Source of the DNA: Bradyrhizobium sp. LLZ17
GTDB lineage: Bacteria > Pseudomonadota > Alphaproteobacteria > Rhizobiales > Xanthobacteraceae
NCBI RefSeq assembly: GCF_041200145.1
Contig: NZ_CP165734.1
Span: forward strand, 5,933,001-5,997,000
Reading direction: 5' to 3'
Length of the DNA: 64,000 nt
Position 1 is the stretch's first letter, and every line of letters begins with the position of its first letter. A program made the translations under genes and the position numbers. The notes beneath the pieces were generated by a model. That model ran no database searches. It saw nothing but the letters and a program-made list of their open reading frames with translations, and was not told where the DNA came from. Below, piece after piece: positions 1 through 64,000 of this stretch.

Positions 1-820
1 GATGGCCGAACAATTCCATGACCGATGCCGGGTCAAGCTGGTCGAGGCCCTCGAACTCCTCGGAATGGATACCGCGGGTGACGAACAGGCAGTCGATGCC
101 GAATTCGCGCGCGCCGGTCAAGTCGGTGCGGACGGAATCGCCGATCGCCAGCACGCGTCGGCGGTCGATCTCGTGACCCTGGCGTTCGCCGGCGAGCGCC
201 ATCGCACGCTCGTAGATCGGCCGGTGCGGCTTGCCGTAGAAGATCACGTCGCCGCCGAGCTCGCGATAGAGCTCAGCGATCGCGCCGGCGCAATAGATCA
301 GCCGGTCCCCGCGCTCCACCACGATGTCGGGGTTGGCGCAGACCAGCGTCAGTCTGCGCTCGCGCGCCTGCAGCAACATGCCGCGATAGTCTTCCGCCGT
401 CTCCGTCTCGTCGTCATAGAGACCGGTGCAGACGATGTAGTCGGCCTCTTCCAGCGGTGCGAGCACCGGGTCGAGACCACGATAGATCGAGTTGTCGCGC
501 TCCGGGCCGAGCCAGAACATTTTCCGGCCAGGATGGTCGGCGACGTAGAGCCGCGTCAGGTCACCGGAGGAGACGATCGCGTCATAGGTCTCGTCGGCGA
601 CGCCGAGCTTGCGCAGCTGCCGCTGCACCGAGTCGGCCGGGCGCGGCGCGTTGGTGATCAGGATCACCGTACCGCCGCGGCTGCGATAGGTGTGCAGCGC
701 CTCGCAGGCCTCTGGAAAGGATTCCAGGCCGTTATGCACCACGCCCCAGATGTCGCTGAGCACGACGTCGACGCTACCCACGAGCTCGCGCAGGCTTTCG
801 GCGAAATGCAGCGCGGTCAT
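1..820 (-). CDS. HAD-superfamily class IIA phosphatase (TIGR01459 type), C-terminus cut by window edge
   Basis: Haloacid-dehalogenase-type hydrolase, probably acting on small phosphorylated metabolites in the cytoplasm; substrate unknown. The protein starts MTALHFAESLRELVGS. HAD motif I is seen as LSDIWGVVHNG, motif II as VILITNAPRP, motif III as the lysine of YGKPHRPIYERA, and motif IV as AIGDSVRTDL. The cap position is class IIA (NagD-like). The stop codon lies left of the window. It follows the EAL gene by 15 bp on the same strand, so co-transcription is likely. In Rhizobiales this family usually sits just upstream of ribF and ileS, which would lie off the left edge (inference). Confidence 0.85.
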   Translation of the reverse strand, partial: MTALHFAESLRELVGSVDVVLSDIWGVVHNGLESFPEACEALHTYRSRGGTVILITNAPRPADSVQRQLRKLGVADETYDAIVSSGDLTRLYVADHPGRKMFWLGPERDNSIYRGLDPVLAPLEEADYIVCTGLYDDETETAEDYRGMLLQARERRLTLVCANPDIVVERGDRLIYCAGAIAELYRELGGDVIFYGKPHRPIYERAMALAGERQGHEIDRRRVLAIGDSVRTDLTGAREFGIDCLFVTRGIHSEEFEGLDQLDPASVMELFGH

Positions 821-835
821 GATGCGCGCGGCCGA

Positions 836-2299
836 TCAGACGCGGCGCGCGAGCGCCGCGTTGCCCGTGATGCGCGGTGGGGAAGACGCGGTAGAGCTCG
901 CGCCCGAGGGTGTGCCGGAGCCATTGGGTCCCTGAGTGTCCTGCGCCTGGGTCGGCGAGGTCCCGCCGGTAGCAGATGCCCCCTCCGGCCGCAATGGCCG
1001 GGGAGGCGCGAACAGAAAGCCCTGGCCGAACCGGACGTCAAAGTCGAGCAGATCGACCACGGCGCGCTCGCCCTCGATCCGTTCCGCGATCAGGTCGATG
1101 CCGAAGCGACCGAGCAGGTCGGACAGATCTGACGGGTGAATGTCGGAGGTCGATGCCTGCCTCGGATCGAGCAGGAGGGAGGCCGGCACCTTGATGAAGC
1201 GCACGCCGCGATCGGCGAGCTCGCGCGGCTCGATGCGCAGGTCCGTGACGTGGTCCATCGAGAAGCGGAAGCCGCGCTGCGCGAGCGCGGCAAGATTCTC
1301 GGTCTCGGCCGGGCCAAGATTGCGGAAGGTGGACTGCTTGAACTCCAGCACCAGCGACGGCGCCAACGCCCGGTTGGCTTCGAGGAAGTCCAGGCATTGC
1401 GCGAACGTGGTTGAGTTGCCGAGCGTGGAGGCCGCGACGTTGCAGAACACGCCGACATCCTTGTTGCGCACCATCAGGCGGCGCAGCACCTGCACACAGC
1501 GCAGCATCACCATGTTGTCGACGCGCCCGATCAGGCCGGAGGCTTCGGCGACGCTGATGAACTCCTCGGCGGCGATCAGCTGGTCGCGCTCGTCGCGCAC
1601 CCGCGTCACCGCCTCGTAGAACCGCACCTTGCGCTGCGGCAGCGTCACCATCGGCTGGAGGAAGATGTCGATGCGGTTTTCGTCAATGGCATTGCGCAGC
1701 GTGGCCAGCATCTGGGTCGGGTTGCGTGCGCCGGCGGCCTGGATCATCGGTGTGGGCGCGGGCCGCGGCGCCGCCGGGAGCGGGGGCGGTGCAACCGGGC
1801 GTTCCTCGGGCATTGCGATCAGATCAACCGGCCCCTTCGGTTCCTGCTTTGCGGCCGCAGCCGGGGCAGGAGAAGTGGCAGGAGAGGGTGTCCCATCCGC
1901 CAGCAGATCCTCATGGACCGACACGGTGGCGGCGAGCTGCCGGACCAACCCGCTGAGCTCGTTGATCTCACCGACCACCGACTGGATGCGGTCGGAGTTG
2001 GTCGAATTGGACGAAGCGACGCGGCCTTCGACCGCCGCGAGCCGGCGGCCGAACTCGGCCACCTGGCGGGCGAGGTCGGCGGTGCCGCGCGACAGATCGG
2101 CGATCTGGCCGCCCACGTCGCTGCGGTCGCGCAGCCGCATCGATACCGCGTTGTAGAGGATCAGGAAAGTCAGCGCGGTCAGCGCCACGATCGCGGATTC
2201 GGTTCCGCTGATCCCGGCGACCGAGTAGAGCACGAGCCCGAGCGAGGCCGCGACCAGGACCATGCAGATGGCGATGAAGATCGTCGAGATGCAGATCAT
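836..2299 (-). CDS. Membrane-anchored coiled-coil protein with degenerate EAL domain (TipF-like)
   Basis: A 487-residue protein with two N-terminal membrane segments (about 5-27 and 35-52), a predicted coiled coil (about 60-130), a Pro/Ala-rich linker (140-190) and a C-terminal EAL fold (about 200-450). The EAL signature reads YEAV (228-231), so the leucine is lost; the usual metal-ligand motifs are altered too (NVAAS, EFKQS, and MDHVTD in place of DDFGTG). K370 in IKVP remains. Catalysis of c-di-GMP hydrolysis is therefore unlikely. The two-TM, coiled-coil, inactive-EAL layout matches Caulobacter TipF, a c-di-GMP effector for polar flagellum assembly; orthology is inferred from architecture only. 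The ATG has a weak GAGG 13 nt upstream. Confidence 0.8.
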   Translation of the reverse strand: MICISTIFIAICMVLVAASLGLVLYSVAGISGTESAIVALTALTFLILYNAVSMRLRDRSDVGGQIADLSRGTADLARQVAEFGRRLAAVEGRVASSNSTNSDRIQSVVGEINELSGLVRQLAATVSVHEDLLADGTPSPATSPAPAAAAKQEPKGPVDLIAMPEERPVAPPPLPAAPRPAPTPMIQAAGARNPTQMLATLRNAIDENRIDIFLQPMVTLPQRKVRFYEAVTRVRDERDQLIAAEEFISVAEASGLIGRVDNMVMLRCVQVLRRLMVRNKDVGVFCNVAASTLGNSTTFAQCLDFLEANRALAPSLVLEFKQSTFRNLGPAETENLAALAQRGFRFSMDHVTDLRIEPRELADRGVRFIKVPASLLLDPRQASTSDIHPSDLSDLLGRFGIDLIAERIEGERAVVDLLDFDVRFGQGFLFAPPRPLRPEGASATGGTSPTQAQDTQGPNGSGTPSGASSTASSPPRITGNAALARRV

Positions 2300-2439
2300 G
2301 CCGCGCGTTACGCCTCAAGAGCTGGCTGCCTCACCGGGAAAACACGGGTCGTTGTCCGAACTCGTCGCGCCCATGCTCGCCCAAGCCGCATCACCGTAAC
2401 ATCATTGTTGATTCGAGGGGATAGGGGCTGGTTCGGATC

Positions 2440-3984
2440 TCAACTCAGGCCAGCGCGGCGAAAGCCCTCGAGGTAATGCTCGCGATCGGCAGCGAGCCTG
2501 ATCGGCATGAACTCGGCGATCCAGGCCAGCGAGACGTTCGGCTGGGCGCGGCGCAGTTCCTTCAAGGCGACGCTGGCGACCTCGCCGTGACCCGCCATGG
2601 CGGCCGCCGCGGTCAGCACCCGGTGCGCTCCGACGAAGTCACTGCGCTGGCGCAAGGCCTCCTGCGCGAGCCGGATCGCCTCCTCGTAATCGCTGCCGAG
2701 GAAGCGGGCATAGGCGGCGATGCCGAAATAGACGGGGGCATAGGGGTCGCGTGGGCTGAGCCGGATCGCCCGGCGCGCGGCCTCGTCGGCGTCCCGCCAG
2801 CGGCCGCAATAGCCCAGCGCCAGTCCATGATAGCCCTGCGCCAGAGCAAAGTTCGGATTGAGCCGGAGCGCGGTCTCGAACTCGGCGAGCGAGTCGTCGA
2901 AACGGCGCGCGAACAGATTGACGTGGCCGAGCGCGTTGTGCGCCCAGGCATCCTCGTCGTCGGCGCGGATCGCGGCGCGCGCCGCCCGTTCGGCGACGGA
3001 TATGGCGCTGGCCATCTCCATCCAGCCCATATGCGCCGCGAACATGTAGCTGGTGCCGAGCAGCCCGAGCGCCTTGCCGTAGTTCGGATCGAGCGCGATG
3101 GCCTTTTCGAGCAGGGCTTGCGCCACGACATGGTCCTGCCGCGTCACGCGCCAGTAATGCGAGAGCGCGCGCATCAAGAGATCCCAGGCGTCCATGCTGT
3201 CGGGCGGCTTGCGCTGGGCGCGAAAATTCTCGGCCGCATAGAGCTGCGGCTCGATCGCGGCGACGATCGCCTCCGTGATCTCGTCCTGCACCGCGAAGAC
3301 GTCGGCGAGCTTGCGGTCGTAACGTTCGGCCCAGAGATGGCTGCCGGTAGCGACGTCATTGAGCTGCGCGGTGATGCGGACGCGGTCGCCGTCCTTGCGG
3401 ACGCTGCCCTCGACGACATAGCGCACGCCGAGCTGTTCCGCGACCTCACGCAAATGAACCGTGCGACCCTTGTAGATGAAGGACGAGTTGCGCGCGATGA
3501 CGAAGAACCAGCGCAGTTTCGACAGCGCCGTGATGATGTCCTCGCTGATCCCGTCGGAGAAATAGTCCTGTTCGGCCTCGCCGCTCATATTGGTGAAGGG
3601 CAGCACGGCGATCGCGGGGCGATCGGGCAGCGGCAATCCCGCCGTCGCCGCCGCAGTCGGCCCCGCGGCGCCGGACAGCTCCGTGATCGCGCCGACGAAG
3701 CGCACGCCCTTCCGCGCGACGGTGCGGATCAGCCGCTGCTCCTCGCCGGAGTCGCCGACGGCGCGCCGCGCCGCGTTGATCCGGCTGGTCAGCGTCGATT
3801 CCGAGACGACGCGGCCGTTCCAGATCGCATCCAGCATATTGTCCCGCGTCACCACGCGCTCGCGGTTGCGGACCAGATACAGCAGGAGATCGAACACCTG
3901 GGGCTCGAGCGCGACGAGCGTGTCCGCCCGCCGCAATTCGCGGCGCTCGGGATCGAGCACGAAATCCTCGAATTGAAACGGCAC
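2440..3984 (-). CDS. Winged-helix / TolB-like / TPR regulator
   Basis: Predicted 514-residue regulator. An OmpR/PhoB-type winged helix fills about residues 1-95 (EPQVFDLLLYLVRNRERVV, then a recognition helix near STLTSRINAARRAVGD). A TolB-like domain follows, containing FTNMSGEAEQDYFSDGISED and VRYVVEGSVRKDGDRVRI. The C-terminal half carries tetratricopeptide-like helices (DPNYGKALGLLG, NPNFALAQGYHGLALG). I placed the start at a GTG (VPFQFEDFVL) because it opens the family domain and has GAGG upstream; a TTG at 4047 would add 21 poorly conserved residues. Such proteins are common in Bradyrhizobium beside adenylate-cyclase genes; the target is unknown. It is divergent from the methyltransferase at 4106. 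Confidence 0.85.
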   Translation of the reverse strand: MPFQFEDFVLDPERRELRRADTLVALEPQVFDLLLYLVRNRERVVTRDNMLDAIWNGRVVSESTLTSRINAARRAVGDSGEEQRLIRTVARKGVRFVGAITELSGAAGPTAAATAGLPLPDRPAIAVLPFTNMSGEAEQDYFSDGISEDIITALSKLRWFFVIARNSSFIYKGRTVHLREVAEQLGVRYVVEGSVRKDGDRVRITAQLNDVATGSHLWAERYDRKLADVFAVQDEITEAIVAAIEPQLYAAENFRAQRKPPDSMDAWDLLMRALSHYWRVTRQDHVVAQALLEKAIALDPNYGKALGLLGTSYMFAAHMGWMEMASAISVAERAARAAIRADDEDAWAHNALGHVNLFARRFDDSLAEFETALRLNPNFALAQGYHGLALGYCGRWRDADEAARRAIRLSPRDPYAPVYFGIAAYARFLGSDYEEAIRLAQEALRQRSDFVGAHRVLTAAAAMAGHGEVASVALKELRRAQPNVSLAWIAEFMPIRLAADREHYLEGFRRAGLS

Positions 3985-4105
3985 GCTGCGCCTCGGCTTA
4001 CGCCCGAAAATCAAGGTGATCTGAACGTAAAATAGCGCCGCTCTCAAGGCCAGCGAGCCGCATGCGCCTTATCGTCCCGGCGTTCTTCAACCACAGGAGA
4101 TTGCC

Positions 4106-4948
4106 ATGTCGACATCCGCAGCGCTCAGCACGCCAGCCGCCGCCCACCCCGATCTTGCCGCCGTCAAGCACCGTCAGCAGGGCGCTTGGTCGTCCGGCGA
4201 CTATGCGGTGGTCGGCACCACCTTGCAGATCGTCGGCGAGCAGCTCTGCGAGGCGCTCGATCTGCGCGCCGGCAGCAAGGTGCTGGATGTTGCGGCCGGC
4301 AACGGCAATGCGACGCTGGCTGCGGCCCGGCGCTGGTGCGATGTCACCTCCACGGACTACGTGCCGGCGCTGCTCAAACGCGGGCGCGAGCGGGCCGCCG
4401 CGGAGCATTTGACGGTCGAATTCCGCGAAGCGGATGCCGAGGCACTGCCGTTCGCGGATGCAAGCTACGACGTCGTGCTCTCGACCTTCGGCGTGATGTT
4501 CACGCCGGACCAGGACAAGGCCGCGTCCGAGCTTGCGCGGGTCTGCAGGTCCGGCGGCAAGATCGGCCTCGCCAACTGGACGCCGCAGGGTTTCATCGGC
4601 CAGCTGTTCAAGACCATCGGCAAGCACCTGCCGCCGCCCGCGGGTGTGAAGTCGCCGGCGCTGTGGGGCACCCCGGCCCGGCTTCAGGAGATGTTCGGCG
4701 CTCAGGCGTCGGAGATCGCCGCCGAGCCGCGCATGTTCGTGTTCCGCTATCGCTCGCCGGAACACTGGCTGGAGGTCTTCAAGTCATACTACGGACCGAT
4801 GCTGAAAGCCTTCGCCGCACTGGACGAGACGGCGCAGGCCGCACTGCGCCGCGATCTCATGGCGTTGCTCGGCGAGTTCAACCATGCTGACGACGGCACG
4901 GTGGTCGTGCATGGCGAATATCTGGAAGTGGTGATCAGCAAGCGCTGA
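4106..4948 (+). CDS. Class I SAM-dependent methyltransferase (UbiE/COQ5-like)
   Basis: A 280-residue Rossmann-fold methyltransferase. The SAM-binding motif I is VLDVAAGNGNATLAAA, and the acidic residue after strand 2 is in TSTDYVPALL. Motif II region reads EALPFADASYDVVLSTFGVM and motif III region RSGGKIGLANWTP. The N-terminal segment VKHRQQGAWSSGDYAVVG is typical of a proteobacterial family acting on small molecules; the substrate cannot be told from sequence. The ATG is preceded by AGGAGATTGCC. The gene stands alone, with the BrkB gene converging on its 3' end. Confidence 0.85.
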   Translation: MSTSAALSTPAAAHPDLAAVKHRQQGAWSSGDYAVVGTTLQIVGEQLCEALDLRAGSKVLDVAAGNGNATLAAARRWCDVTSTDYVPALLKRGRERAAAEHLTVEFREADAEALPFADASYDVVLSTFGVMFTPDQDKAASELARVCRSGGKIGLANWTPQGFIGQLFKTIGKHLPPPAGVKSPALWGTPARLQEMFGAQASEIAAEPRMFVFRYRSPEHWLEVFKSYYGPMLKAFAALDETAQAALRRDLMALLGEFNHADDGTVVVHGEYLEVVISKR

Positions 4949-4997
4949 ATTACGGCCCAGACGCGGTCGAGCCGGCGCTCGGCCTGACCGCGAGCCG

Positions 4998-6128
4998 TCA
5001 GAATGGCGCGTTGGCCCCCACCGTGTCGGCCGAGACGGCGTCGCGACTGCCGAGCGGTTTCGGCCGCCCGGTGGTGGTGTCCCGCAGGGTTTGCCGTTCG
5101 ATCTCCGAGTTCAGCTCGGCCCCGAACATGATCACGATCGCCGACACCCACATCCACATCATCAGGCCGATCGCCGCGCCGAGCGAGCCATAGGTCGCGC
5201 TGTAATTGGCGAACTTCGACAGATACAAGGACAGTAGCGCCGAGCCGGCGATCCAGAGGATGGCGGCCGTTACCGCGCCGAGGCTCAGCCATTGCCAGCG
5301 CGGCGCATCCCGGCTGGGCGCGAAGCGGTAGAGGATCGCAAGCGCCACAAGGAGAATGACGAACAGCACCGGCCATCGTGCGAGAGCGACGATCAGCTTG
5401 CTTTCGGGAGCCATGCCGAGATGATCGAGCGCGAGCGGGAAGGCGACCACGGTCCCGACCATCAGCAGCAGCGCCAGGATCCCGCCGACCGTGAAGGCCA
5501 GCGACACCAGGTTCAGGCGGATGAAGCTGCGCTTTTCACGCTCCTCGTAAGCCACGTTGAGCGCGTCGAAGATGGATTTGACGCCGGCATTGGCGCTCCA
5601 GATCGCAAACACAAGGCCGAACAGGAAGGTGGCTCCGAGTGCCGTATGGCCTTTGGACACCACGCGGGCGACCTGGTCCTGGATGATCTGGAACGTTCCC
5701 TGGGGCAGCATCATCGCTAGGGTCTGCAGGTTGCCGGCAATCGTCGAGGGATTGGCGAACAGGCCATAGAACGAGACGAGCGCGGTGATCGCCGGAAAGA
5801 TCGCCAGCAACCCGAAGAAGACGACGCCGCCCGCGGTTGCGAGCAGGCGATCTTCATCGACGCGCTGATAAGTGCGCCAGAAAATATCCTTCCAGCCGGC
5901 CCAGGGAATTGCGAACGGATTATTGGAACGACGGCCACGTCCGGGCTGCGCGGCCGCACGCCCCGCGCTGGTCTCCGGCGAATTCGCCTCATTGTTGCGG
6001 TGGTCTTGCGGAGGCGCCGACTGGATCGAGCCGGAGTCCTTGAGATACCGTTCCGCGCTCAGCACGAACACGGCAGTGGCCGCCATCAGCAGCCAGCTGT
6101 CGAGTTGCTCGGAGCGCCGCGCGGGCAT
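4998..6128 (-). CDS. YihY/BrkB family inner-membrane protein
   Basis: A 376-residue polytopic membrane protein of the YihY/BrkB family (old name ribonuclease BN; not an RNase). The family core starts with FWRTYQRVDEDRLLATAGGV and runs through about six hydrophobic segments to GLMMWMWVSAIVIMFGAELN. An extra N-terminal region of about 75 residues holds one further hydrophobic stretch (SWLLMAATAVFVL). The ATG at 6128 overlaps the stop codon of the upstream Holin-X gene as TGATG, so the two are probably translated together; a GTG lies one codon earlier. The function of the family is unproven. Confidence 0.9.
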   Translation of the reverse strand: MPARRSEQLDSWLLMAATAVFVLSAERYLKDSGSIQSAPPQDHRNNEANSPETSAGRAAAQPGRGRRSNNPFAIPWAGWKDIFWRTYQRVDEDRLLATAGGVVFFGLLAIFPAITALVSFYGLFANPSTIAGNLQTLAMMLPQGTFQIIQDQVARVVSKGHTALGATFLFGLVFAIWSANAGVKSIFDALNVAYEEREKRSFIRLNLVSLAFTVGGILALLLMVGTVVAFPLALDHLGMAPESKLIVALARWPVLFVILLVALAILYRFAPSRDAPRWQWLSLGAVTAAILWIAGSALLSLYLSKFANYSATYGSLGAAIGLMMWMWVSAIVIMFGAELNSEIERQTLRDTTTGRPKPLGSRDAVSADTVGANAPF

Positions 6129-6715
6129 CACGAGTCCAATCCGTGCCGGTGCCGCCTTCGGCGCGCCGCGGTGAGCCCCAGGACGCCTATTGCTGCGAGC
6201 ATCAGGCCAAGCTGCACCGGCCGGTTGGTGCGGATGGAGCGGGACTTGCTGCCATTGCCGCGTTCGCCCGGCGCGAGCGGCACGAGGGGAATGGTTGTCG
6301 CGACCTCCTTGACCGCGTCCTTGACGGTTCCGCGCGGGATGCGCGGGGTCGCGATAGCCACGCGCAGCCGGCTGGTGAGCGGCACGATTGGCTTCGTCTT
6401 ACGCTTCATCTGAGCCATGGCAATGCCGGCGCAGACGGCGGCCAGCACCAACAGCACCGCCCCGACGGCTCCCAAGCCCCAAAATTGTCCGTAAGCGATC
6501 GCGACCCACCGGTACAGCGCGATCAGGCCGACAAAGAAGGCGGCGACCACGAAAAGTCCCGCGACTGCAAATAGCCCGGCGGCAACCGCATACGACGTCA
6601 CGCGCCCGGTGGCCTCGTTGGTGCGATCTCGCACATAGGACCGCGTGGCGCGTTTGAGATGGTTGAGCTTGAGCGCCATGCCGGCGCGCAGCAATTCGCC
6701 CGATGGCGCGAGCAT
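6128..6715 (-). CDS. Holin-X / phage-holin superfamily III-like membrane protein
   Basis: A 195-residue protein with an amphipathic N-terminal half (LLRAGMALKLNHLKRATRSY), a tight pair of membrane helices (AVAAGLFAVAGLFVVAAFF and GLGAVGAVLLVLAAVCAGIA), a basic loop, and a C-terminal hydrophobic helix (GLMLAAIGVLGLTAA) ending in an Arg/His-rich tail. This matches the DUF1469/Holin-X type of chromosomal protein often paired with BrkB. Start chosen at ATG 6715 because GGAGGA sits 6 nt upstream. Nothing suggests a prophage; lysis activity should not be assumed. Confidence 0.75.
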   Translation of the reverse strand: MLAPSGELLRAGMALKLNHLKRATRSYVRDRTNEATGRVTSYAVAAGLFAVAGLFVVAAFFVGLIALYRWVAIAYGQFWGLGAVGAVLLVLAAVCAGIAMAQMKRKTKPIVPLTSRLRVAIATPRIPRGTVKDAVKEVATTIPLVPLAPGERGNGSKSRSIRTNRPVQLGLMLAAIGVLGLTAARRRRHRHGLDS

Positions 6716-6804
6716 GCGGACATCCTCCGAGAACGAGACATTCGTCGGAGGATGAACGTGGCCGAATTTGACTTGTTCCGAGGAGTCGTGCCCGTCGTCA
6801 CCGA

Positions 6805-7764
6805 TCAGCGGAGATCGGCGGCGGCGATCCAGAACACCTCGCCCTCGGACTCCTCGGTGTCGAGCCAGAGCAGCGGCAGTTCCGGAAAGGCCTCCTCGAC
6901 GAGTCCGCGGCCGCGGCCGATCTCGCAGAGCAGGCCGCCGTCCGGCGTGAGATGGTCGGGCGCATCGCGCAGGATGCGGCGCACCACGTCGAGGCCGTCG
7001 GGGCCGCCGTCGAAGGCGAGCTTCGGCTCGGCCCGGCATTCCGGCGGCAGCGCCGCCATGCCTTCGGCATCGACGTAAGGCGGATTGGTGATGATCAGAT
7101 CGTATTTATTGTCGCCGAGCGGGGTAAAGAGATCGCCGCGATGGAGGGTGATGTGCTCGCCGAGCCCGTGCTCGCTGACATTGCGTGCGGCCACGTCGAG
7201 CGCACCCTTGGAGACATCGACGGCATCGACCGCGGCGTTCGGGAAATGATGCGCGGCGAGGATCGCGAGGCATCCCGATCCCGTGCAGAGATCGAGCACA
7301 CGCTCGACGGCGGAGGGATCGTCGATCAGCGAGCCCGCCTCGCCGTCACCGCCGAAATGCGACTCCAGGAGCTCGCCAATGAAGGAGCGCGGCACGATGA
7401 CGCGCTCGTCGACATAGAAGGGGAGGCCGCGCATGTAGATCTTGTTGACGAGATAGGCGGCCGGTTTGCGCGTGGCGACGCGCTTATGGACGAGATCGAC
7501 GATGAGCTTGCCTTCCGCTGCTGTGACGCGGGCGTGCGCGAAGGCCTCGAACTGGTCGGGATGCAGATGCAGGGCCTCGCAAACCAGGAAGGCCGCTTCA
7601 GCGACCGGATCCGTGGTGCCGTGCGCGAACGCAAGCTTGGCCTCGATGAAGCGGCTGACCGCATAGCGGACGAAATCGAGCAGCGTGAGAAGCTCGGCAC
7701 GGCCTACTTTGGCGCGTTTTGGCGCGGCGCGGCTGCGCGCTGTCTTTTTCAAAGCTTTTGCCAT
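6805..7764 (-). CDS. prmB: 50S ribosomal protein L3 glutamine methyltransferase
   Basis: A 319-residue N5-glutamine methyltransferase. Motif I is VLDLCTGSGCLAILAA and the catalytic motif is ITNPPY. The N-terminal helical substrate domain (YAVSRFIEAKLAFAHGTTDP) and the segment YVDERVIVPRSFIGELLE separate PrmB (acts on L3) from PrmC (acts on release factors). It starts at ATG 7764, whose A is the last base of the moaE stop codon. An Arg/Lys-rich leader of about 20 residues precedes the conserved core. It is the last gene of the uvrC-pgsA-moaD-moaE-prmB run. Confidence 0.92.
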   Translation of the reverse strand: MAKALKKTARSRAAPKRAKVGRAELLTLLDFVRYAVSRFIEAKLAFAHGTTDPVAEAAFLVCEALHLHPDQFEAFAHARVTAAEGKLIVDLVHKRVATRKPAAYLVNKIYMRGLPFYVDERVIVPRSFIGELLESHFGGDGEAGSLIDDPSAVERVLDLCTGSGCLAILAAHHFPNAAVDAVDVSKGALDVAARNVSEHGLGEHITLHRGDLFTPLGDNKYDLIITNPPYVDAEGMAALPPECRAEPKLAFDGGPDGLDVVRRILRDAPDHLTPDGGLLCEIGRGRGLVEEAFPELPLLWLDTEESEGEVFWIAAADLR

Positions 7765-8231
7765 CAAGATCGGGTCCAGCGTGCGGCGGCCTCGTCGTCG
7801 CGGGCCTCGGCCTCGACCCAGCCGGTGCCGGTGGCGCTCTCTTCCTTCTTCCAGAATGGCGCGCTGGTCTTGAGGTAATCCATCAGGAACTCGGCCGCCT
7901 CGAACGCTGCCCGGCGGTGCTGCGAGGCAGTCAGCACCAGCACGATGTTCTGGCCGGGCATGAATCGCCCGACGCGGTGAATGATCGTGACGCCGTTGAG
8001 CGGCCAGCGCGAAATGGCCTCGTCGACATGCCGTTTGATCTCGTCTTCGGCCATGCCCGGATAATGCTCGAGCGTCAGCGCTGATATGTTCGCGCTGTCC
8101 TCGTCGGCGCGGCAGATCCCGGAGAAGCTCACGACGGCGCCGATGTCGGTGCGGCTTTCGGTCAGGCTCGCGATCTCGCGCGCGATGTCGAAATCGTCTT
8201 CCTGGATGCGGATGGTGGCAGGGCCGCTCAT
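7764..8231 (-). CDS. moaE: Molybdopterin synthase catalytic subunit
   Basis: The 155-residue MoaE subunit inserts the two sulfurs into precursor Z (cPMP) to make molybdopterin, using thiocarboxylated MoaD. Family marks: GAVVSFSGICR, LEHYPGMAE, IIHRVGRFMPGQNIVLVL, the catalytic-lysine region APFWKKE, and the R-rich QHRRAAFEAAEFLMDYLK. The start was taken at ATG 8231 (MSGPATIRI), preceded by TAGGTG; a GTG four codons upstream would overlap the moaD stop. It lies immediately after moaD. Confidence 0.95.
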   Translation of the reverse strand: MSGPATIRIQEDDFDIAREIASLTESRTDIGAVVSFSGICRADEDSANISALTLEHYPGMAEDEIKRHVDEAISRWPLNGVTIIHRVGRFMPGQNIVLVLTASQHRRAAFEAAEFLMDYLKTSAPFWKKEESATGTGWVEAEARDDEAAARWTRS

Positions 8232-8235
8232 GCAC

Positions 8236-8487
8236 CTAGCCACCGGTCATGGGCGGGAAGAACGCGATCTCGCGGGCGCCGGCGATCGCGGCGTCCGACT
8301 TGACGTGGGTATGGTCGATCGCGGCACGGATCACCTTCGGCTTTTCGAACGCATAGGCGTAGGCTTCGCTACGTCCGGACAGCCAGACGATCAGCTCCTC
8401 CACGGTGCGGACGCTTCCCGGCGGCTCGATGGTCTCCTCGGCCTTGCCGACGCGCTCGCGCACCCAGGCGAAATATTTCAGCTTCAT
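8236..8487 (-). CDS. moaD: Molybdopterin synthase sulfur-carrier subunit
   Basis: An 83-residue ubiquitin-like sulfur carrier. It begins MKLKYFAWVRERVGKAEE and ends in the diagnostic Gly-Gly tail (FFPPMTGG) that is adenylated and thiocarboxylated before donating sulfur to MoaE. Its ATG overlaps the pgsA stop codon (8484-8487), so translation is likely coupled to pgsA. Confidence 0.95.
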   Translation of the reverse strand: MKLKYFAWVRERVGKAEETIEPPGSVRTVEELIVWLSGRSEAYAYAFEKPKVIRAAIDHTHVKSDAAIAGAREIAFFPPMTGG

Positions 8488-9101
8488 CCTTCATCCTCCC
8501 TGATGAGGTGATGGATGCCGGCGCGGAAGTAATCGTAGCCGGTGTAGATGGTGAGGATGGCCGAGGCCCACAGCAGCGCCAGCCCGATCATCGAGACGAT
8601 CGGCACCACCTCGTCGCCGGCCGGGCCGGCGAGCAGGAAGCCGATCGCAACGAGCTGGACCGTCGTCTTCCACTTGGCGAGCTTGGTCACGGGCACGCTG
8701 ACGCGCAGCGCGGCGAGGTATTCCCGCAGGCCCGAGACCAGGATCTCGCGGCAGAGGATCACGATGGCGGCCCACAGCGACCAGCCGTGGATGATTCCGT
8801 CGGCGGCGAGCATCAGCAGGCAGGAGGCGACCAGGAGCTTGTCCGCGATCGGATCGAGCATGCGGCCGAATGCCGATTGCTGATTCCAGATCCGCGCATA
8901 ATAACCGTCGAGGTAATCCGTCACCCCGGCCGCGATGAAAATGGCGACCGCGACCCAGCGCAGCCACAACGGCTGATCCAAAATCGACTGCGCATAGATG
9001 CACCCAACCACGACCGGAATCGCGGCGATCCGGCCGTAGGTCAGGAGGTTCGGGAGGGACATCGCGCGGCTGGTGGTCCCTCGTGTCGTGGCGATGTTCA
9101 T
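8484..9101 (-). CDS. pgsA: CDP-diacylglycerol-glycerol-3-phosphate 3-phosphatidyltransferase
   Basis: A 205-residue inner-membrane enzyme for the committed step of phosphatidylglycerol synthesis. The CDP-alcohol phosphotransferase motif D-G-x2-A-R-x8-G-x3-D-x3-D is seen in DGYYARIWNQQSAFGRMLDP followed by IADK. Several hydrophobic helices flank it. I chose ATG 9101 (MNIATTRG) because AGGACGG precedes it; MSLPNLLTYGR at 9062 is an alternative and is nearer the usual family N-terminus. It lies about 95 bp downstream of uvrC and overlaps moaD by 4 nt. Confidence 0.93.
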   Translation of the reverse strand: MNIATTRGTTSRAMSLPNLLTYGRIAAIPVVVGCIYAQSILDQPLWLRWVAVAIFIAAGVTDYLDGYYARIWNQQSAFGRMLDPIADKLLVASCLLMLAADGIIHGWSLWAAIVILCREILVSGLREYLAALRVSVPVTKLAKWKTTVQLVAIGFLLAGPAGDEVVPIVSMIGLALLWASAILTIYTGYDYFRAGIHHLIREDEG

Positions 9102-9197
9102 CCGTCCTAACAATACCGCTGCTGCCCGAAGGTCAACCGTCCCGCTCACAAATGGAGCACGGGATGCGACGCCCCCTATGACGTGGTCCCCTTCACT

Positions 9198-11273
9198 TCA
9201 CCCCGGCTGGGGATGGAAATACTCGAAAATCCTGCGGGCGCTCTCGGCGCTTACCCCCGGAACCTTGCCGAGATCGGCGATGGAGGCGCGTTCGATCTCC
9301 TTCAGGGTTCCGAAATGATGCAGCAGGGCACGTTTACGTGACGGGCCGATGCCCGGAATCTCCTGCAAGCCGGCCTCGCGGATGTCTTTTTTGCGCAGCT
9401 TGCGGTGCGAGCCAATGACGAAGCGGTGGGCCTCGTCCCGTAGCCGCTGAATGAAATACAGCACGGGGTCGCGTGGCTCCAGCTTGATCGCCTCGCGCTC
9501 GGGCATGAACAGGGTCTCCCGGCCGGCATCCCGGTCCGGCCCCTTGGCGACCGACATCAGCGATACCTGGGTCAGCCCGAGATTGGTGAAAATCTCCCGA
9601 ACGGCATTGAGCTGGCCGCGGCCGCCGTCGATCACCACGAGATCCGGCCATTGCGGGAAATCGTCGTCCTTGGCCTTGTCGTTTGGCTTGGCCGCGTTGT
9701 CCTCGGGCGGATTGACGAGCCGCTTGAAGCGGCGCTCCAGCACTTCGCGCATCATGCCGTAGTCGTCGCCGGGCGTGAGCCCTTCCGACTTGATGTTGAA
9801 CTTGCGGTACTGGTTTTTCACAAAGCCATCCGGACCGGCGACGATCATGGCGCCGACCGCATTGGTGCCCTGGATGTGACTGTTGTCGTAGACCTCGATG
9901 CGCTTCGGCGGATGCGGCAGGCTGAGCGTGGTCGCCATCGCGTCGAGCAGGCGGCTCTGGGTCGCAGTATCGGCGAGCTTGCGGCCGAGCGCCTCGCGCG
10001 CATTGGTCAGGGCGTGGGTGACAAGCTCCTTTTTCTCCCCGCGCTTCGGCGTGGAGACCTCGATCTTGTGACCGGCCTTGATCGACAGCGCGTTGGCGAG
10101 CAACTCGCTTTCCTCGATCTCGTGCGAGAGCAGGATACTCTTCGGCGGCGGCTTGTCGTCGTAGAATTGGGCGAGGAAGGAGCCGAGCACCTCTTCCGGT
10201 GTAAAGGTCTTCTCCGCGCGCGGGAAATAGGCGCGGTTGCCCCAGTTCTGGCCGGTGCGGAAGAAGAACACCTCGACGCAGGAGAAGCCGCCGTCCTGGT
10301 GGATGGCGAACACGTCCGCTTCCTCCACCGTGCGCGGATTGATGCCCTGCTGCGATTGGATCGCCGACAGCGCGGCGAGACGGTCGCGGTACAACGCCGC
10401 ACTTTCGAATTCGAGCTCGCCCGAGGCCTTCTCCATCTCGCCTGCGAGCTCCTGCTTCACCGCCTGGCTCTTGCCGGACAGGAAGTCGGTCGCCTCGCGC
10501 ACCAGCGTCGTGTAGCCGGGGAAATCGATCTCGCGGGTGCAGGGGCCGGCGCAGCGGCGGATCTGGTAGAGCAGGCACGGCCGGCTGCGGCTCTCGAAGA
10601 AGGAATCGGTGCAGGAGCGGATCAGGAACGCGCGCTGCAACGCCGTGATGGTGCGGTTGACCGCGCCGGCGGATGCGAACGGCCCGAAATAGCGCCCGGG
10701 TCGGGTCTGCGCGCCGCGGTGCTTGAGGATCTGCGGCGCCCAATGGTCGCCGGTGATCAGGATATAGGGAAACGATTTGTCGTCGCGGAGCTGCACGTTG
10801 AAGCGCGGCCGCAGCTGCTTGATGAGGTTGGCTTCGAGCAGCAGCGCTTCGGTCTCGGTCGTCGTCGAGACGATCTCTACCGAGACCGTGGCCGCGATCA
10901 TGCGCAGGATGCGTGCCGGCTGCGGCGCACCGATGCGCGCGTAGTTGGACAGGCGTTTCTTGACGTTCTTGGCCTTGCCGACATAGAGCACGTCGCTGTT
11001 CGCAGCGAGCATGCGATAGACCCCGGGCGAGGTCGGGGCGAGCCGGACCGCACGCTCGATCGCCTCATGGCCCGTCGCCAACGGCACTTCGCCGACCGCA
11101 CCGCTCTCTTCCAGGATGTCCGGCAGCCGCGCATCGTCCTCGTCGTCGCCGCCGGCGGTGGCGGGATCGACGTCCGGCGGCGTCAGCCGCTCGGGCGGGG
11201 CGTCCGGCGTGGGGCCGCGCGGCGATTTGCGCGCGCGCGCGTCGTCCGGGTTGTCGGTGGAATCGGGAATCAT
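9198..11273 (-). CDS. uvrC: Excinuclease ABC subunit C
   Basis: A 691-residue nucleotide-excision-repair endonuclease making both incisions around a lesion bound by UvrB. Domains in order: a low-complexity acidic/basic leader (about 1-70), GIY-YIG nuclease ([20 protein letters not shown]), a Cys cluster ([13 protein letters not shown]), UVR motif, RNase H-like endonuclease domain ([30 protein letters not shown]) and C-terminal helix-hairpin-helix pair ([33 protein letters not shown]). The N-terminal leader is longer than in E. coli. Its partner uvrB is about 15 kb away in this window. Confidence 0.97.
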
Positions 11274-11393
11274 GGGACGAATTTAGGTGCTGAGGGCGCC
11301 AATTTGAAGTTCCGGCTCAGCGGCACGAACAGGACGGCCGGCTCAGTTCCCGGTAAGGCTTTCTTAAGTCTGTTAACAGCGCGGTAACGGGTC

Positions 11394-11409
11394 TTAACAG
11401 GCCTTTAAC
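11394..11409 (+). promoter_or_regulatory. CtrA-type binding site TTAA-N7-TTAAC
   Basis: Perfect match to the alphaproteobacterial cell-cycle regulator CtrA consensus: TTAA at 11394-11397, seven bases, TTAAC at 11405-11409. It lies 115 bp upstream of the porin ATG and 120 bp upstream of the divergent uvrC start. Two more TTAA half-sites lie at 11364 and 11373. TTAACAG occurs at 11373 and again at 11394, 21 bp apart (two helical turns). Binding is inferred. Confidence 0.55.
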
Positions 11410-11523
11410 TTAAAACTCTCGATAAATCCTACGCGAAAAGTTCTTGGTTCCGTAACCATGCGGTTTTGCCTTGCGCGGCGGCGCGGGCATCGCACGGTTT
11501 CGGCAGTTGCGTTGGAGTGTGTG

Positions 11524-12147
11524 ATGAAGAGGCTCGTTGTGGGCGTGGCCGCGTTGGCTGCTGCGGGCTGGACGGCTTCGGCGGATGGCGCCGATCTCAG
11601 CTACGGGCAGCGCGCCCCCTATACCGTCAATCAACCGCTGAACGCCTATAGCTGGGCGGGCCCCTATCTCGGCGCCAATCTCGGCTACGAATGGGGCTCG
11701 GTGGACAACAATCCCGCAAAGCCCTCCGGCTTCGTCGGCGGCGCGCAGGCCGGCTACAATTTCCAGAACGGCCCGTGGGTGTTCGGCGTCGAGGGCGACA
11801 TCCAGGCAGCCGGTGCCGACGATACTTTTGCGCCGTGGAAGTTCTCCAATCCCTGGTTCGGTACGCTGCGCGGCCGCGCTGGCTATGCTCTCAGCAACGT
11901 CTTGTTCTACGGCACCGCGGGTCTCGCCTTCGGCGAGCTGCGCGCGCAGACGTTTGGCTGGACAGAGTCGCACACCAGCGCCGGCTGGACCGCCGGCGTC
12001 GGCGCCGAAGTGGGCCTCGCGCCGAACTGGAGCGCAAAGCTCGAATATCTCTACGTCGATCTGTCGACCAGCCAGTTCGCTATTACAGGCGTGTCAAACG
12101 GCTACAGCGCCAGCGTTGTGCGCGCAGGCGTGAACTATCACTTCTGA
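11524..12147 (+). CDS. Outer-membrane beta-barrel protein, Omp25/31 family
   Basis: A 207-residue exported protein. Signal peptide at 1-23 (MKRLVVGVAALAAAGWTAS, cut after ADGA or nearby). The mature part shows the family hallmarks YSWAGPYLGANLGYEWG, GFVGGAQAGYNFQNGPWVFG, GTLRGRAGYAL and a C-terminal aromatic end (RAGVNYHF) that acts as a BAM signal. Such proteins are abundant small barrels tied to the envelope in Rhizobiales. Start at ATG 11524 with GGAG upstream. A possible CtrA box lies upstream and a strong terminator follows. Confidence 0.92.
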   Translation: MKRLVVGVAALAAAGWTASADGADLSYGQRAPYTVNQPLNAYSWAGPYLGANLGYEWGSVDNNPAKPSGFVGGAQAGYNFQNGPWVFGVEGDIQAAGADDTFAPWKFSNPWFGTLRGRAGYALSNVLFYGTAGLAFGELRAQTFGWTESHTSAGWTAGVGAEVGLAPNWSAKLEYLYVDLSTSQFAITGVSNGYSASVVRAGVNYHF

Positions 12148-12178
12148 TACCTAAACAAGAAAATACCGGACTACAGCT

Positions 12179-12207
12179 TCCCGGCCGCGCGCGGCCGGGA
12201 CTTTTTT
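12179..12207 (+). terminator. Rho-independent terminator of the porin gene
   Basis: A perfect 22-base GC palindrome (TCCCGGCCGCG and its complement) is followed by CTTTTTT. It begins 31 bp after the porin stop. Confidence 0.85.
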
Positions 12208-12232
12208 GCGCCAGGTTGTTGTGCGAGGTCCG

Positions 12233-12448
12233 CTAGGAGAGGATCACCAAATTGACCGCCTTGGGTCCCTTCCCCTTCTTGTCCGGTTCGACCTCGAATG
12301 TGATACGCTGTCCTTCGGCAAGGTCCTTCAGTCCTGCCCGCTCCACCGCGGTGATATGAACGAAGACATCGCGGCCGCCGTCGTCCGGCTTGATAAAGCC
12401 GTAACCGCGCTCGCCGTTGAAGAACTTGACCGTTCCCGTCATGGCCAT
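12233..12448 (-). CDS. Cold-shock domain protein (CspA family)
   Basis: A 71-residue single-stranded nucleic-acid chaperone. RNP1 is seen as GYGFIKPDD and RNP2 as DVFVHI; the start MAMTGTVKFFNGERGYG is standard. ATG 12448 has GGGGAG 9 nt upstream. The approximately 250-bp region upstream to rlmJ holds no other gene, and a long 5' leader is usual for this family. It converges on the porin gene. Confidence 0.95.
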   Translation of the reverse strand: MAMTGTVKFFNGERGYGFIKPDDGGRDVFVHITAVERAGLKDLAEGQRITFEVEPDKKGKGPKAVNLVILS

Positions 12449-12698
12449 CGGGAAACTCCCCCTCATTGCTCCTCCGCCGCGACGCAGACGCGCGTCACGG
12501 CATGACCGGGCTTACGGAGCCCGGGAGCTGGCCATCCTTGGGCAGACCATTCGGTCCGACCGGATCTTTGTTAGGCCTTCACTCCGCCGCAACCATTCGC
12601 GGAAGCGGAACGTAAAGCCAGTCACAGAAACAGCATAATACGGTTCGTTGCGGATTGACTACCGCTACTGCATCTTTTTCCCAAAAGATGACCGTGCT

Positions 12699-13559
12699 TC
12701 AGGGCTTTGGCACCTCCAATCGGAATCTGGCCGCTCCGCCCTGGCCGAGCGGCATTTCCAATTCGGGCAGGATCGCCTTGAGCTCGCCCTGCAGCGTGTA
12801 GGGCGGATTGACGATCAGCAGCCCGGTGGACGTCAGGGATGCGCCGTCGATTTGCGGTGCGGCGCTGAATTCGAGCCGCAGGCATTTTCCCGCCGGCTTT
12901 GCTGCGGCTGCGCTGCGTGCCACGAGTTGCGCCAGCGCGTCCGTGGCGCGGCGGCTCTTGGCCGGATACCAGATTACATAGATACCGGTCGGCCATTTCG
13001 CGAAGGCTGTGGAGAAGGCGGCGCCCAGCTTTTCGAACTCGTCCTTCGCTTCAAAGGACGGATCGATCAGCACGAGGCCGCGCCGCTCCTTCGGCGGCAC
13101 GAAGGCCGGCAGCGCCACCCAGCCGTCGAGATCGACCACACGGGCCTGTTCATCGCGGCGCAGCACATCGATCAGCGCCTTGCGCGCGTTCGGCTCGAGT
13201 TCGCAGGCGACGAGGCGGTCCTGCGGCCGCATCAGGCCGCGCGCGATCAGCGGCGAACCCGGATAGGCCTTGAGCTCACCCTTCGGATTGAAGGCGCGGA
13301 CGATGTCGAGATAGGGCTTCGTCAGCGCAACGGTTTCGTTCGAGAGGCGCGCTTGCATGAGCCGCGCAATCCCGGTCAGCCATTCGCCGCCGCGCCGCGC
13401 CTCGTCGCTGTCGAGATCGTACAGGCCGGCGCCGGCATGGGTGTCGATGACGCGGAAGGCGGCCGGCTTGTCCTGCAAATAGGTCAGGATGCGCGCCAGC
13501 ACGATGTGCTTGATGACATCGGCGAAGCCGCCGGCGTGAAAGGCGTGACGGTAGTTCAT
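12699..13559 (-). CDS. rlmJ: 23S rRNA (adenine-2030-N6)-methyltransferase RlmJ, variant motif IV
   Basis: A 286-residue enzyme methylating A2030 of 23S rRNA. It begins MNYRHAFHAGGFADVIKH, the RlmJ family start, followed by motif I (VIDTHAGAGLYDLDS) and the GIYVIWYPAK segment. Motif IV, normally D-P-P-Y/F, reads IDPSFE here: the second proline codon is TCC, one transition from CCC. Length and all other blocks are normal. Whether activity survives is unknown. Confidence 0.93.
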   Translation of the reverse strand: MNYRHAFHAGGFADVIKHIVLARILTYLQDKPAAFRVIDTHAGAGLYDLDSDEARRGGEWLTGIARLMQARLSNETVALTKPYLDIVRAFNPKGELKAYPGSPLIARGLMRPQDRLVACELEPNARKALIDVLRRDEQARVVDLDGWVALPAFVPPKERRGLVLIDPSFEAKDEFEKLGAAFSTAFAKWPTGIYVIWYPAKSRRATDALAQLVARSAAAAKPAGKCLRLEFSAAPQIDGASLTSTGLLIVNPPYTLQGELKAILPELEMPLGQGGAARFRLEVPKP

Positions 13560-13598
13560 GGTGGAGAGTTACGACATCGGGCGATGAAAGTAACTGCT

Positions 13599-13726
13599 GT
13601 CATTCCGGTGCGGTGCGTCGGCACCGAGCCCGGACTCCATTTCGCACCGACCATGCAGCATCGCGCATGGTAGATCACGCTTCCGCCTTCGCCCGTCGGC
13701 GGACTAGTCGCGCGCCCCGGAACGAC
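13599..13726. repeat. Degraded copy of the GTCATTCCGG palindromic repeat
   Basis: Outer arms GTCATTCCGG and CCCCGGAACGAC face each other, with GAGCCCGGACTCCAT inside. It is longer and more diverged than the copies at 36396, 46838 and 48755. It fills most of the gap between rlmJ and the RNase gene. Confidence 0.6.
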
Positions 13727-13741
13727 GATCTGAGGGTGACC

Positions 13742-14458
13742 CTACCCACCCCTGATCGGCGGCATGGTCAGCTGGTCGCGGCGGCAGGCGCGGCGGTCGA
13801 TCTCCTCGCAGGCACGGAACTGCAAATCCTTGCTGAGGCAGATGCGGACCTCTGACAGGCGCGTCCGGTTGCAGGTGACCGAGACGGCGGCATTGCTCAG
13901 GCCCGGATTGGCCTTGATGAAGGCCTCTTCGACCTCGGCGGGCGCCACCGTCTTTTCCTGCGAAAGGTCGAGAAATTCGGCCGGAATCTTGATCGCCGCG
14001 CGTGCCTTGCGGATGGTCTCGAAATAATTGCGGTCGGTAAGCCCGGAGCAGGTGCCGTGCTTGTCCCATTCATTGAAGATCAGGCCGGGGGCGGGCATCA
14101 GATCGAGCATCGAGGAGACAATGCTGCGGTTCAGCCGCGGTGATGGCCGCTGGCAATATTCCGGAAAACCGTTCTCATATTGCGGCCACAGGCCGTGAAC
14201 CACGAAGGCGTAGGGTCGTCCGCCGCACTGGATTTGCGAGCGTCCGCCGCGCTCGGAAGCCTCCTCGCAGAACGAAGGCGACCAGGATAGCGACAGCACG
14301 TAGAAATCGAACTCGCCGGGCGCGTTCTGTCGTCTGTCCTGGGCTTGGGCGCTGCCCGCAAGGCCGAGCAGCCCTGCGGCAAGGGACAGGGCAAGAGGTA
14401 GGGCAAGCGTAAGCGAGATCATCAGGCGGGAGAACGAATGCAATCTGGAATGAAACAT
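13742..14458 (-). CDS. Secreted ribonuclease T2 family protein
   Basis: A 238-residue exported endoribonuclease. A signal peptide of about 35 residues ends near GSAQAQD. Both catalytic segments are intact: CAS1 FVVHGLWPQYENGFPEYC and CAS2 FNEWDKHGTC, each with its histidine. At least eight cysteines allow disulfides in the periplasm. The start was set to ATG 14458 (MFHSRLHSF) because GAGGGG lies upstream; a TTG five codons earlier overlaps that site. In bacteria the family supplies periplasmic RNA turnover. Confidence 0.92.
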   Translation of the reverse strand: MFHSRLHSFSRLMISLTLALPLALSLAAGLLGLAGSAQAQDRRQNAPGEFDFYVLSLSWSPSFCEEASERGGRSQIQCGGRPYAFVVHGLWPQYENGFPEYCQRPSPRLNRSIVSSMLDLMPAPGLIFNEWDKHGTCSGLTDRNYFETIRKARAAIKIPAEFLDLSQEKTVAPAEVEEAFIKANPGLSNAAVSVTCNRTRLSEVRICLSKDLQFRACEEIDRRACRRDQLTMPPIRGG

Positions 14459-14578
14459 GGCGACGCCCCTCAACTAGACTGTGCAAACGAGCCTAGCAGG
14501 CGATAGGAACACTTCAAGAACAAATTTCAGGCCGCCATGCTCCCGGCCGCTGGATCGTCCGAATCGGGGCTCTTCCGA

Positions 14579-15043
14579 TCAGGGCTTGGCGGCGCGGCAG
14601 GACGGATTGTAGGCCCAGTTGCGGTCGAGCCCGACCACGCACCATTCGACGCCTTGGCCGTAGCCGGCGAAGCCGCCGTCCTCGACGATCGAGAAGTGCA
14701 CGTGACGCATCTTGCCGTCGTTGAGCATGGCCTCGCCGCTGCAGTAGCGGCGCGGAATGTTGTCTGACGCCCACGGCCGGAACGCGGTCTCGTGAACAGC
14801 CGAGAAGCCCGTGATCTTCAAGGACGAATTCCAGAACGAGCTTTCCTTCTCCCAGAACTGGGTGGCGATCGTCGGCAGCGCCTTGTCGCAATCGGCCACG
14901 CGGCCGTCATAGCGCGGCCCGCTCAGCCAGAAATTCAGCTCCAGCGGATTGGCGGCTCTGGCCTCACTGAGCGACAGCGCCCCGAACATGAGGCCGAACA
15001 CGGCGGCATAGCGGAGCGATTTGAGGGAGGTCGAGGCGCGCAT
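14579..15043 (-). CDS. Exported protein of unknown function
   Basis: A 154-residue protein with a signal peptide (MRASTSLKSLRYAAVFGLMF, cut near EARAA). The mature part has conserved-looking aromatic and cysteine positions: NFWLSGPRYDG, CDKALPTIATQFWEKESSFW, RRYCSG, VEWCVVGLDRNWAYNPSC. I do not recognise a family. An alternative ATG lies at 15061; neither start has a convincing ribosome site. It is divergent from the next small exported protein. Confidence 0.7.
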   Translation of the reverse strand: MRASTSLKSLRYAAVFGLMFGALSLSEARAANPLELNFWLSGPRYDGRVADCDKALPTIATQFWEKESSFWNSSLKITGFSAVHETAFRPWASDNIPRRYCSGEAMLNDGKMRHVHFSIVEDGGFAGYGQGVEWCVVGLDRNWAYNPSCRAAKP

Positions 15044-15224
15044 GGGCAATCCAGACAGCATGATCTGCGAAGGTCGAACGGTGCCGTGAAGGCCCCGGCG
15101 GGTCAAGTGCAGCGCGGCAACACTTGCCGACGAGTTGAAGGCAACCGCGCCCTGGCCGGACTTCCGTTCTTTTCACCGTTGCGGCGGCACCGTAGACTGG
15201 CGCCAACCAATTGGAGTGACGGGA

Positions 15225-15518
15225 ATGCAGATCATTGCGGCTGCGGGCCTTCTTGCCTTGGGTATGGTGGCGAGCCAGTCGGCGCGCGCCGACCTCCTGC
15301 CGGTCCCGCCGTTCAAGGGCAACGATACCGGCGGCATCATCGCCTATTCGCTGGCGACGCAGGCCGATGCGCGGCAGCTCGCGGTCGATCACTGCGCGCG
15401 GTACGACAAGGTGGTGAAGTTCCTGGCGGTACAGGCCTATGAGGGCGGCTACATCTCGTTTGCCTGCCGCTGGGTGCCCTATGGCGCGGCCGACCGGCCG
15501 ATCCGCACGCTCTACTGA
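15225..15518 (+). CDS. Small exported protein of unknown function
   Basis: A 97-residue protein with a signal peptide (MQIIAAAGLLALGMVASQ, cut near SARA). The mature part, about 75 residues, contains YSLATQADARQLAVDHCARY and FACRWVPYG, with two cysteines that could pair. ATG 15225 is preceded by GGAGTGACGGGA. No named family recognised; the length and composition suggest a periplasmic protein. Confidence 0.7.
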   Translation: MQIIAAAGLLALGMVASQSARADLLPVPPFKGNDTGGIIAYSLATQADARQLAVDHCARYDKVVKFLAVQAYEGGYISFACRWVPYGAADRPIRTLY

Positions 15519-15605
15519 GGCGTTCCCGCAGCGGCAAGAGAACGCCACGACGACGCCAAGACAACACCAAGACAAGGCACGACATCTCAGCCGGGAGCCT
15601 CTCGC

Positions 15606-16130
15606 ATGATGCGCCAGCTTGCTTTGCTCGGATCAGTCGTCGTGTTGTCGGCAGGCGCGGCGTGCGCCGACGACCTGCCGGTGCGCAAGGCCGGGCTGTG
15701 GGAATTGAAGATGGTCCGGACCGGCTCGGCGATGCCGGAGATGACCATGCAGCATTGCACCGACGAGACCGTCGACAAGGAGATGAACAACAACGTCTCT
15801 CCGATGGCCAAGCAGATCTGCGCCAAGCAGGACATCAAGAAGACCGCGACCGGTTATGTCAGCGATTCCGAGTGCAGCGTCGCCGGCATATCCACGACCT
15901 CGCATGCCGACATCGTCGGCGATTTCAACTCGGCCTATACCGTGAAGACCTCCTCGCACGCGCAGGGCGGCCCGGCCGGCGCCGCGGGGCGCGACACTAC
16001 CATGACGCTCGAAGCCAAATGGTTGGGCGCCTGCAAGCCCGACCAGAAGCCCGGCGACATCGTGATGCCCGGCGGCTTCAAGATGAACGTGCGTGACGTC
16101 GACAAGCTGAAGGCGCTGCTGCCGAAGTAG
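15606..16130 (+). CDS. DUF3617 family periplasmic protein
   Basis: A 174-residue exported protein; signal peptide about 1-21 (ALLGSVVVLSAGAACA). The mature start VRKAGLWELKMVRTG and the later MQHCTDETVD and YVSDSECSVAG fit the DUF3617 family, including paired cysteines. Function unknown. GGGAG precedes the start. It converges on the histidine-kinase gene with only 13 bp between stops. Confidence 0.8.
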   Translation: MMRQLALLGSVVVLSAGAACADDLPVRKAGLWELKMVRTGSAMPEMTMQHCTDETVDKEMNNNVSPMAKQICAKQDIKKTATGYVSDSECSVAGISTTSHADIVGDFNSAYTVKTSSHAQGGPAGAAGRDTTMTLEAKWLGACKPDQKPGDIVMPGGFKMNVRDVDKLKALLPK

Positions 16131-16143
16131 GCTACATCGCCGG

Positions 16144-17532
16144 TTACACCGGAATCCGCACACTCGCCCTTAATCCGCCCATCGGGCTATCGCCGAGGGT
16201 GATGTCGCCGCCGTGGGAGCGGGCGATGTCGCGGGCGATCGCCAGCCCCAGACCGGTGCCGCCCTCGTCCTGATTGCGGGCATTGTCCAGCCGCAGGAAC
16301 GGCTTGAACACTTCTTCGCGCAAATGGGCGGGAATGCCTGGTCCGTCGTCCTCGACCGTGACCGTCAGATAGCGGTGATCGCGCTGGCCGGTGATGGCGA
16401 TGCTCTTGCCGTAGCGTGCGGCATTGGTGACGAGGTTGGCGAGGCAACGCTTGAACGAGGCCGGCTTCACGGTGACCACGGGCAGGCCCTGGAATGTCAC
16501 GGTCGCGGTGTGGCCGTGGCGCTCGGCGTCGCTGCGCAGCTCCTCGAGCGCCTGCGCCATGTCGGTCGGCTGCGACTGCTCGCCGGAATCGCCGCGGGCA
16601 AACGCCAGGTAGTCTTCCAGCATCATCGACATCTCGTCGACGTCCTTGCGCATACCCTCCATCTCGGGGCTGTCGCCGATCAGCGCCAGCTCGAGCTTGA
16701 ACCGCGTGAGGATGGTGCGCAGATCGTGGCTGACGCCGGCGAGCATCGCCGTGCGCTGCTCCATCGTGCGCTCGATGCGCGATTTCATCTCCAGGAAGGC
16801 CACGGCCGCGCGTCGTACTTCACGCGCGCCACGCGGCCGGAAGTTCGGCGCCTCGCGGCCCTTGCCGAAACTTTCAGCGGCATCCGCAAGCCGCAGGATC
16901 GGCTTGATCTGGTTGCGCAGGAACAGCACCGCGACGATCAGAAGGATCGAGGATGTCCCGACCATCCAGAACAGAAAAATCTCCGAGTTCGAGGCGTAGG
17001 CGGCGCTGCGCTGCGCGAACACCCGCATCACGGCGTCGTCGAGCTGGATCCGGATCTCGACCAGGTTGGAGCGGCCGACCGTGTCGATCCAGAAGGAGCG
17101 TCCGATCTGGCGGCCGAGCTGCACCGAGAGCGTCTGGTCGAGCAGCGAGAAGAACGGCTTTGGTCCCGGCGGCGGCATGTCGCCGGCAGGCAGGAAATCC
17201 ACCACCAGCCCGAGGCGCTGCTGCGCGATGCGGCGGATCTGGTCGCGGTCCTTGTCCTGCGGATAGCCCTTGTAGACGTCGATCAGCGCGGCGATGTCCT
17301 GCACCACCGCGGCCGACAATCGGCGCGTCACCGTGTTCCAGTGCCGCTCCATGAACACGAAGGCGACCACCGATTGCAGGATCACCATCGGCACGATCAT
17401 GATCAGCAGCGCGCGGGCATAGAGGCCGGTCGGCATCCAGCCCTTGAACGCGTTGCCCATCCAGCCATTGGCGGCGGAGACGCGCCCGGCGGCGCTTCGC
17501 AGCAGCGTCAGGCCGGTATCAATCGTGCTCAT
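16144..17532 (-). CDS. Membrane sensor histidine kinase (EnvZ/HAMP type)
   Basis: A 462-residue two-component kinase. Membrane helices at about 40-60 and 185-206 bracket a periplasmic sensor of about 120 residues; HAMP at about 207-260; HisKA with the phospho-acceptor H269 (AGVSHDLRTILTRF); N box N367/N370 (NLVTNAARYG); G1 DDGPGIP (395-401) and G2 GGTGLGLAI (424-432). The start at ATG 17532 leaves 16 bp after the response-regulator stop. It is the third gene of a MarR-regulator-kinase operon. The signal is not known. Confidence 0.93.
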   Translation of the reverse strand: MSTIDTGLTLLRSAAGRVSAANGWMGNAFKGWMPTGLYARALLIMIVPMVILQSVVAFVFMERHWNTVTRRLSAAVVQDIAALIDVYKGYPQDKDRDQIRRIAQQRLGLVVDFLPAGDMPPPGPKPFFSLLDQTLSVQLGRQIGRSFWIDTVGRSNLVEIRIQLDDAVMRVFAQRSAAYASNSEIFLFWMVGTSSILLIVAVLFLRNQIKPILRLADAAESFGKGREAPNFRPRGAREVRRAAVAFLEMKSRIERTMEQRTAMLAGVSHDLRTILTRFKLELALIGDSPEMEGMRKDVDEMSMMLEDYLAFARGDSGEQSQPTDMAQALEELRSDAERHGHTATVTFQGLPVVTVKPASFKRCLANLVTNAARYGKSIAITGQRDHRYLTVTVEDDGPGIPAHLREEVFKPFLRLDNARNQDEGGTGLGLAIARDIARSHGGDITLGDSPMGGLRASVRIPV

Positions 17533-17548
17533 GGGGCGCGCTTCACTA

Positions 17549-18280
17549 TTATGGCGAGGCCACCAGCCGATAGCCGATGCCGCGCACCGCCTGAAGGAAC
17601 AGCGGATTGGCGGGGTCGTTCTCGATCTTGCGCCGCAGACGATTGATCTGCACGTCGACGGCGCGTTCATTGACGCTGCCATTGCCTGTCAGCGCGCTGC
17701 GCGGCACGGTGTCGCCCGGCGTCTCCGAGAGGATCCGCAGCATCTCGCGCTCTCGGTCGGTGAGGTGGATGACGTCCTCGCCCTGGCGCAACTCGCCGCG
17801 ATCGAGGTGATAGACGTAGGGACCGAACGCGATCTTCTCCACGGTCGCGGCCTGGGGCGGTGGGGCGGCGCGCTTGAGAATGTTGTTGATGCGCAGCGCC
17901 AGCTCGCGCGGCTCGAACGGTTTTGCCACGTAATCGTCGGCGCCGATTTGCAGGCCTTCGATGCGGCTTTCCGCTTCATGGCGCGCCGTCAGCATCACGA
18001 TCGGCACCGAGGAGGATGTCCGGATGAAGCGCGCGAGATCGAAGCCGGTTTCGCCCGGCATCATGACGTCGAGGATCAAAAGATCGAAATGCAGGCCCAG
18101 GAGCTTCGAGCGCGCATCGCCGGCGCTCGCGGCGGTGGTGACGCGATAGCCTTCGCCGGCGAGGAAGCGCGACAGCAGATCGCGGATGCGGCGGTCGTCG
18201 TCGACCAGCAGCAGATGCGGGGCATCGTCGGCGGGTTGCGCCGGCGGGCGGGCGAGCGTGGCAGCAAGCGGCACGGTCAC
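17549..18280 (-). CDS. OmpR/PhoB-family response regulator (PetR-like)
   Basis: A 243-residue DNA-binding regulator. Receiver domain: acidic pocket VDDD (26-29), phospho-acceptor D71 (LILDVMMPGETG), T98 and K120 (VAKPFEPREL). C-terminal winged helix: LTDREREMLRILSETPGDTV, then VDVQINRLRRKIENDP. Its ATG overlaps the MarR stop codon (18277-18280). Rhodobacter capsulatus petR is paired with the MarR-like petP in a similar way, which suggests this subfamily; no cytochrome bc1 genes are nearby. Confidence 0.93.
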   Translation of the reverse strand: MTVPLAATLARPPAQPADDAPHLLLVDDDRRIRDLLSRFLAGEGYRVTTAASAGDARSKLLGLHFDLLILDVMMPGETGFDLARFIRTSSSVPIVMLTARHEAESRIEGLQIGADDYVAKPFEPRELALRINNILKRAAPPPQAATVEKIAFGPYVYHLDRGELRQGEDVIHLTDREREMLRILSETPGDTVPRSALTGNGSVNERAVDVQINRLRRKIENDPANPLFLQAVRGIGYRLVASP

Positions 18281-18744
18281 TCCTTTGCGTCTTGATTGAC
18301 GTTGGCGAAGATCGTCTGCAGCACCTTGTCTGGATCCTCGCGGTCGATCATCGCGCGCAGGAAGCGCTTGACGGTGTCGGCATCCTGCGGCGCCAGCTCG
18401 GCGAGCGCCTTGGTGATCCGCGTGGTCTGGAGCCCGGCGAGCTTCTGCACCAGCGCCTCGCCCTTCGGCGTCGCATAGAGCAGGCGCTGGCGGCGATCGT
18501 TGTCGCCGGTCTTCTGCACGATGTAACCCTCGTCCAGCAGCTGCTTGAGCACGCGGCCGAGCGACTGCTTGGTGATACGCAGGACGTCGAGGAGGTCGGC
18601 GACCTTGAGACCGGGATAACGGTAGACGAAGTGGATGACCCGGTGATGGGCCCGGCCGAAGCCGAACGCCTCCAGCTCCTGGTCGGGATCGCCGACGAAG
18701 TCGCGATAGGCAAAGAACAGCAGCTCGATGATATCCCAGCGCAA
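18277..18744 (-). CDS. MarR-family transcriptional regulator (PetP-like), TTG start
   Basis: A 155-residue winged-helix regulator. The DNA-binding part is LKVADLLDVLRITKQSLGRV and the wing DNDRRQRLLYATPKGEAL. The N-terminal ELLFFAYRDFVGDPD and FGFGRAHHRVIHF are specific to the group that sits upstream of an OmpR-type regulator. The frame is open upstream only to a TGA near 18810 and has no ATG or GTG; the TTG at 18744 has GAAGGAAG at good spacing, so TTG is the likely start. The first gene of the three-gene operon. Confidence 0.88.
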   Translation of the reverse strand: MRWDIIELLFFAYRDFVGDPDQELEAFGFGRAHHRVIHFVYRYPGLKVADLLDVLRITKQSLGRVLKQLLDEGYIVQKTGDNDRRQRLLYATPKGEALVQKLAGLQTTRITKALAELAPQDADTVKRFLRAMIDREDPDKVLQTIFANVNQDAKE

Positions 18745-19148
18745 ATTGCTTCCTTCGGACGCGGCTGGCCTGGGCCCGGCGGCGTCATGAGAGGAGTCGC
18801 GAAATTTATGTCAGGCATATTGACGTATCTTGGGTCCAATGTTACAAAACGATTAGCCCGCACGAAATTTTAGATCGTTTCGCGTCGGGTGGCATCGAAG
18901 CAGGGCGGCCGGAGCGAGAGCCGGACACGTGGCGAAGGCCGACTCAGATCTACCGTGCGATTGTCGAGCGGCATTTCGGCAAAACATACTGGACTTCCGC
19001 CTTCGGCAAAAGCATGTCCTCGGCGACATGCTGGCGACGGAAACCGGCCGTAACAAGGCTGGCGGTGGTTCGGCCAGAAACCTAACTAAGCCAGCCGGCC
19101 CCGAAACAGGGCAGGCCGGCGCAGCCACCGGCAGCGGGAGCCAAGGAC
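18745..19148. promoter_or_regulatory. Divergent control region between the MarR operon and ilvE
   Basis: A 404-bp gap with no credible gene. It holds an inverted repeat GTCA-N7-TGAC at 18810-18824, 66 bp upstream of the marR start, a plausible autoregulator operator. TTGACG at 18820 followed by AT-richer sequence could be a -35 element. These are pattern matches only. Confidence 0.45.
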
Positions 19149-20231
19149 ATGAGCATGACATTCGACATCCAGCCCGCGCCCAATCCGACCTCCGAAAAGG
19201 ACCGTGTCGCCAAGCTGGTGGACCCCGGATTTGGGCGGGTCTTCACCGATCACATGGCGATCGTCCGCTACAACCAGGCCAAGGGCGGCTGGTACGAGGC
19301 GCGCGTCGAGGCCCGCGCCAATTTCCAGCTCGATCCGGCCGGCGCCGTCCTGCACTACGCGCAGGAAATCTTTGAAGGCCTCAAGGCCTACAAGCGCGAC
19401 GACGGCGGCGTGAACCTGTTCCGGCCCGACGCCAATGCGCGGCGCTTCAAGGACTCGGCCGACCGCATGGCGATGGCGCAGATGCCCGAAGACGTCTTCA
19501 TCGAAGCGGTCGAGCAGGTCGTGCGCATCGACCGCGCCTGGATCCCCGGCGGCGAGGGCAGCCTTTATCTGCGCCCCTTCATGATCGCGAGCGAGACCTT
19601 CCTCGGCGTGAAGCCGTCGTCCGAATATATCTTCGCGGTCATCGCCTCGCCGGTCGGCTCCTATTTCAAGGGCGGTCCTGCCCCGGTGTCGATCTGGGTC
19701 TCGGAGAACTATACCCGCGCCGCGGTCGGCGGCACCGGTGCCGTCAAGTGCGGCGGCAATTACGCCGCGAGCCTGCGGGCGCAGGCCGAGGCGATCCAGC
19801 ATGGCTGCGACCAGGTCGTCTTCCTCGACGCGATCGAGCGCCGCTACATCGAAGAGCTCGGCGGCATGAACGTGTTCTTCGTGTTCGACGACGGCTCGCT
19901 GTCGACGCCGCCGCTCGGCACGATCCTGCCCGGCATCACCCGCGACTCCATCATCGCGCTCGCCCGCGATGCCGGCAAGACCGTGCGCGAGGAGCCCTAT
20001 TCGCTCGAGCAGTGGCGCAAGGATGCGGCCAGCGGCAAGCTGAAGGAAGCCTTCGCCTGCGGCACCGCGGCGGTGATCTCGCCGATCGGCAAGGTGCGCT
20101 CGGTGAGCGGCGATTTCGAGATCAGCGGCGGCGCCGCCGGTCCGGTCGCCATGGGCCTGCGCAAGCAACTCGTCGACATCCAGTACGGCCGCACCAACGA
20201 TCCGCACAACTGGATCAAGAAGGTGATCTGA
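19149..20231 (+). CDS. ilvE: Branched-chain amino acid aminotransferase
   Basis: A 360-residue PLP enzyme of fold type IV that makes leucine, isoleucine and valine from their 2-oxo acids. Seen: LHYAQEIFEGLKAYKRDDGG, VKCGGNYAASLRAQAEA with the PLP lysine, EELGGMNVFFVFDDG, and GTAAVISPIGKV. The length is typical of the longer (BCAT type II) enzymes. ATG 19149 has AAGGAC close upstream; a second ATG is two codons in. It is divergent from the MarR-regulator-kinase operon. Confidence 0.96.
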   Translation: MSMTFDIQPAPNPTSEKDRVAKLVDPGFGRVFTDHMAIVRYNQAKGGWYEARVEARANFQLDPAGAVLHYAQEIFEGLKAYKRDDGGVNLFRPDANARRFKDSADRMAMAQMPEDVFIEAVEQVVRIDRAWIPGGEGSLYLRPFMIASETFLGVKPSSEYIFAVIASPVGSYFKGGPAPVSIWVSENYTRAAVGGTGAVKCGGNYAASLRAQAEAIQHGCDQVVFLDAIERRYIEELGGMNVFFVFDDGSLSTPPLGTILPGITRDSIIALARDAGKTVREEPYSLEQWRKDAASGKLKEAFACGTAAVISPIGKVRSVSGDFEISGGAAGPVAMGLRKQLVDIQYGRTNDPHNWIKKVI

Positions 20232-20261
20232 TCTGACCTCGTGTGAGGTGCGCATCCTCTC

Positions 20262-20303
20262 TCGCTCCCTCGCCCCGCTCTTGCGGGGAGAGGGAGCGGA
20301 GAA
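20262..20303. repeat. Short palindrome of the CTCCCTCGCCCCG family
   Basis: GCTCCCTCGCCCCGCTC and GCGGGGAGAGGGAGC form a near-perfect hairpin 30 bp after ilvE. There is no T-run, so it is a repeat element and not a clear intrinsic terminator. Related copies lie at 24611, 31190, 58367 and 61415. Confidence 0.65.
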
Positions 20304-20475
20304 ACCCATCGAGTGTTGCCCGCGCGCTATGGACGCGATTCCGGCCGGCTGCCATAAGCCTGCGCAACATGGTTACTCCCGAAGCAGTTGGGGGAACCAT
20401 CGAGTTGCTAACCAATTATGAACCTGTCGCTGTCTAATTGAACGAACTGGGCAGAGTACAGGGGACACGAGAACC

Positions 20476-20622
20476 ATGGCAGATCGCGGCGCACTCAAGC
20501 TGGTCGGATTCATCTTCGCAACCGCGACGTTGGCCGTGATGCTGGTCGCCGGCATGGTCGTGAAGGGCTATGCCGATGGCGGCTACACCCTGGAAGCCTC
20601 GAGCATCGACGCGAGCCGTTAA
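20476..20622 (+). CDS. Small single-span membrane protein, 48 aa
   Basis: A 48-residue protein starting MADRGALKLVGFIFATATL, with one membrane helix (about 8-30) and a short polar tail ending SSIDASR. Codon choice is third-position GC-rich like the neighbouring genes. It is downstream of ilvE and converges on another small membrane protein 32 bp away. Function unknown. Confidence 0.6.
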   Translation: MADRGALKLVGFIFATATLAVMLVAGMVVKGYADGGYTLEASSIDASR

Positions 20623-20654
20623 CAGATCGTCAACTCTTCGGGGCCGGCCTCCGC

Positions 20655-20792
20655 TCAGCGGCTATAGATCAACGCCAAAACCGCAATCGCAACAGCCAGC
20701 AATCCGACAAAGCGCAGCATGATCGTGCCGAACTGGTTCGGCGCCGGCCGCAGCGGTATCGGGTCGGTGTTGTCGGGCCGAATGCTTTGCAT
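20655..20792 (-). CDS. Small single-span membrane protein, 45 aa
   Basis: A 45-residue protein: a Pro-rich polar head (MQSIRPDNTDPIPLRPAPN) followed by one C-terminal membrane helix (IMLRFVGLLAVAIAVLALIY) and SR at the end, suggesting a tail-anchored protein. GGGGACATGTCAG precedes the ATG. No family recognised. Confidence 0.55.
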   Translation of the reverse strand: MQSIRPDNTDPIPLRPAPNQFGTIMLRFVGLLAVAIAVLALIYSR

Positions 20793-20910
20793 CTGACATG
20801 TCCCCGGGCCCCGCCGCAAAGGCTGCGGGCGCTAGGGCTTTGGTCGTTGGGAGTGGATGAACGGTTCAATGCGGCGACCTGTTAAGCCCCGCGAGGCGGA
20901 CCACATCCTC

Positions 20911-21020
20911 CGCTGTCGTGCCCCGGCTTGAGCGGGGCATCCAGTACGCCGCGGCCTCTCGGCTCAATCACAACTGTCTCGGGATACTGGATCGCCCGAT
21001 CAAGTCGGGCGATGACAGCG
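20911..21020. repeat. Long inverted-repeat element with compensating arm changes
   Basis: Arms CGCTGTC...ATCCAGTA and TACTGGAT...GACAGCG face each other over about 35 bp each. Within the arms each side also forms its own hairpin (GCCCCGGCTTGAGCGGGGC and CGCCCGATCAAGTCGGGCG). The 303-bp gap 20793-21095 holds this element and the terminator at 21036; nothing else is seen. Confidence 0.7.
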
Positions 21021-21035
21021 GGATTGTGGCGGCGG

Positions 21036-21074
21036 AATCAAAACCGCCGCGTCCCTTCCGGGAGCGCGGCGGTT
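21036..21074 (-). terminator. Intrinsic terminator for the gene at 21096-21512
   Basis: Ten-bp perfect stem AACCGCCGCG with a 13-nt loop, followed on the minus strand by TTTTGATTCC. It starts about 22 bp after the stop codon. Confidence 0.75.
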
Positions 21075-21095
21075 GGTGATGCGTAGGACTTGCGA

Positions 21096-21512
21096 TCAGC
21101 TGTTGCGCAGGCCGTCGGCGGCGCGCTTCCACTGCGAGACATTGTCGGCGATCATGCGGGTCGACTTCATCGCGGCCTGGCTGAGCTGGGCGTAGCCGGA
21201 GATCTCGCGCTGGACGCGCTGGCCCTCGGCATGGAGCAGGTCGCGCAGGCTCTCGAGCTCCGAGATCAGATTCTCGATCTCGGCGAGCGAGGTGCCGGCA
21301 ACGCGCTGAATCAGCGAATTGACGTTGGTGACGGTGGCTTCCGCGGATGCATCGAGCGCCGGCTCGGCGCTGCTCGCCGGGCGACGTAGATAGGCGATGT
21401 CATTACGGACGAAGTCGCGGATTCCGGCCTCGACTTCCGTCACGGCGGCGAGATTGCTGTCGACGGTTTCGGTCTCGGTTGCTTCAACCTTTTCCGGACG
21501 GATGGCGTTCAT
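21096..21512 (-). CDS. Helical coiled-coil protein of unknown function (phasin-like size)
   Basis: A 138-residue, cysteine-free, almost wholly helical protein. The segment ATVTNVNSLIQRVAGTSLAE and ENLISELESLRDLLHAEGQR shows heptad-like hydrophobic spacing; the N-terminus (MNAIRPEKVEATETETVD) is acidic and disordered. The start at ATG 21512 has AGGGGAACATCG upstream. Size and helicity resemble phasins, but I see no firm family signature. It is monocistronic with its own terminator. Confidence 0.65.
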   Translation of the reverse strand: MNAIRPEKVEATETETVDSNLAAVTEVEAGIRDFVRNDIAYLRRPASSAEPALDASAEATVTNVNSLIQRVAGTSLAEIENLISELESLRDLLHAEGQRVQREISGYAQLSQAAMKSTRMIADNVSQWKRAADGLRNS

Positions 21513-21698
21513 CGATGTTCCCCTGTTCGCGTTGAGCGCGAGTGTCCCCCGCACGACGATGTGTGTCAGGCCGCTGCATCAGGGCGTTGGATTTTGACGG
21601 CAACTAGGCAGAGATGCGGCAAGGGCGGACCATTCGGGGGCTTTGCCGTGGCGCGAAGTTACCAATGTCTGAATGCCGCCGCACGACGCATCTATTCC

Positions 21699-21812
21699 CT
21701 CATGGTGAGGAGCGCGCCCTTCGCGCGCGTCTCGAACCATGCAGGCGCGTATGTATGGCGCGGGCCTCGATCCTTCGAGACGCGCTCCTTTAGAGCGCTC
21801 CTCAGGATGAGG
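21699..21812. repeat. Inverted repeat with GTGAGGAGCGCG and CGCTCCTCAGGATGAG arms
   Basis: CCTCATGGTGAGGAGCGCG at the left and GCGCTCCTCAGGATGAGG at the right face each other; CGTCTCGAACCATG and GATCCTTCGAGACGCG are inner arms. It fills the gap just after the 21832-22737 gene. Confidence 0.65.
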
Positions 21813-21831
21813 GGAGAGAGATGAGCGATCC

Positions 21832-22737
21832 TCACCAGCTCTTCTTGAAGCCGGCGGTCAGGCTCTTGTTGATCGTGCCTTGCGAGGTCTCGCCGACCGA
21901 GCCGGAGACGGTGACGTTGTCGAACAGCTTCTGCTCGGCACCGACGTTGCGCAGCCATTTGTCGTCGGTGGTCGACAGCGTCTGGCCGGCAATGATGCTG
22001 GTGCCGGTATCGGTGATCTCGACCTTGGCGGACTGGTCAGTCTCGTAATTGCGGATGGTGCGGCCGGCGATTCCGGGGAGTGCGGTGGTGCCCTGCTGGT
22101 TGACGCTGTAGCCGTTCTGGAGCGTCAGCGACATGTCGCCGGACAGCGGCACCGACTTGGTCAGCGCCGCGCCGATCTTGCTCTGCTCGGAGCCCGGATC
22201 GATGCGGCCTTCCACCGCTGTCTTGTCCCACACCGAGCCCGCGCCCGGGGCGGTCGCGGCGGCCCAGGCACTGCCCGAGGATTGCGGCAGGTTGCCGCCA
22301 TTGGCGGCCTTTTCCGCCAAAAGCTCCGACATCGTGGTCGGCTCCTTCGCGACCGTCATGTCGGCGCCGATCCGTGCGTCCCAGAACGAGGAGACCGACT
22401 GCTTCACCTTCACCGCCGAGGAGCCGTTGGCATTGGCGTTGGTCGACCAGTCGATGCCGTCCTTGGCTGCGGCCTGCGCGCGCTTCTTGGCCGCGATGAT
22501 GTCGTTGAGCGTGCCGGCGTCGATCGCGAGCTGGGCCCAGTCGAGCTTGTCAACGTCGATGTCCTTGAGCACGTCGGGGTCGTTGACGTCGGCGGCATCC
22601 GCGGCCTCGGCCGCGTCGTCCGCCGCCGCGGCCGTGGGCGGAATGATCTGCGCGGAGACGGTGAGCACCGAGCCCAGGATGAATGCGGCCGCCAGCACTG
22701 GCAGCCGGGTCCAGCCAAAACCTGTCGAGAATTCCAT
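21832..22737 (-). CDS. Exported protein, possible outer-membrane barrel, unknown function
   Basis: A 301-residue protein with a signal peptide (FGWTRLPVLAAAFILGSVLT, cut after VSAQ). An Ala/Asp-rich acidic segment follows (about 35-60), then a helical segment and a C-terminal half of alternating polar/hydrophobic residues (MSLTLQNGYSVNQQ, AKVEITDTGTSIIAG) ending in KKSW. The aromatic last residue and beta-like pattern would fit an outer-membrane protein. Start at ATG 22737 with AGGA upstream; earlier in-frame codons lack a ribosome site. No family recognised. Confidence 0.65.
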   Translation of the reverse strand: MEFSTGFGWTRLPVLAAAFILGSVLTVSAQIIPPTAAAADDAAEAADAADVNDPDVLKDIDVDKLDWAQLAIDAGTLNDIIAAKKRAQAAAKDGIDWSTNANANGSSAVKVKQSVSSFWDARIGADMTVAKEPTTMSELLAEKAANGGNLPQSSGSAWAAATAPGAGSVWDKTAVEGRIDPGSEQSKIGAALTKSVPLSGDMSLTLQNGYSVNQQGTTALPGIAGRTIRNYETDQSAKVEITDTGTSIIAGQTLSTTDDKWLRNVGAEQKLFDNVTVSGSVGETSQGTINKSLTAGFKKSW

Positions 22738-22958
22738 CGTCCTGCCCGCGAGCCCAGTTCGCGCAGAGGATGCGGAACTATCATTGCGAAATTGTGGCCT
22801 TCGCCTCATCCAGAATAACGAACCAACGGGTCGCGCGAAAGCCGCGCGCCCGATTGACGAGCTTTCTCCGCGATTGCATCCGGCGGGGCTGGAGGCCAGG
22901 ACGCGTCGCGGCAGCATCAGTCGATCAGTCCCGCATTGCGGGGCCCGTTGGTGTCCCC

Positions 22959-23399
22959 TCAGCCGACGCCGGTCATCTTCGGCAGATGAATGGCGCGGCC
23001 GAGTGCCTGCTCGACCAGATCGAAGGTGTCGATCAGCACGCGCATGTTGATCAGCCGGTGCGCCCTGAACTGGGCGAACTGCGCGACCCGCAAGCTGATC
23101 GGCTTGTCGGAATCCAGCGCCGTCAGCGAATAGCGCAGCATCGAGGAGGCGGAATCGACGCCCAGCATGATGCTCTCGCGCTCGAAGCGGCGGACCTGGA
23201 AGTTGTCGGCCAGCTGGCGAATGACCTGCAGCACGGCCGCCTTGCCCTGGCGCGCGCCGAGGAACGGAAACATGTCGATCGGGCCGTAGACCGCCCAGTC
23301 GACGTCCTCGTCGATCAGGGCCTCGATATCCTCGAAATGCCGGTCGTTGATCGCGCGGTGCAACGCGCGCGAGAAACGCCAGAGGCTGTGCTCTGTCAT
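22959..23399 (-). CDS. NTF2-like (SnoaL/ketosteroid-isomerase fold) protein A
   Basis: A 146-residue cone-shaped alpha+beta protein. The NTF2-like pattern is seen as LHRAINDRHFEDIEALIDED, VDWAVYGPIDMFPFLGARQG, VLQVIRQLADNFQVRRFE and LINMRVLIDTFDLVEQ. The fold binds or isomerises small ligands; no substrate can be assigned. It shares layout with the protein encoded at 23623-24075, suggesting an old duplication. No signal peptide. Confidence 0.75.
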   Translation of the reverse strand: MTEHSLWRFSRALHRAINDRHFEDIEALIDEDVDWAVYGPIDMFPFLGARQGKAAVLQVIRQLADNFQVRRFERESIMLGVDSASSMLRYSLTALDSDKPISLRVAQFAQFRAHRLINMRVLIDTFDLVEQALGRAIHLPKMTGVG

Positions 23400-23622
23400 T
23401 TTGGGACGTCCTGGATTGGCTTTAAAAAACGAAAAACAACCCCACGCGCGGTCGGCGCTTGGGGGCTCAATTCATTAGTGTACGAACAAATAGGCGATTT
23501 CGGCCAAAACGCAAATCACGTTTTTGCAATGCACAATTGATCGCACTTTGTGAGATTTACAATAGGACCCCGTAATCTCCCGGGTCCGGTCGCCCTGGCC
23601 AGGACCTTTTCGGTGAGCGCCG

Positions 23623-24075
23623 TTATACCTCGTCCGCCGGCGCAGCCACGATCAATGGGCCGATCTCGCGCTCCAGCACCTGCTGCACCAGATCGTAGGA
23701 ATCGATGATCTCGCGGATCTGCGCGATCAGTCCGTCGCGAAATGTGTAGAACACGGCCATGTCGACCTGGATGATGCGGTCGTTGCTGCGCTTCCTGAAG
23801 AACACGTGCAGATAGGCCGCGACCGTGTCGCCCTCGGCGACGATTTGCGGCACCTCGTAGCGGGTCTCGACGTAGCGGGCCTGCACCGTGCCCCAGTATT
23901 CGCGCAGCTCGGCCTTGCCGTGGCGCGGGCCCATGTGCGTCAGCACGTCGATCGGCGCGTGGGTGAGGAAGTCGACATCATCGGTGCAGCACGCCAGCGC
24001 GGCCTCGAGATCGGCGCGGGTGATGGTGTCGAGCAGATGCAGCACGCGCCGGCGATTGAGCTTCTCGACCGTCAT
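23623..24075 (-). CDS. NTF2-like (SnoaL/ketosteroid-isomerase fold) protein B
   Basis: A 150-residue NTF2-like protein: LHLLDTITRADLEAALACCT, VDFLTHAPIDVLTHMGPRHG, AELREYWGTVQARYVETRYE, VFYTFRDGLIAQIREIIDSY and DLVQQVLE. It aligns in order with protein A (G-P-R-H-G versus G-A-R-Q-G; DSYDLVQQVL versus DTFDLVEQAL). ATG 24075 has AGAGGACGGGCGGA upstream. The two genes are 223 bp apart on the same strand and probably have separate promoters. Confidence 0.75.
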   Translation of the reverse strand: MTVEKLNRRRVLHLLDTITRADLEAALACCTDDVDFLTHAPIDVLTHMGPRHGKAELREYWGTVQARYVETRYEVPQIVAEGDTVAAYLHVFFRKRSNDRIIQVDMAVFYTFRDGLIAQIREIIDSYDLVQQVLEREIGPLIVAAPADEV

Positions 24076-24359
24076 TCCGCCCGTCCTCTTTGGCCGCGTG
24101 AGGTGCGCAACATTTGCGCGTCGCACCGGCAATCCGCAAGATCACAGGGATATTGCAGACGTATGACGCGCGAGTGCAATACCAGGTTCATGGCTGCAAT
24201 TTTCGGTTGAGAGGGCGTGCGCTTGCACGAATTCATGCAAGGTCCTGCGTCTGATGCGCGGAGCGCAGGGACTATCGCGCAATGGCGAAAGCAGCGATCG
24301 TTCGTGGAACCGCAACGCGCCTAAGCCCGTTGAGCCCTGCTATTCCTCTGGAGACCTCC

Positions 24360-24593
24360 ATGACACGTTCTTCCATCGCCCTCGCCGCCGCGCTGCTCAT
24401 GCTGGGCGCGACCTCCGCCGCCAACGCCAAGGGCTGCATCAAGGGTGCCATCGTCGGCGGCGTTGCCGGCCACTATGCCGGCCATCACGGCGTCCTCGGC
24501 GCAGCCGCCGGCTGCCTCTACGGCAGGCATCATGCCAAGGAACAGGACAAGCAGCAGCAACAGAGCCAGGTGAACGGGCAGGGCAAGCTGTAG
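24360..24593 (+). CDS. Small exported glycine-zipper-like protein
   Basis: A 77-residue protein with a signal peptide (SIALAAALLMLGATSAANA) and a mature glycine-rich region KGCIKGAIVGGVAGHYAGHH and GVLGAAAGCLYG with small-residue spacing as in glycine-zipper proteins. The tail is Gln/Lys-rich (KEQDKQQQQSQVNGQGK). GGAG precedes the ATG. Two cysteines bracket the zipper. Likely periplasmic or outer-membrane associated. Confidence 0.7.
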   Translation: MTRSSIALAAALLMLGATSAANAKGCIKGAIVGGVAGHYAGHHGVLGAAAGCLYGRHHAKEQDKQQQQSQVNGQGKL

Positions 24594-24610
24594 GGAAACT
24601 CTCACCCGCC

Positions 24611-24805
24611 GGCGGTGCGCTCCCTCGCCCCGCTCTTCGCGGGGCCGCGACGAGCTTCGCTCGCGCTGAGAGGGTTGGGGTGAGGTGCTGCGTCCGCGAA
24701 TTCGGTGAAAGACGGACTCGCGGAGACTCCCCCTCACCCGATCGCTTCGCGATCGACCTCTCCCGCATTCGCCTTCGCTGAAGCTTCGGCGGACAAGCGC
24801 GGGGC
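24611..24805. repeat. CTCCCTCGCCCCGC / CCCTCACCC repeat cluster
   Basis: GCTCCCTCGCCCCGCTCTTCGCGGGGC starts the block, and CCCCTCACCCGATCGC and its relatives follow. The 311-bp gap 24594-24904 holds this cluster and the ribosome site of the next gene; I see no coding sequence. Confidence 0.55.
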
Positions 24806-24904
24806 GAGGTAAAGGGCATCCCGCCGCACCCACGTGACCCATCTCACACCACCCGGACTCCCACCGCGGCTAACGTCATCCCCACACCATCAGGGAGATG
24901 TGCC

Positions 24905-25291
24905 ATGGCCGTCACCGCCGCCACCAGAAAGCCCCGCCTGCACAACGCGCTCGAAGGCTCTGCGCTGACCGCCATCCTCCAGAGCTTCCCGACCTTCGCC
25001 ACTGCGGCGCTGCTGCTCAAGCTGTTCGGCAATCACGACCTCGTCGGCGACCCTGGCGTCGCCGTCTTCGTCGCCGTCGCGTCGCTCGTTCACGCGGTGA
25101 TTGCGGTGACGCTCGGGCCGGAGATCCCCGCGTTGTCCAGGGTGCTCTACGAGCCGAGCTTCTTCGATTCCACCCTGTCACTCGCCGACAAGATCACCGA
25201 ATGGCGCACCCACCCGGCCGCCTCGATGCAGCTCGTCGCGATCGTGCTGATGCTGTCGGTGATGGCGGTGGTGACGGCGAGCGTGGGGTGA
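24905..25291 (+). CDS. Membrane protein of unknown function, 128 aa
   Basis: A 128-residue protein with hydrophobic helices at about 21-40 (ILQSFPTFATAALLLK), 50-72 (AVFVAVASLVHAVIAVTLGP) and 106-125 (SMQLVAIVLMLSVMAVVTAS). A polar loop contains EPSFFDSTLSLADKITEWRT. GGGAGATGTGCC is the ribosome site. No family recognised; standalone. Confidence 0.65.
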   Translation: MAVTAATRKPRLHNALEGSALTAILQSFPTFATAALLLKLFGNHDLVGDPGVAVFVAVASLVHAVIAVTLGPEIPALSRVLYEPSFFDSTLSLADKITEWRTHPAASMQLVAIVLMLSVMAVVTASVG

Positions 25292-25408
25292 GACGTTAGG
25301 AGTACGGCAGGACTAGCTCAATTGCCCACGAGAGAGGTGGGGACGATTCCCTATCAAGTTCGCCCGTAATTCAACTGATGTGAAAACGCTTGGAGCCACT
25401 CGGAATCT

Positions 25409-26452
25409 CTAGCCCGCCTCGGTTACGGCCAATTCAAACTCTCCATCAGGTTCCTCGCGATCAATTCTCCGGTGATTGACGAGTAACGTGCGTATCGTCA
25501 TAGGCGATACATCAAAATGCTCAGCCACTTCTTGTTGGTTCTCGATGGAGTAGTCACTTTTTAGCATCTCATCCACGGCATCAAATGGACTCAAAAACTC
25601 GGCTGCAAAGGAACGTTGCATTTTCTGTCGATAAGTGTGCGCCCGAGTAGCCGGGAATAGCTTGCTGCTCGTTGCATTCACGACGCGATCTCCCAAAAGA
25701 CGGGCAAGTTCAAATCTTCGACCGGTCTTCCATTTCGATCTCAACACGATGCGTCCGTGACTCGGATTTTCGTCAAGCGCGAACGAGATATTGGCGCCGC
25801 CTTTATGGCCGTCCAAGACTGATGCTTGAGTCCCGATCATATTTGTCAGTTGCTCGTCGCTTATTTGCTTTGCACCCAGTCCCTCTTGCTCCCGCAAGGC
25901 TTGTGCTGCTGCAGCTCCATAGCGCCACGCAGGAACCTGACCGTGGCGAGGTAAGCCGGCACCTGAGCGTATTCGTGCTGCTTCTCTTGGCGCGGCGTCA
26001 TGCCCGTTTGTTCTAGCAATCTCACGAAGTTCATGCGCCGTTATTACGCGGCCCCCGATCCCGTGGTCCGCTGCGATCTCTTCAATCGTTGCATCACTCA
26101 ATTCCTTTGCGTCTGCGATGAGTTGCGTCAGTATTTCTGGATCAACCTCATCAGGCTCTCGTCCCAACAGCGCCTCAAGCTTTCGGGTTCGCCCCAGCGC
26201 AGGCGTCCCCCGTTCCTCGATCACGCCTGTCCAGATCTTATCGAGATTGGTATTCGGAATCTTCTCTACATCCAGTCGCGCCAGAACTTGGTCAATGAAT
26301 GTGGTCACCCCAGTTTCAAACTCAGATGCTTGAATCACAGCGGCGATGTCTGCAATATATCGATAGGGGCTCTTAGCGCGCTCTTCGGTAGGTTTAGCAA
26401 GCCGACCTATCGCTGCAATTCGTCGCTTTGGATTATTTCCTGGACGTGCCAC
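25409..26452 (-). CDS. ImmA/IrrE-like protein lacking the HExxH zinc ligands; transferred gene
   Basis: A 347-residue protein whose C-terminal half follows the ImmA/IrrE plan: RIVLRSKWKTGRRFELARLL (234-253), QRSFAAEFLSP (279-289) and a helix-turn-helix-like end EVAEHFDVSPMTIRTLLVNH (308-327). In active members the first block ends A-H-E-L-G-H; here it is A250-R-L-L-G-D255, so all three HExxH residues are replaced. The N-terminal half (1-175) is helical and charged, with no family seen. The start is GTG 26452 with GGGAGAG. Base composition is visibly more AT-rich than both neighbours and rare codons are frequent, pointing to transfer. No toxin, integrase or partner gene is adjacent. Confidence 0.7.
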   Translation of the reverse strand: MARPGNNPKRRIAAIGRLAKPTEERAKSPYRYIADIAAVIQASEFETGVTTFIDQVLARLDVEKIPNTNLDKIWTGVIEERGTPALGRTRKLEALLGREPDEVDPEILTQLIADAKELSDATIEEIAADHGIGGRVITAHELREIARTNGHDAAPREAARIRSGAGLPRHGQVPAWRYGAAAAQALREQEGLGAKQISDEQLTNMIGTQASVLDGHKGGANISFALDENPSHGRIVLRSKWKTGRRFELARLLGDRVVNATSSKLFPATRAHTYRQKMQRSFAAEFLSPFDAVDEMLKSDYSIENQQEVAEHFDVSPMTIRTLLVNHRRIDREEPDGEFELAVTEAG

Positions 26453-26534
26453 GATACTCTCCCAAGTGCGGCGTTATCCCAGCAGACGCCGCCGCCGATC
26501 TACTAATACTATAAATTGAAGCATGGCGTCATTG

Positions 26535-29441
26535 CTACCTCTTCTTCCACCCACCCCTATGTCCCGGCATCCCACCCGTCGATTTCGGCGCCGGGCCGAA
26601 CTCCGGTCCTGATTGCCGCGAGTCCGTGGGCTGGATGATGCGGCTCTCGCCGCCGAACGGTTTTGACGGCAGCGCGCGGTCCCCGCGATAGGGGAGCGAT
26701 TCCGGGCCGTGCATTTCGTCCAGATGCGGCTTGTGCACCTTTGAGCCGCCACTGCCGCCGCTCGCTTTCAACGCGGAGCTCACGGTCTTTTTCTTCATCG
26801 CGCTCACCGGGAGATTCGCGGCGTCGCCGTACTTCTTCGCACCCGCATAGGCGCCGGCCTTGCCCTGCACGGTGCGCTGCTTGACGGTGGGGTCGTCGAC
26901 GACGGCGAGCTCGGTGGCGCGCAGGCGCTTGACTTCGTCGCGGAGGCGGGCAGCTTCCTCGAAATTCAGATCGGCGGCGGCCTCGCGCATCCGCGTTTCC
27001 AGATCGCCGAGCACGGCTTCGAAATTGTGGCCGATCGAGATGACGTCGTCGGTCATGTCGTGACCGCCGATCTCGACCAGCACATGGTCGCGCTCGTAGA
27101 CGCTGTTCATGATGTCGCCGATCGACTTCTTGATGCTCTCCGGCGTGATGCCATGCGCTGTGTTGTACTCGACCTGCTTCTCGCGGCGGCGGTCGGTCTC
27201 GGCGATGGCGCGCTGCATCGATCCGGTCATCTGGTCGGCATAGAGGATCACCTTGCCGTCGACGTTGCGCGCGGCGCGGCCGATGGTCTGGATCAGCGAG
27301 GTCTCGCTGCGCAGAAAGCCTTCCTTGTCGGCATCCAGGATCGCGACCAGCGCGCATTCGGGAATGTCGAGGCCTTCGCGCAGCAGATTGATGCCGACCA
27401 GCGCGTCGAACGCACCGAGGCGAAGATCGCGGATGATCTCGATGCGCTCGATGGTGTCGATATCGCTGTGCATGTAGCGGACGCGGATGCCCTGCTCATG
27501 CAGATATTCGGTGAGGTCCTCCGCCATCCGCTTGGTCAGCACCGTGATCAGCGAGCGGTAGCCGGCCTGCGCGGTGGCGCGGACCTCGCCGACGAGATCG
27601 TCGACCTGGGTGCGGGCCGGGCGAATGTTGACGGGCGGATCGATCAAACCCGTGGGGCGGATCACCTGCTCGACGAACACGCCGCCGCTCTCGTTCAACT
27701 CCCAGGCGCTGGGCGTGGCCGAGACCGCGACCGTCTGCGGCCGCATCATATCCCACTCCTCGAACCGCAGCGGGCGGTTGTCCATGCAGGAGGGCAGGCG
27801 GAAGCCGTATTCGGCCAGCGTCGCCTTGCGGCGGAAGTCGCCGCGGAACATGCCGCCGATCTGCGGCACGGTGACGTGGCTCTCGTCGGCGAACACCAGC
27901 GCGTTGTCGGGCACATATTCGAACAGCGTCGGCGGCGGCTCGCCGGGCAGGCGTCCGGTCAGATAGCGCGAATAGTTCTCGATGCCGGCGCAGCTTCCGG
28001 TCGCCTCCATCATCTCGAGGTCGAACGTGGTGCGCTGCTCCAGCCGCTGCGCTTCCAGCAGGCGGCCCTGGTCGTGGAGCTGGTCGAGCCGCATCTTCAA
28101 TTCGGATTTGATCGACTTGATCGCCTGCACCAGCGTCGGGCGCGGCGTCACATAGTGCGAGTTGGCGTAGATCTTGATGAATTCGAGCTCGTCCTGCTTG
28201 TGGCCGGTGAGCGGATCGAACTCCTCGATATTCTCGACGGTGTCGCCGAACAAATTCACGCGCCAGGCGCGGTCCTCATAGTGCGCCGGGAAGATGTCGA
28301 TGACGTCGCCGCGCACGCGAAACGTGCCGCGGGTGAAATCGGCCTGGGTGCGCTTGTATTGCAGCGCGACGAGGTCGGCGATGAGCTGGCGCTGGTCGAT
28401 GCGCTCGCCCTTCTTCAGGGCGAAGGTCATCGCGGTGTAGGTCTCGACCGAGCCGATACCGTAGATGCAGGACACCGACGCGACGATGATGACGTCGTCG
28501 CGTTCGAGCAGCGCGCGCGTCGCCGAATGGCGCATGCGGTCGATCTGCTCGTTGATCGACGAGTCCTTTTCGATATAGGTGTCGGTGCGCGGGACGTAGG
28601 CTTCCGGCTGGTAGTAATCGTAATACGAGACGAAATACTCGACCGCGTTGTCCGGGAAGAAATTCTTGAACTCGCCATAGAGCTGGGCGGCCAGCGTCTT
28701 GTTCGGCGCCAGGATGATGGCGGGGCGCTGCGTCGCCTCGATCACCTTGGCCATGGTGTAGGTCTTGCCCGAGCCGGTGACGCCGAGCAGCACCTGCGAG
28801 CGCTCGTTGCGCTGGATGCCCTCGACCAGCTCGGCGATCGCGGTCGGCTGGTCGCCGCGCGGCTCGTAGTCCGACTTGATCTCGAAGCGCACGCCGCCTT
28901 CGGACTTTTCCGGGCGCGGCGGCCGGTGCGGCGTCCAGACCCGCAAGCTGCCGTCGTCCTTGCGGAACTCGGGGCGCCCCTCGCGGATCAGCGATTCCAG
29001 CGCGTCCGCGGTGGCCTTGACGCCGAGCGCCTCCATCTTGCTGCGCGGCGGCCGCGCAAGCGCCTCGGCATCGTCCTCCTCGGTGGGCAGCCCGAGCTGT
29101 CGCGCCAGTTCCGGATCGAGCGTCGGGATCGTGGCCGCCGTGCCGTAATTGGCCTGCGGTGCTTCTTCCAATCCTGCGGGCCGATCAGCCGGAAAGTCCT
29201 TGGGCGTCGAGGCGCGCGCGCGATGCGCGGCGGCTTCGCCCCCGGAGCGGCGGTCGCGCGAATTGTCCGGCGGCGGCTGGAGACCGGTGCCCGAGCCCAT
29301 GCCGGCATCGCCGCGATTGATCGCGGGATTGAGCAACTCGGCCAGCGCCGGCCCGATCGGCTGCACGTCGGGCCGATGGGCTTTGGAGTTCGGCGCCTTG
29401 GATTTGGGGGATCTTGTGGGGGGAGCAGGTTTCTTCGCCAT
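26535..29441 (-). CDS. uvrB: Excinuclease ABC subunit B with long N- and C-terminal extensions
   Basis: A 968-residue damage-verifying helicase of nucleotide excision repair; E. coli UvrB has 673 residues. The conserved core starts near residue 185 ([17 protein letters not shown]), with Walker A GVTGSGKT (220-227), the beta-hairpin [20 protein letters not shown] and helicase motifs through IGRAARN. The UVR motif [20 protein letters not shown] is near the end of the core. About 180 disordered residues precede the core and about 110 follow it (Lys/Gly/Pro-rich, ending RGGWKKR). Long extensions are usual in Bradyrhizobium UvrB; their role is unknown. Confidence 0.97.
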
Positions 29442-29545
29442 GCCCCGAATATGGGACGAGTCCGCCGCTCAGGAAAGGGCGAATGCCCGTCCGCGCGCAG
29501 GCTGCTGACAGCAGGTTGGCAGCAGGGGCGCGGCCGGTTGTGCGC

Positions 29546-29776
29546 TCACGCCACCGGCGGCGGCCCGCCGTCGTCCTCGGCCGCCACGCGCGGCTCGAGG
29601 ATGTCGAGATGGACGCCGCCGCAATCGGTGCAGCGCAGGGTCCAGTACTCGCATCCGGCGCGGCCGCCGATCACACGGAGCACCGTGAGATCGCCATCGC
29701 ATTCCGGGCATTGCGACAGCACGTTGCGGGCGTAGATCTTCGGCCGCGCTGCGTCTTCGATCTCGATGATTGACAT
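29546..29776 (-). CDS. Small zinc-ribbon protein
   Basis: A 76-residue protein with two Cys pairs, CPECDGDL and CTDCGGVHLDI, separated by about 22 residues: a classic four-cysteine zinc ribbon. No other domain. ATG 29776 (MSIIEIEDAARPK). It may bind nucleic acid or a protein partner; the target cannot be inferred. It lies between the small gene at 29832 and uvrB on the same strand. Confidence 0.65.
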   Translation of the reverse strand: MSIIEIEDAARPKIYARNVLSQCPECDGDLTVLRVIGGRAGCEYWTLRCTDCGGVHLDILEPRVAAEDDGGPPPVA

Positions 29777-29831
29777 GGCCGGTTCCCCCGTTTGCGCCGT
29801 GCTGTCCCTGCTCGGATTGAAATCCGCCGGC

Positions 29832-30059
29832 TTATTCGTCGTCACTGTCGTCGGCACGGCGGCGAAAGCGATCGATGTGGTGCTTGGCGTCGGCGATCGC
29901 CGCGTCGGGATCGGGCCAGGCGAAGCCGACTTCCATGGCGGGAAACAGCACGCCGTCGATGGCAACCGGGCTGAAATCGGCGCGCCGGATCCGGGCGTGC
30001 CACAGTCCCTGGCCAGCTTCGAAGGATTCGATGTCAAAGCCGTCGTAGAGGGTCGTCAT
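29832..30059 (-). CDS. Conserved-looking small protein of unknown function, 75 aa
   Basis: A 75-residue acidic soluble protein: MTTLYDGFDIESFEAGQGLW, PVAIDGVLFPAMEVGFAWPD, then a helical Asp/Arg-rich end. No signal peptide or membrane helix. It sits 55 bp upstream of the zinc-ribbon gene on the same strand and could share its transcript. Confidence 0.6.
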   Translation of the reverse strand: MTTLYDGFDIESFEAGQGLWHARIRRADFSPVAIDGVLFPAMEVGFAWPDPDAAIADAKHHIDRFRRRADDSDDE

Positions 30060-30169
30060 TGGTGGTCCCCAATTTGTCGTGTCGGAGGGTCAGGGGACCA
30101 CATTTGCGGATTTTGGAATGTGAAGCCGTTCACACGCGGCCGGATTTATCGGCCGAACACGTGAGAAGG

Positions 30170-31084
30170 TTAGCCGCGTGTGGCGGCGCGTCCGGGCCGC
30201 CGCGGACGGGCCGCGGGTTCCGCCGCCGCGCGCATGATCCAGCGGCGGAACGCGGCAAAATCGCGCTGCTCGGTTTGAAAGCTGCGATAGAGCAAATACC
30301 AGCGCATGCCCTTGGGCACCGAGAGATCGAACGGCGCCACCAGCCGGCCGGCGGCGAGATCGTCGTCGATATAGGGCCGGATGCCCATCGCGATGCCGAG
30401 CCCGTCGGCGGCGGCTTGCAGCGCCTGGCCGTAGAACTGGAACTCCGGCCCGCGCGCGTTGACCCGGGTGACGCCCGCGGCCTTGAGCCAGATCGGCCAG
30501 TCTTCGGTGGAGTGCGTGACGCGGATCAGGCTTGGGCCCTTGAGATCGGCCGGGCGCTTCAGGCCGGAGGCGAGGCGGGGCACGCAGACCGGGGTAAGGT
30601 CGCCGGCGAACAATGGTTCGGCGACGAGGCCCGGCCAGTCGCCGCTGCCGAGCTTGATGCCGCAGCTCCAGTCCTCGCCGAAGGCGACCTCGGCGCCGCC
30701 GGTGGTGAAGCGCACCTCGATGTCGGGCTCCTCGCTGCGAAACTCCGACAGCCGCGGGATCAGCCAGCGCATCGCAAACGTATGCCCGACGCCGATGGTG
30801 AGCACGCGGACGCCCGACGGCGCCGTGACCTGCGCGGTCAGGCTTGCGAGCGCATCGAAGATCGGCGTCAGCCCGCTCTGATAGGCCCGCCCGGCGAGCG
30901 TCAGCACCAGTCTGTTGGCCTTGCGCTCGAACAGCGCGACGCCAAGCCGCTCTTCCAGGATGTGCACCATGCGGCTGACGGCGGCCGCCGAAACGTTGAG
31001 CTCGAGGCCCGCCGCAGCAAAGCTGCCGGTCCGCGCCGCCGCCTCGAATGCCTTGATGCCGTTGAGAAAGAGCAGCCGCCGCAA
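30170..31084 (-). CDS. LysR-family transcriptional regulator (GcvA subgroup), TTG start
   Basis: A 304-residue regulator: winged HTH in FLNGIKAFEAAARTGSFAAA and LNVSAAAVSRMVHILEERLG, followed by a two-lobe effector domain (PDIEVRFTTGG, PVCVPRLASGLKRP). The Arg/Ala-rich tail is long. In frame, a TGA sits only four codons upstream of the TTG at 31084, so TTG must be the start; GAGGG precedes it. The effector and target are unknown; the divergent TauE gene, 311 bp away, is a candidate target. Confidence 0.88.
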   Translation of the reverse strand: MRRLLFLNGIKAFEAAARTGSFAAAGLELNVSAAAVSRMVHILEERLGVALFERKANRLVLTLAGRAYQSGLTPIFDALASLTAQVTAPSGVRVLTIGVGHTFAMRWLIPRLSEFRSEEPDIEVRFTTGGAEVAFGEDWSCGIKLGSGDWPGLVAEPLFAGDLTPVCVPRLASGLKRPADLKGPSLIRVTHSTEDWPIWLKAAGVTRVNARGPEFQFYGQALQAAADGLGIAMGIRPYIDDDLAAGRLVAPFDLSVPKGMRWYLLYRSFQTEQRDFAAFRRWIMRAAAEPAARPRRPGRAATRG

Positions 31085-31189
31085 ATCGGACCCTCAGCAA
31101 AGCTGATGCCAGGGCAAGATAACTCAGTTTGCCTGCTTCCCACAAGCGAGGCACAAGAATGAGTGTAATTCCAGCTGATTTGCTCAGGC

Positions 31190-31347
31190 AGAGGCGGCTC
31201 CTTCGCCTCTCCCCGCCCGCGGGGAGAGGCCGGAATTTGCGAAGCAAATTCCGGGTGAGGGGAGCCTCCGCGAATCGAACTGCCACCGTGATTGCGGCAG
31301 CAGCCCCTCACCCCACCCTCTCCCCGTAAGAACCGGGCGAGGGAGTG
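31190..31347. repeat. CTCTCCCCG / GGGGAGAG repeat pair in the LysR-TauE gap
   Basis: CCTCTCCCCGCCCGCGGGGAGAGG is a strong palindrome; GGAATTTGCGAAGCAAATTCC is a second one. CCCCTCACCCCACCCTCTCCCC follows on the right. Together they take up half of the 311-bp gap 31085-31395; no gene is seen there. Confidence 0.6.
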
Positions 31348-31395
31348 AAATAGCGTTGCGTCCCTGACCTGCCGTATTCACACCGGAGACCCCTC

Positions 31396-32175
31396 GTGAC
31401 ACCCATCATGATCGCTGCCCTTGGATTGCTGATGGTCGGCACCGCGTTCCTGTCGGGGCTGTTCGGCATGGCGGGCGGGCTGATCCTGATAGGCGTGCTG
31501 CTCGCCTTGATGCCGCTGCCGACCGCGATGGTGCTGCATGCGATCACGCAGATGGCGTCCAACGGCTGGCGCGCGTTGCTGTGGCGCGCGCATATCCGCT
31601 GGCGCCCGGTCGCAAACTATATGGTCGGCGCTGCCGTCGCGCTCGCGGCCTGGTCGCTCACCCGCTACGTGCCGGACAAGCCGGTGGCGCTGCTGCTGCT
31701 CGGCGCTACGCCGTTCATGGCACGGCTGCTGCCCGCCAATATCAAGCCCGATCCTGACCGCCTCTGGCAGGGCACCGTCTACGGCACGATCTGCATGGGC
31801 TTGATGCTGATGACCGGCGTGTCGGGCCCGCTGCTCGATACCTTCTTCCTCGGCGGCGATTTCGGCCGGCGCGAGAAGGTCGCGACCAAGGCGATGTGTC
31901 AGCTCGTCAGCCATTTCACCAAGCTGATCTATTTCGGCGGCATCATCGACCAGGCCGCCACGCTCGATCCCGTGCTCGCCGGCGTCGCGATCGCCGCCTC
32001 CATGCTCGGCACCACGCTGGCACGGCGCCTGCTCGAGGCGATGACCGACCAGCAGTTCATCGCCTGGTCGATGAAGCTGATCACCACCATCGCCTGCTAT
32101 TACATCGCCTATGGCAGCTGGCTGCTGGTTCGCACACCCGTGCTCGCCGCCATCGCCAAGGCGGGTTCGCAATGA
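31396..32175 (+). CDS. TauE/SafE family membrane transporter
   Basis: A 259-residue inner-membrane protein with about eight hydrophobic segments and the TauE/SafE repeat (FLSGLFGMAGGLILIGVLLA, and later GVSGPLLDTFFLGG). The family exports sulfite, sulfoacetate and related organic anions; the substrate here is not known. GTG 31396 has GGAG 9 nt upstream; ATG 31408 is a fallback. The small gene at 32189 follows after 13 bp. Confidence 0.88.
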   Translation: MTPIMIAALGLLMVGTAFLSGLFGMAGGLILIGVLLALMPLPTAMVLHAITQMASNGWRALLWRAHIRWRPVANYMVGAAVALAAWSLTRYVPDKPVALLLLGATPFMARLLPANIKPDPDRLWQGTVYGTICMGLMLMTGVSGPLLDTFFLGGDFGRREKVATKAMCQLVSHFTKLIYFGGIIDQAATLDPVLAGVAIAASMLGTTLARRLLEAMTDQQFIAWSMKLITTIACYYIAYGSWLLVRTPVLAAIAKAGSQ

Positions 32176-32188
32176 ACAGAGGATTGCC

Positions 32189-32419
32189 ATGAGCGAGAGC
32201 GCCGATCCGCTGGTGCTGGATTTTGTCGAATGGGTGGCGCGCGAGCCGCGCGCCTATGCCGAGGTGATCGCGACCTGGAAGACCTCGTGCCCGCGCCTCA
32301 CCATCTGGGAAGACGCCAGCGAGCGCGGCTATGTCGCGCGCGAGACGATTGCAGGTGTCGGCTTGATCATCGCGGTGACACCGGATGGCGAAAGGCTGTT
32401 GCGCGCGCACGGGCGCTGA
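32189..32419 (+). CDS. Small winged-helix-like protein of unknown function
   Basis: A 76-residue protein: FVEWVAREPRAYAEVIATWK, PRLTIWEDASERGYVARETI, ending VTPDGERLLRAHGR. The end resembles the wing of a helix-turn-helix protein, but I cannot name the family. AGAGGATTGCC precedes the ATG. It probably shares a transcript with the TauE gene. Confidence 0.6.
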   Translation: MSESADPLVLDFVEWVAREPRAYAEVIATWKTSCPRLTIWEDASERGYVARETIAGVGLIIAVTPDGERLLRAHGR

Positions 32420-32428
32420 ACTCCCCAC

Positions 32429-32496
32429 ATCGTCATTGCGAGCGCAATCGAAGCGATCCAGAATGCGTCACTTGCTTCGCTTCGCTCGCAAGGACG
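32429..32496. repeat. CGTCATTGCGAGCG palindromic repeat
   Basis: CGTCATTGCGAGCG on the left and CGCTCGCAAGGACG on the right are inverted. A related, more diverged copy starts at 61516. It lies between two same-strand genes. Confidence 0.6.
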
Positions 32497-32517
32497 GAAT
32501 ACCGGGAGACCCCTTTC

Positions 32518-33216
32518 ATGTCGCTCAAACTCTACGAACTCGTCGGCACCGACGCCGCGCGGCCATTCAGCCCGTTCTGCTGGCGCACTCGGATGGCGCT
32601 GGCGCACAAGGGGCTGTCGGCGCAATCGCTGCCGTGGCGCTTCACCGAGAAGAGCACGCTCGCGCCGCATGGCTCGGAGAAGGTCCCCGTGCTGCTGCAT
32701 CACGACCAGCCCGTGGTCGATTCCTGGACCATCGCGAATTATCTCGAAGACAATTTTCCCGACCGGCCGTCGCTGTTCGGCGGCGAGGGCGGCCGCGCCA
32801 TGGCGCGCATGATCAATGCGTGGGGCGATATCGCCATCGTCGGCGGCATCTTTCCGCTGATCATCGCCGACATCCCGAACAACCTCGCCGAGGTCGATGC
32901 CGCCTATTTCCGCAAGTCGCGCGAGGCGCGCTTTGGCGGCAAGACGCTGGAACAGATCATGGCCAGCCGCGATACCGGCGTGGTCGGCTTCCGCAAGTCG
33001 CTGGAGGTGATGCGCCAGACCTTCAAGACGCAGCCCTTCATCGGCGGCGACGCGCCGAACTATGCCGACTACATCGTGTTCGGCGGCTTCCAATGGTCGC
33101 GCGTGGTCAGTCCGTTCAAGCTGCTGGAAGCGGATGATCCCGTCTACGCCTGGCGCGAAAAACTGCTCGATGCGTTCGACGGCATGGCGCGGAGATCGCC
33201 GGGGCATCCGGTGTAA
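32518..33216 (+). CDS. LigE-like glutathione S-transferase family protein
   Basis: A 232-residue GST. The N-terminal thioredoxin-like domain shows SPFCWRTRMALAHKGL, KVPVLLHHDQPVVDSWTIAN and YLEDNFPDRPSLF; the C-terminal helical domain has FIGGDAPNYADYIVFGGFQW and EKLLDAFDGMARRSPG. From memory these blocks match sphingomonad beta-etherases LigE/LigP, which cleave lignin aryl-ether bonds with glutathione (SPYVWRTKYALKHKGF; GGDQPNFADY). Activity on ethers is not implied; many bacteria carry such homologues. GGGAGACCCC precedes the start. Confidence 0.85.
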   Translation: MSLKLYELVGTDAARPFSPFCWRTRMALAHKGLSAQSLPWRFTEKSTLAPHGSEKVPVLLHHDQPVVDSWTIANYLEDNFPDRPSLFGGEGGRAMARMINAWGDIAIVGGIFPLIIADIPNNLAEVDAAYFRKSREARFGGKTLEQIMASRDTGVVGFRKSLEVMRQTFKTQPFIGGDAPNYADYIVFGGFQWSRVVSPFKLLEADDPVYAWREKLLDAFDGMARRSPGHPV

Positions 33217-33229
33217 GTTCGTAGGGTTC

Positions 33230-33313
33230 GTAGCCCGGATGGAGCGAAGCGCAATCCGGGATCTGCGCCCGCGGAAAGATTCCCGGATTACGCTGGCGCT
33301 CCATCCGGGCTAC
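33230..33313. repeat. GTAGCCCGGATGGAGCG inverted repeat, copy 1
   Basis: GTAGCCCGGATGGAGCGAAG faces CGCTCCATCCGGGCTAC. Copy 2 is at 42804-42885 with the same arms and a different centre. Confidence 0.8.
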
Positions 33314-33485
33314 GCGCCTCCGCTGCTGACTTTCTCAAACACTCGCGGCACAGGCAATCCTCGCCCTTGACCGGCATCGGCAAGCGCGCCGGCTCTTCCG
33401 CGCACCAGCATGTGCCTGAGCGATCGCAGCTGAATTCGGTGCCGCAGCGGGAACAGGCGAGGCGGCGCGGCTGCGGTTCCTGCAT
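33288..33485 (-). CDS. Cysteine-rich CWC-type small protein
   Basis: A 65-residue protein with seven cysteines: LACSRCGTEFSCDRSGTCWC, then LCRECLRKS. The C-W-C centre and spacing match the Cys-rich CWC family, thought to bind metal. I used ATG 33485 (MQEPQPRR); an ATG eight codons upstream (33509) lacks a ribosome site. The last 26 bp of the repeat at 33230 overlap its 3' end. Confidence 0.7.
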   Translation of the reverse strand: MQEPQPRRLACSRCGTEFSCDRSGTCWCAEEPARLPMPVKGEDCLCRECLRKSAAEARSPDGAPA

Positions 33486-33623
33486 CGGAGTTTCTTTCGA
33501 ATTTGTCATGATCTGCGCCGAAGCTTCCCCGTCATTTTCATATCGGGTTCATCTCCCGCTGCGGTATATTAGGCCTCACGCGCAGACACGTGAAGCGGTT
33601 GGGAAGGCGCAGAGGACAAATTG

Positions 33624-35173
33624 ATGGCCCGCGATTCGCAAGCCGCGCTGGTTGCGCTCAATCGATTCGGCTTCGGTGCCCGCGGCGGGGCATCCGGCGA
33701 TCTGATCAATGCCGCCTCCGATCCGCGCGGTTTCGTGAAGGCGGAATTGGCCCGCCCCTCAGGCGTGCTGCTGGAGGCGCCGGGCCTGCAATCGACGCCG
33801 CAGCTTGGGCAGGCCGTGTTCGCCTATCAGGACGAGGTCAAGCAAGCGCGCGAAGCGGCGGCAAAGGCCGGCGCGCCGACCGAAGCGCCCCCGGCGCAGG
33901 CCCCTGCCGAGCAGAAGCCCGGGCCGCGCCGTAATCTGTCGCTGAACACGGTCGCGACCGAGATCGCCGGCAAAACGGACGGCGCCAAGCTGGCCGACAA
34001 TGCTGCGAAGCCGGACACGATGCAGCCGAGCGTCGCCGCAAAGCCGGCGCCGCAGCCGCTCAATGTCATCCAGAAGACGTTTCGCGCCGAGGCGCTGGCA
34101 CGCTTGCAGCGCGCGACCTTGGCCGATTGCGGCTTCACCGAGCGGCTCGTCGTGTTCTGGTCGAACCATTTCTGCATCTCCGCGAGCAAGGGCGAGCTGG
34201 CGCGGATGTGGGCCGGCGCGTTCGAGCGCGAGGCCATCCGCCCGCACGTGCTCGGGCGCTTCGCCGATATGTTGAAGGCGGTGGAGCAGCATCCGGCGAT
34301 GCTGTTCTTTCTCGACAACCAGCAATCGCTCGGACCGGAGTCGCGCGCAGGGCAAAATCGCAAACGCGGGCTGAACGAGAATCTCGCACGCGAGATCATG
34401 GAGCTGCATACGCTCGGTGTCGGCGGCGGCTACACCCAGGAGGACGTCACTTCGCTCGCGCGCATCATCACGGGCTGGACTTTTGCGGGACGGCAGGGGC
34501 AGTTGGGAACGCCGGGCTCCTTCGTGTTCAACGCCAACGCGCACCAGCCCGGGCCGCAAATGCTGCTCGGCAAGACCTACGAGGCGACCGGTCTGGCGCA
34601 GGGCGAGGCCGCGCTGGCCGACATCGCGCGCCATCCGTCGACGGCGAATTTCGTCGTCACCAAATTCGTTCGTCACTTCGTCGCCGATGATCCGCCGCAG
34701 GCTTTGGTCGCGCGATTGCGCGATGTGTTCGTCAAGACCAACGGCGATCTTAAGGCACTTGCGACCGCGCTGGTGGATTCCGACGAGGCTTGAAGCTGCC
34801 GCTGACCAAGATGCGCTCGCCCTATGATTTCGTGATCGCCGGCGGCCGGCTGCTTGCGCGCGTGCCGGAAGATCCCGGCCCCTATCTCAACAACCTCAAT
34901 TTGCTCGGCCAGCCGCTGTGGTCGCCCGCCGGCCCCAACGGTTTTCCCGACACCGGCGCCGCCTGGGCTGCGCCCGAGGGCATGAAGCTCCGGCTCGACA
35001 TCGCCTCGCAGATGGGCGCCCGGCTCGGCAACACCATCGATCCTCTCGATCTTTTGGAGTTCGCCGCCGCGGATGCGGCGTCGGTCGAAACGCGGCGGAC
35101 CATCGAGCGCGCGGAATCGCGCCAGCAGGCGCTGGCGCTGCTGTTGATGTCGCCGGAAATGCAGAGGAGATGA
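33624..35173 (+). pseudogene. DUF1800 family protein, split by a one-base deletion
   Basis: Two in-order pieces of one DUF1800 protein. The first frame (33624-34793) ends LVDSDEA-stop; the second (to 35173) continues KLPLTKMRSPYDFVIAGGRL, the family C-terminus. At 34788-34793 the sequence GCTTGAAG would read A-W-K if one G were restored (GCTTGGAAG), giving DEAWKLPLTKM and an intact protein of about 516 residues. This is either a real frameshift or a sequencing error. DUF1800 genes are always paired with DUF1501 genes, as here. The first frame starts MARDSQAALVALNRFGFGAR with AGAGGA upstream; no signal peptide is evident. Confidence 0.85.
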
Positions 35174-35177
35174 CGTG

Positions 35178-36392
35178 ATGGACTGCACCGAGAACCGGCT
35201 CATCACCTCCCGCCGCAGCCTGCTGCTCGCCGGCGCATCCTTCGCCGCCTGGGCCTATCTGCCGAAATTCGCGCGTGCGGCGGACGGGCGCGATCCGCGC
35301 CTGATCGTGGTGATCCTGCGCGGCGCGCTCGACGGGCTCGCGACGGTCGCCCCCATCGGCGATCCCGATTATGCCGGCCTGCATGGCTCGATCGCGCTGA
35401 CGGCGGATGGCGCCCATCCCGCGATCATGCTCGATTCCTTCTTCGCGCTGCATCCGGCAATGCCGGAATTCGCCCGCATGTATCGCGATAGGCACGCCGC
35501 GGTGATCCATGCGGTGGCGACGCCCTATCGTGACCGCTCGCATTTCGACGGCCAGGATGTGCTCGAGAGCGGTTACGCCGGTCCCGGCCGCGTGCAGTCC
35601 GGCTGGCTCAACCGTGCGCTCGAGGCGCTGCCGCGGGGCGAACGCGTCTCGAGCGGACTTGCGGTCGGTCCCACCACGCCGCTGGTGCTGCGGGGCAATG
35701 CGCCGACGGTCGGCTGGGTGCCGGTGGCGCTGCCGCAGGCGGATGACGACACGGCGATGCGGCTCGTCGAGCTCTATCGCCACCGCGATCCCACGCTGGC
35801 ATCGGCGCTGTCGCAAGGTCTCCAGCTCGAGAAGGCGGCATCCGGCGACGACATGAAGCCGAAGCCGGGCAATGCGGTCGCGCAAATGCGGCAGGTGGCG
35901 CGCGGCGCCGCGAAACTGATGGCGGCCGATGACGGTCCGCGCATCGCCGCGCTGGCGTTCGACGGCTGGGATACCCATGCCAACGAGGGCGGGCCGGTCG
36001 GTCGTCTCGCATTCCTGCTCGGCGGGCTTGACGGCGCGCTTGCCGAATTCGAAAGCGGCCTCGGCGATCGCTGGCGCGACACCGTCGTTGTCGTCGCCAC
36101 CGAGTTCGGCCGCACCGCCCGCATCAACGGCACCGACGGCACCGACCACGGCACCGGCACGATTGCGCTGCTCGCCGGCGGTGCGGTGAAGGGCGGCCGC
36201 GTCATCTCCGACTGGCCCGGCCTCAAGCCCGCCAACCTCTTCGAGGCCCGCGACCTCAAGCCGACGACCGACCTCCGCTCCGTGATCAAGGGCGTGCTGC
36301 AGAGTCAGTTCGGCCTCGGCGATCGCGTGCTGGCCGAGACCGTGTTCCCCGACAGCGCCAGCGCCAGGCCGATGAAGGGGCTGGTTGCCTAG
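35178..36392 (+). CDS. DUF1501 family exported protein with Tat signal
   Basis: A 404-residue protein. The N-terminus has a twin-arginine signal (SRRSLLLAGASFAAWAYLP, cut near ARAA). Alkaline-phosphatase-fold features of DUF1501: LIVVILRGALDGLATVAP, RDRSHFDGQDVLESG, GWDTHANEGG and TDHGTGTIALLAGG. The ATG at 35178 has AGAGGAGATGACGTG upstream and overlaps nothing; a GTG is one codon earlier. It follows the DUF1800 gene by four bases and is probably co-translated. Function of the pair is unknown; they are thought to act on the exterior side of the membrane. Confidence 0.9.
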   Translation: MDCTENRLITSRRSLLLAGASFAAWAYLPKFARAADGRDPRLIVVILRGALDGLATVAPIGDPDYAGLHGSIALTADGAHPAIMLDSFFALHPAMPEFARMYRDRHAAVIHAVATPYRDRSHFDGQDVLESGYAGPGRVQSGWLNRALEALPRGERVSSGLAVGPTTPLVLRGNAPTVGWVPVALPQADDDTAMRLVELYRHRDPTLASALSQGLQLEKAASGDDMKPKPGNAVAQMRQVARGAAKLMAADDGPRIAALAFDGWDTHANEGGPVGRLAFLLGGLDGALAEFESGLGDRWRDTVVVVATEFGRTARINGTDGTDHGTGTIALLAGGAVKGGRVISDWPGLKPANLFEARDLKPTTDLRSVIKGVLQSQFGLGDRVLAETVFPDSASARPMKGLVA

Positions 36393-36395
36393 CCC

Positions 36396-36499
36396 GTCAT
36401 TCCGGGGCGCGCGTAGCGCGAATCCGGAATCCATTCATCCACCAGTTCTGCAGCAAAATGGATTCCGGGCCCGCGCCTTGCAGCGCGTCCCGGAATGAC
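36396..36499. repeat. GTCATTCCGGGGCGCGC inverted repeat, copy 1
   Basis: About 104 bp. Outer arms GTCATTCCGGG and CCCGGAATGAC; inner arms AATCCGGAATCCAT and ATGGATTCCGGGC. Near-identical copies lie at 46838 and 48755. Confidence 0.85.
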
Positions 36500-36531
36500 G
36501 AGATAATGGGAAGCGTCAGGAGAAACAAGCA

Positions 36532-36855
36532 ATGTACATCGCCATGAATCGCTTCCGCGTCAGCAAAGGCTCGGAAGCCGCGTTCGAGCAGGTCTGGTTG
36601 TCGCGCGATACCCACCTCGACAAGGTGCCGGGCTTCGTCGAATTCCATCTGCTGCGCGGGCCAGAGCTCGAGGACCACACGCTCTATGCTTCGCACACCG
36701 TGTGGGCAAACCATGCGGCGTTCGAGGGCTGGACCAAGTCGGAGGCGTTTCGTGCCGCGCATCAGCGCGCCGGCGACAACAAGCCGCTCTATCTCGGCCA
36801 TCCCCAATTCGAAGGCTTCGAGGTGGTGCAGACGGTCGGACGCGGCGCGAAATAG
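36532..36855 (+). CDS. IsdG-type heme-degrading monooxygenase (HmuQ/HmuD-like)
   Basis: A 107-residue antibiotic-biosynthesis-monooxygenase-fold protein. It holds the Staphylococcus IsdG catalytic triad at the same positions: N6 (MYIAMNRFRV), W67 (FEGWTKSEAF) and H77 (RAAHQRAG). Bradyrhizobium HmuQ and HmuD are the known rhizobial relatives and release iron from heme. It could be HmuD because no heme-uptake genes are near, but I could not tell which. It is standalone, with the repeat at 36396 upstream and the aldo/keto reductase converging. Confidence 0.88.
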   Translation: MYIAMNRFRVSKGSEAAFEQVWLSRDTHLDKVPGFVEFHLLRGPELEDHTLYASHTVWANHAAFEGWTKSEAFRAAHQRAGDNKPLYLGHPQFEGFEVVQTVGRGAK

Positions 36856-36869
36856 CGCTGCGCCAAGCC

Positions 36870-37811
36870 TCAGCCCCTGGTCATCTGATCGATCTCGGCG
36901 AGATCCTCAGGACTGAGCTTCCAGGCGATCGCCTTGACGTTCTCCTCGACCTGCTCGACCCGGGTGGCGCCGGCGATCACGCTCGATACCTGCGGGCGCG
37001 CGGCGAGCCAGGAGAAGGCGAGCTCGAGCATGGAGTGTCCGCGCGCCTTGGCAAAAGCCTGGAGCTTTTCGACGATGTCCTCGTTGCGCGGCGTGACGTA
37101 GCGGTCGCGCAGCGCCGGCGCTTTGCCGAAGCGCGTGTCGGCGGGTGCCGCCGCACCGCGCTGGTACTTGCCGGTGAGCAGCCCGCTTGCGAGCGGGAAG
37201 AACGGCAGCAGCCCGAGCTTGTATTCCTGCGCGGCCGGCAGCAGATCCTTCTCGATGTCGCGAACCAGGAGGCTGTATTCGTCCTGGGCCGAGACGAAGC
37301 GGCTGACATTCATCGCGCGCGCGGTGAATTCGGCTTCCGCGATGCGCCACGCCGGGAAGTTGGAATTACCGATGTAGCGGATCTTGCCCTGGCGAACGAG
37401 ATCGTCGAGCGCGCGCAGCGTCTCCTCCATCGGCGTCAGCGGATCGTAATCGTGCTGCTGGTAGAGATCGATGTAGTCGGTCTTGAGCCGGGTCAGGCTG
37501 GCCTCGACCGCGTTCATGATGTAGCGGCGCGAGGCGCCTTGCTTGGTGCCGTCGGTCGCCATCGGCTTCGAAAACTTGGTGGCGAGCACGATGTCTTTGC
37601 GGCGGTCGCCGAGCACGGTGCCGAGCACCGTCTCCGAGCCGCCCATCCCTGCATAGATGTCGGCGGTGTCGAACAGCGTGATACCGAGATCGATCGCGCG
37701 GTGGATCACCTTGCGCGAGGTCTCCAGATCGGTGCGCTGGCCGAAATTGTTGCAGCCGAGCCCGACCGCAGAGACGCGCAGGCCAGATCCGCCGAGATTA
37801 CGAATTTCCAT
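36870..37811 (-). CDS. Aldo/keto reductase
   Basis: A 313-residue NADPH-dependent TIM-barrel oxidoreductase. Tetrad residues fit: Asp and Tyr in FDTADIYAGMGGSE, Lys in LATKFSK, His in YQQHDYDPL. Start LGGSGLRVSAVGLGCNNFG is typical of the subfamily near YhdN/YajO. The physiological substrate is unknown. ATG 37811 has AGGA upstream; the frame is open for another 35 codons, but those lack a start site with ribosome signal. Confidence 0.92.
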   Translation of the reverse strand: MEIRNLGGSGLRVSAVGLGCNNFGQRTDLETSRKVIHRAIDLGITLFDTADIYAGMGGSETVLGTVLGDRRKDIVLATKFSKPMATDGTKQGASRRYIMNAVEASLTRLKTDYIDLYQQHDYDPLTPMEETLRALDDLVRQGKIRYIGNSNFPAWRIAEAEFTARAMNVSRFVSAQDEYSLLVRDIEKDLLPAAQEYKLGLLPFFPLASGLLTGKYQRGAAAPADTRFGKAPALRDRYVTPRNEDIVEKLQAFAKARGHSMLELAFSWLAARPQVSSVIAGATRVEQVEENVKAIAWKLSPEDLAEIDQMTRG

Positions 37812-38045
37812 GGGAGATCCTGTCAAAACCAATGCAGGAGCCCATTGTGACGGCGGTGCGCCGCACCAGCAAGGCGGGACCTGCGTTGCTGCCATGCCGA
37901 AAGAACCCAAGGGCAAAAAAATGCGGCCCCAGTCAGACGCGGCGACTGACGGGGACCGCTTGGGGCGCTTGATCGGTGACGGGGGGCCAGATCAGACGCG
38001 GGTGCAACCTAAGCCTGAAGTGTTACGCGCCGGTGACAGGCGGGG

Positions 38046-38054
38046 TTATCCACA
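38046..38054 (+). promoter_or_regulatory. Single DnaA-box-like 9-mer TTATCCACA
   Basis: Exact match to the DnaA box consensus TTATNCACA. It lies in the 258-bp gap between the aldo/keto reductase and GNAT genes and 16 bp from the GNAT stop. No second box or AT-rich unwinding region is seen. Confidence 0.35.
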
Positions 38055-38069
38055 GGCTCTCGCGGTGGA

Positions 38070-38525
38070 TCAGAAGATCTTGCGATAGACGATGAAGCCG
38101 GAGCGCTCCGCGACCTTGTCGTACAGGCTCTGCGCCCTGACATTGGTCTCATGCGTCTGCCAGTACACGCGCGGCGATCCCGCGAGCTTTGCGCGCTCGT
38201 AGACGCCGTGGATCAGCGCCGAGGCAACGCCCTTACCGCGTGCGGCCTCGAGCGTGAACAGATCCTGCAAATAGCAGGATGGTTCGATCGCGGTGGTGCT
38301 GCGATGGAACAAATAATGGGTGAGGCCGAGCAGGCGCCCATCGCTCTCCGCGACCAGCGCATGCACCGGCTCGTAGGCATCGAAGAAGCGCTGCCATGTG
38401 ACGCGGGTGATCTCGGGTGCAAGCGCGGTCGGGCCCGAGCGGCCGTAAAAGGCGTTGTAGCCGTCCCACAGCGGCAGCCACTGATCGTAGTCCTGCCTGT
38501 TGACGGAGCGAATCGTGAGCGACAT
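38070..38525 (-). CDS. GNAT-family N-acetyltransferase
   Basis: A 151-residue acetyltransferase. The acetyl-CoA motif A is YLQDLFTLEAARGKGVASAL, and motif B is VYWQTHETNVRAQSLYDKVA. The N-terminus MSLTIRSVNRQDYDQWLPLW is typical. The substrate may be a small amine or protein; unknown. ATG 38525 has GGAG upstream. Confidence 0.9.
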   Translation of the reverse strand: MSLTIRSVNRQDYDQWLPLWDGYNAFYGRSGPTALAPEITRVTWQRFFDAYEPVHALVAESDGRLLGLTHYLFHRSTTAIEPSCYLQDLFTLEAARGKGVASALIHGVYERAKLAGSPRVYWQTHETNVRAQSLYDKVAERSGFIVYRKIF

Positions 38526-38616
38526 CGGAAACTCCGCGAGCAATGAAGAAAGCTTCATACGTGATGGGGGGCGCCCCGATCAATCGCTTGCGAGTCGGAT
38601 GGACATTCGGCCGTGG

Positions 38617-39114
38617 CTACAGAGCGCCATGCGGCTCACCCTTCCCACGCATCGGCACGAAAGCGGTGGCGGTGATGGCATAGACCTCTTCGCCGCGTTG
38701 GTTGGTGCCGGTGGTGCGCGCCGTCAAGATGCCCCAGCCGGGGCGCGAGCCGGAGGCGCGCTTGTCGACGACCTCGCTGAGGTAGCTGACGGTATCGCCT
38801 GCAAGCACCGGCCTGATCCAGCGCAAATCGCGAAAGCCTGGTGACGGCCCCCACACCGCGACCTCCTCGCCGCGCGCGGCGGCTTCTCGCGCCAGGCGCT
38901 GCCCGTCCGCGACGAGAAGACTCATGCAGGCCGAGCCGACATGCCAGCCCGAGGCCGCGAGCCCGCCGAACAGCGAGTTCCTGCCTTCCTCCTCGTCGAG
39001 ATGAAACCGCTGCGGATCGAATTTCGCGGCGAAATTCTTGATCGAGTCCGCAGTGAACGTATAGGCGCCGATCTCGCGGCGCTGTCCGATCTCGATGTCT
39101 TCGAAGAACCGCAT
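38617..39114 (-). CDS. MaoC-like hot-dog-fold dehydratase A
   Basis: A 165-residue hot-dog protein: FEDIEIGQRREIGAYTFTAD, then IKNFAAKFDPQRFHLDEEEG with the Asp/His hydratase residues, and SLFGGLAASGWHVGSACMSL. C-terminus DRP...GDTVSYLSEVVDKRASG. Family members act on acyl-CoA (R-specific hydratase). Its ATG overlaps the stop codon of hot-dog protein B (TGATG), so they are probably co-translated and may form a heterodimer. Confidence 0.88.
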   Translation of the reverse strand: MRFFEDIEIGQRREIGAYTFTADSIKNFAAKFDPQRFHLDEEEGRNSLFGGLAASGWHVGSACMSLLVADGQRLAREAAARGEEVAVWGPSPGFRDLRWIRPVLAGDTVSYLSEVVDKRASGSRPGWGILTARTTGTNQRGEEVYAITATAFVPMRGKGEPHGAL

Positions 39115-39566
39115 CAGACCGCTCCCTCGCGCCGCTTGACCAGGATCGGCGAGGTCATCTCGCACAGCGCCTGGCCTGCCGCGTTGCGCGCGGTGCATTT
39201 GAATTTGACGATGCCGAGCCCGGGCCGGCTTTTGGAGGTGCGCGCCTCCAGCACATCGACGTCGAGCGTGAGGTCGTCACCGGGGCGCAAGGGCGCGAGC
39301 CATCGCACCTCGTCGACGCCGGGAGAGCCCAGCGAAGCGGCGCGGGTGATGAAGCCGTCGGCCATCATCCGCATCATCAGCGAGCAGAGGTGCCAGCCCG
39401 AACCGGACAGGCCGGCCAGCATGCTCTTGGCTGCGGCCTGCTCATCCAGGTGCATCGGTTGCGGATCGAACTCGGCGGCAAAGGCCAGGATCTCGTCGCG
39501 CGTGACATGGCGCGGGCCGAACGTGCCGAACCGGCCGGGTGGGAAATCTTCGAATGTCAGGGTCAT
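39114..39566 (-). CDS. MaoC-like hot-dog-fold dehydratase B
   Basis: A 150-residue hot-dog protein with the same blocks as its neighbour: FEDFPPGRFGTFGPRHVTRD, ILAFAAEFDPQPMHLDEQAA, SMLAGLSGSGWHLCSLMMRM. Asp and His of the hydratase site are kept. ATG 39566 (MTLTFEDFP); a GTG or TTG further upstream lacks conservation. It is the first gene of the two-gene unit. Confidence 0.88.
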   Translation of the reverse strand: MTLTFEDFPPGRFGTFGPRHVTRDEILAFAAEFDPQPMHLDEQAAAKSMLAGLSGSGWHLCSLMMRMMADGFITRAASLGSPGVDEVRWLAPLRPGDDLTLDVDVLEARTSKSRPGLGIVKFKCTARNAAGQALCEMTSPILVKRREGAV

Positions 39567-39724
39567 CTTTGGATTGCTGGTGGGAATGACAGATTGTGGC
39601 CGCACTTTGCGGCAATCTCAACCCGCCGGCCCGCATGGCTCGTGCTACATTCGGCGAGTCGGGCCGGAAGGGGCTCCTGGTCAGATTGACGCGGCCGGCG
39701 GCGCGGTTTGCCCGGGGGAGAGAG

Positions 39725-40021
39725 ATGTTTTCATTCAGCGACCTGTTCCAATGGGACCGCTTCATCACGCCGACGATCATCAAGACCTTCTACTGGCTGG
39801 TGATCGGCGTGATCTGCCTGTTCGGACTCTCCGGCATCTTCGCAGGCCTCAGCGCCATGGCGATCAGTCCGTTCGCCGGCTTCCTGGTGGTGCTGGAGTC
39901 GATCGCCGGAGTCGTCGTCGGCATCGTGTTCTCGCGCATCGCCGCGGAACTGATCCTGATCGTCTTCCGCATCAACGAGCATCTCGGCGCGATCCGGGAC
40001 CAGGGCGGCGGGGTGCGGTGA
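39725..40021 (+). CDS. DUF4282 membrane protein
   Basis: A 98-residue protein with two membrane helices (TFYWLVIGVICLFGLSGIFA and FLVVLESIAGVVVGIVFS) and a tail ending INEHLGAIRDQG. This is the DUF4282 pattern (cytoplasmic end IxRINEHL). GGGGGAGAG precedes the ATG. Function unknown. Confidence 0.82.
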   Translation: MFSFSDLFQWDRFITPTIIKTFYWLVIGVICLFGLSGIFAGLSAMAISPFAGFLVVLESIAGVVVGIVFSRIAAELILIVFRINEHLGAIRDQGGGVR

Positions 40022-40030
40022 CGCAGCTGC

Positions 40031-40123
40031 CGTAGGGTGGGCAAAGGCGCAAAGCGCCGTGCCCACCATCTTTCTGCGATCCGAGTGAAGCGGTGGGCAC
40101 GCTTCGCTTTGCCCACCCTACGG
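40031..40123. repeat. CGTAGGGTGGGCAAAG inverted repeat
   Basis: About 93 bp between converging genes. CGTAGGGTGGGCAAAGGCG faces CGCTTTGCCCACCCTACG. A related element with GGGTTA arms lies at 51657-51746. Confidence 0.85.
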
Positions 40124-40139
40124 CACCGCTGTTGGTGCC

Positions 40140-41237
40140 TTACGTATTGAACCGGAAATGCATCACGTCGCCGTCGGCGACGACGTATTCCTTGCCTTCG
40201 AGACGCAGCTTGCCGGCATCGCGCGCACCGGCTTCGCCGCCCAGCGCGACGTAGTCCTCATAGGCAATGGTCTCGGCGCGAATGAAGCCTTTCTCGAAAT
40301 CGGTGTGGATCACGCCGGCCGCGCCCGGCGCCTTGGTACCGCGATGGATGGTCCAGGCGCGCGCTTCCTTCGGTCCCACCGTGAAATAGGTGATGAGGTC
40401 GAGCAGCGTATAGCCGGCGCGGATCAGGCGATCGAGACCGGCCTCTTCGAGACCCAGCGTCTCCAGGAAGTCGGCGCGCTCGTCACGCGAGATGGTGGCG
40501 ATCTCGGATTCGATCTTGGCGGAGATGACGACGGCAACGGCGCCTTCCTTGGCAGCCTGTTCCTCCACGGCCTTCGAGAACGAATTGCCCGTGGCCGCCG
40601 AGCCCTCCTCGACGTTGCAGACATAGAGCACCGGCTTCGACGACAGCAGGCCGAGCATTCCGAAGGCACGCTCCTCCTCGGCCTTGCGCTCGACCAGCCG
40701 CGCGGGCTGGCCCTCGCGCAGCAGCACCAGCGTGCGGTTGACGAGGTCGAGCTGCTCCTTGGCGTCCTTGTCGTTGCCCTTGGCTTTCTTGGCGAGATTG
40801 TCGACGCGCTTCTCGAGGCTGTCGAGATCGGCGAGCATCAGCTCGGTCTCGATGGTCTCGATGTCGGCGAGCGGGGCGATCTTGCCCTCGACATGGGTGA
40901 TGTCGGAATCCTCGAAGCAGCGCACCACATGCGCGATGGCGTCGACCTCGCGGATGTTGGCGAGGAATTGGTTGCCGAGACCTTCACCCTTGGAGGCGCC
41001 GCGCACCAGGCCTGCGATGTCGACGAAGGTCAGTCGGGTCGGAATGATCTGGCCCGATTTGGCGGTCGCCGCAAGCTTGTCCAGCCGCGGATCGGGCACG
41101 GCGACCTCGCCGACATTCGGCTCGATGGTGCAGAACGGATAGTTTGCCGCTTGTGCGGCCGCCGTCTCGGTCAGCGCGTTGAACAAGGTCGACTTGCCGA
41201 CATTGGGCAACCCGACAATCCCGCATTTGAATCCCAC
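40140..41237 (-). CDS. ychF: Ribosome-binding ATPase YchF (OBG-like)
   Basis: A 365-residue TRAFAC P-loop protein. G1 GLPNVGKST (Obg family), G3 [20 protein letters not shown], the altered G4 (NVEEG), a coiled-coil insert (about 135-170) and a C-terminal TGS domain ([20 protein letters not shown]). It binds ATP and ribosomes. Five bp after pth, in the usual rplY-pth-ychF order. Confidence 0.97.
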
Positions 41238-41242
41238 GACCG

Positions 41243-41848
41243 CTATTCCTTGCCGTTGTCGTCCTTGGTCAAAAATCCCTTCGCCTGCATCGCGAGATGC
41301 ACCCTGTTGGCGAAGGTCGCGTCCGTGCCCTTGGCGAGCAGTGCGGCGTGCTCGGCCACCGCATCGCAGAGCGTCGTCACCCAGTCGTTGTCGGCCTTGG
41401 CAAAGTCCGACAGCACATGGCCGTGCACCAGTTCCTTGATGCCGGGATGACCGATGCCGAGCCGCACCCGGCGGTAGTCGTTACCGATATGGGCGGAGAT
41501 CGAACGCAGGCCGTTATGCCCGGCGATGCCGCCGCCGATCTTCACCCGCACCTTGCCCGGCGGCAGTTCGAGTTCGTCGTGGAACACGGTGACGTCGCCG
41601 GGCGCGATCTTGAAGAAGCTGGCGGCTTCCTGAACGCTGCGGCCGGAGTCGTTCATGTAAGTCGTGGGCTTGAGCAGGATCACGCGCTCGGTGCCGAGCG
41701 CGCCTTCCGCGGTCTCGCCCTGAAAGCGGCGGCGCCATGGCGAGAAACCATGATGGCGTGCGATCTCGTCGGCGGCCATGAAGCCGATATTGTGCCGGTT
41801 ACGTGCGTATTTCGCGCCGGGATTGCCGAGCCCAACAAACAGTCGCAT
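41243..41848 (-). CDS. pth: Peptidyl-tRNA hydrolase
   Basis: A 201-residue enzyme that recycles tRNA from peptidyl-tRNA. Catalytic and binding residues are visible: [20 protein letters not shown] with the active His, [13 protein letters not shown], and [14 protein letters not shown] with Asp. [18 protein letters not shown] follows. Second gene of rplY-pth-ychF. Confidence 0.97.
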
Positions 41849-41906
41849 GACGCGGCGCGCCCCTCGCTCGGCGCGCGATCAGGGATCGCGCGCCAGCTTT
41901 GAGAGA

Positions 41907-42644
41907 TTACTTCTTCTTGTCGCCGCCCGCGGGAGCCTTGGCTGCCGGAGCCTTGGCAGCCGCCGCAGGTGCAGCAGCACCCGCCGCCGGCGCAGCCGCG
42001 CCAGCCGCCGGAGCAGCCGCAGCGCCCGGAGCCGCAGCACCAGCCGCAGCAGTCGCCGCCGCCTTCTGCTCTTCAGCGTAGCCGGACGGCGGCACGATGG
42101 TGACGAGGGTGGCGTCCTCGCGGGTCAACGCCTTGACGCCGGCCGGCAATTTGACATCCGACAGATGCAGCGAGTGACCGATTTCGAGCGAGCCGACATC
42201 GGCCTCGATGAACTGCGGGATGTTCTCGACGCCGCATTCGAGCTCGATCGCATGGGCGACGATGTTGACGGCGCCGCCGCGCTTCACGCCGGGCGAGCCT
42301 TCCGCCTTGACCACGTGCAGAGGCACGCTGATGCGGATGGTGGCGCCTTCGCCGAGCCGCATGAAGTCGACATGGATCGGGAAGTCCTTGACCGGATCGA
42401 GGTGGAAGTCGCGCGGAATTACGCGGTGCTTCTTGCCGTCGAGGTCGATGTCGACCAGCGTGGTCAGGAAGCGGCCGGCCAAGATGCGCTGGCGCAGTTC
42501 GCGGTCTTCGACCGAGATCGTGAGCGGGGGTTGCTTGTTGCCGTAGATCACTCCGGGCACTTTCCCGGCGCGACGCTCAGCCCGGGCGGCCCCCTTGCCG
42601 CTCTTCGGACGTGCGGTCGCCTTCAATTCCTTGATGGTCGCCAT
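41907..42644 (-). CDS. rplY: 50S ribosomal protein L25/general stress protein Ctc with Ala/Pro-rich tail
   Basis: A 245-residue protein. N-terminal L25 domain (MATIKELKATARPKSGKGAA, KVPGVIYGNKQPPLTISVED) binds 5S rRNA; the CTC-type second domain includes VPLHVVKAEGSPGVKRGGAV. The last about 55 residues are an Ala/Pro/Gly repeat (AAAPGAAAAPAAGAAAPAAG) ending KAPAGGDKKK, typical of Rhizobiales L25. The repeat units suggest slipped-strand variation. First gene of rplY-pth-ychF. Confidence 0.96.
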   Translation of the reverse strand: MATIKELKATARPKSGKGAARAERRAGKVPGVIYGNKQPPLTISVEDRELRQRILAGRFLTTLVDIDLDGKKHRVIPRDFHLDPVKDFPIHVDFMRLGEGATIRISVPLHVVKAEGSPGVKRGGAVNIVAHAIELECGVENIPQFIEADVGSLEIGHSLHLSDVKLPAGVKALTREDATLVTIVPPSGYAEEQKAAATAAAGAAAPGAAAAPAAGAAAPAAGAAAPAAAAKAPAAKAPAGGDKKK

Positions 42645-42803
42645 AACGTTAAGTCCCTGTTTTTGCAAAAGTTAATGGGCCGCAAGGCGGCCCATGGTGC
42701 AGTCCACAGCAAGCCTCCAGGGGTGCGGGGGCCGTGAACTTGGCCGGCTTTTAGCGGGAAGACGCGGAAATGACAAGGAGAATGGGCTGGCGGACGGGGA
42801 CGG

Positions 42804-42885
42804 GTAGCCCGGATGGAGCGCAGCGTAATCCGGGGTGTTCCACGGGGCTCGGCTCCCGGATTGCGCTGCGCTCCATCCGGGCTAC
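42804..42885. repeat. GTAGCCCGGATGGAGCG inverted repeat, copy 2
   Basis: GTAGCCCGGATGGAGCGCAG faces CTGCGCTCCATCCGGGCTAC. Same family as 33230-33313. Confidence 0.85.
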
Positions 42886-42895
42886 GGGACTGCCG

Positions 42896-43147
42896 TCAGC
42901 CCCCCAGCTTGGCCTCCAGCGCCGCGATCCGCGTCTTCAAGGCCTCGTTCTCCTCACGCGCCAAGCGGGCCATGTCCTTGACGGCCTCGAATTCCTCGCG
43001 CTTGACCAGGTCCATGTCGCGCAGGAATTTTTCGGCCTGGTTGCGCAGCACGGTGTCGAACTCGCGCTTGGCGCCCTGGGCGGCACCGGCGGCGTCGTTC
43101 ATCAGGCGGCCGATCTCGTCGAAAAACCGGTTGGTGGTCTGGGTCAT
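42896..43147 (-). CDS. ubiK: Ubiquinone biosynthesis accessory factor UbiK (BMFP/YqiC)
   Basis: An 83-residue helical protein: TNRFFDEIGRLMNDAAGAAQ, then a long coiled coil (VLRNQAEKFLRDMDLVKREE) ending LKTRIAALEAKLGG. This matches the accessory factor that helps assemble the Ubi complex for aerobic ubiquinone synthesis. ATG 43147. Confidence 0.88.
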   Translation of the reverse strand: MTQTTNRFFDEIGRLMNDAAGAAQGAKREFDTVLRNQAEKFLRDMDLVKREEFEAVKDMARLAREENEALKTRIAALEAKLGG

Positions 43148-43319
43148 TTCGGTCTCCTTGGCGTCGCCGATAAACTTTGCGCGAACTCTGCGAAACACAA
43201 TGGCAATCCGAACCGGGCGGTTCAAGGGCCGGCCGGAGCCATCCTTGTCATGCCCCGGTTTCCTTGCAATCGTATTCAACGTCCCTGCATAACAAGAATC
43301 ACAAAGCGGAACGCAAGAC

Positions 43320-44051
43320 ATGATCGACCAGCAGATCGCAATTCCCACCAAGGACGGCCACACCGCGACGTTCATCACCCATCCCGAGCGCGGCGGCCCC
43401 TTCCCGGTCATTCTGTTCTACATGGACGCGCCCGCGATCCGCGAAGAGCTGCGCGACATGGCGCGCCGGCTCGCAACGTCGGGCTATTACGTGATGCTGC
43501 CGAACCTGTATTACCGCTCCGGCGTGATGGAGCTCGGCCCGCTGCCGGCCGATCCGAATGCACCGGAGCGCAAGCGCATGTTCCAGCTGATGGGCTCGCT
43601 CAGCATTGCCATGGTCATGGACGACACAAGAGCGCTGCTCACCTATGCCGAGGGCCAGCCGGCCGCGAATACCAGGCTGATCGGCACCGTCGGCTACTGC
43701 ATGAGCGGCCGCTACGCCATCAGCGCCGCCACGCATTTCCCCGACCGCGTCAAGGCCGCCGCGTCGGTCTACGGCACGCAGCTTGCGACCGACCAGGACG
43801 ACAGCCCGCATCTCGCGGCAGACAAAACCAAAGCGGAGCTGTATTTCGCCTGCGCCGAGACCGACATCTATGCGCCCGCGGAGATCATCGCGAAGGTGAA
43901 GCAGGGCATGAGCGGCGCAAAAGCCGAGGTCGAGATCTATCCCGGCACCCATCACGGCTTCGCCTTCCCCAAGCGTCCGGTCTACGACCGCGACGCCGCC
44001 GAGCGGCATTGGGAGCGCCTGCTCGCGCTCTATCGCCGCAATCTCGTCTAG
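43320..44051 (+). CDS. Dienelactone hydrolase family protein
   Basis: A 243-residue alpha/beta-hydrolase. Cys nucleophile in GTVGYCMSGRYAISAA, acidic residue in FACAETDIYAPAEI, His in YPGTHHGFAFPKR. Family members open dienelactones or hydrolyse other esters; the substrate is not known. It stands 15 bp upstream of lgt and could lead that operon. Confidence 0.9.
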   Translation: MIDQQIAIPTKDGHTATFITHPERGGPFPVILFYMDAPAIREELRDMARRLATSGYYVMLPNLYYRSGVMELGPLPADPNAPERKRMFQLMGSLSIAMVMDDTRALLTYAEGQPAANTRLIGTVGYCMSGRYAISAATHFPDRVKAAASVYGTQLATDQDDSPHLAADKTKAELYFACAETDIYAPAEIIAKVKQGMSGAKAEVEIYPGTHHGFAFPKRPVYDRDAAERHWERLLALYRRNLV

Positions 44052-44066
44052 CCCCTCGAAGGTGCG

Positions 44067-44912
44067 ATGCAGCTTCTTCTCATCGACTTTCCGTCCTTCA
44101 ATCCGATCGCGGTCGCGATCGGGCCATTCGCGATCCGCTGGTACGCGCTCGCCTATATCGGCGGCATCGTGCTCGGCTGGCTCTATGCGCGCTCGCTGCT
44201 GAAGAACGAGCGGCTGTGGGGCGGGCCCGCGCCGATGTCGCTGGTGCAGATCGACGATTTCATCCTCTGGGTCACGCTCGGCATCATCCTGGGCGGCCGC
44301 ACCGGCTATGTGCTGTTCTACAATCTGCCGTTCTTCATCGAGCACCCCGCCGCGATGTTCCGGCTGTGGGAAGGCGGCATGTCGTTTCATGGCGGCTTCC
44401 TCGGATGCGTCGTCGCGGTGATGTGGTTTGCCCGCCGCAACCGCATCTCGATCCTGTCGCTCGGCGACATCACCACCGCGGTCGGCCCGATCGGGCTGTT
44501 CCTCGGACGGATCGCCAATTTCATCAACGGTGAATTGTGGGGCCGCGCCACCGATGCGAGCCTGCCCTGGGCAATGATCTTCCCCAACGACCCCACCCAT
44601 CTGCCGCGCCATCCAAGTCAGCTCTACGAGGCCGGCATGGAAGGCATCCTGCTGTTCACGGTGCTCGCGGTGATGATCCGTTTCGGCGCGTTGAAGCGGC
44701 CCGGCATGATCCTCGGCAGCTTCATCCTGATTTACGGGTTGACCCGGATCGCCGGCGAGCAATTCCGCGAGCCGGATGTCCAGCTCGGCTTCCTCTGGGG
44801 CGGATTAACCATGGGCATGCTGTTGTCGATCCCGATGCTTATTGTTGGCGGTATACTCATAGTAAGGGCCGTGCGGCGTGGTACGCCGAAGCCTATCGAG
44901 GCCATTCGTTAG
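44067..44912 (+). CDS. lgt: Prolipoprotein diacylglyceryl transferase
   Basis: A 281-residue inner-membrane enzyme adding diacylglycerol to the lipobox cysteine of prolipoproteins. Seven-helix pattern; signature residues in [20 protein letters not shown] and [18 protein letters not shown] (the Lgt signature). It is followed by midA-like and pgeF on the same strand. Confidence 0.97.
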
Positions 44913-44933
44913 TTCATTTCGAGAAAGCAGGCC

Positions 44934-46052
44934 GTGACCGACTCGCCGCTGTTGAACGAGATCAAGGCGCTGATCAAATCCTCAGGTCCCATGCCGGTGT
45001 GGCGGTACATGGAACTGTGCCTGATGCATCCGCGCTACGGCTACTACGTCTCGCGCGATCCGCTCGGGCGTGAGGGCGACTTCACCACCGCGCCCGAGGT
45101 CAGCCAGATGTTCGGCGAGCTGCTGGGCCTGTGGACCGCCTCGGTGTGGAAGCAGATGGGCTCGCCGCAATTCCTGCGGCTGATCGAGCTCGGGCCAGGC
45201 CGCGGCACCATGATGGCGGACGCGCTGCGCGCCCTGCGCGTGCTGCCGCCGCTCTACCAAGCCATCCATGTCCACCTGGTCGAGGTCAATCCGGTGCTGC
45301 GCGAGCGGCAGAGCGCGACACTGTCGAACGTGCGCAACATCGCCTGGCACGACAGCATCGACGAGGTGCCGGAAGGGCCGAGCATCATCCTCGCCAACGA
45401 ATATTTCGACGTGCTGCCGATCCACCAGATGGTCAAGCTCGAGAACGGCTGGCACGAGCGCGTGATCGAGATCGATCCCAACGGCAAGCTTCAATTCGGC
45501 GCGGCGTCCGAGCCGACGCCGCGCTTCGACGTGCTGCTGCCGCCTTTGGTGCGCGCGGCACCCGTCGGCGCGGTGTTCGAATGGCGGCCCGATTCCGAGA
45601 TCATGAAGCTCGCCACGCGGGTGCGCGACCAGGACGGCGCCGCGCTGATCATCGACTACGGCCATTTGCGCAGCGATGCCGGCGACACTTTCCAGGCGAT
45701 CGCGCGCCACAGCTTCACTGACCCGCTGAAGGCGCCGGGCCAGGCCGACGTCACCGCCCATGTCGACTTCCAGGGGCTCGCGCGGGCGGCGGAGGACGTC
45801 GGGGCACGCGTGCACGGGCCGGTGACCCAGGGCGATTTCCTCAAGCGCATCGGCATCGACACCCGCGCGGCCGCGTTGATGCAGAAGGCGGCGCCGGACG
45901 TCGCCACCGATATTTCGGTGGCGTTGAAGCGCCTGACCGACACCGGGCGCAGCGGCATGGGCTCCATGTTCAAGGTGCTCGGCATCTCCGAGCCGCGGCT
46001 GACCGGCATCGCCGGCCTCAGCGATCTCGAACAGGCTGGAGAGGGCTCATGA
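44934..46052 (+). CDS. MidA/NDUFAF7-family SAM-dependent methyltransferase
   Basis: A 372-residue protein of the NDUFAF7/MidA group (DUF185); the human member methylates an Arg of complex I subunit NDUFS2. Seen: MELCLMHPRYGYYVSRDPLG, FTTAPEVSQMFGELLGLW, the SAM loop IELGPGRGTMMADALR and LANEYFDVLPIHQ. GTG 44934 has GAAAGCAGGCC upstream. The substrate in bacteria is not proven. It overlaps pgeF by four bases. Confidence 0.92.
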   Translation: MTDSPLLNEIKALIKSSGPMPVWRYMELCLMHPRYGYYVSRDPLGREGDFTTAPEVSQMFGELLGLWTASVWKQMGSPQFLRLIELGPGRGTMMADALRALRVLPPLYQAIHVHLVEVNPVLRERQSATLSNVRNIAWHDSIDEVPEGPSIILANEYFDVLPIHQMVKLENGWHERVIEIDPNGKLQFGAASEPTPRFDVLLPPLVRAAPVGAVFEWRPDSEIMKLATRVRDQDGAALIIDYGHLRSDAGDTFQAIARHSFTDPLKAPGQADVTAHVDFQGLARAAEDVGARVHGPVTQGDFLKRIGIDTRAAALMQKAAPDVATDISVALKRLTDTGRSGMGSMFKVLGISEPRLTGIAGLSDLEQAGEGS

Positions 46053-46816
46053 CGCTTGCGTCGTCGCTGCTGTCAGCGGTGCCCGGTCTGCGCCATTGCT
46101 TCTTCACCCGTGAAGGCGGCGTCTCCAGCGGCATCTATGCGGCGCTCAACGGCGGGCTCGGCTCCAGCGACGATCCGGCCCATGTCGCGGAAAACCGCCG
46201 CCGCATGGCCGAGCATGTCGGCGTCGCACCGGACCGCTTCCTCAGCCTGCACCAGGTCCATTCGCCCGACGTGCTCGTCGCAGATCGCCCGTGGCCGAGC
46301 GGGCCGCGGCCGAAGGGCGATGCGCTGGTCACCAAAACGCCCGGCATCGCGCTCGGCGTCTCCACCGCCGATTGCGGGCCGGTGCTGTTCGTCGATCCCA
46401 GTGCGCGCGTCATCGGCGGCGCCCATGCCGGCTGGAAGGGCGCGCTGACCGGCGTGCTGGAATCCACGATTCTGGCGATGGAGAAGCTCGGCGCTTCGCG
46501 CAGCCGCATCATCGCCGCGATCGGCCCGCTGATCCGGCAGGACAGCTATGAGGTCGGCAACGAGTTCGTGGCGCGCTTCATCGAGGCGGATGCCGACAAC
46601 ACAATGTTCTTCATCCCGTCGGTTCGCGAAGGTCACGCGATGTTCGACCTTGCCGGCTTCATCCGGAAGCGGCTGGATGCCGCCGGCATCCTGATGATCG
46701 ACGATCTCGGCCTCGACACCTATGCCGACGAACGCTTCTTCAGCTACCGCCGCTCGGTGCATCGCAAGGAGCCGGACTACGGCCGCCACATCCACGCGAT
46801 CGCGCTGGAGGGGTGA
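46049..46816 (+). CDS. pgeF: Purine nucleoside phosphorylase-type YfiH/PgeF (laccase-domain) protein
   Basis: A 255-residue member of the YfiH family, which edits peptidoglycan and phosphorolyses purine nucleosides. Metal and active-site residues: SLHQVHSPDV (His), GVSTADCGPVLFVDPS (Cys) and GGAHAGWKGALTGVLE (His). ATG 46049 overlaps the stop of the methyltransferase gene (ATGA). Third gene of the lgt run. Confidence 0.93.
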   Translation: MTLASSLLSAVPGLRHCFFTREGGVSSGIYAALNGGLGSSDDPAHVAENRRRMAEHVGVAPDRFLSLHQVHSPDVLVADRPWPSGPRPKGDALVTKTPGIALGVSTADCGPVLFVDPSARVIGGAHAGWKGALTGVLESTILAMEKLGASRSRIIAAIGPLIRQDSYEVGNEFVARFIEADADNTMFFIPSVREGHAMFDLAGFIRKRLDAAGILMIDDLGLDTYADERFFSYRRSVHRKEPDYGRHIHAIALEG

Positions 46817-46837
46817 ACACACCGGCAACACACCCGT

Positions 46838-46936
46838 GTCATTCCGGGGCTCGCCAAGCGAGAACCCGGAATCCATCCTGCGCCAGTTCACGCCGTGAAA
46901 TGGATTCCGGACTCGCACCAAGTGGCGCGCCCCGGT
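46838..46936. repeat. GTCATTCCGGGG inverted repeat, copy 2 with damaged right arm
   Basis: Left arm GTCATTCCGGGGCTCGCC and inner GAACCCGGAATCCAT / ATGGATTCCGGACTCGC are intact; the right outer arm is reduced to GCGCCCCGG followed by TGTGT. Confidence 0.8.
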
Positions 46937-46993
46937 GTGTTTTGCTGCCCCCGCCCTAGACGTTAATGCGTTTTAACGATATCGCTGCCCTCA

Positions 46994-47596
46994 ATGAGGG
47001 AAGCGTCATCTTTTCTGCGCCGCGCGGGCTCGCGCATGCTCACGGTCGTGCTGCTTGCGGCTGCGACCGCGCTTGGCGGCTGCGCCGGCGGTAATGGCGC
47101 CGCGAACTCCTATGCGATGGCGCCGAGCGCCGGCTCCGGGGCGACGGTCGCCTTCGAATCGATCGACGGGCCGCCGCCGCAGGTGTTCGACCGCATGGTC
47201 GGCATGCTCGACAGCGAGTCCAAGCTGCGCAGCCTTTCCGTCGTCTCCCGCGAAGGGACGGCTGCCTACCGCGTGCGCAGCTATCTCTCCGCCCAGGTGG
47301 TACGCGGCAAGACCATGATCGCCTGGGTCTGGGACGTCTATGACGCCAACCAGCAGCGCGCGCTGCGGCTCTCCGGCGAGGAACCGACCGCGGGGAAAGG
47401 CGGCCGCGATCCCTGGTCCGCCGCCGACGACCTGGTGCTGCGAAGGATCGCCCAGGCCGGATTCAGCGGACTTTCCAACATGATCAACGGCACGTCGGAT
47501 GCACGGGGCACTGTTCCGGGCCTTCGCGGACCGGCGGTGGCAAGCGTGGCGCCCGAGGCGCCGGCAGCCGTGGCGCTCGGCTACGCCGAGCGATAA
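46994..47596 (+). CDS. Putative lipoprotein of unknown function
   Basis: A 200-residue exported protein. After a 34-residue leader the lipobox ALGGCAGG places the modified Cys near residue 35. The mature part has FESIDGPPPQVFDRMVGMLD, REGTAAYRVRSYLSAQVVRG and TMIAWVWDVYDANQQRALRL. No named family. TTAA-N6-TTAAC lies 17 bp upstream of the ATG (one base short of a CtrA box). Confidence 0.75.
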   Translation: MREASSFLRRAGSRMLTVVLLAAATALGGCAGGNGAANSYAMAPSAGSGATVAFESIDGPPPQVFDRMVGMLDSESKLRSLSVVSREGTAAYRVRSYLSAQVVRGKTMIAWVWDVYDANQQRALRLSGEEPTAGKGGRDPWSAADDLVLRRIAQAGFSGLSNMINGTSDARGTVPGLRGPAVASVAPEAPAAVALGYAER

Positions 47597-47789
47597 CCCC
47601 CGCGAAACCACGGTCCCAAGTAGGCGCCAAACCGTTGGCCCGACTCGGGATTTCGAAGGGAAAACGTAGCATGCCGGGTTGCCAGTGCGGCCTTCGGCCT
47701 GATATTTCCTCGCCCGTCGTAACCGTGCTTCCAGTGGGTATTTTCTGATGTTGAACGTCGTATCCAGCAAAGCGCGGGAGGAAGCGTCC

Positions 47790-48743
47790 ATGTCGGCCAA
47801 AAACGGCTCCATCAAGCTTGTCGCCGGCAACTCCAATCCGGCACTCGCGCAAGCCATTGCGCAAGGTCTCGACCTGCCGCTGACCAAGGCGGTGGTGCGG
47901 CGCTTCGCCGACATGGAGATCTTCGTCGAGATCCAGGAGAACGTCCGCGGCTCGGATGCCTTCATCATCCAGTCGACCTCGTTCCCCGCCAACGACCATC
48001 TGATGGAATTGCTGATCATCACAGATGCGCTGCGCCGCTCCTCGGCGCGCCGCATCACCGCGGTGCTACCTTATTTCGGCTACGCCCGGCAGGACCGCAA
48101 ATCGGGGTCGCGCACGCCGATCTCGGCCAAGCTCGTCGCCAATCTGATCACGCAGGCCGGCGTCGATCGCGTCATGACGCTCGACCTGCACGCCGGGCAG
48201 ATCCAGGGCTTCTTCGACATCCCGACCGACAATCTCTACGCGGCGCCGCTGATGGTGCGCGACATCAAGGACAAGTTCGACCTCTCCAAGACCATGGTGA
48301 TCTCGCCCGACGTCGGCGGCGTGGCGCGCGCACGCGGCCTCGCCAAGCGCATCAACACCCCGCTCGCGATCGTCGACAAGCGCCGCGAGAGGGCGGGCGA
48401 ATCCGAGGTCATGAACGTGATCGGCGACGTCGCCGGCTACACCTGCATCCTGATCGACGACATCGTCGACTCCGGCGGCACGCTGGTGAACGCAGCCGAT
48501 GCGCTGATCGCCAAGGGCGCCAAGGACGTCTACGCCTACATCACCCACGGCGTGCTCTCCGGCGGCGCGGCCGCCCGCATCGCCGGCTCCAAGCTGAAGG
48601 AGCTCGTGATCACGGATTCGATCCTGCCGACGGATGCGGTGAGCAAGGCGCCCAACATCCGCACACTGCCGATCGCCAGCTTGATCTCGGACGCGATCGC
48701 ACGCACGGCCGCGGAAGAGTCGGTATCGAGCCTGTTCGACTGA
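47790..48743 (+). CDS. prs: Ribose-phosphate pyrophosphokinase
   Basis: A 317-residue enzyme making PRPP for purine, pyrimidine, histidine and NAD synthesis. Family marks: [51 protein letters not shown] and the PRPP loop [23 protein letters not shown] 47790 has GGGAGGA 9 nt upstream; an ATG 14 codons earlier is in frame but lacks conservation. Confidence 0.97.
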
Positions 48744-48754
48744 ACACAATGGCC

Positions 48755-48858
48755 GTCATTCCGGGGCGGCGCGTTAGCGCCGAACCCGGAATCCATCTTG
48801 CAGCGGTTCATATCGATAAATGGATTCCGGGCTCGCGCTTCGCGCGCCCCGGAATGAC
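48755..48858. repeat. GTCATTCCGGGGCGGCGCG inverted repeat, copy 3
   Basis: About 104 bp, complete: GTCATTCCGGGGC and GCCCCGGAATGAC arms; inner CCCGGAATCCAT / ATGGATTCCGGGC. It lies in the gap between prs and the converging ribH gene. Confidence 0.85.
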
Positions 48859-48869
48859 TATTTAGCCTA

Positions 48870-49442
48870 TCACACAATTCCCGCCGCGACCTGGCCGCGC
48901 AGGCGCTCCAGGCCGTGCAGCGTGGTGGCGCAGGCTTCCGCCACCTCGACGCCCTTGATGGCAAAGTGCCTACGGAAGAAATCATAGTGCACTTCGGTCT
49001 CGTGGAATTGCTGCGGCGTCAGCACGGCCGAGAACACCGGCACCTCGGTGCGGAGCTGCACGTCCATCAGCGCCTTGATCACGGTGTCGGCGACGAACTC
49101 GTGGCGATAGATGCCGCCGTCGACGACGAGGCCGGCGGCAACGATCGCGGTGTAGCGCCGCGTCTTGGCGAGGATCTGCGCATGCAGCGGGATCTCGAAC
49201 GAGCCCGGCACCTCGAACACGTCGACATGGGTGAGGTGGCGCGCCTCGGCTTCCCTCACGAACGCGATGCGGGCCTCCGCGACGACGTCGCGGTGCCAGC
49301 AGGCCTGCACGAACGCCACCCGCTGCGGTTTCGCGAAGCGCGGGTGATCGGGCGCCGGACCCTGCGGAACCGGCGGTTGGATGACTTCAGAACTTCGGAC
49401 TGGTGAAGTTTCGGCTTGGGGATCTTGCAGCATCTGATTCAT
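48870..49442 (-). CDS. ribH: 6,7-dimethyl-8-ribityllumazine synthase, riboswitch-controlled (RibH2-like)
   Basis: A 190-residue penultimate enzyme of riboflavin synthesis. Core blocks: VAFVQACWHRDVVAEARIAF, VDVFEVPGSFEIPLHAQIL, AAGLVVDGGIYRHEFVADTV and FSAVLTPQQFHETEVHYDFF. A 35-residue extension precedes the core. A lone ribH under an FMN riboswitch, apart from ribD/ribE/ribA, is the arrangement of the Brucella RibH2 (decameric) type; this assignment is inferred from context. Confidence 0.93.
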   Translation of the reverse strand: MNQMLQDPQAETSPVRSSEVIQPPVPQGPAPDHPRFAKPQRVAFVQACWHRDVVAEARIAFVREAEARHLTHVDVFEVPGSFEIPLHAQILAKTRRYTAIVAAGLVVDGGIYRHEFVADTVIKALMDVQLRTEVPVFSAVLTPQQFHETEVHYDFFRRHFAIKGVEVAEACATTLHGLERLRGQVAAGIV

Positions 49443-49518
49443 GGCTTTCCTCAGTTAAGGACCAGAATCAGGGCACACGGAACGACAAACAGCCGCATCC
49501 TGCGATGCGTCTGCCACC

Positions 49519-49677
49519 GACCGTTCTCTTTCATCCGGACTTTAACCGTCGGCTTCGGAGTCGCACCGAATCTGCTGACCCTTCCCTTCAGCAAAAAGCT
49601 TGGGGAAGGCGCTCGCGGGCTTGGGCCTTTCGGCCCTTACCGCCGGTGGGGACTTTCACCCCGCCCTGAGAACATCG
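49519..49677 (-). ncRNA. FMN riboswitch (RFN element) upstream of ribH
   Basis: On the minus strand the conserved RFN core is seen in order: CAGGGCGGGGTGAAAGTCCC, CACCGGCGGTAAG, GGGCCGAAAGGCCC, AGCCCGCGAGCGCC, GGGTCAGCAGATTCGGTG, GACTCCGAAGCCGACGG and TTAAAGTCCGGATGAAAGAG. The variable arm GCTTTTTGC lies between. It ends about 77 nt before the ribH ATG. FMN binding is expected to reduce ribH expression. Confidence 0.95.
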
Positions 49678-50093
49678 GCCGTCCGGGATGAACGGCCTGA
49701 CCGAAATATGACGCCGCTCCGCGGCCACAGCAAGCCTGTTCCGCATGGGAAAACCGCATGGACCCATGCCGCCATGGACATCCCTGGCGGGATAACCGTC
49801 GCGGGACGGAATTAACGATTGGCGCGCGGGCCGGGAGTCCGATTCCGGTTTGTTCTCAAATTAATAATTGTGTCCGAGATGAGCTGTGGACGAACGAGTC
49901 CTGGCTTGTGGACGGACTCGCGACCCAGTTGCGCGGATTCCGCAAATCACATCAGTTGATCCGCGACAAGCCCGCGCTGGTCCCGGGATCGCGACAGCGA
50001 CTCCGAAGGATCGCCTTAACGACTTAAGGGAGCGCGCGCCGGACCAACCGCGTGCGTATCAAAGACAACAAAAAGGCAAGAGGTCGAGACGGC
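49678..50093. other. Gene-free interval between the riboswitch and the YbjN gene
   Basis: 416 bp without a credible gene. It should hold the ribH promoter (minus strand) and the YbjN promoter. A 7-bp stem CGAGTCC / GGACTCG lies at about 49896-49921. AT-richer sequence near 49850-49870 (CAAATTAATAATTGTG) may be promoter DNA. Confidence 0.4.
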
Positions 50094-50593
50094 ATGTCCC
50101 TGCTCGAAAGCACGATCGATTCCCGAAATCACCCGCTCGCGGTGGTCGAGGATATTGCTGCAAGCAACAATTGGCCATTTGAGCGCTCCGGCGAAGACGA
50201 ACTCACGATTGTCTCGAAGGGACAATGGACCGACTATCAGATCTCCTTCACCTGGATGGGCGAGATCGAGGCGCTGCATCTGGCCTGCGCCTTCGACATG
50301 AAGATCCGGTCGCGCGCCGACCGGAGGTGCAGCGGCTCGTCGCCGCGATCAACGAACAGTTGTGGGTCGGGCATTTCGACCTGTGGACCAACACCGGCAT
50401 GATCATGCACCGCCAGGCGCTTGTGCTGCCGGGCGGCCTCACCGCCTCGACCGCGCAATGCGAGGCCATGCTCGCCGGCGCCATCCATGCCAGCGAGCGC
50501 TATTTTCCGGCGTTCCAGTTCGTGGTGTGGGCCGGCAAGACCACGACGGAAGCCATGGACGCGGCGATGTTCGACACGGCGGGAGAGGCGTAG
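50094..50593 (+). pseudogene. YbjN-domain protein, frame broken by a one-base deletion
   Basis: The first frame starts MSLLESTIDSRNHPLAVVED and reads a YbjN-like N-terminus up to LHLACAFDMKI; the rest of the domain (RRPEVQRLVAAINEQLWVGH, then GMIMHRQALVLPGGLTA) is in another frame to 50593. Near 50305-50308 the sequence AAGATCCGGTCGCG would restore the protein (KIPVARRPEV) if one C were added (ATCCCGGTC). Restored length is about 166 residues. YbjN proteins lie just upstream of proC in many alphaproteobacteria, as here. AAGAGG precedes the ATG. Confidence 0.85.
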
Positions 50594-50636
50594 GGCTTTC
50601 CCTCGACACGAGAGGAGCCGCACCCGCCTCCTCAAG

Positions 50637-50799
50637 GTCGTCCTGGACAAGCGAGCGGCGGCGCAAAGCGCCGCTTTGAGCGAGCGCAGATCCAGGACCC
50701 ATACCGCGAGGTTTCTCTGGATCGCGCGATGCTTGTTGCTCTGCCTTCCATCCATTAGAACGACTCGGGGTAATGGGTCCTGGCTTTCGCCAGGACGAC
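50637..50799. repeat. GTCGTCCTGGACAAGCG repeat, diverged copy
   Basis: GTCGTCCTGGACAAGCG on the left and GTCCTGGCTTTCGCCAGGACGAC on the right; GATCCAGGACCCATA inside. It is related to the 52161 and 63220 elements and ends 21 bp before the proC start. Confidence 0.65.
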
Positions 50800-50820
50800 A
50801 TCGAGTGTGTGGCAGCGCCT

Positions 50821-51648
50821 ATGACGAACAACAGCACCCTTCAAAACATCACCGGCACCATCCTGCTCGCCGGCGCCGGCAAGATGGGCGGCGCGATGCT
50901 GACAGGATGGCTTGCGGGCGGGCTCGATCCGCGCCGCCTCGCGGTGATCGATCCGCATCTCTCGTCCGAGATCAGCGCGCTTGCCGCCAAGGGCGTCGCG
51001 CTCAATCCTGATGTGAAGACGGCCGGGACGGTGGAGACGCTGGTCGTCGCGGTGAAGCCGCAATATTTCCGCGAAGCTGGCGCCGGGCTGAAGCCATTCG
51101 TGTCGGACAAAACTTCGGTGGTCTCGATCATGGCGGGAACCACGATCGCGTCAATTGCCGAGGTCTGCGGCGGCGCCGTGGTGCGCGCCATGCCGAACAC
51201 GCCGGCCGCGATCGGCCGCGGCATCACGGTGGCGGTCGCAGCGAACAATGTCAGCACCTCGCAACGCGCGGTGGCCGATGCACTCCTGCGCGCCACCGGC
51301 TCGGTCGAATGGGTCGACGATGAAGGCCTGATGGACGCGGTGACCGCGGTCTCCGGCTCGGGGCCGGCCTATGTGTTCCTGCTCGCCGAAGAGCTCGCCC
51401 GCGCCGGCATGCAAGCCGGCCTGCCGGAGGCGCTGGCGACCAAGCTCGCGCGCGAAACCGTCGCCGGCTCCGGCGAGCTTCTGCATCAGTCCGAGCTTCC
51501 GTCCGCCACGCTGCGCCAGAACGTCACTTCGCCCGGCGGCACCACCGCCGCAGCCCTCGGGGTCCTGATGGGCGAGCCCGGCCTGTGCGATCTGATGACC
51601 CGCGCGATCGCAGCCGCGACGCAGCGCTCGAAGGAGTTGGCGAAGTAA
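50821..51648 (+). CDS. proC: Pyrroline-5-carboxylate reductase
   Basis: A 275-residue enzyme of the last step in proline synthesis. N-terminal NAD(P) loop ILLAGAGKMGGAMLTGWL; family signature TAVSGSGPAYVFLLAEELAR near the C-terminus; LRQNVTSPGGTTAAALGVL follows. ATG 50821; the ribosome site is weak and the upstream repeat reaches close to the start. Confidence 0.96.
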   Translation: MTNNSTLQNITGTILLAGAGKMGGAMLTGWLAGGLDPRRLAVIDPHLSSEISALAAKGVALNPDVKTAGTVETLVVAVKPQYFREAGAGLKPFVSDKTSVVSIMAGTTIASIAEVCGGAVVRAMPNTPAAIGRGITVAVAANNVSTSQRAVADALLRATGSVEWVDDEGLMDAVTAVSGSGPAYVFLLAEELARAGMQAGLPEALATKLARETVAGSGELLHQSELPSATLRQNVTSPGGTTAAALGVLMGEPGLCDLMTRAIAAATQRSKELAK

Positions 51649-51656
51649 GACGGTGT

Positions 51657-51746
51657 CGTAGGGTGGGTTAGCCGAAGGCGTAACCCACCATGCTTCAGCG
51701 ATTGCGGAACGAAGTTGGTGGGTTACGCTACGCTAACCCACCTACG
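51657..51746. repeat. CGTAGGGTGGGTTAGC inverted repeat
   Basis: CGTAGGGTGGGTTAGCCG faces GCTAACCCACCTACG. Related to the element at 40031. It fills the gap between proC and the converging thioesterase gene, and overlaps its stop. Confidence 0.8.
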
Positions 51747-52146
51747 ATTTCGATCCTGCGGCTAACCGTTTGTTGAACATCTCGACATTGACGAGACCAC
51801 GCGCATGCCGGCCCTCGCCGAGCTTGCGCGCGCCCTCGAACGCCTCGACCTCGAAGCGGATGACGCGGCGCTCGACTGCGACCACCTTGGCCGTGGTCCG
51901 CACCGTCGCGCCGACCAGGGCGGCCGCAAGATGGCGGATGTCGACCTCGGTGCCGACGGTGACCCAGCCGGGCCTTAGCGCAGGGCGGATCGCATCGCCC
52001 GACGTCATCTCCATCTCCAGGATCATCATCGGGGTCGCATAGACAAACGGCATGCCCGGCACGAAATGCCCGACCGTGCGCTCCACCGGCACCACCAGCG
52101 TGCGCGCGGCGCTCATGCCGATTGTGATGAAGTCGCGTGCGTCCAT
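51742..52146 (-). CDS. Hot-dog thioesterase (FlK-like)
   Basis: A 134-residue thioesterase-fold protein: ARTLVVPVERTVGHFVPGMP, FVYATPMMILEMEMTSGDAI, TVGTEVDIRHLAAALVGATV and EAFEGARKLGEGRHARGLVN. This matches the fluoroacetyl-CoA thioesterase-like group, including the Thr/Glu/His positions. The substrate is unknown. ATG 52146 with GAGG upstream. Confidence 0.85.
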   Translation of the reverse strand: MDARDFITIGMSAARTLVVPVERTVGHFVPGMPFVYATPMMILEMEMTSGDAIRPALRPGWVTVGTEVDIRHLAAALVGATVRTTAKVVAVERRVIRFEVEAFEGARKLGEGRHARGLVNVEMFNKRLAAGSKS

Positions 52147-52160
52147 GGTTGCCTCAACTC

Positions 52161-52319
52161 CGCTGTCGTCCCGGACAAGCGAACGCAGTGAGCGCTGATC
52201 CGGGACCCATAACCACGGGACGTCGTGGTTACGGGGACTCGGAGTTATCGCTTCGCCGATAACCACTCCCTGTGGCTATGGGTCCCGGATCTGCGCTTAC
52301 GCTTGTCCGGGACGACGGC
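52161..52319. repeat. CGCTGTCGTCCCGGACAAGCG long inverted repeat
   Basis: About 160 bp. Outer arms CGCTGTCGTCCCGGACAAGCG and CGCTTGTCCGGGACGACGG; inner arms GATCCGGGACCCATA and TATGGGTCCCGGATC. A collapsed copy of the same family is at 63220-63273. Confidence 0.9.
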
Positions 52320-52338
52320 TGTTGTTGACGCTAACGCG

Positions 52339-52542
52339 TTACTTCTTCGCCGCCGCCGCGCGCTCCACGAAGGTTTTGCCGCCCTTCATCTTGTGGGCAA
52401 GCGGGGCTTCGTTGATCTGGATGACGACGGCATCGGCGTCGACGCCAAGGTTCTTCACCAGCGCCTGGGTGATGTCGCGCATCATGCCGGCCTTCTGTTC
52501 ATCGGTGCGGCCCACGGCCATGCTGACGGTGATCTCAGGCAT
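52339..52542 (-). CDS. 4-oxalocrotonate tautomerase family protein
   Basis: A 67-residue tautomerase. The catalytic Pro follows the start Met (MPEITVSMAVGRTDEQKAGM) and VVIQINEAPLAHKMKGGKT is typical. The family converts 4-oxalocrotonate and related 2-hydroxymuconates; substrate unknown here. GGGAGAG precedes the ATG. Confidence 0.88.
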   Translation of the reverse strand: MPEITVSMAVGRTDEQKAGMMRDITQALVKNLGVDADAVVIQINEAPLAHKMKGGKTFVERAAAAKK

Positions 52543-52560
52543 TTTTCTCTCCCTGTACTG

Positions 52561-52643
52561 TCGTCCTGGCCTGGCATGTCCCGGCCATCCACGTTCCCCG
52601 CCATCAAACAAGACGTGGATGCCCGGGACAAGCCCGGGCATGA
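52561..52643. repeat. GGCATGTCCCGGCCATCC inverted repeat
   Basis: TGGCATGTCCCGGCCATCCACGT and ACGTGGATGCCCGGGACAAGCC face each other. A one-arm remnant (TCATGGCCGGGCAGGTGGGA) is at about 56738. Confidence 0.7.
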
Positions 52644-52660
52644 CCTCGCTGACGGAATGG

Positions 52661-54181
52661 CTATCCCCACTTTACGTCATGACGCGCGAGGACCTCGCGC
52701 ACTTTTGCGACGAGATCGGCTTCGCTGCAGGAGAATTGCGCCGGGCGGCTCTCGCGCCATTCCTGGTTGGAGGCGATCGCGGCGGCGGCCTTCGCGCCCT
52801 CGATCAGATCCTTGATCTGCACCTCGCCGCGCGCCTTCTCGTCGGAGCCCTGGATGATGACGCAGGGCGCGTTGCGACGATCGGCATATTTGAGCTGGTT
52901 GCCCATGTTCTTGGGATTGCCGAGATAGAGCTCGGCGCGGATGCCTTCGCTGCGGAGGCTTGCCACCATCTTCTGGTAGTCGGCGACGCGGTCGCGGTCG
53001 AACACAGTGACGACCACGGGGCCGAACTCGGGCCGCGTGTCGAGCTTGCCGAGCAAGGTCAGCGCCGCCTGGAGCCGCGACACACCGATCGAGAAGCCGG
53101 TCGCCGGCACCGGTTCGCCGCGGAAGCGCGAGACCAGGCCGTCATACCGTCCGCCACCGCCAACGGAACCAAAACGCACGGGACGGCTCTTCTCGTCCTT
53201 GGTCTCGAGCAGCAGTTCGACCTCGTAGACGGGACCGGTGTAGTATTCGAGACCGCGCACGACGGAGGGGTCGATGCGGATGCGGTCTGCGCCGTAGCCC
53301 GAGGCCGTAACCAGCTTGGCAATCTCTTCCAGCTCGCTCACGCCGGCCTGACCGACTTCGCTCTTGGCTAGATAGATATCTGCAGCGGCAATTGCCTCTT
53401 TCCAATCGTCGCGTTTTTCGGTGATGGCCAGAACAACGTGAGCTTCCGCCGCGCTCAGATTGGCGCCCTTCGTGAAGTCGCCCTTACCCTCTTCGCCGCC
53501 ATCCCACCTGCCGGGACCGAGCAGTTTGCGCACCTCGTCGGCGGGAAACTTGTCGAGCTTGTCGATCGCGCGCAGCACAATCAATCTGCGTGCCGCGTTC
53601 TCGTCACCGCCGAGCCCAATCGCTTCCAGAACGCCGTCGAGCACCTTGCGGTTGTTCACCTTCACCACATAGGAGCCGCGCGCAATCCCGAGCGCTTCCA
53701 TCGTGTCCGCCGCCATCATGCAGATCTCGGCATCCGCCGCCGGCGTCGCTGAACCCACGGTGTCGGCGTCGAACTGCATGAACTGGCGGAAGCGGCCGGG
53801 GCCGGGCTTTTCGTTGCGGAAGACGTAGCCGACGCGATAGCTGCGGTAGGGCAACACAAGACCATCGGTCCCGTATCGCTCGCCAACGTATCGCGCGAGC
53901 GGCGCGGTCAGATCGTAGCGCAGCGAAATCCACTGCTCGTCGTCGTCCTGGAACGAGAACACGCCTTCGTTGGGGCGGTCCTGGTCGGGCAGGAACTTGC
54001 CGAGCGCATCGGTGTATTCCATCGCCGGCGTCTCCACCGGCTCGAAACCGTAGAGCTCGTAGACGGCGCGGATCTTCTCGACCATCTCGCGCGTCGCCCG
54101 TATCGCGGAGGGATCGCGATCCTCGAGCCCGCGCGGCAGGCGCGCCTTCAGTTTTTGGGGTTTTTTGGGTTTATCGGCCAT
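52661..54181 (-). CDS. hisS: Histidyl-tRNA synthetase
   Basis: A 506-residue class II synthetase. Motif 1 region [18 protein letters not shown], motif 2 [20 protein letters not shown], the His-binding loops ([15 protein letters not shown] and [13 protein letters not shown]) and the C-terminal anticodon domain ([11 protein letters not shown]) are all present. A Lys-rich leader and an insert near [10 protein letters not shown] are typical of alphaproteobacteria. Start taken at ATG 54181 (MADKPKKPQ); ATG 54202 is possible, and neither has a clear ribosome site. Confidence 0.97.
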
Positions 54182-54303
54182 GCGCGGTTCGTACCAGCGC
54201 ATGCCCCGGGCGGCAAGCGCCGGGCGGTCCTAGCCTCTCCCTGCCGTTCCTGACGGGGAGGGTGGGTGAGGGGCTGCCCCGCACAACTGCAGTCGCGATC
54301 GCG

Positions 54304-55116
54304 TCACTCCGCGACGCGCAGATAGCGGGTCAGCTTGCGGTTGGCGGGATCGCGCAGCGAGCGGTAGTAGTCGGCTCGTGCCGGCGGATCGGTGTGGCGC
54401 ACCAGATCGGTGACCGGGGTGTAGCTCAGCATGCGCCCGCCATCGGGCAATGCCGTGCAGACGAAGCGCAGTACCTCGCCGTTTCGAAGATTGATATTGA
54501 TCGGCGTGGCATCGCCGATCCGCACCATCTCCATGCGTTGCGCGATGAACGCGCCCAACTCGTCTTCCGGCAGTTCGAACGCGCCGGTGTCGCGGCCGTG
54601 ATACATCAGCGCGATGAAAGGCGGCTTGCCGTTGGCCTTCTCATCGGGCAGCGCGAAATAGTCGCGGAAGGCGCGGTTGATGAATTCGGCCCTGGTCTCG
54701 GCGTCGAGCAGCACGATCCCGATGTCGACCTGGTCGAGCGCGGCCGACAGTCGCGCGGCGATGGCGTGGTTGCGCCGTTCGGCCGCAAAGGCGTCGAGCA
54801 GGCGCTCGCGCATCAGCCCGGTCACGGCGGCGGTCGCGGCGGTCGTGAGCGCCAGCAGCCCAAGTTGCACCAGATCAGCCGCGGCAAAGCCCGGCATGCT
54901 GCGATGGCTCAGAGACAGCAGGGCCGCGCCGATCAGGGCGATCGCGGCGCTGCCAAGCGCGGACGCAAAGCCCGAGAGCGAACCGGCAAGTGCCACAATG
55001 CAGACGAACAGCGGCGCAAAGCTGGGAGCAGGAACATGGGGGTCGAGCACAATCGCCAGCAGCGTGGTCGCTGCCGTCAGCGCCGGACCTGAGATCGCTC
55101 GCCATCCGAACTGCAT
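54304..55116 (-). CDS. Membrane protein with PAS domain, no output domain
   Basis: A 270-residue protein. Three or four membrane helices in the first about 100 residues (LTAATTLLAIVLD, FVCIVALAGSLSGFASALGS, IALIGAALLSLS, QLGLLALTTAATAAVTGLM). A PAS-fold domain follows (DQVDIGIVLLDAETRAEFIN, LRFVCTALPDGGRMLSYTPV). There is no histidine-kinase, GGDEF or methyl-accepting part, so it may sense through a partner. Upstream gene hisS is 102 bp away on the same strand. Confidence 0.8.
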   Translation of the reverse strand: MQFGWRAISGPALTAATTLLAIVLDPHVPAPSFAPLFVCIVALAGSLSGFASALGSAAIALIGAALLSLSHRSMPGFAAADLVQLGLLALTTAATAAVTGLMRERLLDAFAAERRNHAIAARLSAALDQVDIGIVLLDAETRAEFINRAFRDYFALPDEKANGKPPFIALMYHGRDTGAFELPEDELGAFIAQRMEMVRIGDATPININLRNGEVLRFVCTALPDGGRMLSYTPVTDLVRHTDPPARADYYRSLRDPANRKLTRYLRVAE

Positions 55117-55244
55117 GGCCCTGTCTCGCTCCTCCTGAACGAGGTAACGCGGCCAGACTGACCGATGATGGGGCGATTGTGCTGCGATTTCGCGTGCGGT
55201 GCTTAAGGCGTGCTTGCGGACCGGCGCAAAGCTTTCGGATGATT

Positions 55245-55490
55245 TTAGGCCAAGTGCGCGGGCCTGACGCGCTGTTCCAGCGAAGGCGCGTTCAGCGTGG
55301 ACGTGCCCGGGCCCTTGCGCGTCCCGACAAATATCAACAGCGATGCCGCGACCAGGATGGCCGCTGTCAGGGTTATTGCAACGACGACCACCGGTGACTT
55401 CAGGGGTGTCTCGATGAATCTTTTGCCGTGTGCCTGCCAGCGTGCGGGGTCACAGGGCGCCTTGACGGCTGATCGCGGACGAGACGGGGA
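55245..55490 (-). other. Open frame encoding one membrane helix, no usual start codon
   Basis: Minus-strand frame open from the TGA at 55493 down to a TAA at 55247. It includes FIETPLKSPVVVVAITLTAA and ILVAASLLIFVGTRKG. The only start-like codon is a GTG inside the helix. It is in phase with the small membrane gene just upstream, which stops at 55491. Possible remnant or readthrough extension. Confidence 0.3.
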
Positions 55491-55667
55491 TCAGACCGGC
55501 AGGCCCATCGCCATGGTCGCCTTGGTCGTCAGCACCGTGAGGGTGACGATCAGACACAACGACAGCGCTGCGATGGCGAGCGAGGCCGCCACTGCATGGG
55601 TCAACCGGGAAGAGGCGGCAATAGCGGATCGGCCCTGGAAGCCAACCGTGCCGGACGCCCGCATCAT
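55491..55667 (-). CDS. Small single-span membrane protein, 58 aa
   Basis: A 58-residue protein: MMRASGTVGFQGRSAIAASS, then one membrane helix (HAVAASLAIAALSLCLIVTL) and a short tail ending MAMGLPV. AGGATTTAGACC precedes the first ATG. No family recognised. A membrane-coding frame continues in phase past its stop. Confidence 0.55.
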   Translation of the reverse strand: MMRASGTVGFQGRSAIAASSRLTHAVAASLAIAALSLCLIVTLTVLTTKATMAMGLPV

Positions 55668-55822
55668 GGTCTAAATCCTTCAACGTGCGGGCGAATCACC
55701 CGCAACGCCGAACAACTTCACAATTTCAACTGGCAATATTGCGGCGGCTGTATCGCCGAAAACGGCGAGATTGCGGCAAAGGTTAACGCCATCCCCGCTG
55801 TTTCTTAACGCCGCGTCGGTTT

Positions 55823-56473
55823 TCAGGCGCCGGCTGCGATGCTGGCGGGGTCTTCGATCTCGGCCGGCCGCCAGTCCATCGCCACGAAGCCGGGCGCCGC
55901 CTCGACGCGCTTCAGCCAGTCCCGGATCGCCGGGAAGGTCGAGAGGTCGAAGTCGCAGCGTTCGGCGAGATGGGTATAGCCGTAGAGCGCGATGTCGGCG
56001 ACGGTGAGCTGGCGGGCGGCAAAATAGGCGTTGGTCTTCAGGTGATTTTCCATCACCTGGAGCGCGCCGTAGCCGCGCTCCATCCAGTCCTCCAGCGCAT
56101 GGGTCTGAAGGTCGCGTCCGCCCTTGACCAGCGACAGCCAGAAATAAGCCGCGCCGATATTCGGTTCGAGCGCGTGCTGCTCGAAGAACATCCATTGCAG
56201 CGCCTCGGCGCGATCGATGCGGTTCTCCGGCGCGAGCGGCGTACCAACGGCGACGTACCAGAGGATCGCGTTGGATTCGGCGAGATGGCGGTTGTCGCCG
56301 ACCTCGAGCAGCGGCACCTGGCCCGACGGGTTCTTCGCAAGGAAGTCCGGCGTGCGGCTCTCGCCGCGCAGAATGTCCACCTCGACCGCTTCGTAAGGCA
56401 GGTTCAACAGGGCCAGCGCAAGGCGGACCTTGTAGCTGTTGCCCGAGCGTTGCATCGAATAGAGCTTGTACAT
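55823..56473 (-). CDS. Glutathione S-transferase family protein
   Basis: A 216-residue GST. Thioredoxin-like N-terminus with SMQRSGNSYKVRLALALLNL, glutathione-binding VPLLEVGDNRHLAESNAILW; C-terminal helical domain with ARQLTVADIALYGYTHLAER. ATG 56473 is taken from the MYKLYSMQRSGNSYK start. The substrate is unknown. Confidence 0.92.
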   Translation of the reverse strand: MYKLYSMQRSGNSYKVRLALALLNLPYEAVEVDILRGESRTPDFLAKNPSGQVPLLEVGDNRHLAESNAILWYVAVGTPLAPENRIDRAEALQWMFFEQHALEPNIGAAYFWLSLVKGGRDLQTHALEDWMERGYGALQVMENHLKTNAYFAARQLTVADIALYGYTHLAERCDFDLSTFPAIRDWLKRVEAAPGFVAMDWRPAEIEDPASIAAGA

Positions 56474-58255
<1,782 letters not shown>

Positions 58256-58279
58256 GGCTGTTGCAGTTGAGAATTGAAA

Positions 58280-58303
58280 GGCCCGCTTCGGCGGGCCTTT
58301 TTT
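58280..58303 (+). terminator. Rho-independent terminator of the aminotransferase gene
   Basis: GGCCCGC-TTCG-GCGGGCC followed by TTTTTT; 24 bp after the stop. Confidence 0.92.
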
Positions 58304-58366
58304 ATGCGTGGTTCGATTGAGCGGAGTCGGATGGACTCTTGCTCTGGTCGACATCCTGCTCGGCCC

Positions 58367-58530
58367 TCACCCGGATCGCGCCGGCCGATGCTTCGCATCG
58401 CCGGGGCGATCCGACCTCTCCCCGCGGAAGGGCGGGGAGAGGTTGAGCCGCACAGTGAGGGGCGCACTGCTCGCGCGCTCCCTCGCCCCGTTCTTACGGG
58501 GAGAGGGAGGGGTGAGGGGTTCTCTCCGCG
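58367..58530. repeat. CTCACCCGG / CTCCCTCGCCCCG repeat block
   Basis: CCTCTCCCCGCGGAAGGGCGGGGAGAGG is a clear palindrome, followed by CGCTCCCTCGCCCCGTTC and GGGAGAGGGAGGGGTGAGGGG. The 393-bp gap 58256-58648 holds the terminator and this block; no gene is seen. Confidence 0.65.
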
Positions 58531-58648
58531 AGTTCGGTCTTGGATGTGTTCGATCTGGTACCGCCAAAAGTATTATGCCATAGACCATCGCGCGTCACGG
58601 GTAGGGCGCCTTCTCTGCTCGCATCACATTCTTAGCCGGAGACATTTC

Positions 58649-59128
58649 ATGCGCCGCTCACTCCTCCTCGCCGGGCTCACCGTCGCGAGCCTCGTTGCCT
58701 CCATGGCCGGCGCCAGCGCGCAGTCGCGGCTGGTGCAGGTTGGCGTGCTCGAATGCCGCGGCGGCGCCAGCGTCGGCTTCGTCGTGGGCTCCGTCACCAA
58801 TCTCGGCTGCGTGCTGCGCGTCGACGGCGTCCCTGATGACCGCTACGTCGCGACCATCCGCAAAGTCGGTCTCGACCTCGGCATCACCCAGGAGACGGCA
58901 CTCGCCTGGGGCGTGTTCGCGCCGGTGAACCGGCTTGGGCCGGGCGACCTTTCCGGCAATTACGCCGGCGCGCAGGGCAGCGCCTCGGTCGGCGTCGGCC
59001 TCGGCGGCAATGCGCTGGTCGGCGGCTCCAACAATTCGATCGCGCTCCAGCCGCTCAGCGTGCAGGGCCAGGTCGGCCTCAACGTCGCCGCCGGCCTCGA
59101 AAGCCTGGAACTCCGCCCGGGCCGTTAA
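58649..59128 (+). CDS. DUF992 family exported protein
   Basis: A 159-residue protein: signal peptide (SLLLAGLTVASLVASMAGAS, cut after ASAQ), then QVGVLECRGGASVGFVVGSV and LGCVLRVDGVPDDRYVATIR, DLGITQETALAWGVFAPVN and a glycine-rich end. The paired Cys (VLECRGG, LGCVL) and the ALAWGVFAP block are DUF992 marks. Function unknown. GGAG precedes the ATG. Confidence 0.85.
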   Translation: MRRSLLLAGLTVASLVASMAGASAQSRLVQVGVLECRGGASVGFVVGSVTNLGCVLRVDGVPDDRYVATIRKVGLDLGITQETALAWGVFAPVNRLGPGDLSGNYAGAQGSASVGVGLGGNALVGGSNNSIALQPLSVQGQVGLNVAAGLESLELRPGR

Positions 59129-59318
59129 GCGCGCGTCAGCGAAGGTCTTGATTCACCTGTCCCCGACGGGGAGAGGTGGAACACCAGCCACTAAGACTTT
59201 GATCAAACTGACGACGCATCGCAGCGACGTTTGATGCTTGCCAAACCGCGGGGACGGGCAGAGCATCTGCGCTTGCCGACCCAATCATGGGCCGAGCTCC
59301 ACACCAAGGAGGCGGCGA

Positions 59319-61382
59319 ATGGGACAAGACGTCAGAAGTCCCCGAGGTCCACGGTGCATTGCGCTGGTGGGCCCTTTCCAAAGCGGTAAAACCACACTTC
59401 TCGAAGCGATACTGGCGCGAACGGGCGCAATCCCGCGCGCCGGCAGCGTCGACGCCGGAACGTCGGTCGGCGACGCCACGCCAGAGGCCCGCCATCACAA
59501 GATGACCGTTGGCCTCACTGCCGCCACGACGAGTTTCATGGGCGACAGCTACACTTTCCTGGATTGTCCCGGTTCCGTCGAGTTCGCCCACGACATGCGC
59601 GCCGCGCTTCCCGCGGTCGACGCCGCGGTCGTGGTCTGCGAGGCCGACGAGAAGAAGCTGCCGCAGCTCCAGATCATCCTGCGCGAGCTGGAAGAGCTGA
59701 AGATCCCTCGCTTCCTGTTTCTCAACAAGATCGACCGCGCCAACAAACGCATCCGCGAGACCCTGGCGACGCTTCAGCCGGCCTCCCGCGTGCCGCTGGT
59801 TCTGCGCCAGATTCCGATCTGGAACGGCGAGCTGATCGAAGGTTTTGTCGATCTCGCACTGGAGCGCGCCTTCGTCTATCGCGAGCACAAGGCCTCCGAA
59901 GTGGTCGCGCTCGAAGGCGGCGATCTCGATCGCGAGAAGGAGGCCCGCTTCTCGATGCTGGAGAAGCTCGCCGATCATGACGATGCCCTGATGGAGCAGT
60001 TGCTCGAAGACATCCAGCCGCCGCGCGATGCGGTGTTCGACGATCTCGCCCGCGAATTGCGTGAAGGGCAGATCTGCCCCGTGCTGCTCGGCGCGGCCGC
60101 GCGCGAGAACGGCGTGCTGCGCCTGATGAAGGCGCTGCGCCACGAGGCGCCGGGGATCGCGGAGACCGTCAAGCGTCTTGGCGTCAAACGTTCTGGCGCA
60201 ACCGAGAGCAAGGACGCGCTCGGCTTCGTCTTCAAGACGCTGCACTCGCAGCACGGCGGAAAGCTGTCGCTGACGCGGCTGCTCGCCGGCCATCTCGAGG
60301 ACGGCGCGACGCTGCAATCCTCCTCCGGCGGGACCAGCCGCGTCTCCGGCATCCTCGCCGTCAGCGGCGCTTACGACAGCAAGCGTGCGTCGGCTGAACC
60401 TGGCGACACCGTGGCGCTCGCCAAGCTCGATCCCGTCAACACGGGCGACACGATCTCGAGCGGCAAGACCCAGCCGGCAGCGCTGGCCGCTCTCGAGCCG
60501 ACGCCGCCGGTGCTGGCAGTGTCGGTTGCGGCCGTCGACCGCAAGGACGACGTCAAGCTCGGCCAGGCTTTGGCGCGGCTGCACGAGGAGGATCCCTCAC
60601 TCGTCGTCGTGCAGAACGCCCAGACCCACGACACGGTATTGTGGGGACAGGGCGAGATGCATCTGCGTGTGGCCAATGAGCGGCTGCGCGACCGCTTCGG
60701 CGTCAAGATCACGTCGCATCCTCCGGCGATCGGCTACCAGGAGACCATCCGCAAGCCGATCGTCCAGCGCGGCCGCCACAAGAAGCAGTCCGGCGGCCAC
60801 GGTCAGTTCGGCGACGTCGTGCTCGAGATCCGGCCGCTGGCGCGCGGCGAGGGCTTCAAATTCGCCGAGAAGGTGGTCGGCGGCGCGGTGCCGCGCAACT
60901 ACATCGGCGCGGTGGAAGAGGGCGTCATCGACGGGCTCACGCGCGGCCCGCTCGGCTTCCCCGTCACCGATTTGCAGGTGACGCTGACCGACGGCTCCTA
61001 TCACAGCGTCGATTCCTCCGATCTCGCGTTCCGAACCGCGGCGCGGATCGGGCTCAACGAAGGCCTGCCGCAATGCCAGTCGGTGTTGCTGGAGCCGATC
61101 CACGTGGTCGAGATCGTCTGCCCGACCGATGCCACCGCCAAGATCAACGCGATCCTGTCGGCGCGGCGCGGCCAGATCCTCGGCTTCGACACCCGCGACG
61201 GCTGGAGCGGCTGGGACTGTGTCCGCGCCATGATGCCGGAAGCCGAGATCGGCGAATTGATCGTCGAATTGCGCTCGGCCACTGCCGGCGCCGGCAGCTT
61301 CACCCGTCAGTTCGACCACATGGCCGAAGTCACGGGCCGCGCCGCCGACCAGATCATCGCCGCGCATCAGCACGCGGCCTGA
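59319..61382 (+). CDS. EF-G-like translational GTPase (second fusA type) with DCPGS G3 box
   Basis: A 687-residue EF-G homologue with all five domains in order: G domain (G1 GPFQSGKT 18-25, G3 DCPGS 82-86, G4 NKID 136-139), domain II (GFVFKTLHSQHGGKLSLTR), III (PVLAVSVAAVDRKDDVKLGQ), IV (SGGHGQFGDVVLEIRPL) and V (QILGFDTRDGWSGWD). The G3 box normally ends PGH, whose His positions the attacking water; here it is Ser86. Switch I is also divergent (EARHHKMTVG for the usual RGITI). GTP hydrolysis may be slow, as in EF-G2 proteins of some bacteria. ATG has a perfect AAGGAGG. Confidence 0.9.
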   Translation: MGQDVRSPRGPRCIALVGPFQSGKTTLLEAILARTGAIPRAGSVDAGTSVGDATPEARHHKMTVGLTAATTSFMGDSYTFLDCPGSVEFAHDMRAALPAVDAAVVVCEADEKKLPQLQIILRELEELKIPRFLFLNKIDRANKRIRETLATLQPASRVPLVLRQIPIWNGELIEGFVDLALERAFVYREHKASEVVALEGGDLDREKEARFSMLEKLADHDDALMEQLLEDIQPPRDAVFDDLARELREGQICPVLLGAAARENGVLRLMKALRHEAPGIAETVKRLGVKRSGATESKDALGFVFKTLHSQHGGKLSLTRLLAGHLEDGATLQSSSGGTSRVSGILAVSGAYDSKRASAEPGDTVALAKLDPVNTGDTISSGKTQPAALAALEPTPPVLAVSVAAVDRKDDVKLGQALARLHEEDPSLVVVQNAQTHDTVLWGQGEMHLRVANERLRDRFGVKITSHPPAIGYQETIRKPIVQRGRHKKQSGGHGQFGDVVLEIRPLARGEGFKFAEKVVGGAVPRNYIGAVEEGVIDGLTRGPLGFPVTDLQVTLTDGSYHSVDSSDLAFRTAARIGLNEGLPQCQSVLLEPIHVVEIVCPTDATAKINAILSARRGQILGFDTRDGWSGWDCVRAMMPEAEIGELIVELRSATAGAGSFTRQFDHMAEVTGRAADQIIAAHQHAA

Positions 61383-61414
61383 GCCGTCCCTCGCAGTCAG
61401 GGACGCACCGGCCT

Positions 61415-61600
61415 CTCACTCCCTCTCCCCGTCCGCGCGGGGAGAGGGTGGGATGAGGGGCCGCGTCCGCGAGCACGGCAAGAGTTGAAGTTGAAGTCAC
61501 GCACCCCTCCCACCGTCATTGCGTGGAACGAAGCGACGAGGCCATCCAGACTGTCTCTGTAGACAGACTCTGGAGTGGCGATGCGGCGCCCGCGCGGCTT
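61415..61600. repeat. Mixed repeat stretch before aroE
   Basis: CTCACTCCCTCTCCCCGTCCGCGCGGGGAGAGGGTGGGATGAGG forms a palindrome at 61415-61460, and CGTCATTGCG at about 61516 begins a diverged copy of the repeat seen at 32429. No gene is seen in 61383-61656. Confidence 0.5.
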
Positions 61601-61656
61601 GACAGAGCCGGCTGGACGCGAAATGGATCGCCTTCCACACTCTCCCGAAGGGAAGG

Positions 61657-62496
61657 ATGACCGTGACCAAGGCTCCCGCGGCCTGTCTGATCGGATGGCC
61701 GGCGGCGCATTCGCGCTCGCCGCTGATCCATCATTACTGGCTGCGCACGCTCGGGATTGCGGGCGGCTATGTCATCGAGGCGGTGCCCCCTGAGGACCTC
61801 CGCGATTTCGTGCTGCGGCTGTCGCTGCGCGGCTTTGTCGGCGGCAACGTCACCCTCCCGCACAAGGAGGACGTGCTGGCGTTCTCCACGCCCGATGTGC
61901 GGGCAACGGCCGTCGGCGCCGCCAACACGCTGTGGTTCGCGGACGGCGAACTGCGCTCGACCAATACCGACGTCGAGGGCTTCATCAACAACCTCGATGC
62001 CGGCGCGCCCGGTTGGGATCGGGCCGAAGAGGCGCTGGTGCTGGGGGCGGGCGGCGCCTCGCGCGCGGTCGTGTTCGGTCTGCTCGAACGTGGCCTCAGC
62101 CGCGTCCACGTCGCCAACCGCAGCATCGCGCGGGCCGAGGCGCTCGCGACGCAGTTCGGGCCTAACGTGCATCCGATCTCCTGGGACGGAATCAACGACG
62201 TGCTGCCGCGTGCAAAACTTCTCGTCAACACGACCTCGCTTGGCATGCATGGCCAGCCTCCACTCGAGGTCGATGTTGCGCGCCTGCCGCAAGCCGCCGT
62301 CGTCACCGACCTCGTCTATGTTCCCCTGGTGACGCCGCTGCTCGCCGCGGCCAGGGCGCGGGGCCTCAAGACCGCCGATGGGCTCGGCATGCTGTTGCAT
62401 CAGGCGGTGCGCGGCTTCGAGCTGTGGTTCGGCCAAAGGCCGGAGGTCACGGCGGAGCTGCGCGCGCTGCTCGAGGCCGACCTCACAAAGACTTGA
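61657..62496 (+). CDS. aroE: Shikimate dehydrogenase family protein
   Basis: A 279-residue NADPH-dependent dehydrogenase. Substrate loop SRSPLIHHYW, catalytic Lys in GGNVTLPHKED and Asp in STNTDVEGFI; the cofactor loop is LVLGAGGASRAVVFGLL; NTTSLGMHGQPPLEVD follows. Length is normal. ATG 61657 has AAGGGAAGG. The context (between an EF-G-like gene and an exported protein) is unlike the coaE-dnaQ neighbourhood common in alphaproteobacteria, so it could be a second copy. Confidence 0.9.
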   Translation: MTVTKAPAACLIGWPAAHSRSPLIHHYWLRTLGIAGGYVIEAVPPEDLRDFVLRLSLRGFVGGNVTLPHKEDVLAFSTPDVRATAVGAANTLWFADGELRSTNTDVEGFINNLDAGAPGWDRAEEALVLGAGGASRAVVFGLLERGLSRVHVANRSIARAEALATQFGPNVHPISWDGINDVLPRAKLLVNTTSLGMHGQPPLEVDVARLPQAAVVTDLVYVPLVTPLLAAARARGLKTADGLGMLLHQAVRGFELWFGQRPEVTAELRALLEADLTKT

Positions 62497-62553
62497 GCAA
62501 ATAGCGCGCGGTCTCCGGAGTTCTATGTCCGTGGGGACAATCCGGAGATAGTC

Positions 62554-63180
62554 ATGTCTGTTCAACGTGCAACTTTCACACGTCCAATCCTTGCCGTCGC
62601 GATGGTGGCCATCTCGGCCCTCGCAGCCTTCGCGCAAAGGGCGCCAGTGCCGACGCGGGTGCGCGGCACCATCGAGAACGTCGCGGGCGACACGATGCAG
62701 GTCAGGTCGCGCAGCGGCGAGCAGGTCAAGCTGCACATCGCCACCGACGTGCGCGTTGCGGGGATCACCCGGATTGCTCTCGCCGACATCAAGGTCGGCT
62801 CTTTCGTCGGCGCCACCACCGTGCCGGGACCGGATGGTGGCGAGAATGCCGTCGAAGTGCATGTGTTTCCCGAAAACATGCGCGGCACCGGCGAGGGCTC
62901 AAGGCCCTGGGATCTGAAGCCGAACTCCACCATGACCAACGCGACGGTTGCCGAGAGCGTCGTCGGCAATGACGGCCACACGCTGCTGGTCAAATACAAG
63001 GAAGGCGAGAAGAAGGTGTTCGTCGGCGCGGATACGCCTGTCGTCACCTATGTGCCCGGCGAAAAGTCGGACCTGAAGGCGGGCGCCAGGATCATCGCCT
63101 TCGTCAAGCCACTGGCGGACGGTTCGTTCGAGACCAATCGCGTCAGCGTCGGCCGCGATGGCCTGACACCGCCGATGTGA
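62554..63180 (+). CDS. Exported DUF5666-like protein of unknown function
   Basis: A 208-residue protein; signal peptide (PILAVAMVAISALAAFAQRA). The mature part has beta-rich repeats: TRVRGTIENVAGDTMQVRSR, VGSFVGATTVPGPDGGENAV, GHTLLVKYKEGEKKVFVGAD and DLKAGARIIAFVKPLADGSF, resembling OB-like DUF5666 units. No partner is evident. It is 57 bp after aroE on the same strand. Confidence 0.7.
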   Translation: MSVQRATFTRPILAVAMVAISALAAFAQRAPVPTRVRGTIENVAGDTMQVRSRSGEQVKLHIATDVRVAGITRIALADIKVGSFVGATTVPGPDGGENAVEVHVFPENMRGTGEGSRPWDLKPNSTMTNATVAESVVGNDGHTLLVKYKEGEKKVFVGADTPVVTYVPGEKSDLKAGARIIAFVKPLADGSFETNRVSVGRDGLTPPM

Positions 63181-63219
63181 GGGGCGGGAAATATAGTGCG
63201 CAGCTGCCGCAACAAACTC

Positions 63220-63273
63220 CGCTGTCGTCCCGGACAAGCGTAAGCGGAGCTGCGCTTGTCCGGGACGACGGCT
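63220..63273. repeat. Collapsed copy of the CGCTGTCGTCCCGGACAAGCG repeat
   Basis: CGCTGTCGTCCCGGACAAGCG is followed after about 12 bp by TGCGCTTGTCCGGGACGACGG. It keeps only the outer arms of the 52161-52319 element; the centre is missing. Confidence 0.85.
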
Positions 63274-63302
63274 GTTATCGCAGCTGCACCCCGGGCATGT
63301 CC

Positions 63303-64000
63303 TCACACCGCGATCACGTGTTCGTCGATCTCGTCCACCCTGTTGACGCCGCACAGGCCCATGGTCGTCAACAGCTCCTTGTGGATGATGTCGATCGCCT
63401 TGGCGACGCCGGCCTGGCCGCCGGCACCGAGGCCATAGGCGTAGGCGCGGCCGATCATGCAGGACTTTGCGCCGAGCGCGAGCGCGCGCATCACGTCCTG
63501 GCCGGAGCGGATGCCGCCGTCGAACATGATCTCCATCCTCTCACCGACCGCGTCGGCGATCTCCGGCAGCACCTCGATCGAGGACGGCGCGCCGTCGAGC
63601 TGACGGCCGCCATGGTTCGACACCACCAGCGCCTGTGCGCCGGTCTTGGCGGCTTCCTCGGCGTCCTCGACGTCCAGAATGCCCTTGATGATGAGCTTGC
63701 CGGGCCAGATGCTGCGGACCCACTCGATGTCCTTCCAGTTCAGCGAGGTATCGAACTGCGAGGCGGTCCACTCCGCGAGGCGGTTGAGATCCTCGGTGTT
63801 CTTCACGTGACCGGCGATGTTGCCGAAGGTGCGGCGCTTGCCGCGCAGCACGCCGGAGACCCAGGCCGGCTTGGTTGCGAAATCCAGAAATTTCGACAGC
63901 GTCCACTCCGGCGGAATCGTCATGCCGTTCTTGATGTCGGCATGGCGTTGCCCGATCACCTGGAGGTCGACGGTCAGCACGAGCGCGCTGCACTTCGCCG
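63303..64000 (-). CDS. FMN-dependent alpha-hydroxy-acid dehydrogenase (L-lactate dehydrogenase-like), N-terminus cut by window edge
   Basis: The C-terminal 232 residues or so of an LldD-type flavoenzyme. FMN and catalytic blocks: IIKGILDVEDAEEAAKTGAQ, the active His in VVSNHGGRQLDGAPSSIEVL, IMFDGGIRSGQDVMRALALG and CMIGRAYAYGLGAGGQAGVA. It would oxidise L-lactate or a related 2-hydroxy acid at the membrane. The start lies right of the window; the frame is open to the edge. Confidence 0.9.
   Translation of the reverse strand, partial: AKCSALVLTVDLQVIGQRHADIKNGMTIPPEWTLSKFLDFATKPAWVSGVLRGKRRTFGNIAGHVKNTEDLNRLAEWTASQFDTSLNWKDIEWVRSIWPGKLIIKGILDVEDAEEAAKTGAQALVVSNHGGRQLDGAPSSIEVLPEIADAVGERMEIMFDGGIRSGQDVMRALALGAKSCMIGRAYAYGLGAGGQAGVAKAIDIIHKELLTTMGLCGVNRVDEIDEHVIAV

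Follow-up and report, generated by a model that had tools for sequence, protein, structure and literature searches.

Probable deletion scar of a two-gene, toxin-antitoxin-like module with a protease-dead ImmA/IrrE domain beside uvrB in Bradyrhizobium sp. LLZ17

In a 64,000-nucleotide stretch of DNA from Bradyrhizobium sp. LLZ17 (hereafter the window), we found that the open reading frame (ORF) next to uvrB consists of the start of one gene, here called gene A, fused in frame to a second, gene B, from about residue 114. Intact relatives carry two co-directional genes that are adjacent or overlap, whereas the window copy is one fused ORF instead. The fusion is probably what a deletion left of a two-gene module that had arrived by horizontal transfer and was itself probably toxin-antitoxin-like; it is likely a relic or an orphaned fragment. 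The features are collected in Table 1.

Table 1. Coordinates of the fusion ORF, its parts and its surroundings in the window (P0004 is a relative with 76% identity)
Feature	Position	Strand	Basis
Fusion ORF, 347 aa, GTG start	25409..26452	minus	ORF list and alignment to P0004
Gene-A-derived codons 1-14 of the ORF	26411..26452	minus	gene-A profile match
Deletion junction zone, codons 14-20	26395..26411	minus	~0.7 kb absent relative to intact L014 and L015
Gene-B part: middle region, pseudo-ImmA domain, C-terminal HTH-like stretch	25409..26395	minus	76% identity to P0004
ImmA/IrrE-fold domain without metalloprotease residues, residues 167-345	25418..25954	minus	mapped from P0004 model
A250-R-L-L-G-D255 at the place of A-HExxH	25688..25705	minus	sequence and alignment
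C-terminal HTH-like stretch, residues 303-326	25475..25546	minus	sub-threshold HTH matches, model helices
Shine-Dalgarno-like GGGAGAG ahead of the GTG start	26457..26463	minus	sequence resemblance only
Insert flanked on both sides by conserved genes, GC 0.529	25292..26534	none	20-100 bp in four relatives
Left anchor: small putative membrane protein gene, conserved in relatives	24905..25291	plus	earlier note, hydrophobic appearance
Right anchor: uvrB	26535..29441	minus	name from earlier note, no family-library run

The ORF is the sole sizeable candidate gene in the 1.24 kb that separate the membrane gene from uvrB, and its GC content (0.531; GC3 0.491) lies below that of uvrB (0.661; GC3 0.879) and of the membrane gene (0.672; GC3 0.907). 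This agrees with an earlier note on this DNA, which had described an AT-rich gene with the A250-R-L-L-G-D255 block standing alone between these neighbors. The same note had proposed transfer, which holds, and suggested a search for an empty site. The site is near-empty in four relatives: the membrane gene-uvrB interval measures only 20, 65, 88 and 100 bp in G007, G005, G002 and G013, respectively. The B genes of nine intact relatives likewise have a GC content of 0.53-0.58, and in seven of them (all but L017 and L004) the fetched locus as a whole is richer in GC; such commonly low values fit transfer. The insert does not look like an autonomous mobile element, since it holds no integrase or transposase gene (no second sizeable gene of such type is present) and the short repeats seen do not bracket it; searches around the ORF for short repeats and for promoter- and terminator-like sites returned nothing useful, and no tRNA gene occurs in the 64-kb window.

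Domain libraries gave little for the ORF. No Pfam or NCBIfam match exceeded any cut-off (PF06114, 12.5 bits against a gathering cut-off of 22; HTH_DeoR, 17.7 bits against 21), and the best PHROGs match reached an E-value of only 0.019. In the structure model of P0004, helices 397-407 and 411-420 lie at the HTH-like end.

The fusion was recognized by comparison with relatives. The genome of the window gave a single match at E<=0.01, which corresponds to residues 109-435 of P0004 at 76% identity, so that about 108-113 N-terminal residues of gene B are lost relative to P0004. A profile of gene-A residues 2-17 scored 40.8 bits on the start of the ORF, whereas the runner-up among 97,600 six-frame positions of the window scored 10.1 bits, and gene B is recognizable from codon 20, equivalent to Lys114 of P0004. 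The distance from the A start to the matching B lysine codon is 752 nt in L014 and 755 nt in L015 but 57 nt in the window; therefore, about 0.7 kb is missing. Such a deletion would have taken all but about 14 codons of gene A together with about 113 codons of gene B and left one open frame. The 175 N-terminal residues, which the earlier note had found to match nothing, thus comprise about 14 from gene A and otherwise the middle part of gene B. A relative of 312 aa (P0001) is 83% identical. A second remnant of the module was seen in G566 (L074), where A profile positions 1-94 are followed by B positions 380-435.

We then consider the intact module. At E<=0.001, 985 relatives were found; the best 120 listed are mostly 432-445 aa long, and none of these 120 carries a precomputed Pfam domain. 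In relatives, a small gene A (~140 aa) precedes the long gene B on the same strand, with the first-start annotations overlapping by 4-38 nt at the 13 loci measured, and the A profile places gene A directly upstream of full-length B in all 22 independent loci (4 genome contigs, 7 from the genus, 5 plasmid, 5 from the further class set and 1 viral-collection contig). Duplicates were counted once (L006=L014, L007=L015, L008=L016, L009=L017, L010=L018, L012=L019, L013=L020, L005=L068=L075=window, and L071=L053 at 100% identity; L076-L078 are genus loci again), and L019, L074 (both genes truncated), the window itself and two Acidithiobacillus plasmid matches covering only 35-39% of the query were left out. 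Only the pair L001/L003 (77%) exceeds 60% identity among the 22 loci. Gene A is matched only in part or weakly in L018 (profile 70-126), L011 (22-127), L053 (29-127) and L072 (27-129, E 1.6e-8). Two further observations concern this family: L019 (7793-9394) encodes a distantly related 533-aa protein with an extended N-terminus, has no gene A and lies near a Gabija pair, and on a Massilia plasmid (L051 5060-5974) the open frame of A includes a second stretch that resembles A profile positions 4-62.

The structure model of P0004 displays an ImmA/IrrE fold, in support of the earlier note, but the zinc-binding and catalytic HExxH motif is absent from the family. We checked 240 distinct B proteins that all cover the site (120 listed of 985 plus 120 listed of 294), and HExxH occurs nowhere in any of them. 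A 91-row alignment, with distant relatives among its rows, shows Arg at the first His position in 90 rows and Cys in one. At the Glu position it shows Leu, Ile, Ala, Val, Met or Phe, apart from a gap in a single row, and at the second His position Asp, Glu or Ser; the presumed third zinc-ligand position, placed by spacing from FAAE, is never Glu. Judged from these sequences, the loss of HExxH looks ancestral to the members seen, and the missing motif is a trait of a whole unnamed protein family, not a defect peculiar to the window gene. Nonetheless, databases name a few B proteins ImmA/IrrE family metallo-endopeptidases.

Gene B (~437 aa) combines an N-terminal domain that may resemble CDI immunity proteins, a helical middle part and a dead ImmA/IrrE domain whose end looks HTH-like, and gene A probably encodes a ribonuclease-like toxin. 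Residues H38, E106, Y117 and Y120 of A are invariant in 63 rows, and these His, Glu and Tyr residues could be enzymatic. The best structural leads were a CDI toxin for A and a CDI immunity protein for the N-terminus of B, whereas a sequence search of solved structures gave no convincing similarity for either protein and the viral fold library gave no match to gene A below E 0.001. From chain lengths and titles, we take 5t87_E to be a toxin chain, 4ntq_B an immunity chain and 3hi2_D MqsR, and 6af4 is presumably a HigB-type toxin. The folds of the A family would carry the BECR name, an assumption of ours made partly after the available text of PMC9086364.

The window ORF itself could be read in other ways. 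The earlier note took it as a complete stand-alone ImmA/IrrE-like gene that had recently lost its metalloprotease site, and the fold and the missing HExxH are indeed both real. However, full relatives are ~437 aa long with gene A upstream, the first residues of the ORF belong to gene A, and the absence of HExxH from all 240 relatives, which answers the homologue check that the note had suggested, means that the loss is conserved and hence not specific to this gene. We thus reject both a complete 347-aa gene and a recent loss of the active site, which together have become highly improbable; of the note's whole interpretation, the fold and the transfer stand, and the site loss in this gene and the single complete gene do not. 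It is unlikely, though far less so, that the fusion is a working protein, either a toxin-free domesticated regulator made of pseudo-ImmA and HTH parts or an orphan antitoxin fragment guarding against the same toxin when other elements bring it in. The 347-codon frame is open behind a Shine-Dalgarno-like start, its sole PADLOC match is RmrA (16.9 bits, E 5.5e-4, a weak score), and of 80 B columns that are near-invariant it departs at none, against a median of one per family member, implying that the deletion is recent or that the remainder is still under selection. A recent deletion explains the intact B residues equally well, seven of the nine strands of the immunity-like domain are gone (counted on the P0004 model), and none of the other genus genomes showed a copy as short as this; in the three of them with a relative at E<=1e-20, the open frames are 442-448 aa long. 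Having lost the putative toxin as well as most of the immunity-like domain, the fusion is most likely either a relic that does no harm or a regulatory fragment left without its partner.

For the intact pair, A and B might instead be two subunits of one defence effector, or a DNA-binding regulator pair, rather than toxin and antitoxin. We regard this as rather doubtful, because the gene order and overlap resemble those of toxin-first modules, the invariant residues of A could be catalytic, and the CDI toxin lead for A and the CDI immunity lead for B fit each other.

To examine the surroundings, we ran PADLOC on ten chosen neighbor genes from five loci, with no background control alongside. GajA (E 8e-226) and GajB (6e-138) of Gabija lie near an intact module of the same genus (L014 1842-4693), and neighbors matched AbiTii in L016 (3e-44) and the candidate family PDC-S09 in L003 (7e-29), with weak matches only in L015 (1e-6); the fifth locus is the A-less L019 with its Gabija pair. 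By annotation, dptG and dptH stand beside the module on plasmid L051, and L052-L055 show little that is defence-like apart from a DNA methyltransferase in L052. Relatives occur in at least 4 of 265 genus genomes at E<=1e-20, in at least 8 of 195 at E<=1e-5 with a full-length query, and in at least 7 of 385 genomes of the class, the own genome included each time; these tallies are lower bounds, with few candidates (4-10) scored per genome. Seven of 72,556 plasmid records contain relatives, each below 60% identity. A phage origin is not indicated, as none of 50,697 phage records matched P0004 at E<=1e-5 and viral contigs yielded one relative (L079).

The site next to uvrB varies widely. uvrB was located in at least 245 of 257 genus genomes, and the interval was tabulated for 19 genomes chosen from a wider set, the own genome included. 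Besides the four near-empty sites, the interval spans 424-468 bp in five genomes, in four of which the membrane gene occurs twice, and nine genomes have intervals of 1.3-8.9 kb. In five of these nine (G001, G004, G018, G019 and G023), the membrane-gene match is only 45-51% identical and may be a paralogue. Ten ORFs from six of the nine large-interval genomes were scanned, revealing DpnI-like restriction genes in G004 and G023, a D12 methyltransferase with two DndB-like proteins in G016, a NACHT protein in G029 and a DndB-like protein below the Pfam cut-off in G018; the ORFs of G021 gave no match. With interval lengths between 20 bp and 8.9 kb, and with genes of restriction, DndB-like or NACHT type in five genomes, the site (the insert in Table 1; L057, L058, L060, L061, L065, L066) is a possible defence hotspot and may serve as an address for further defence genes in the genus. 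In G021 (L066 1048-2274), an AT-rich 408-aa ORF shows a PD-(D/E)XK-like stretch by eye and no Pfam or PADLOC match at E<=0.01. Our literature search found no paper joining uvrB, defense island, hotspot and Bradyrhizobium, and others may exist.

Taken together, we tentatively propose, as a possibility at somewhat below even chances, that the two genes represent a novel and widespread class of anti-phage toxin-antitoxin system. Its antitoxin, a CdiI-like domain joined to an anciently inactivated ImmA/IrrE sensor, would hold a CDI-toxin-like RNase and release it without proteolysis, and the window would carry a copy disarmed by deletion at a defence hotspot next to uvrB. The intact pair likely works as follows, the toxin, antitoxin and defence roles and the cue being our inference. 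B would bind A through its N-terminal domain and keep it silent, and the pseudo-ImmA/HTH part would regulate the operon or sense a cue, for example single-stranded DNA (ssDNA) during phage attack; a change in B would then free A, which would stop growth. That a dead ImmA domain might sense ssDNA is a fair guess, because CapP is activated by ssDNA (PMC13373217, available text). ImmA/IrrE proteins are mostly thought to work by cutting a partner. A family whose checked members all lack the protease motif, and which nevertheless keeps the fold beside a small conserved gene, would demonstrate that such a domain can serve purely for sensing or binding within defence or toxin-antitoxin systems. If the proposal is true, the pseudo-protease would sense without cutting, and the window would show a host disarming such a module by a single deletion.

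Compared with known systems, the module differs from CapP (of CapH/CapP) and PprI/IrrE in that all HExxH residues of B are replaced, with Arg or Cys and with Asp, Glu or Ser at the two His positions, and in that no cleavable partner repressor gene was recognised. Unlike the CDI pairs (CdiA-CT/CdiI) with their BECR fold, A and B form a stand-alone two-gene cassette, with no CdiA or CdiB seen beside it. A paper of 2009 described operons in which RelE or PIN toxins accompany ImmA-type (COG2856) proteins, the ImmA part being taken as a protease in its accessible portion (PMC2701414). Our searches found no paper combining ImmA, CdiI, toxin-antitoxin and BECR, and the five that combine three of these all lack ImmA; others may exist. 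PD-lambda-2, which consists of a HigB-like toxin, an Xre-peptidase fusion and a third component, is similar in that its toxin-like gene comes first, followed by one encoding an ImmA/IrrE peptidase domain, and in acting against phages (PMC9519451, text available in part). PD-Lambda-2_B weakly matched one distant B (E 0.029); however, in the A-B module no third gene was recognised, no Xre domain was found at the N-terminus, and the peptidase motif is not intact. The anti-phage system RosmerTA (RmrT/RmrA) likewise pairs a variable toxin with an antitoxin carrying an ImmA-type domain, according to the available part of PMC10440598. As to its two hallmarks, an ImmA protease-domain antitoxin and an adjacent toxin gene, B has the fold but not the protease residues, and the neighbor of full-length B in 22 of 22 relatives is A, a putative toxin, of which ~14 codons remain in the window. 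None of eight A proteins tried matched a PADLOC family. The ImmA domain of B, besides lacking HExxH, follows an N-terminal region of ~260 residues, whereas a small HTH is frequent at the N-terminus of RmrA-type proteins. Although the dead ImmA domain keeps us from filing the module as RosmerTA, a toxin-antitoxin pair of that kind is its closest working model.
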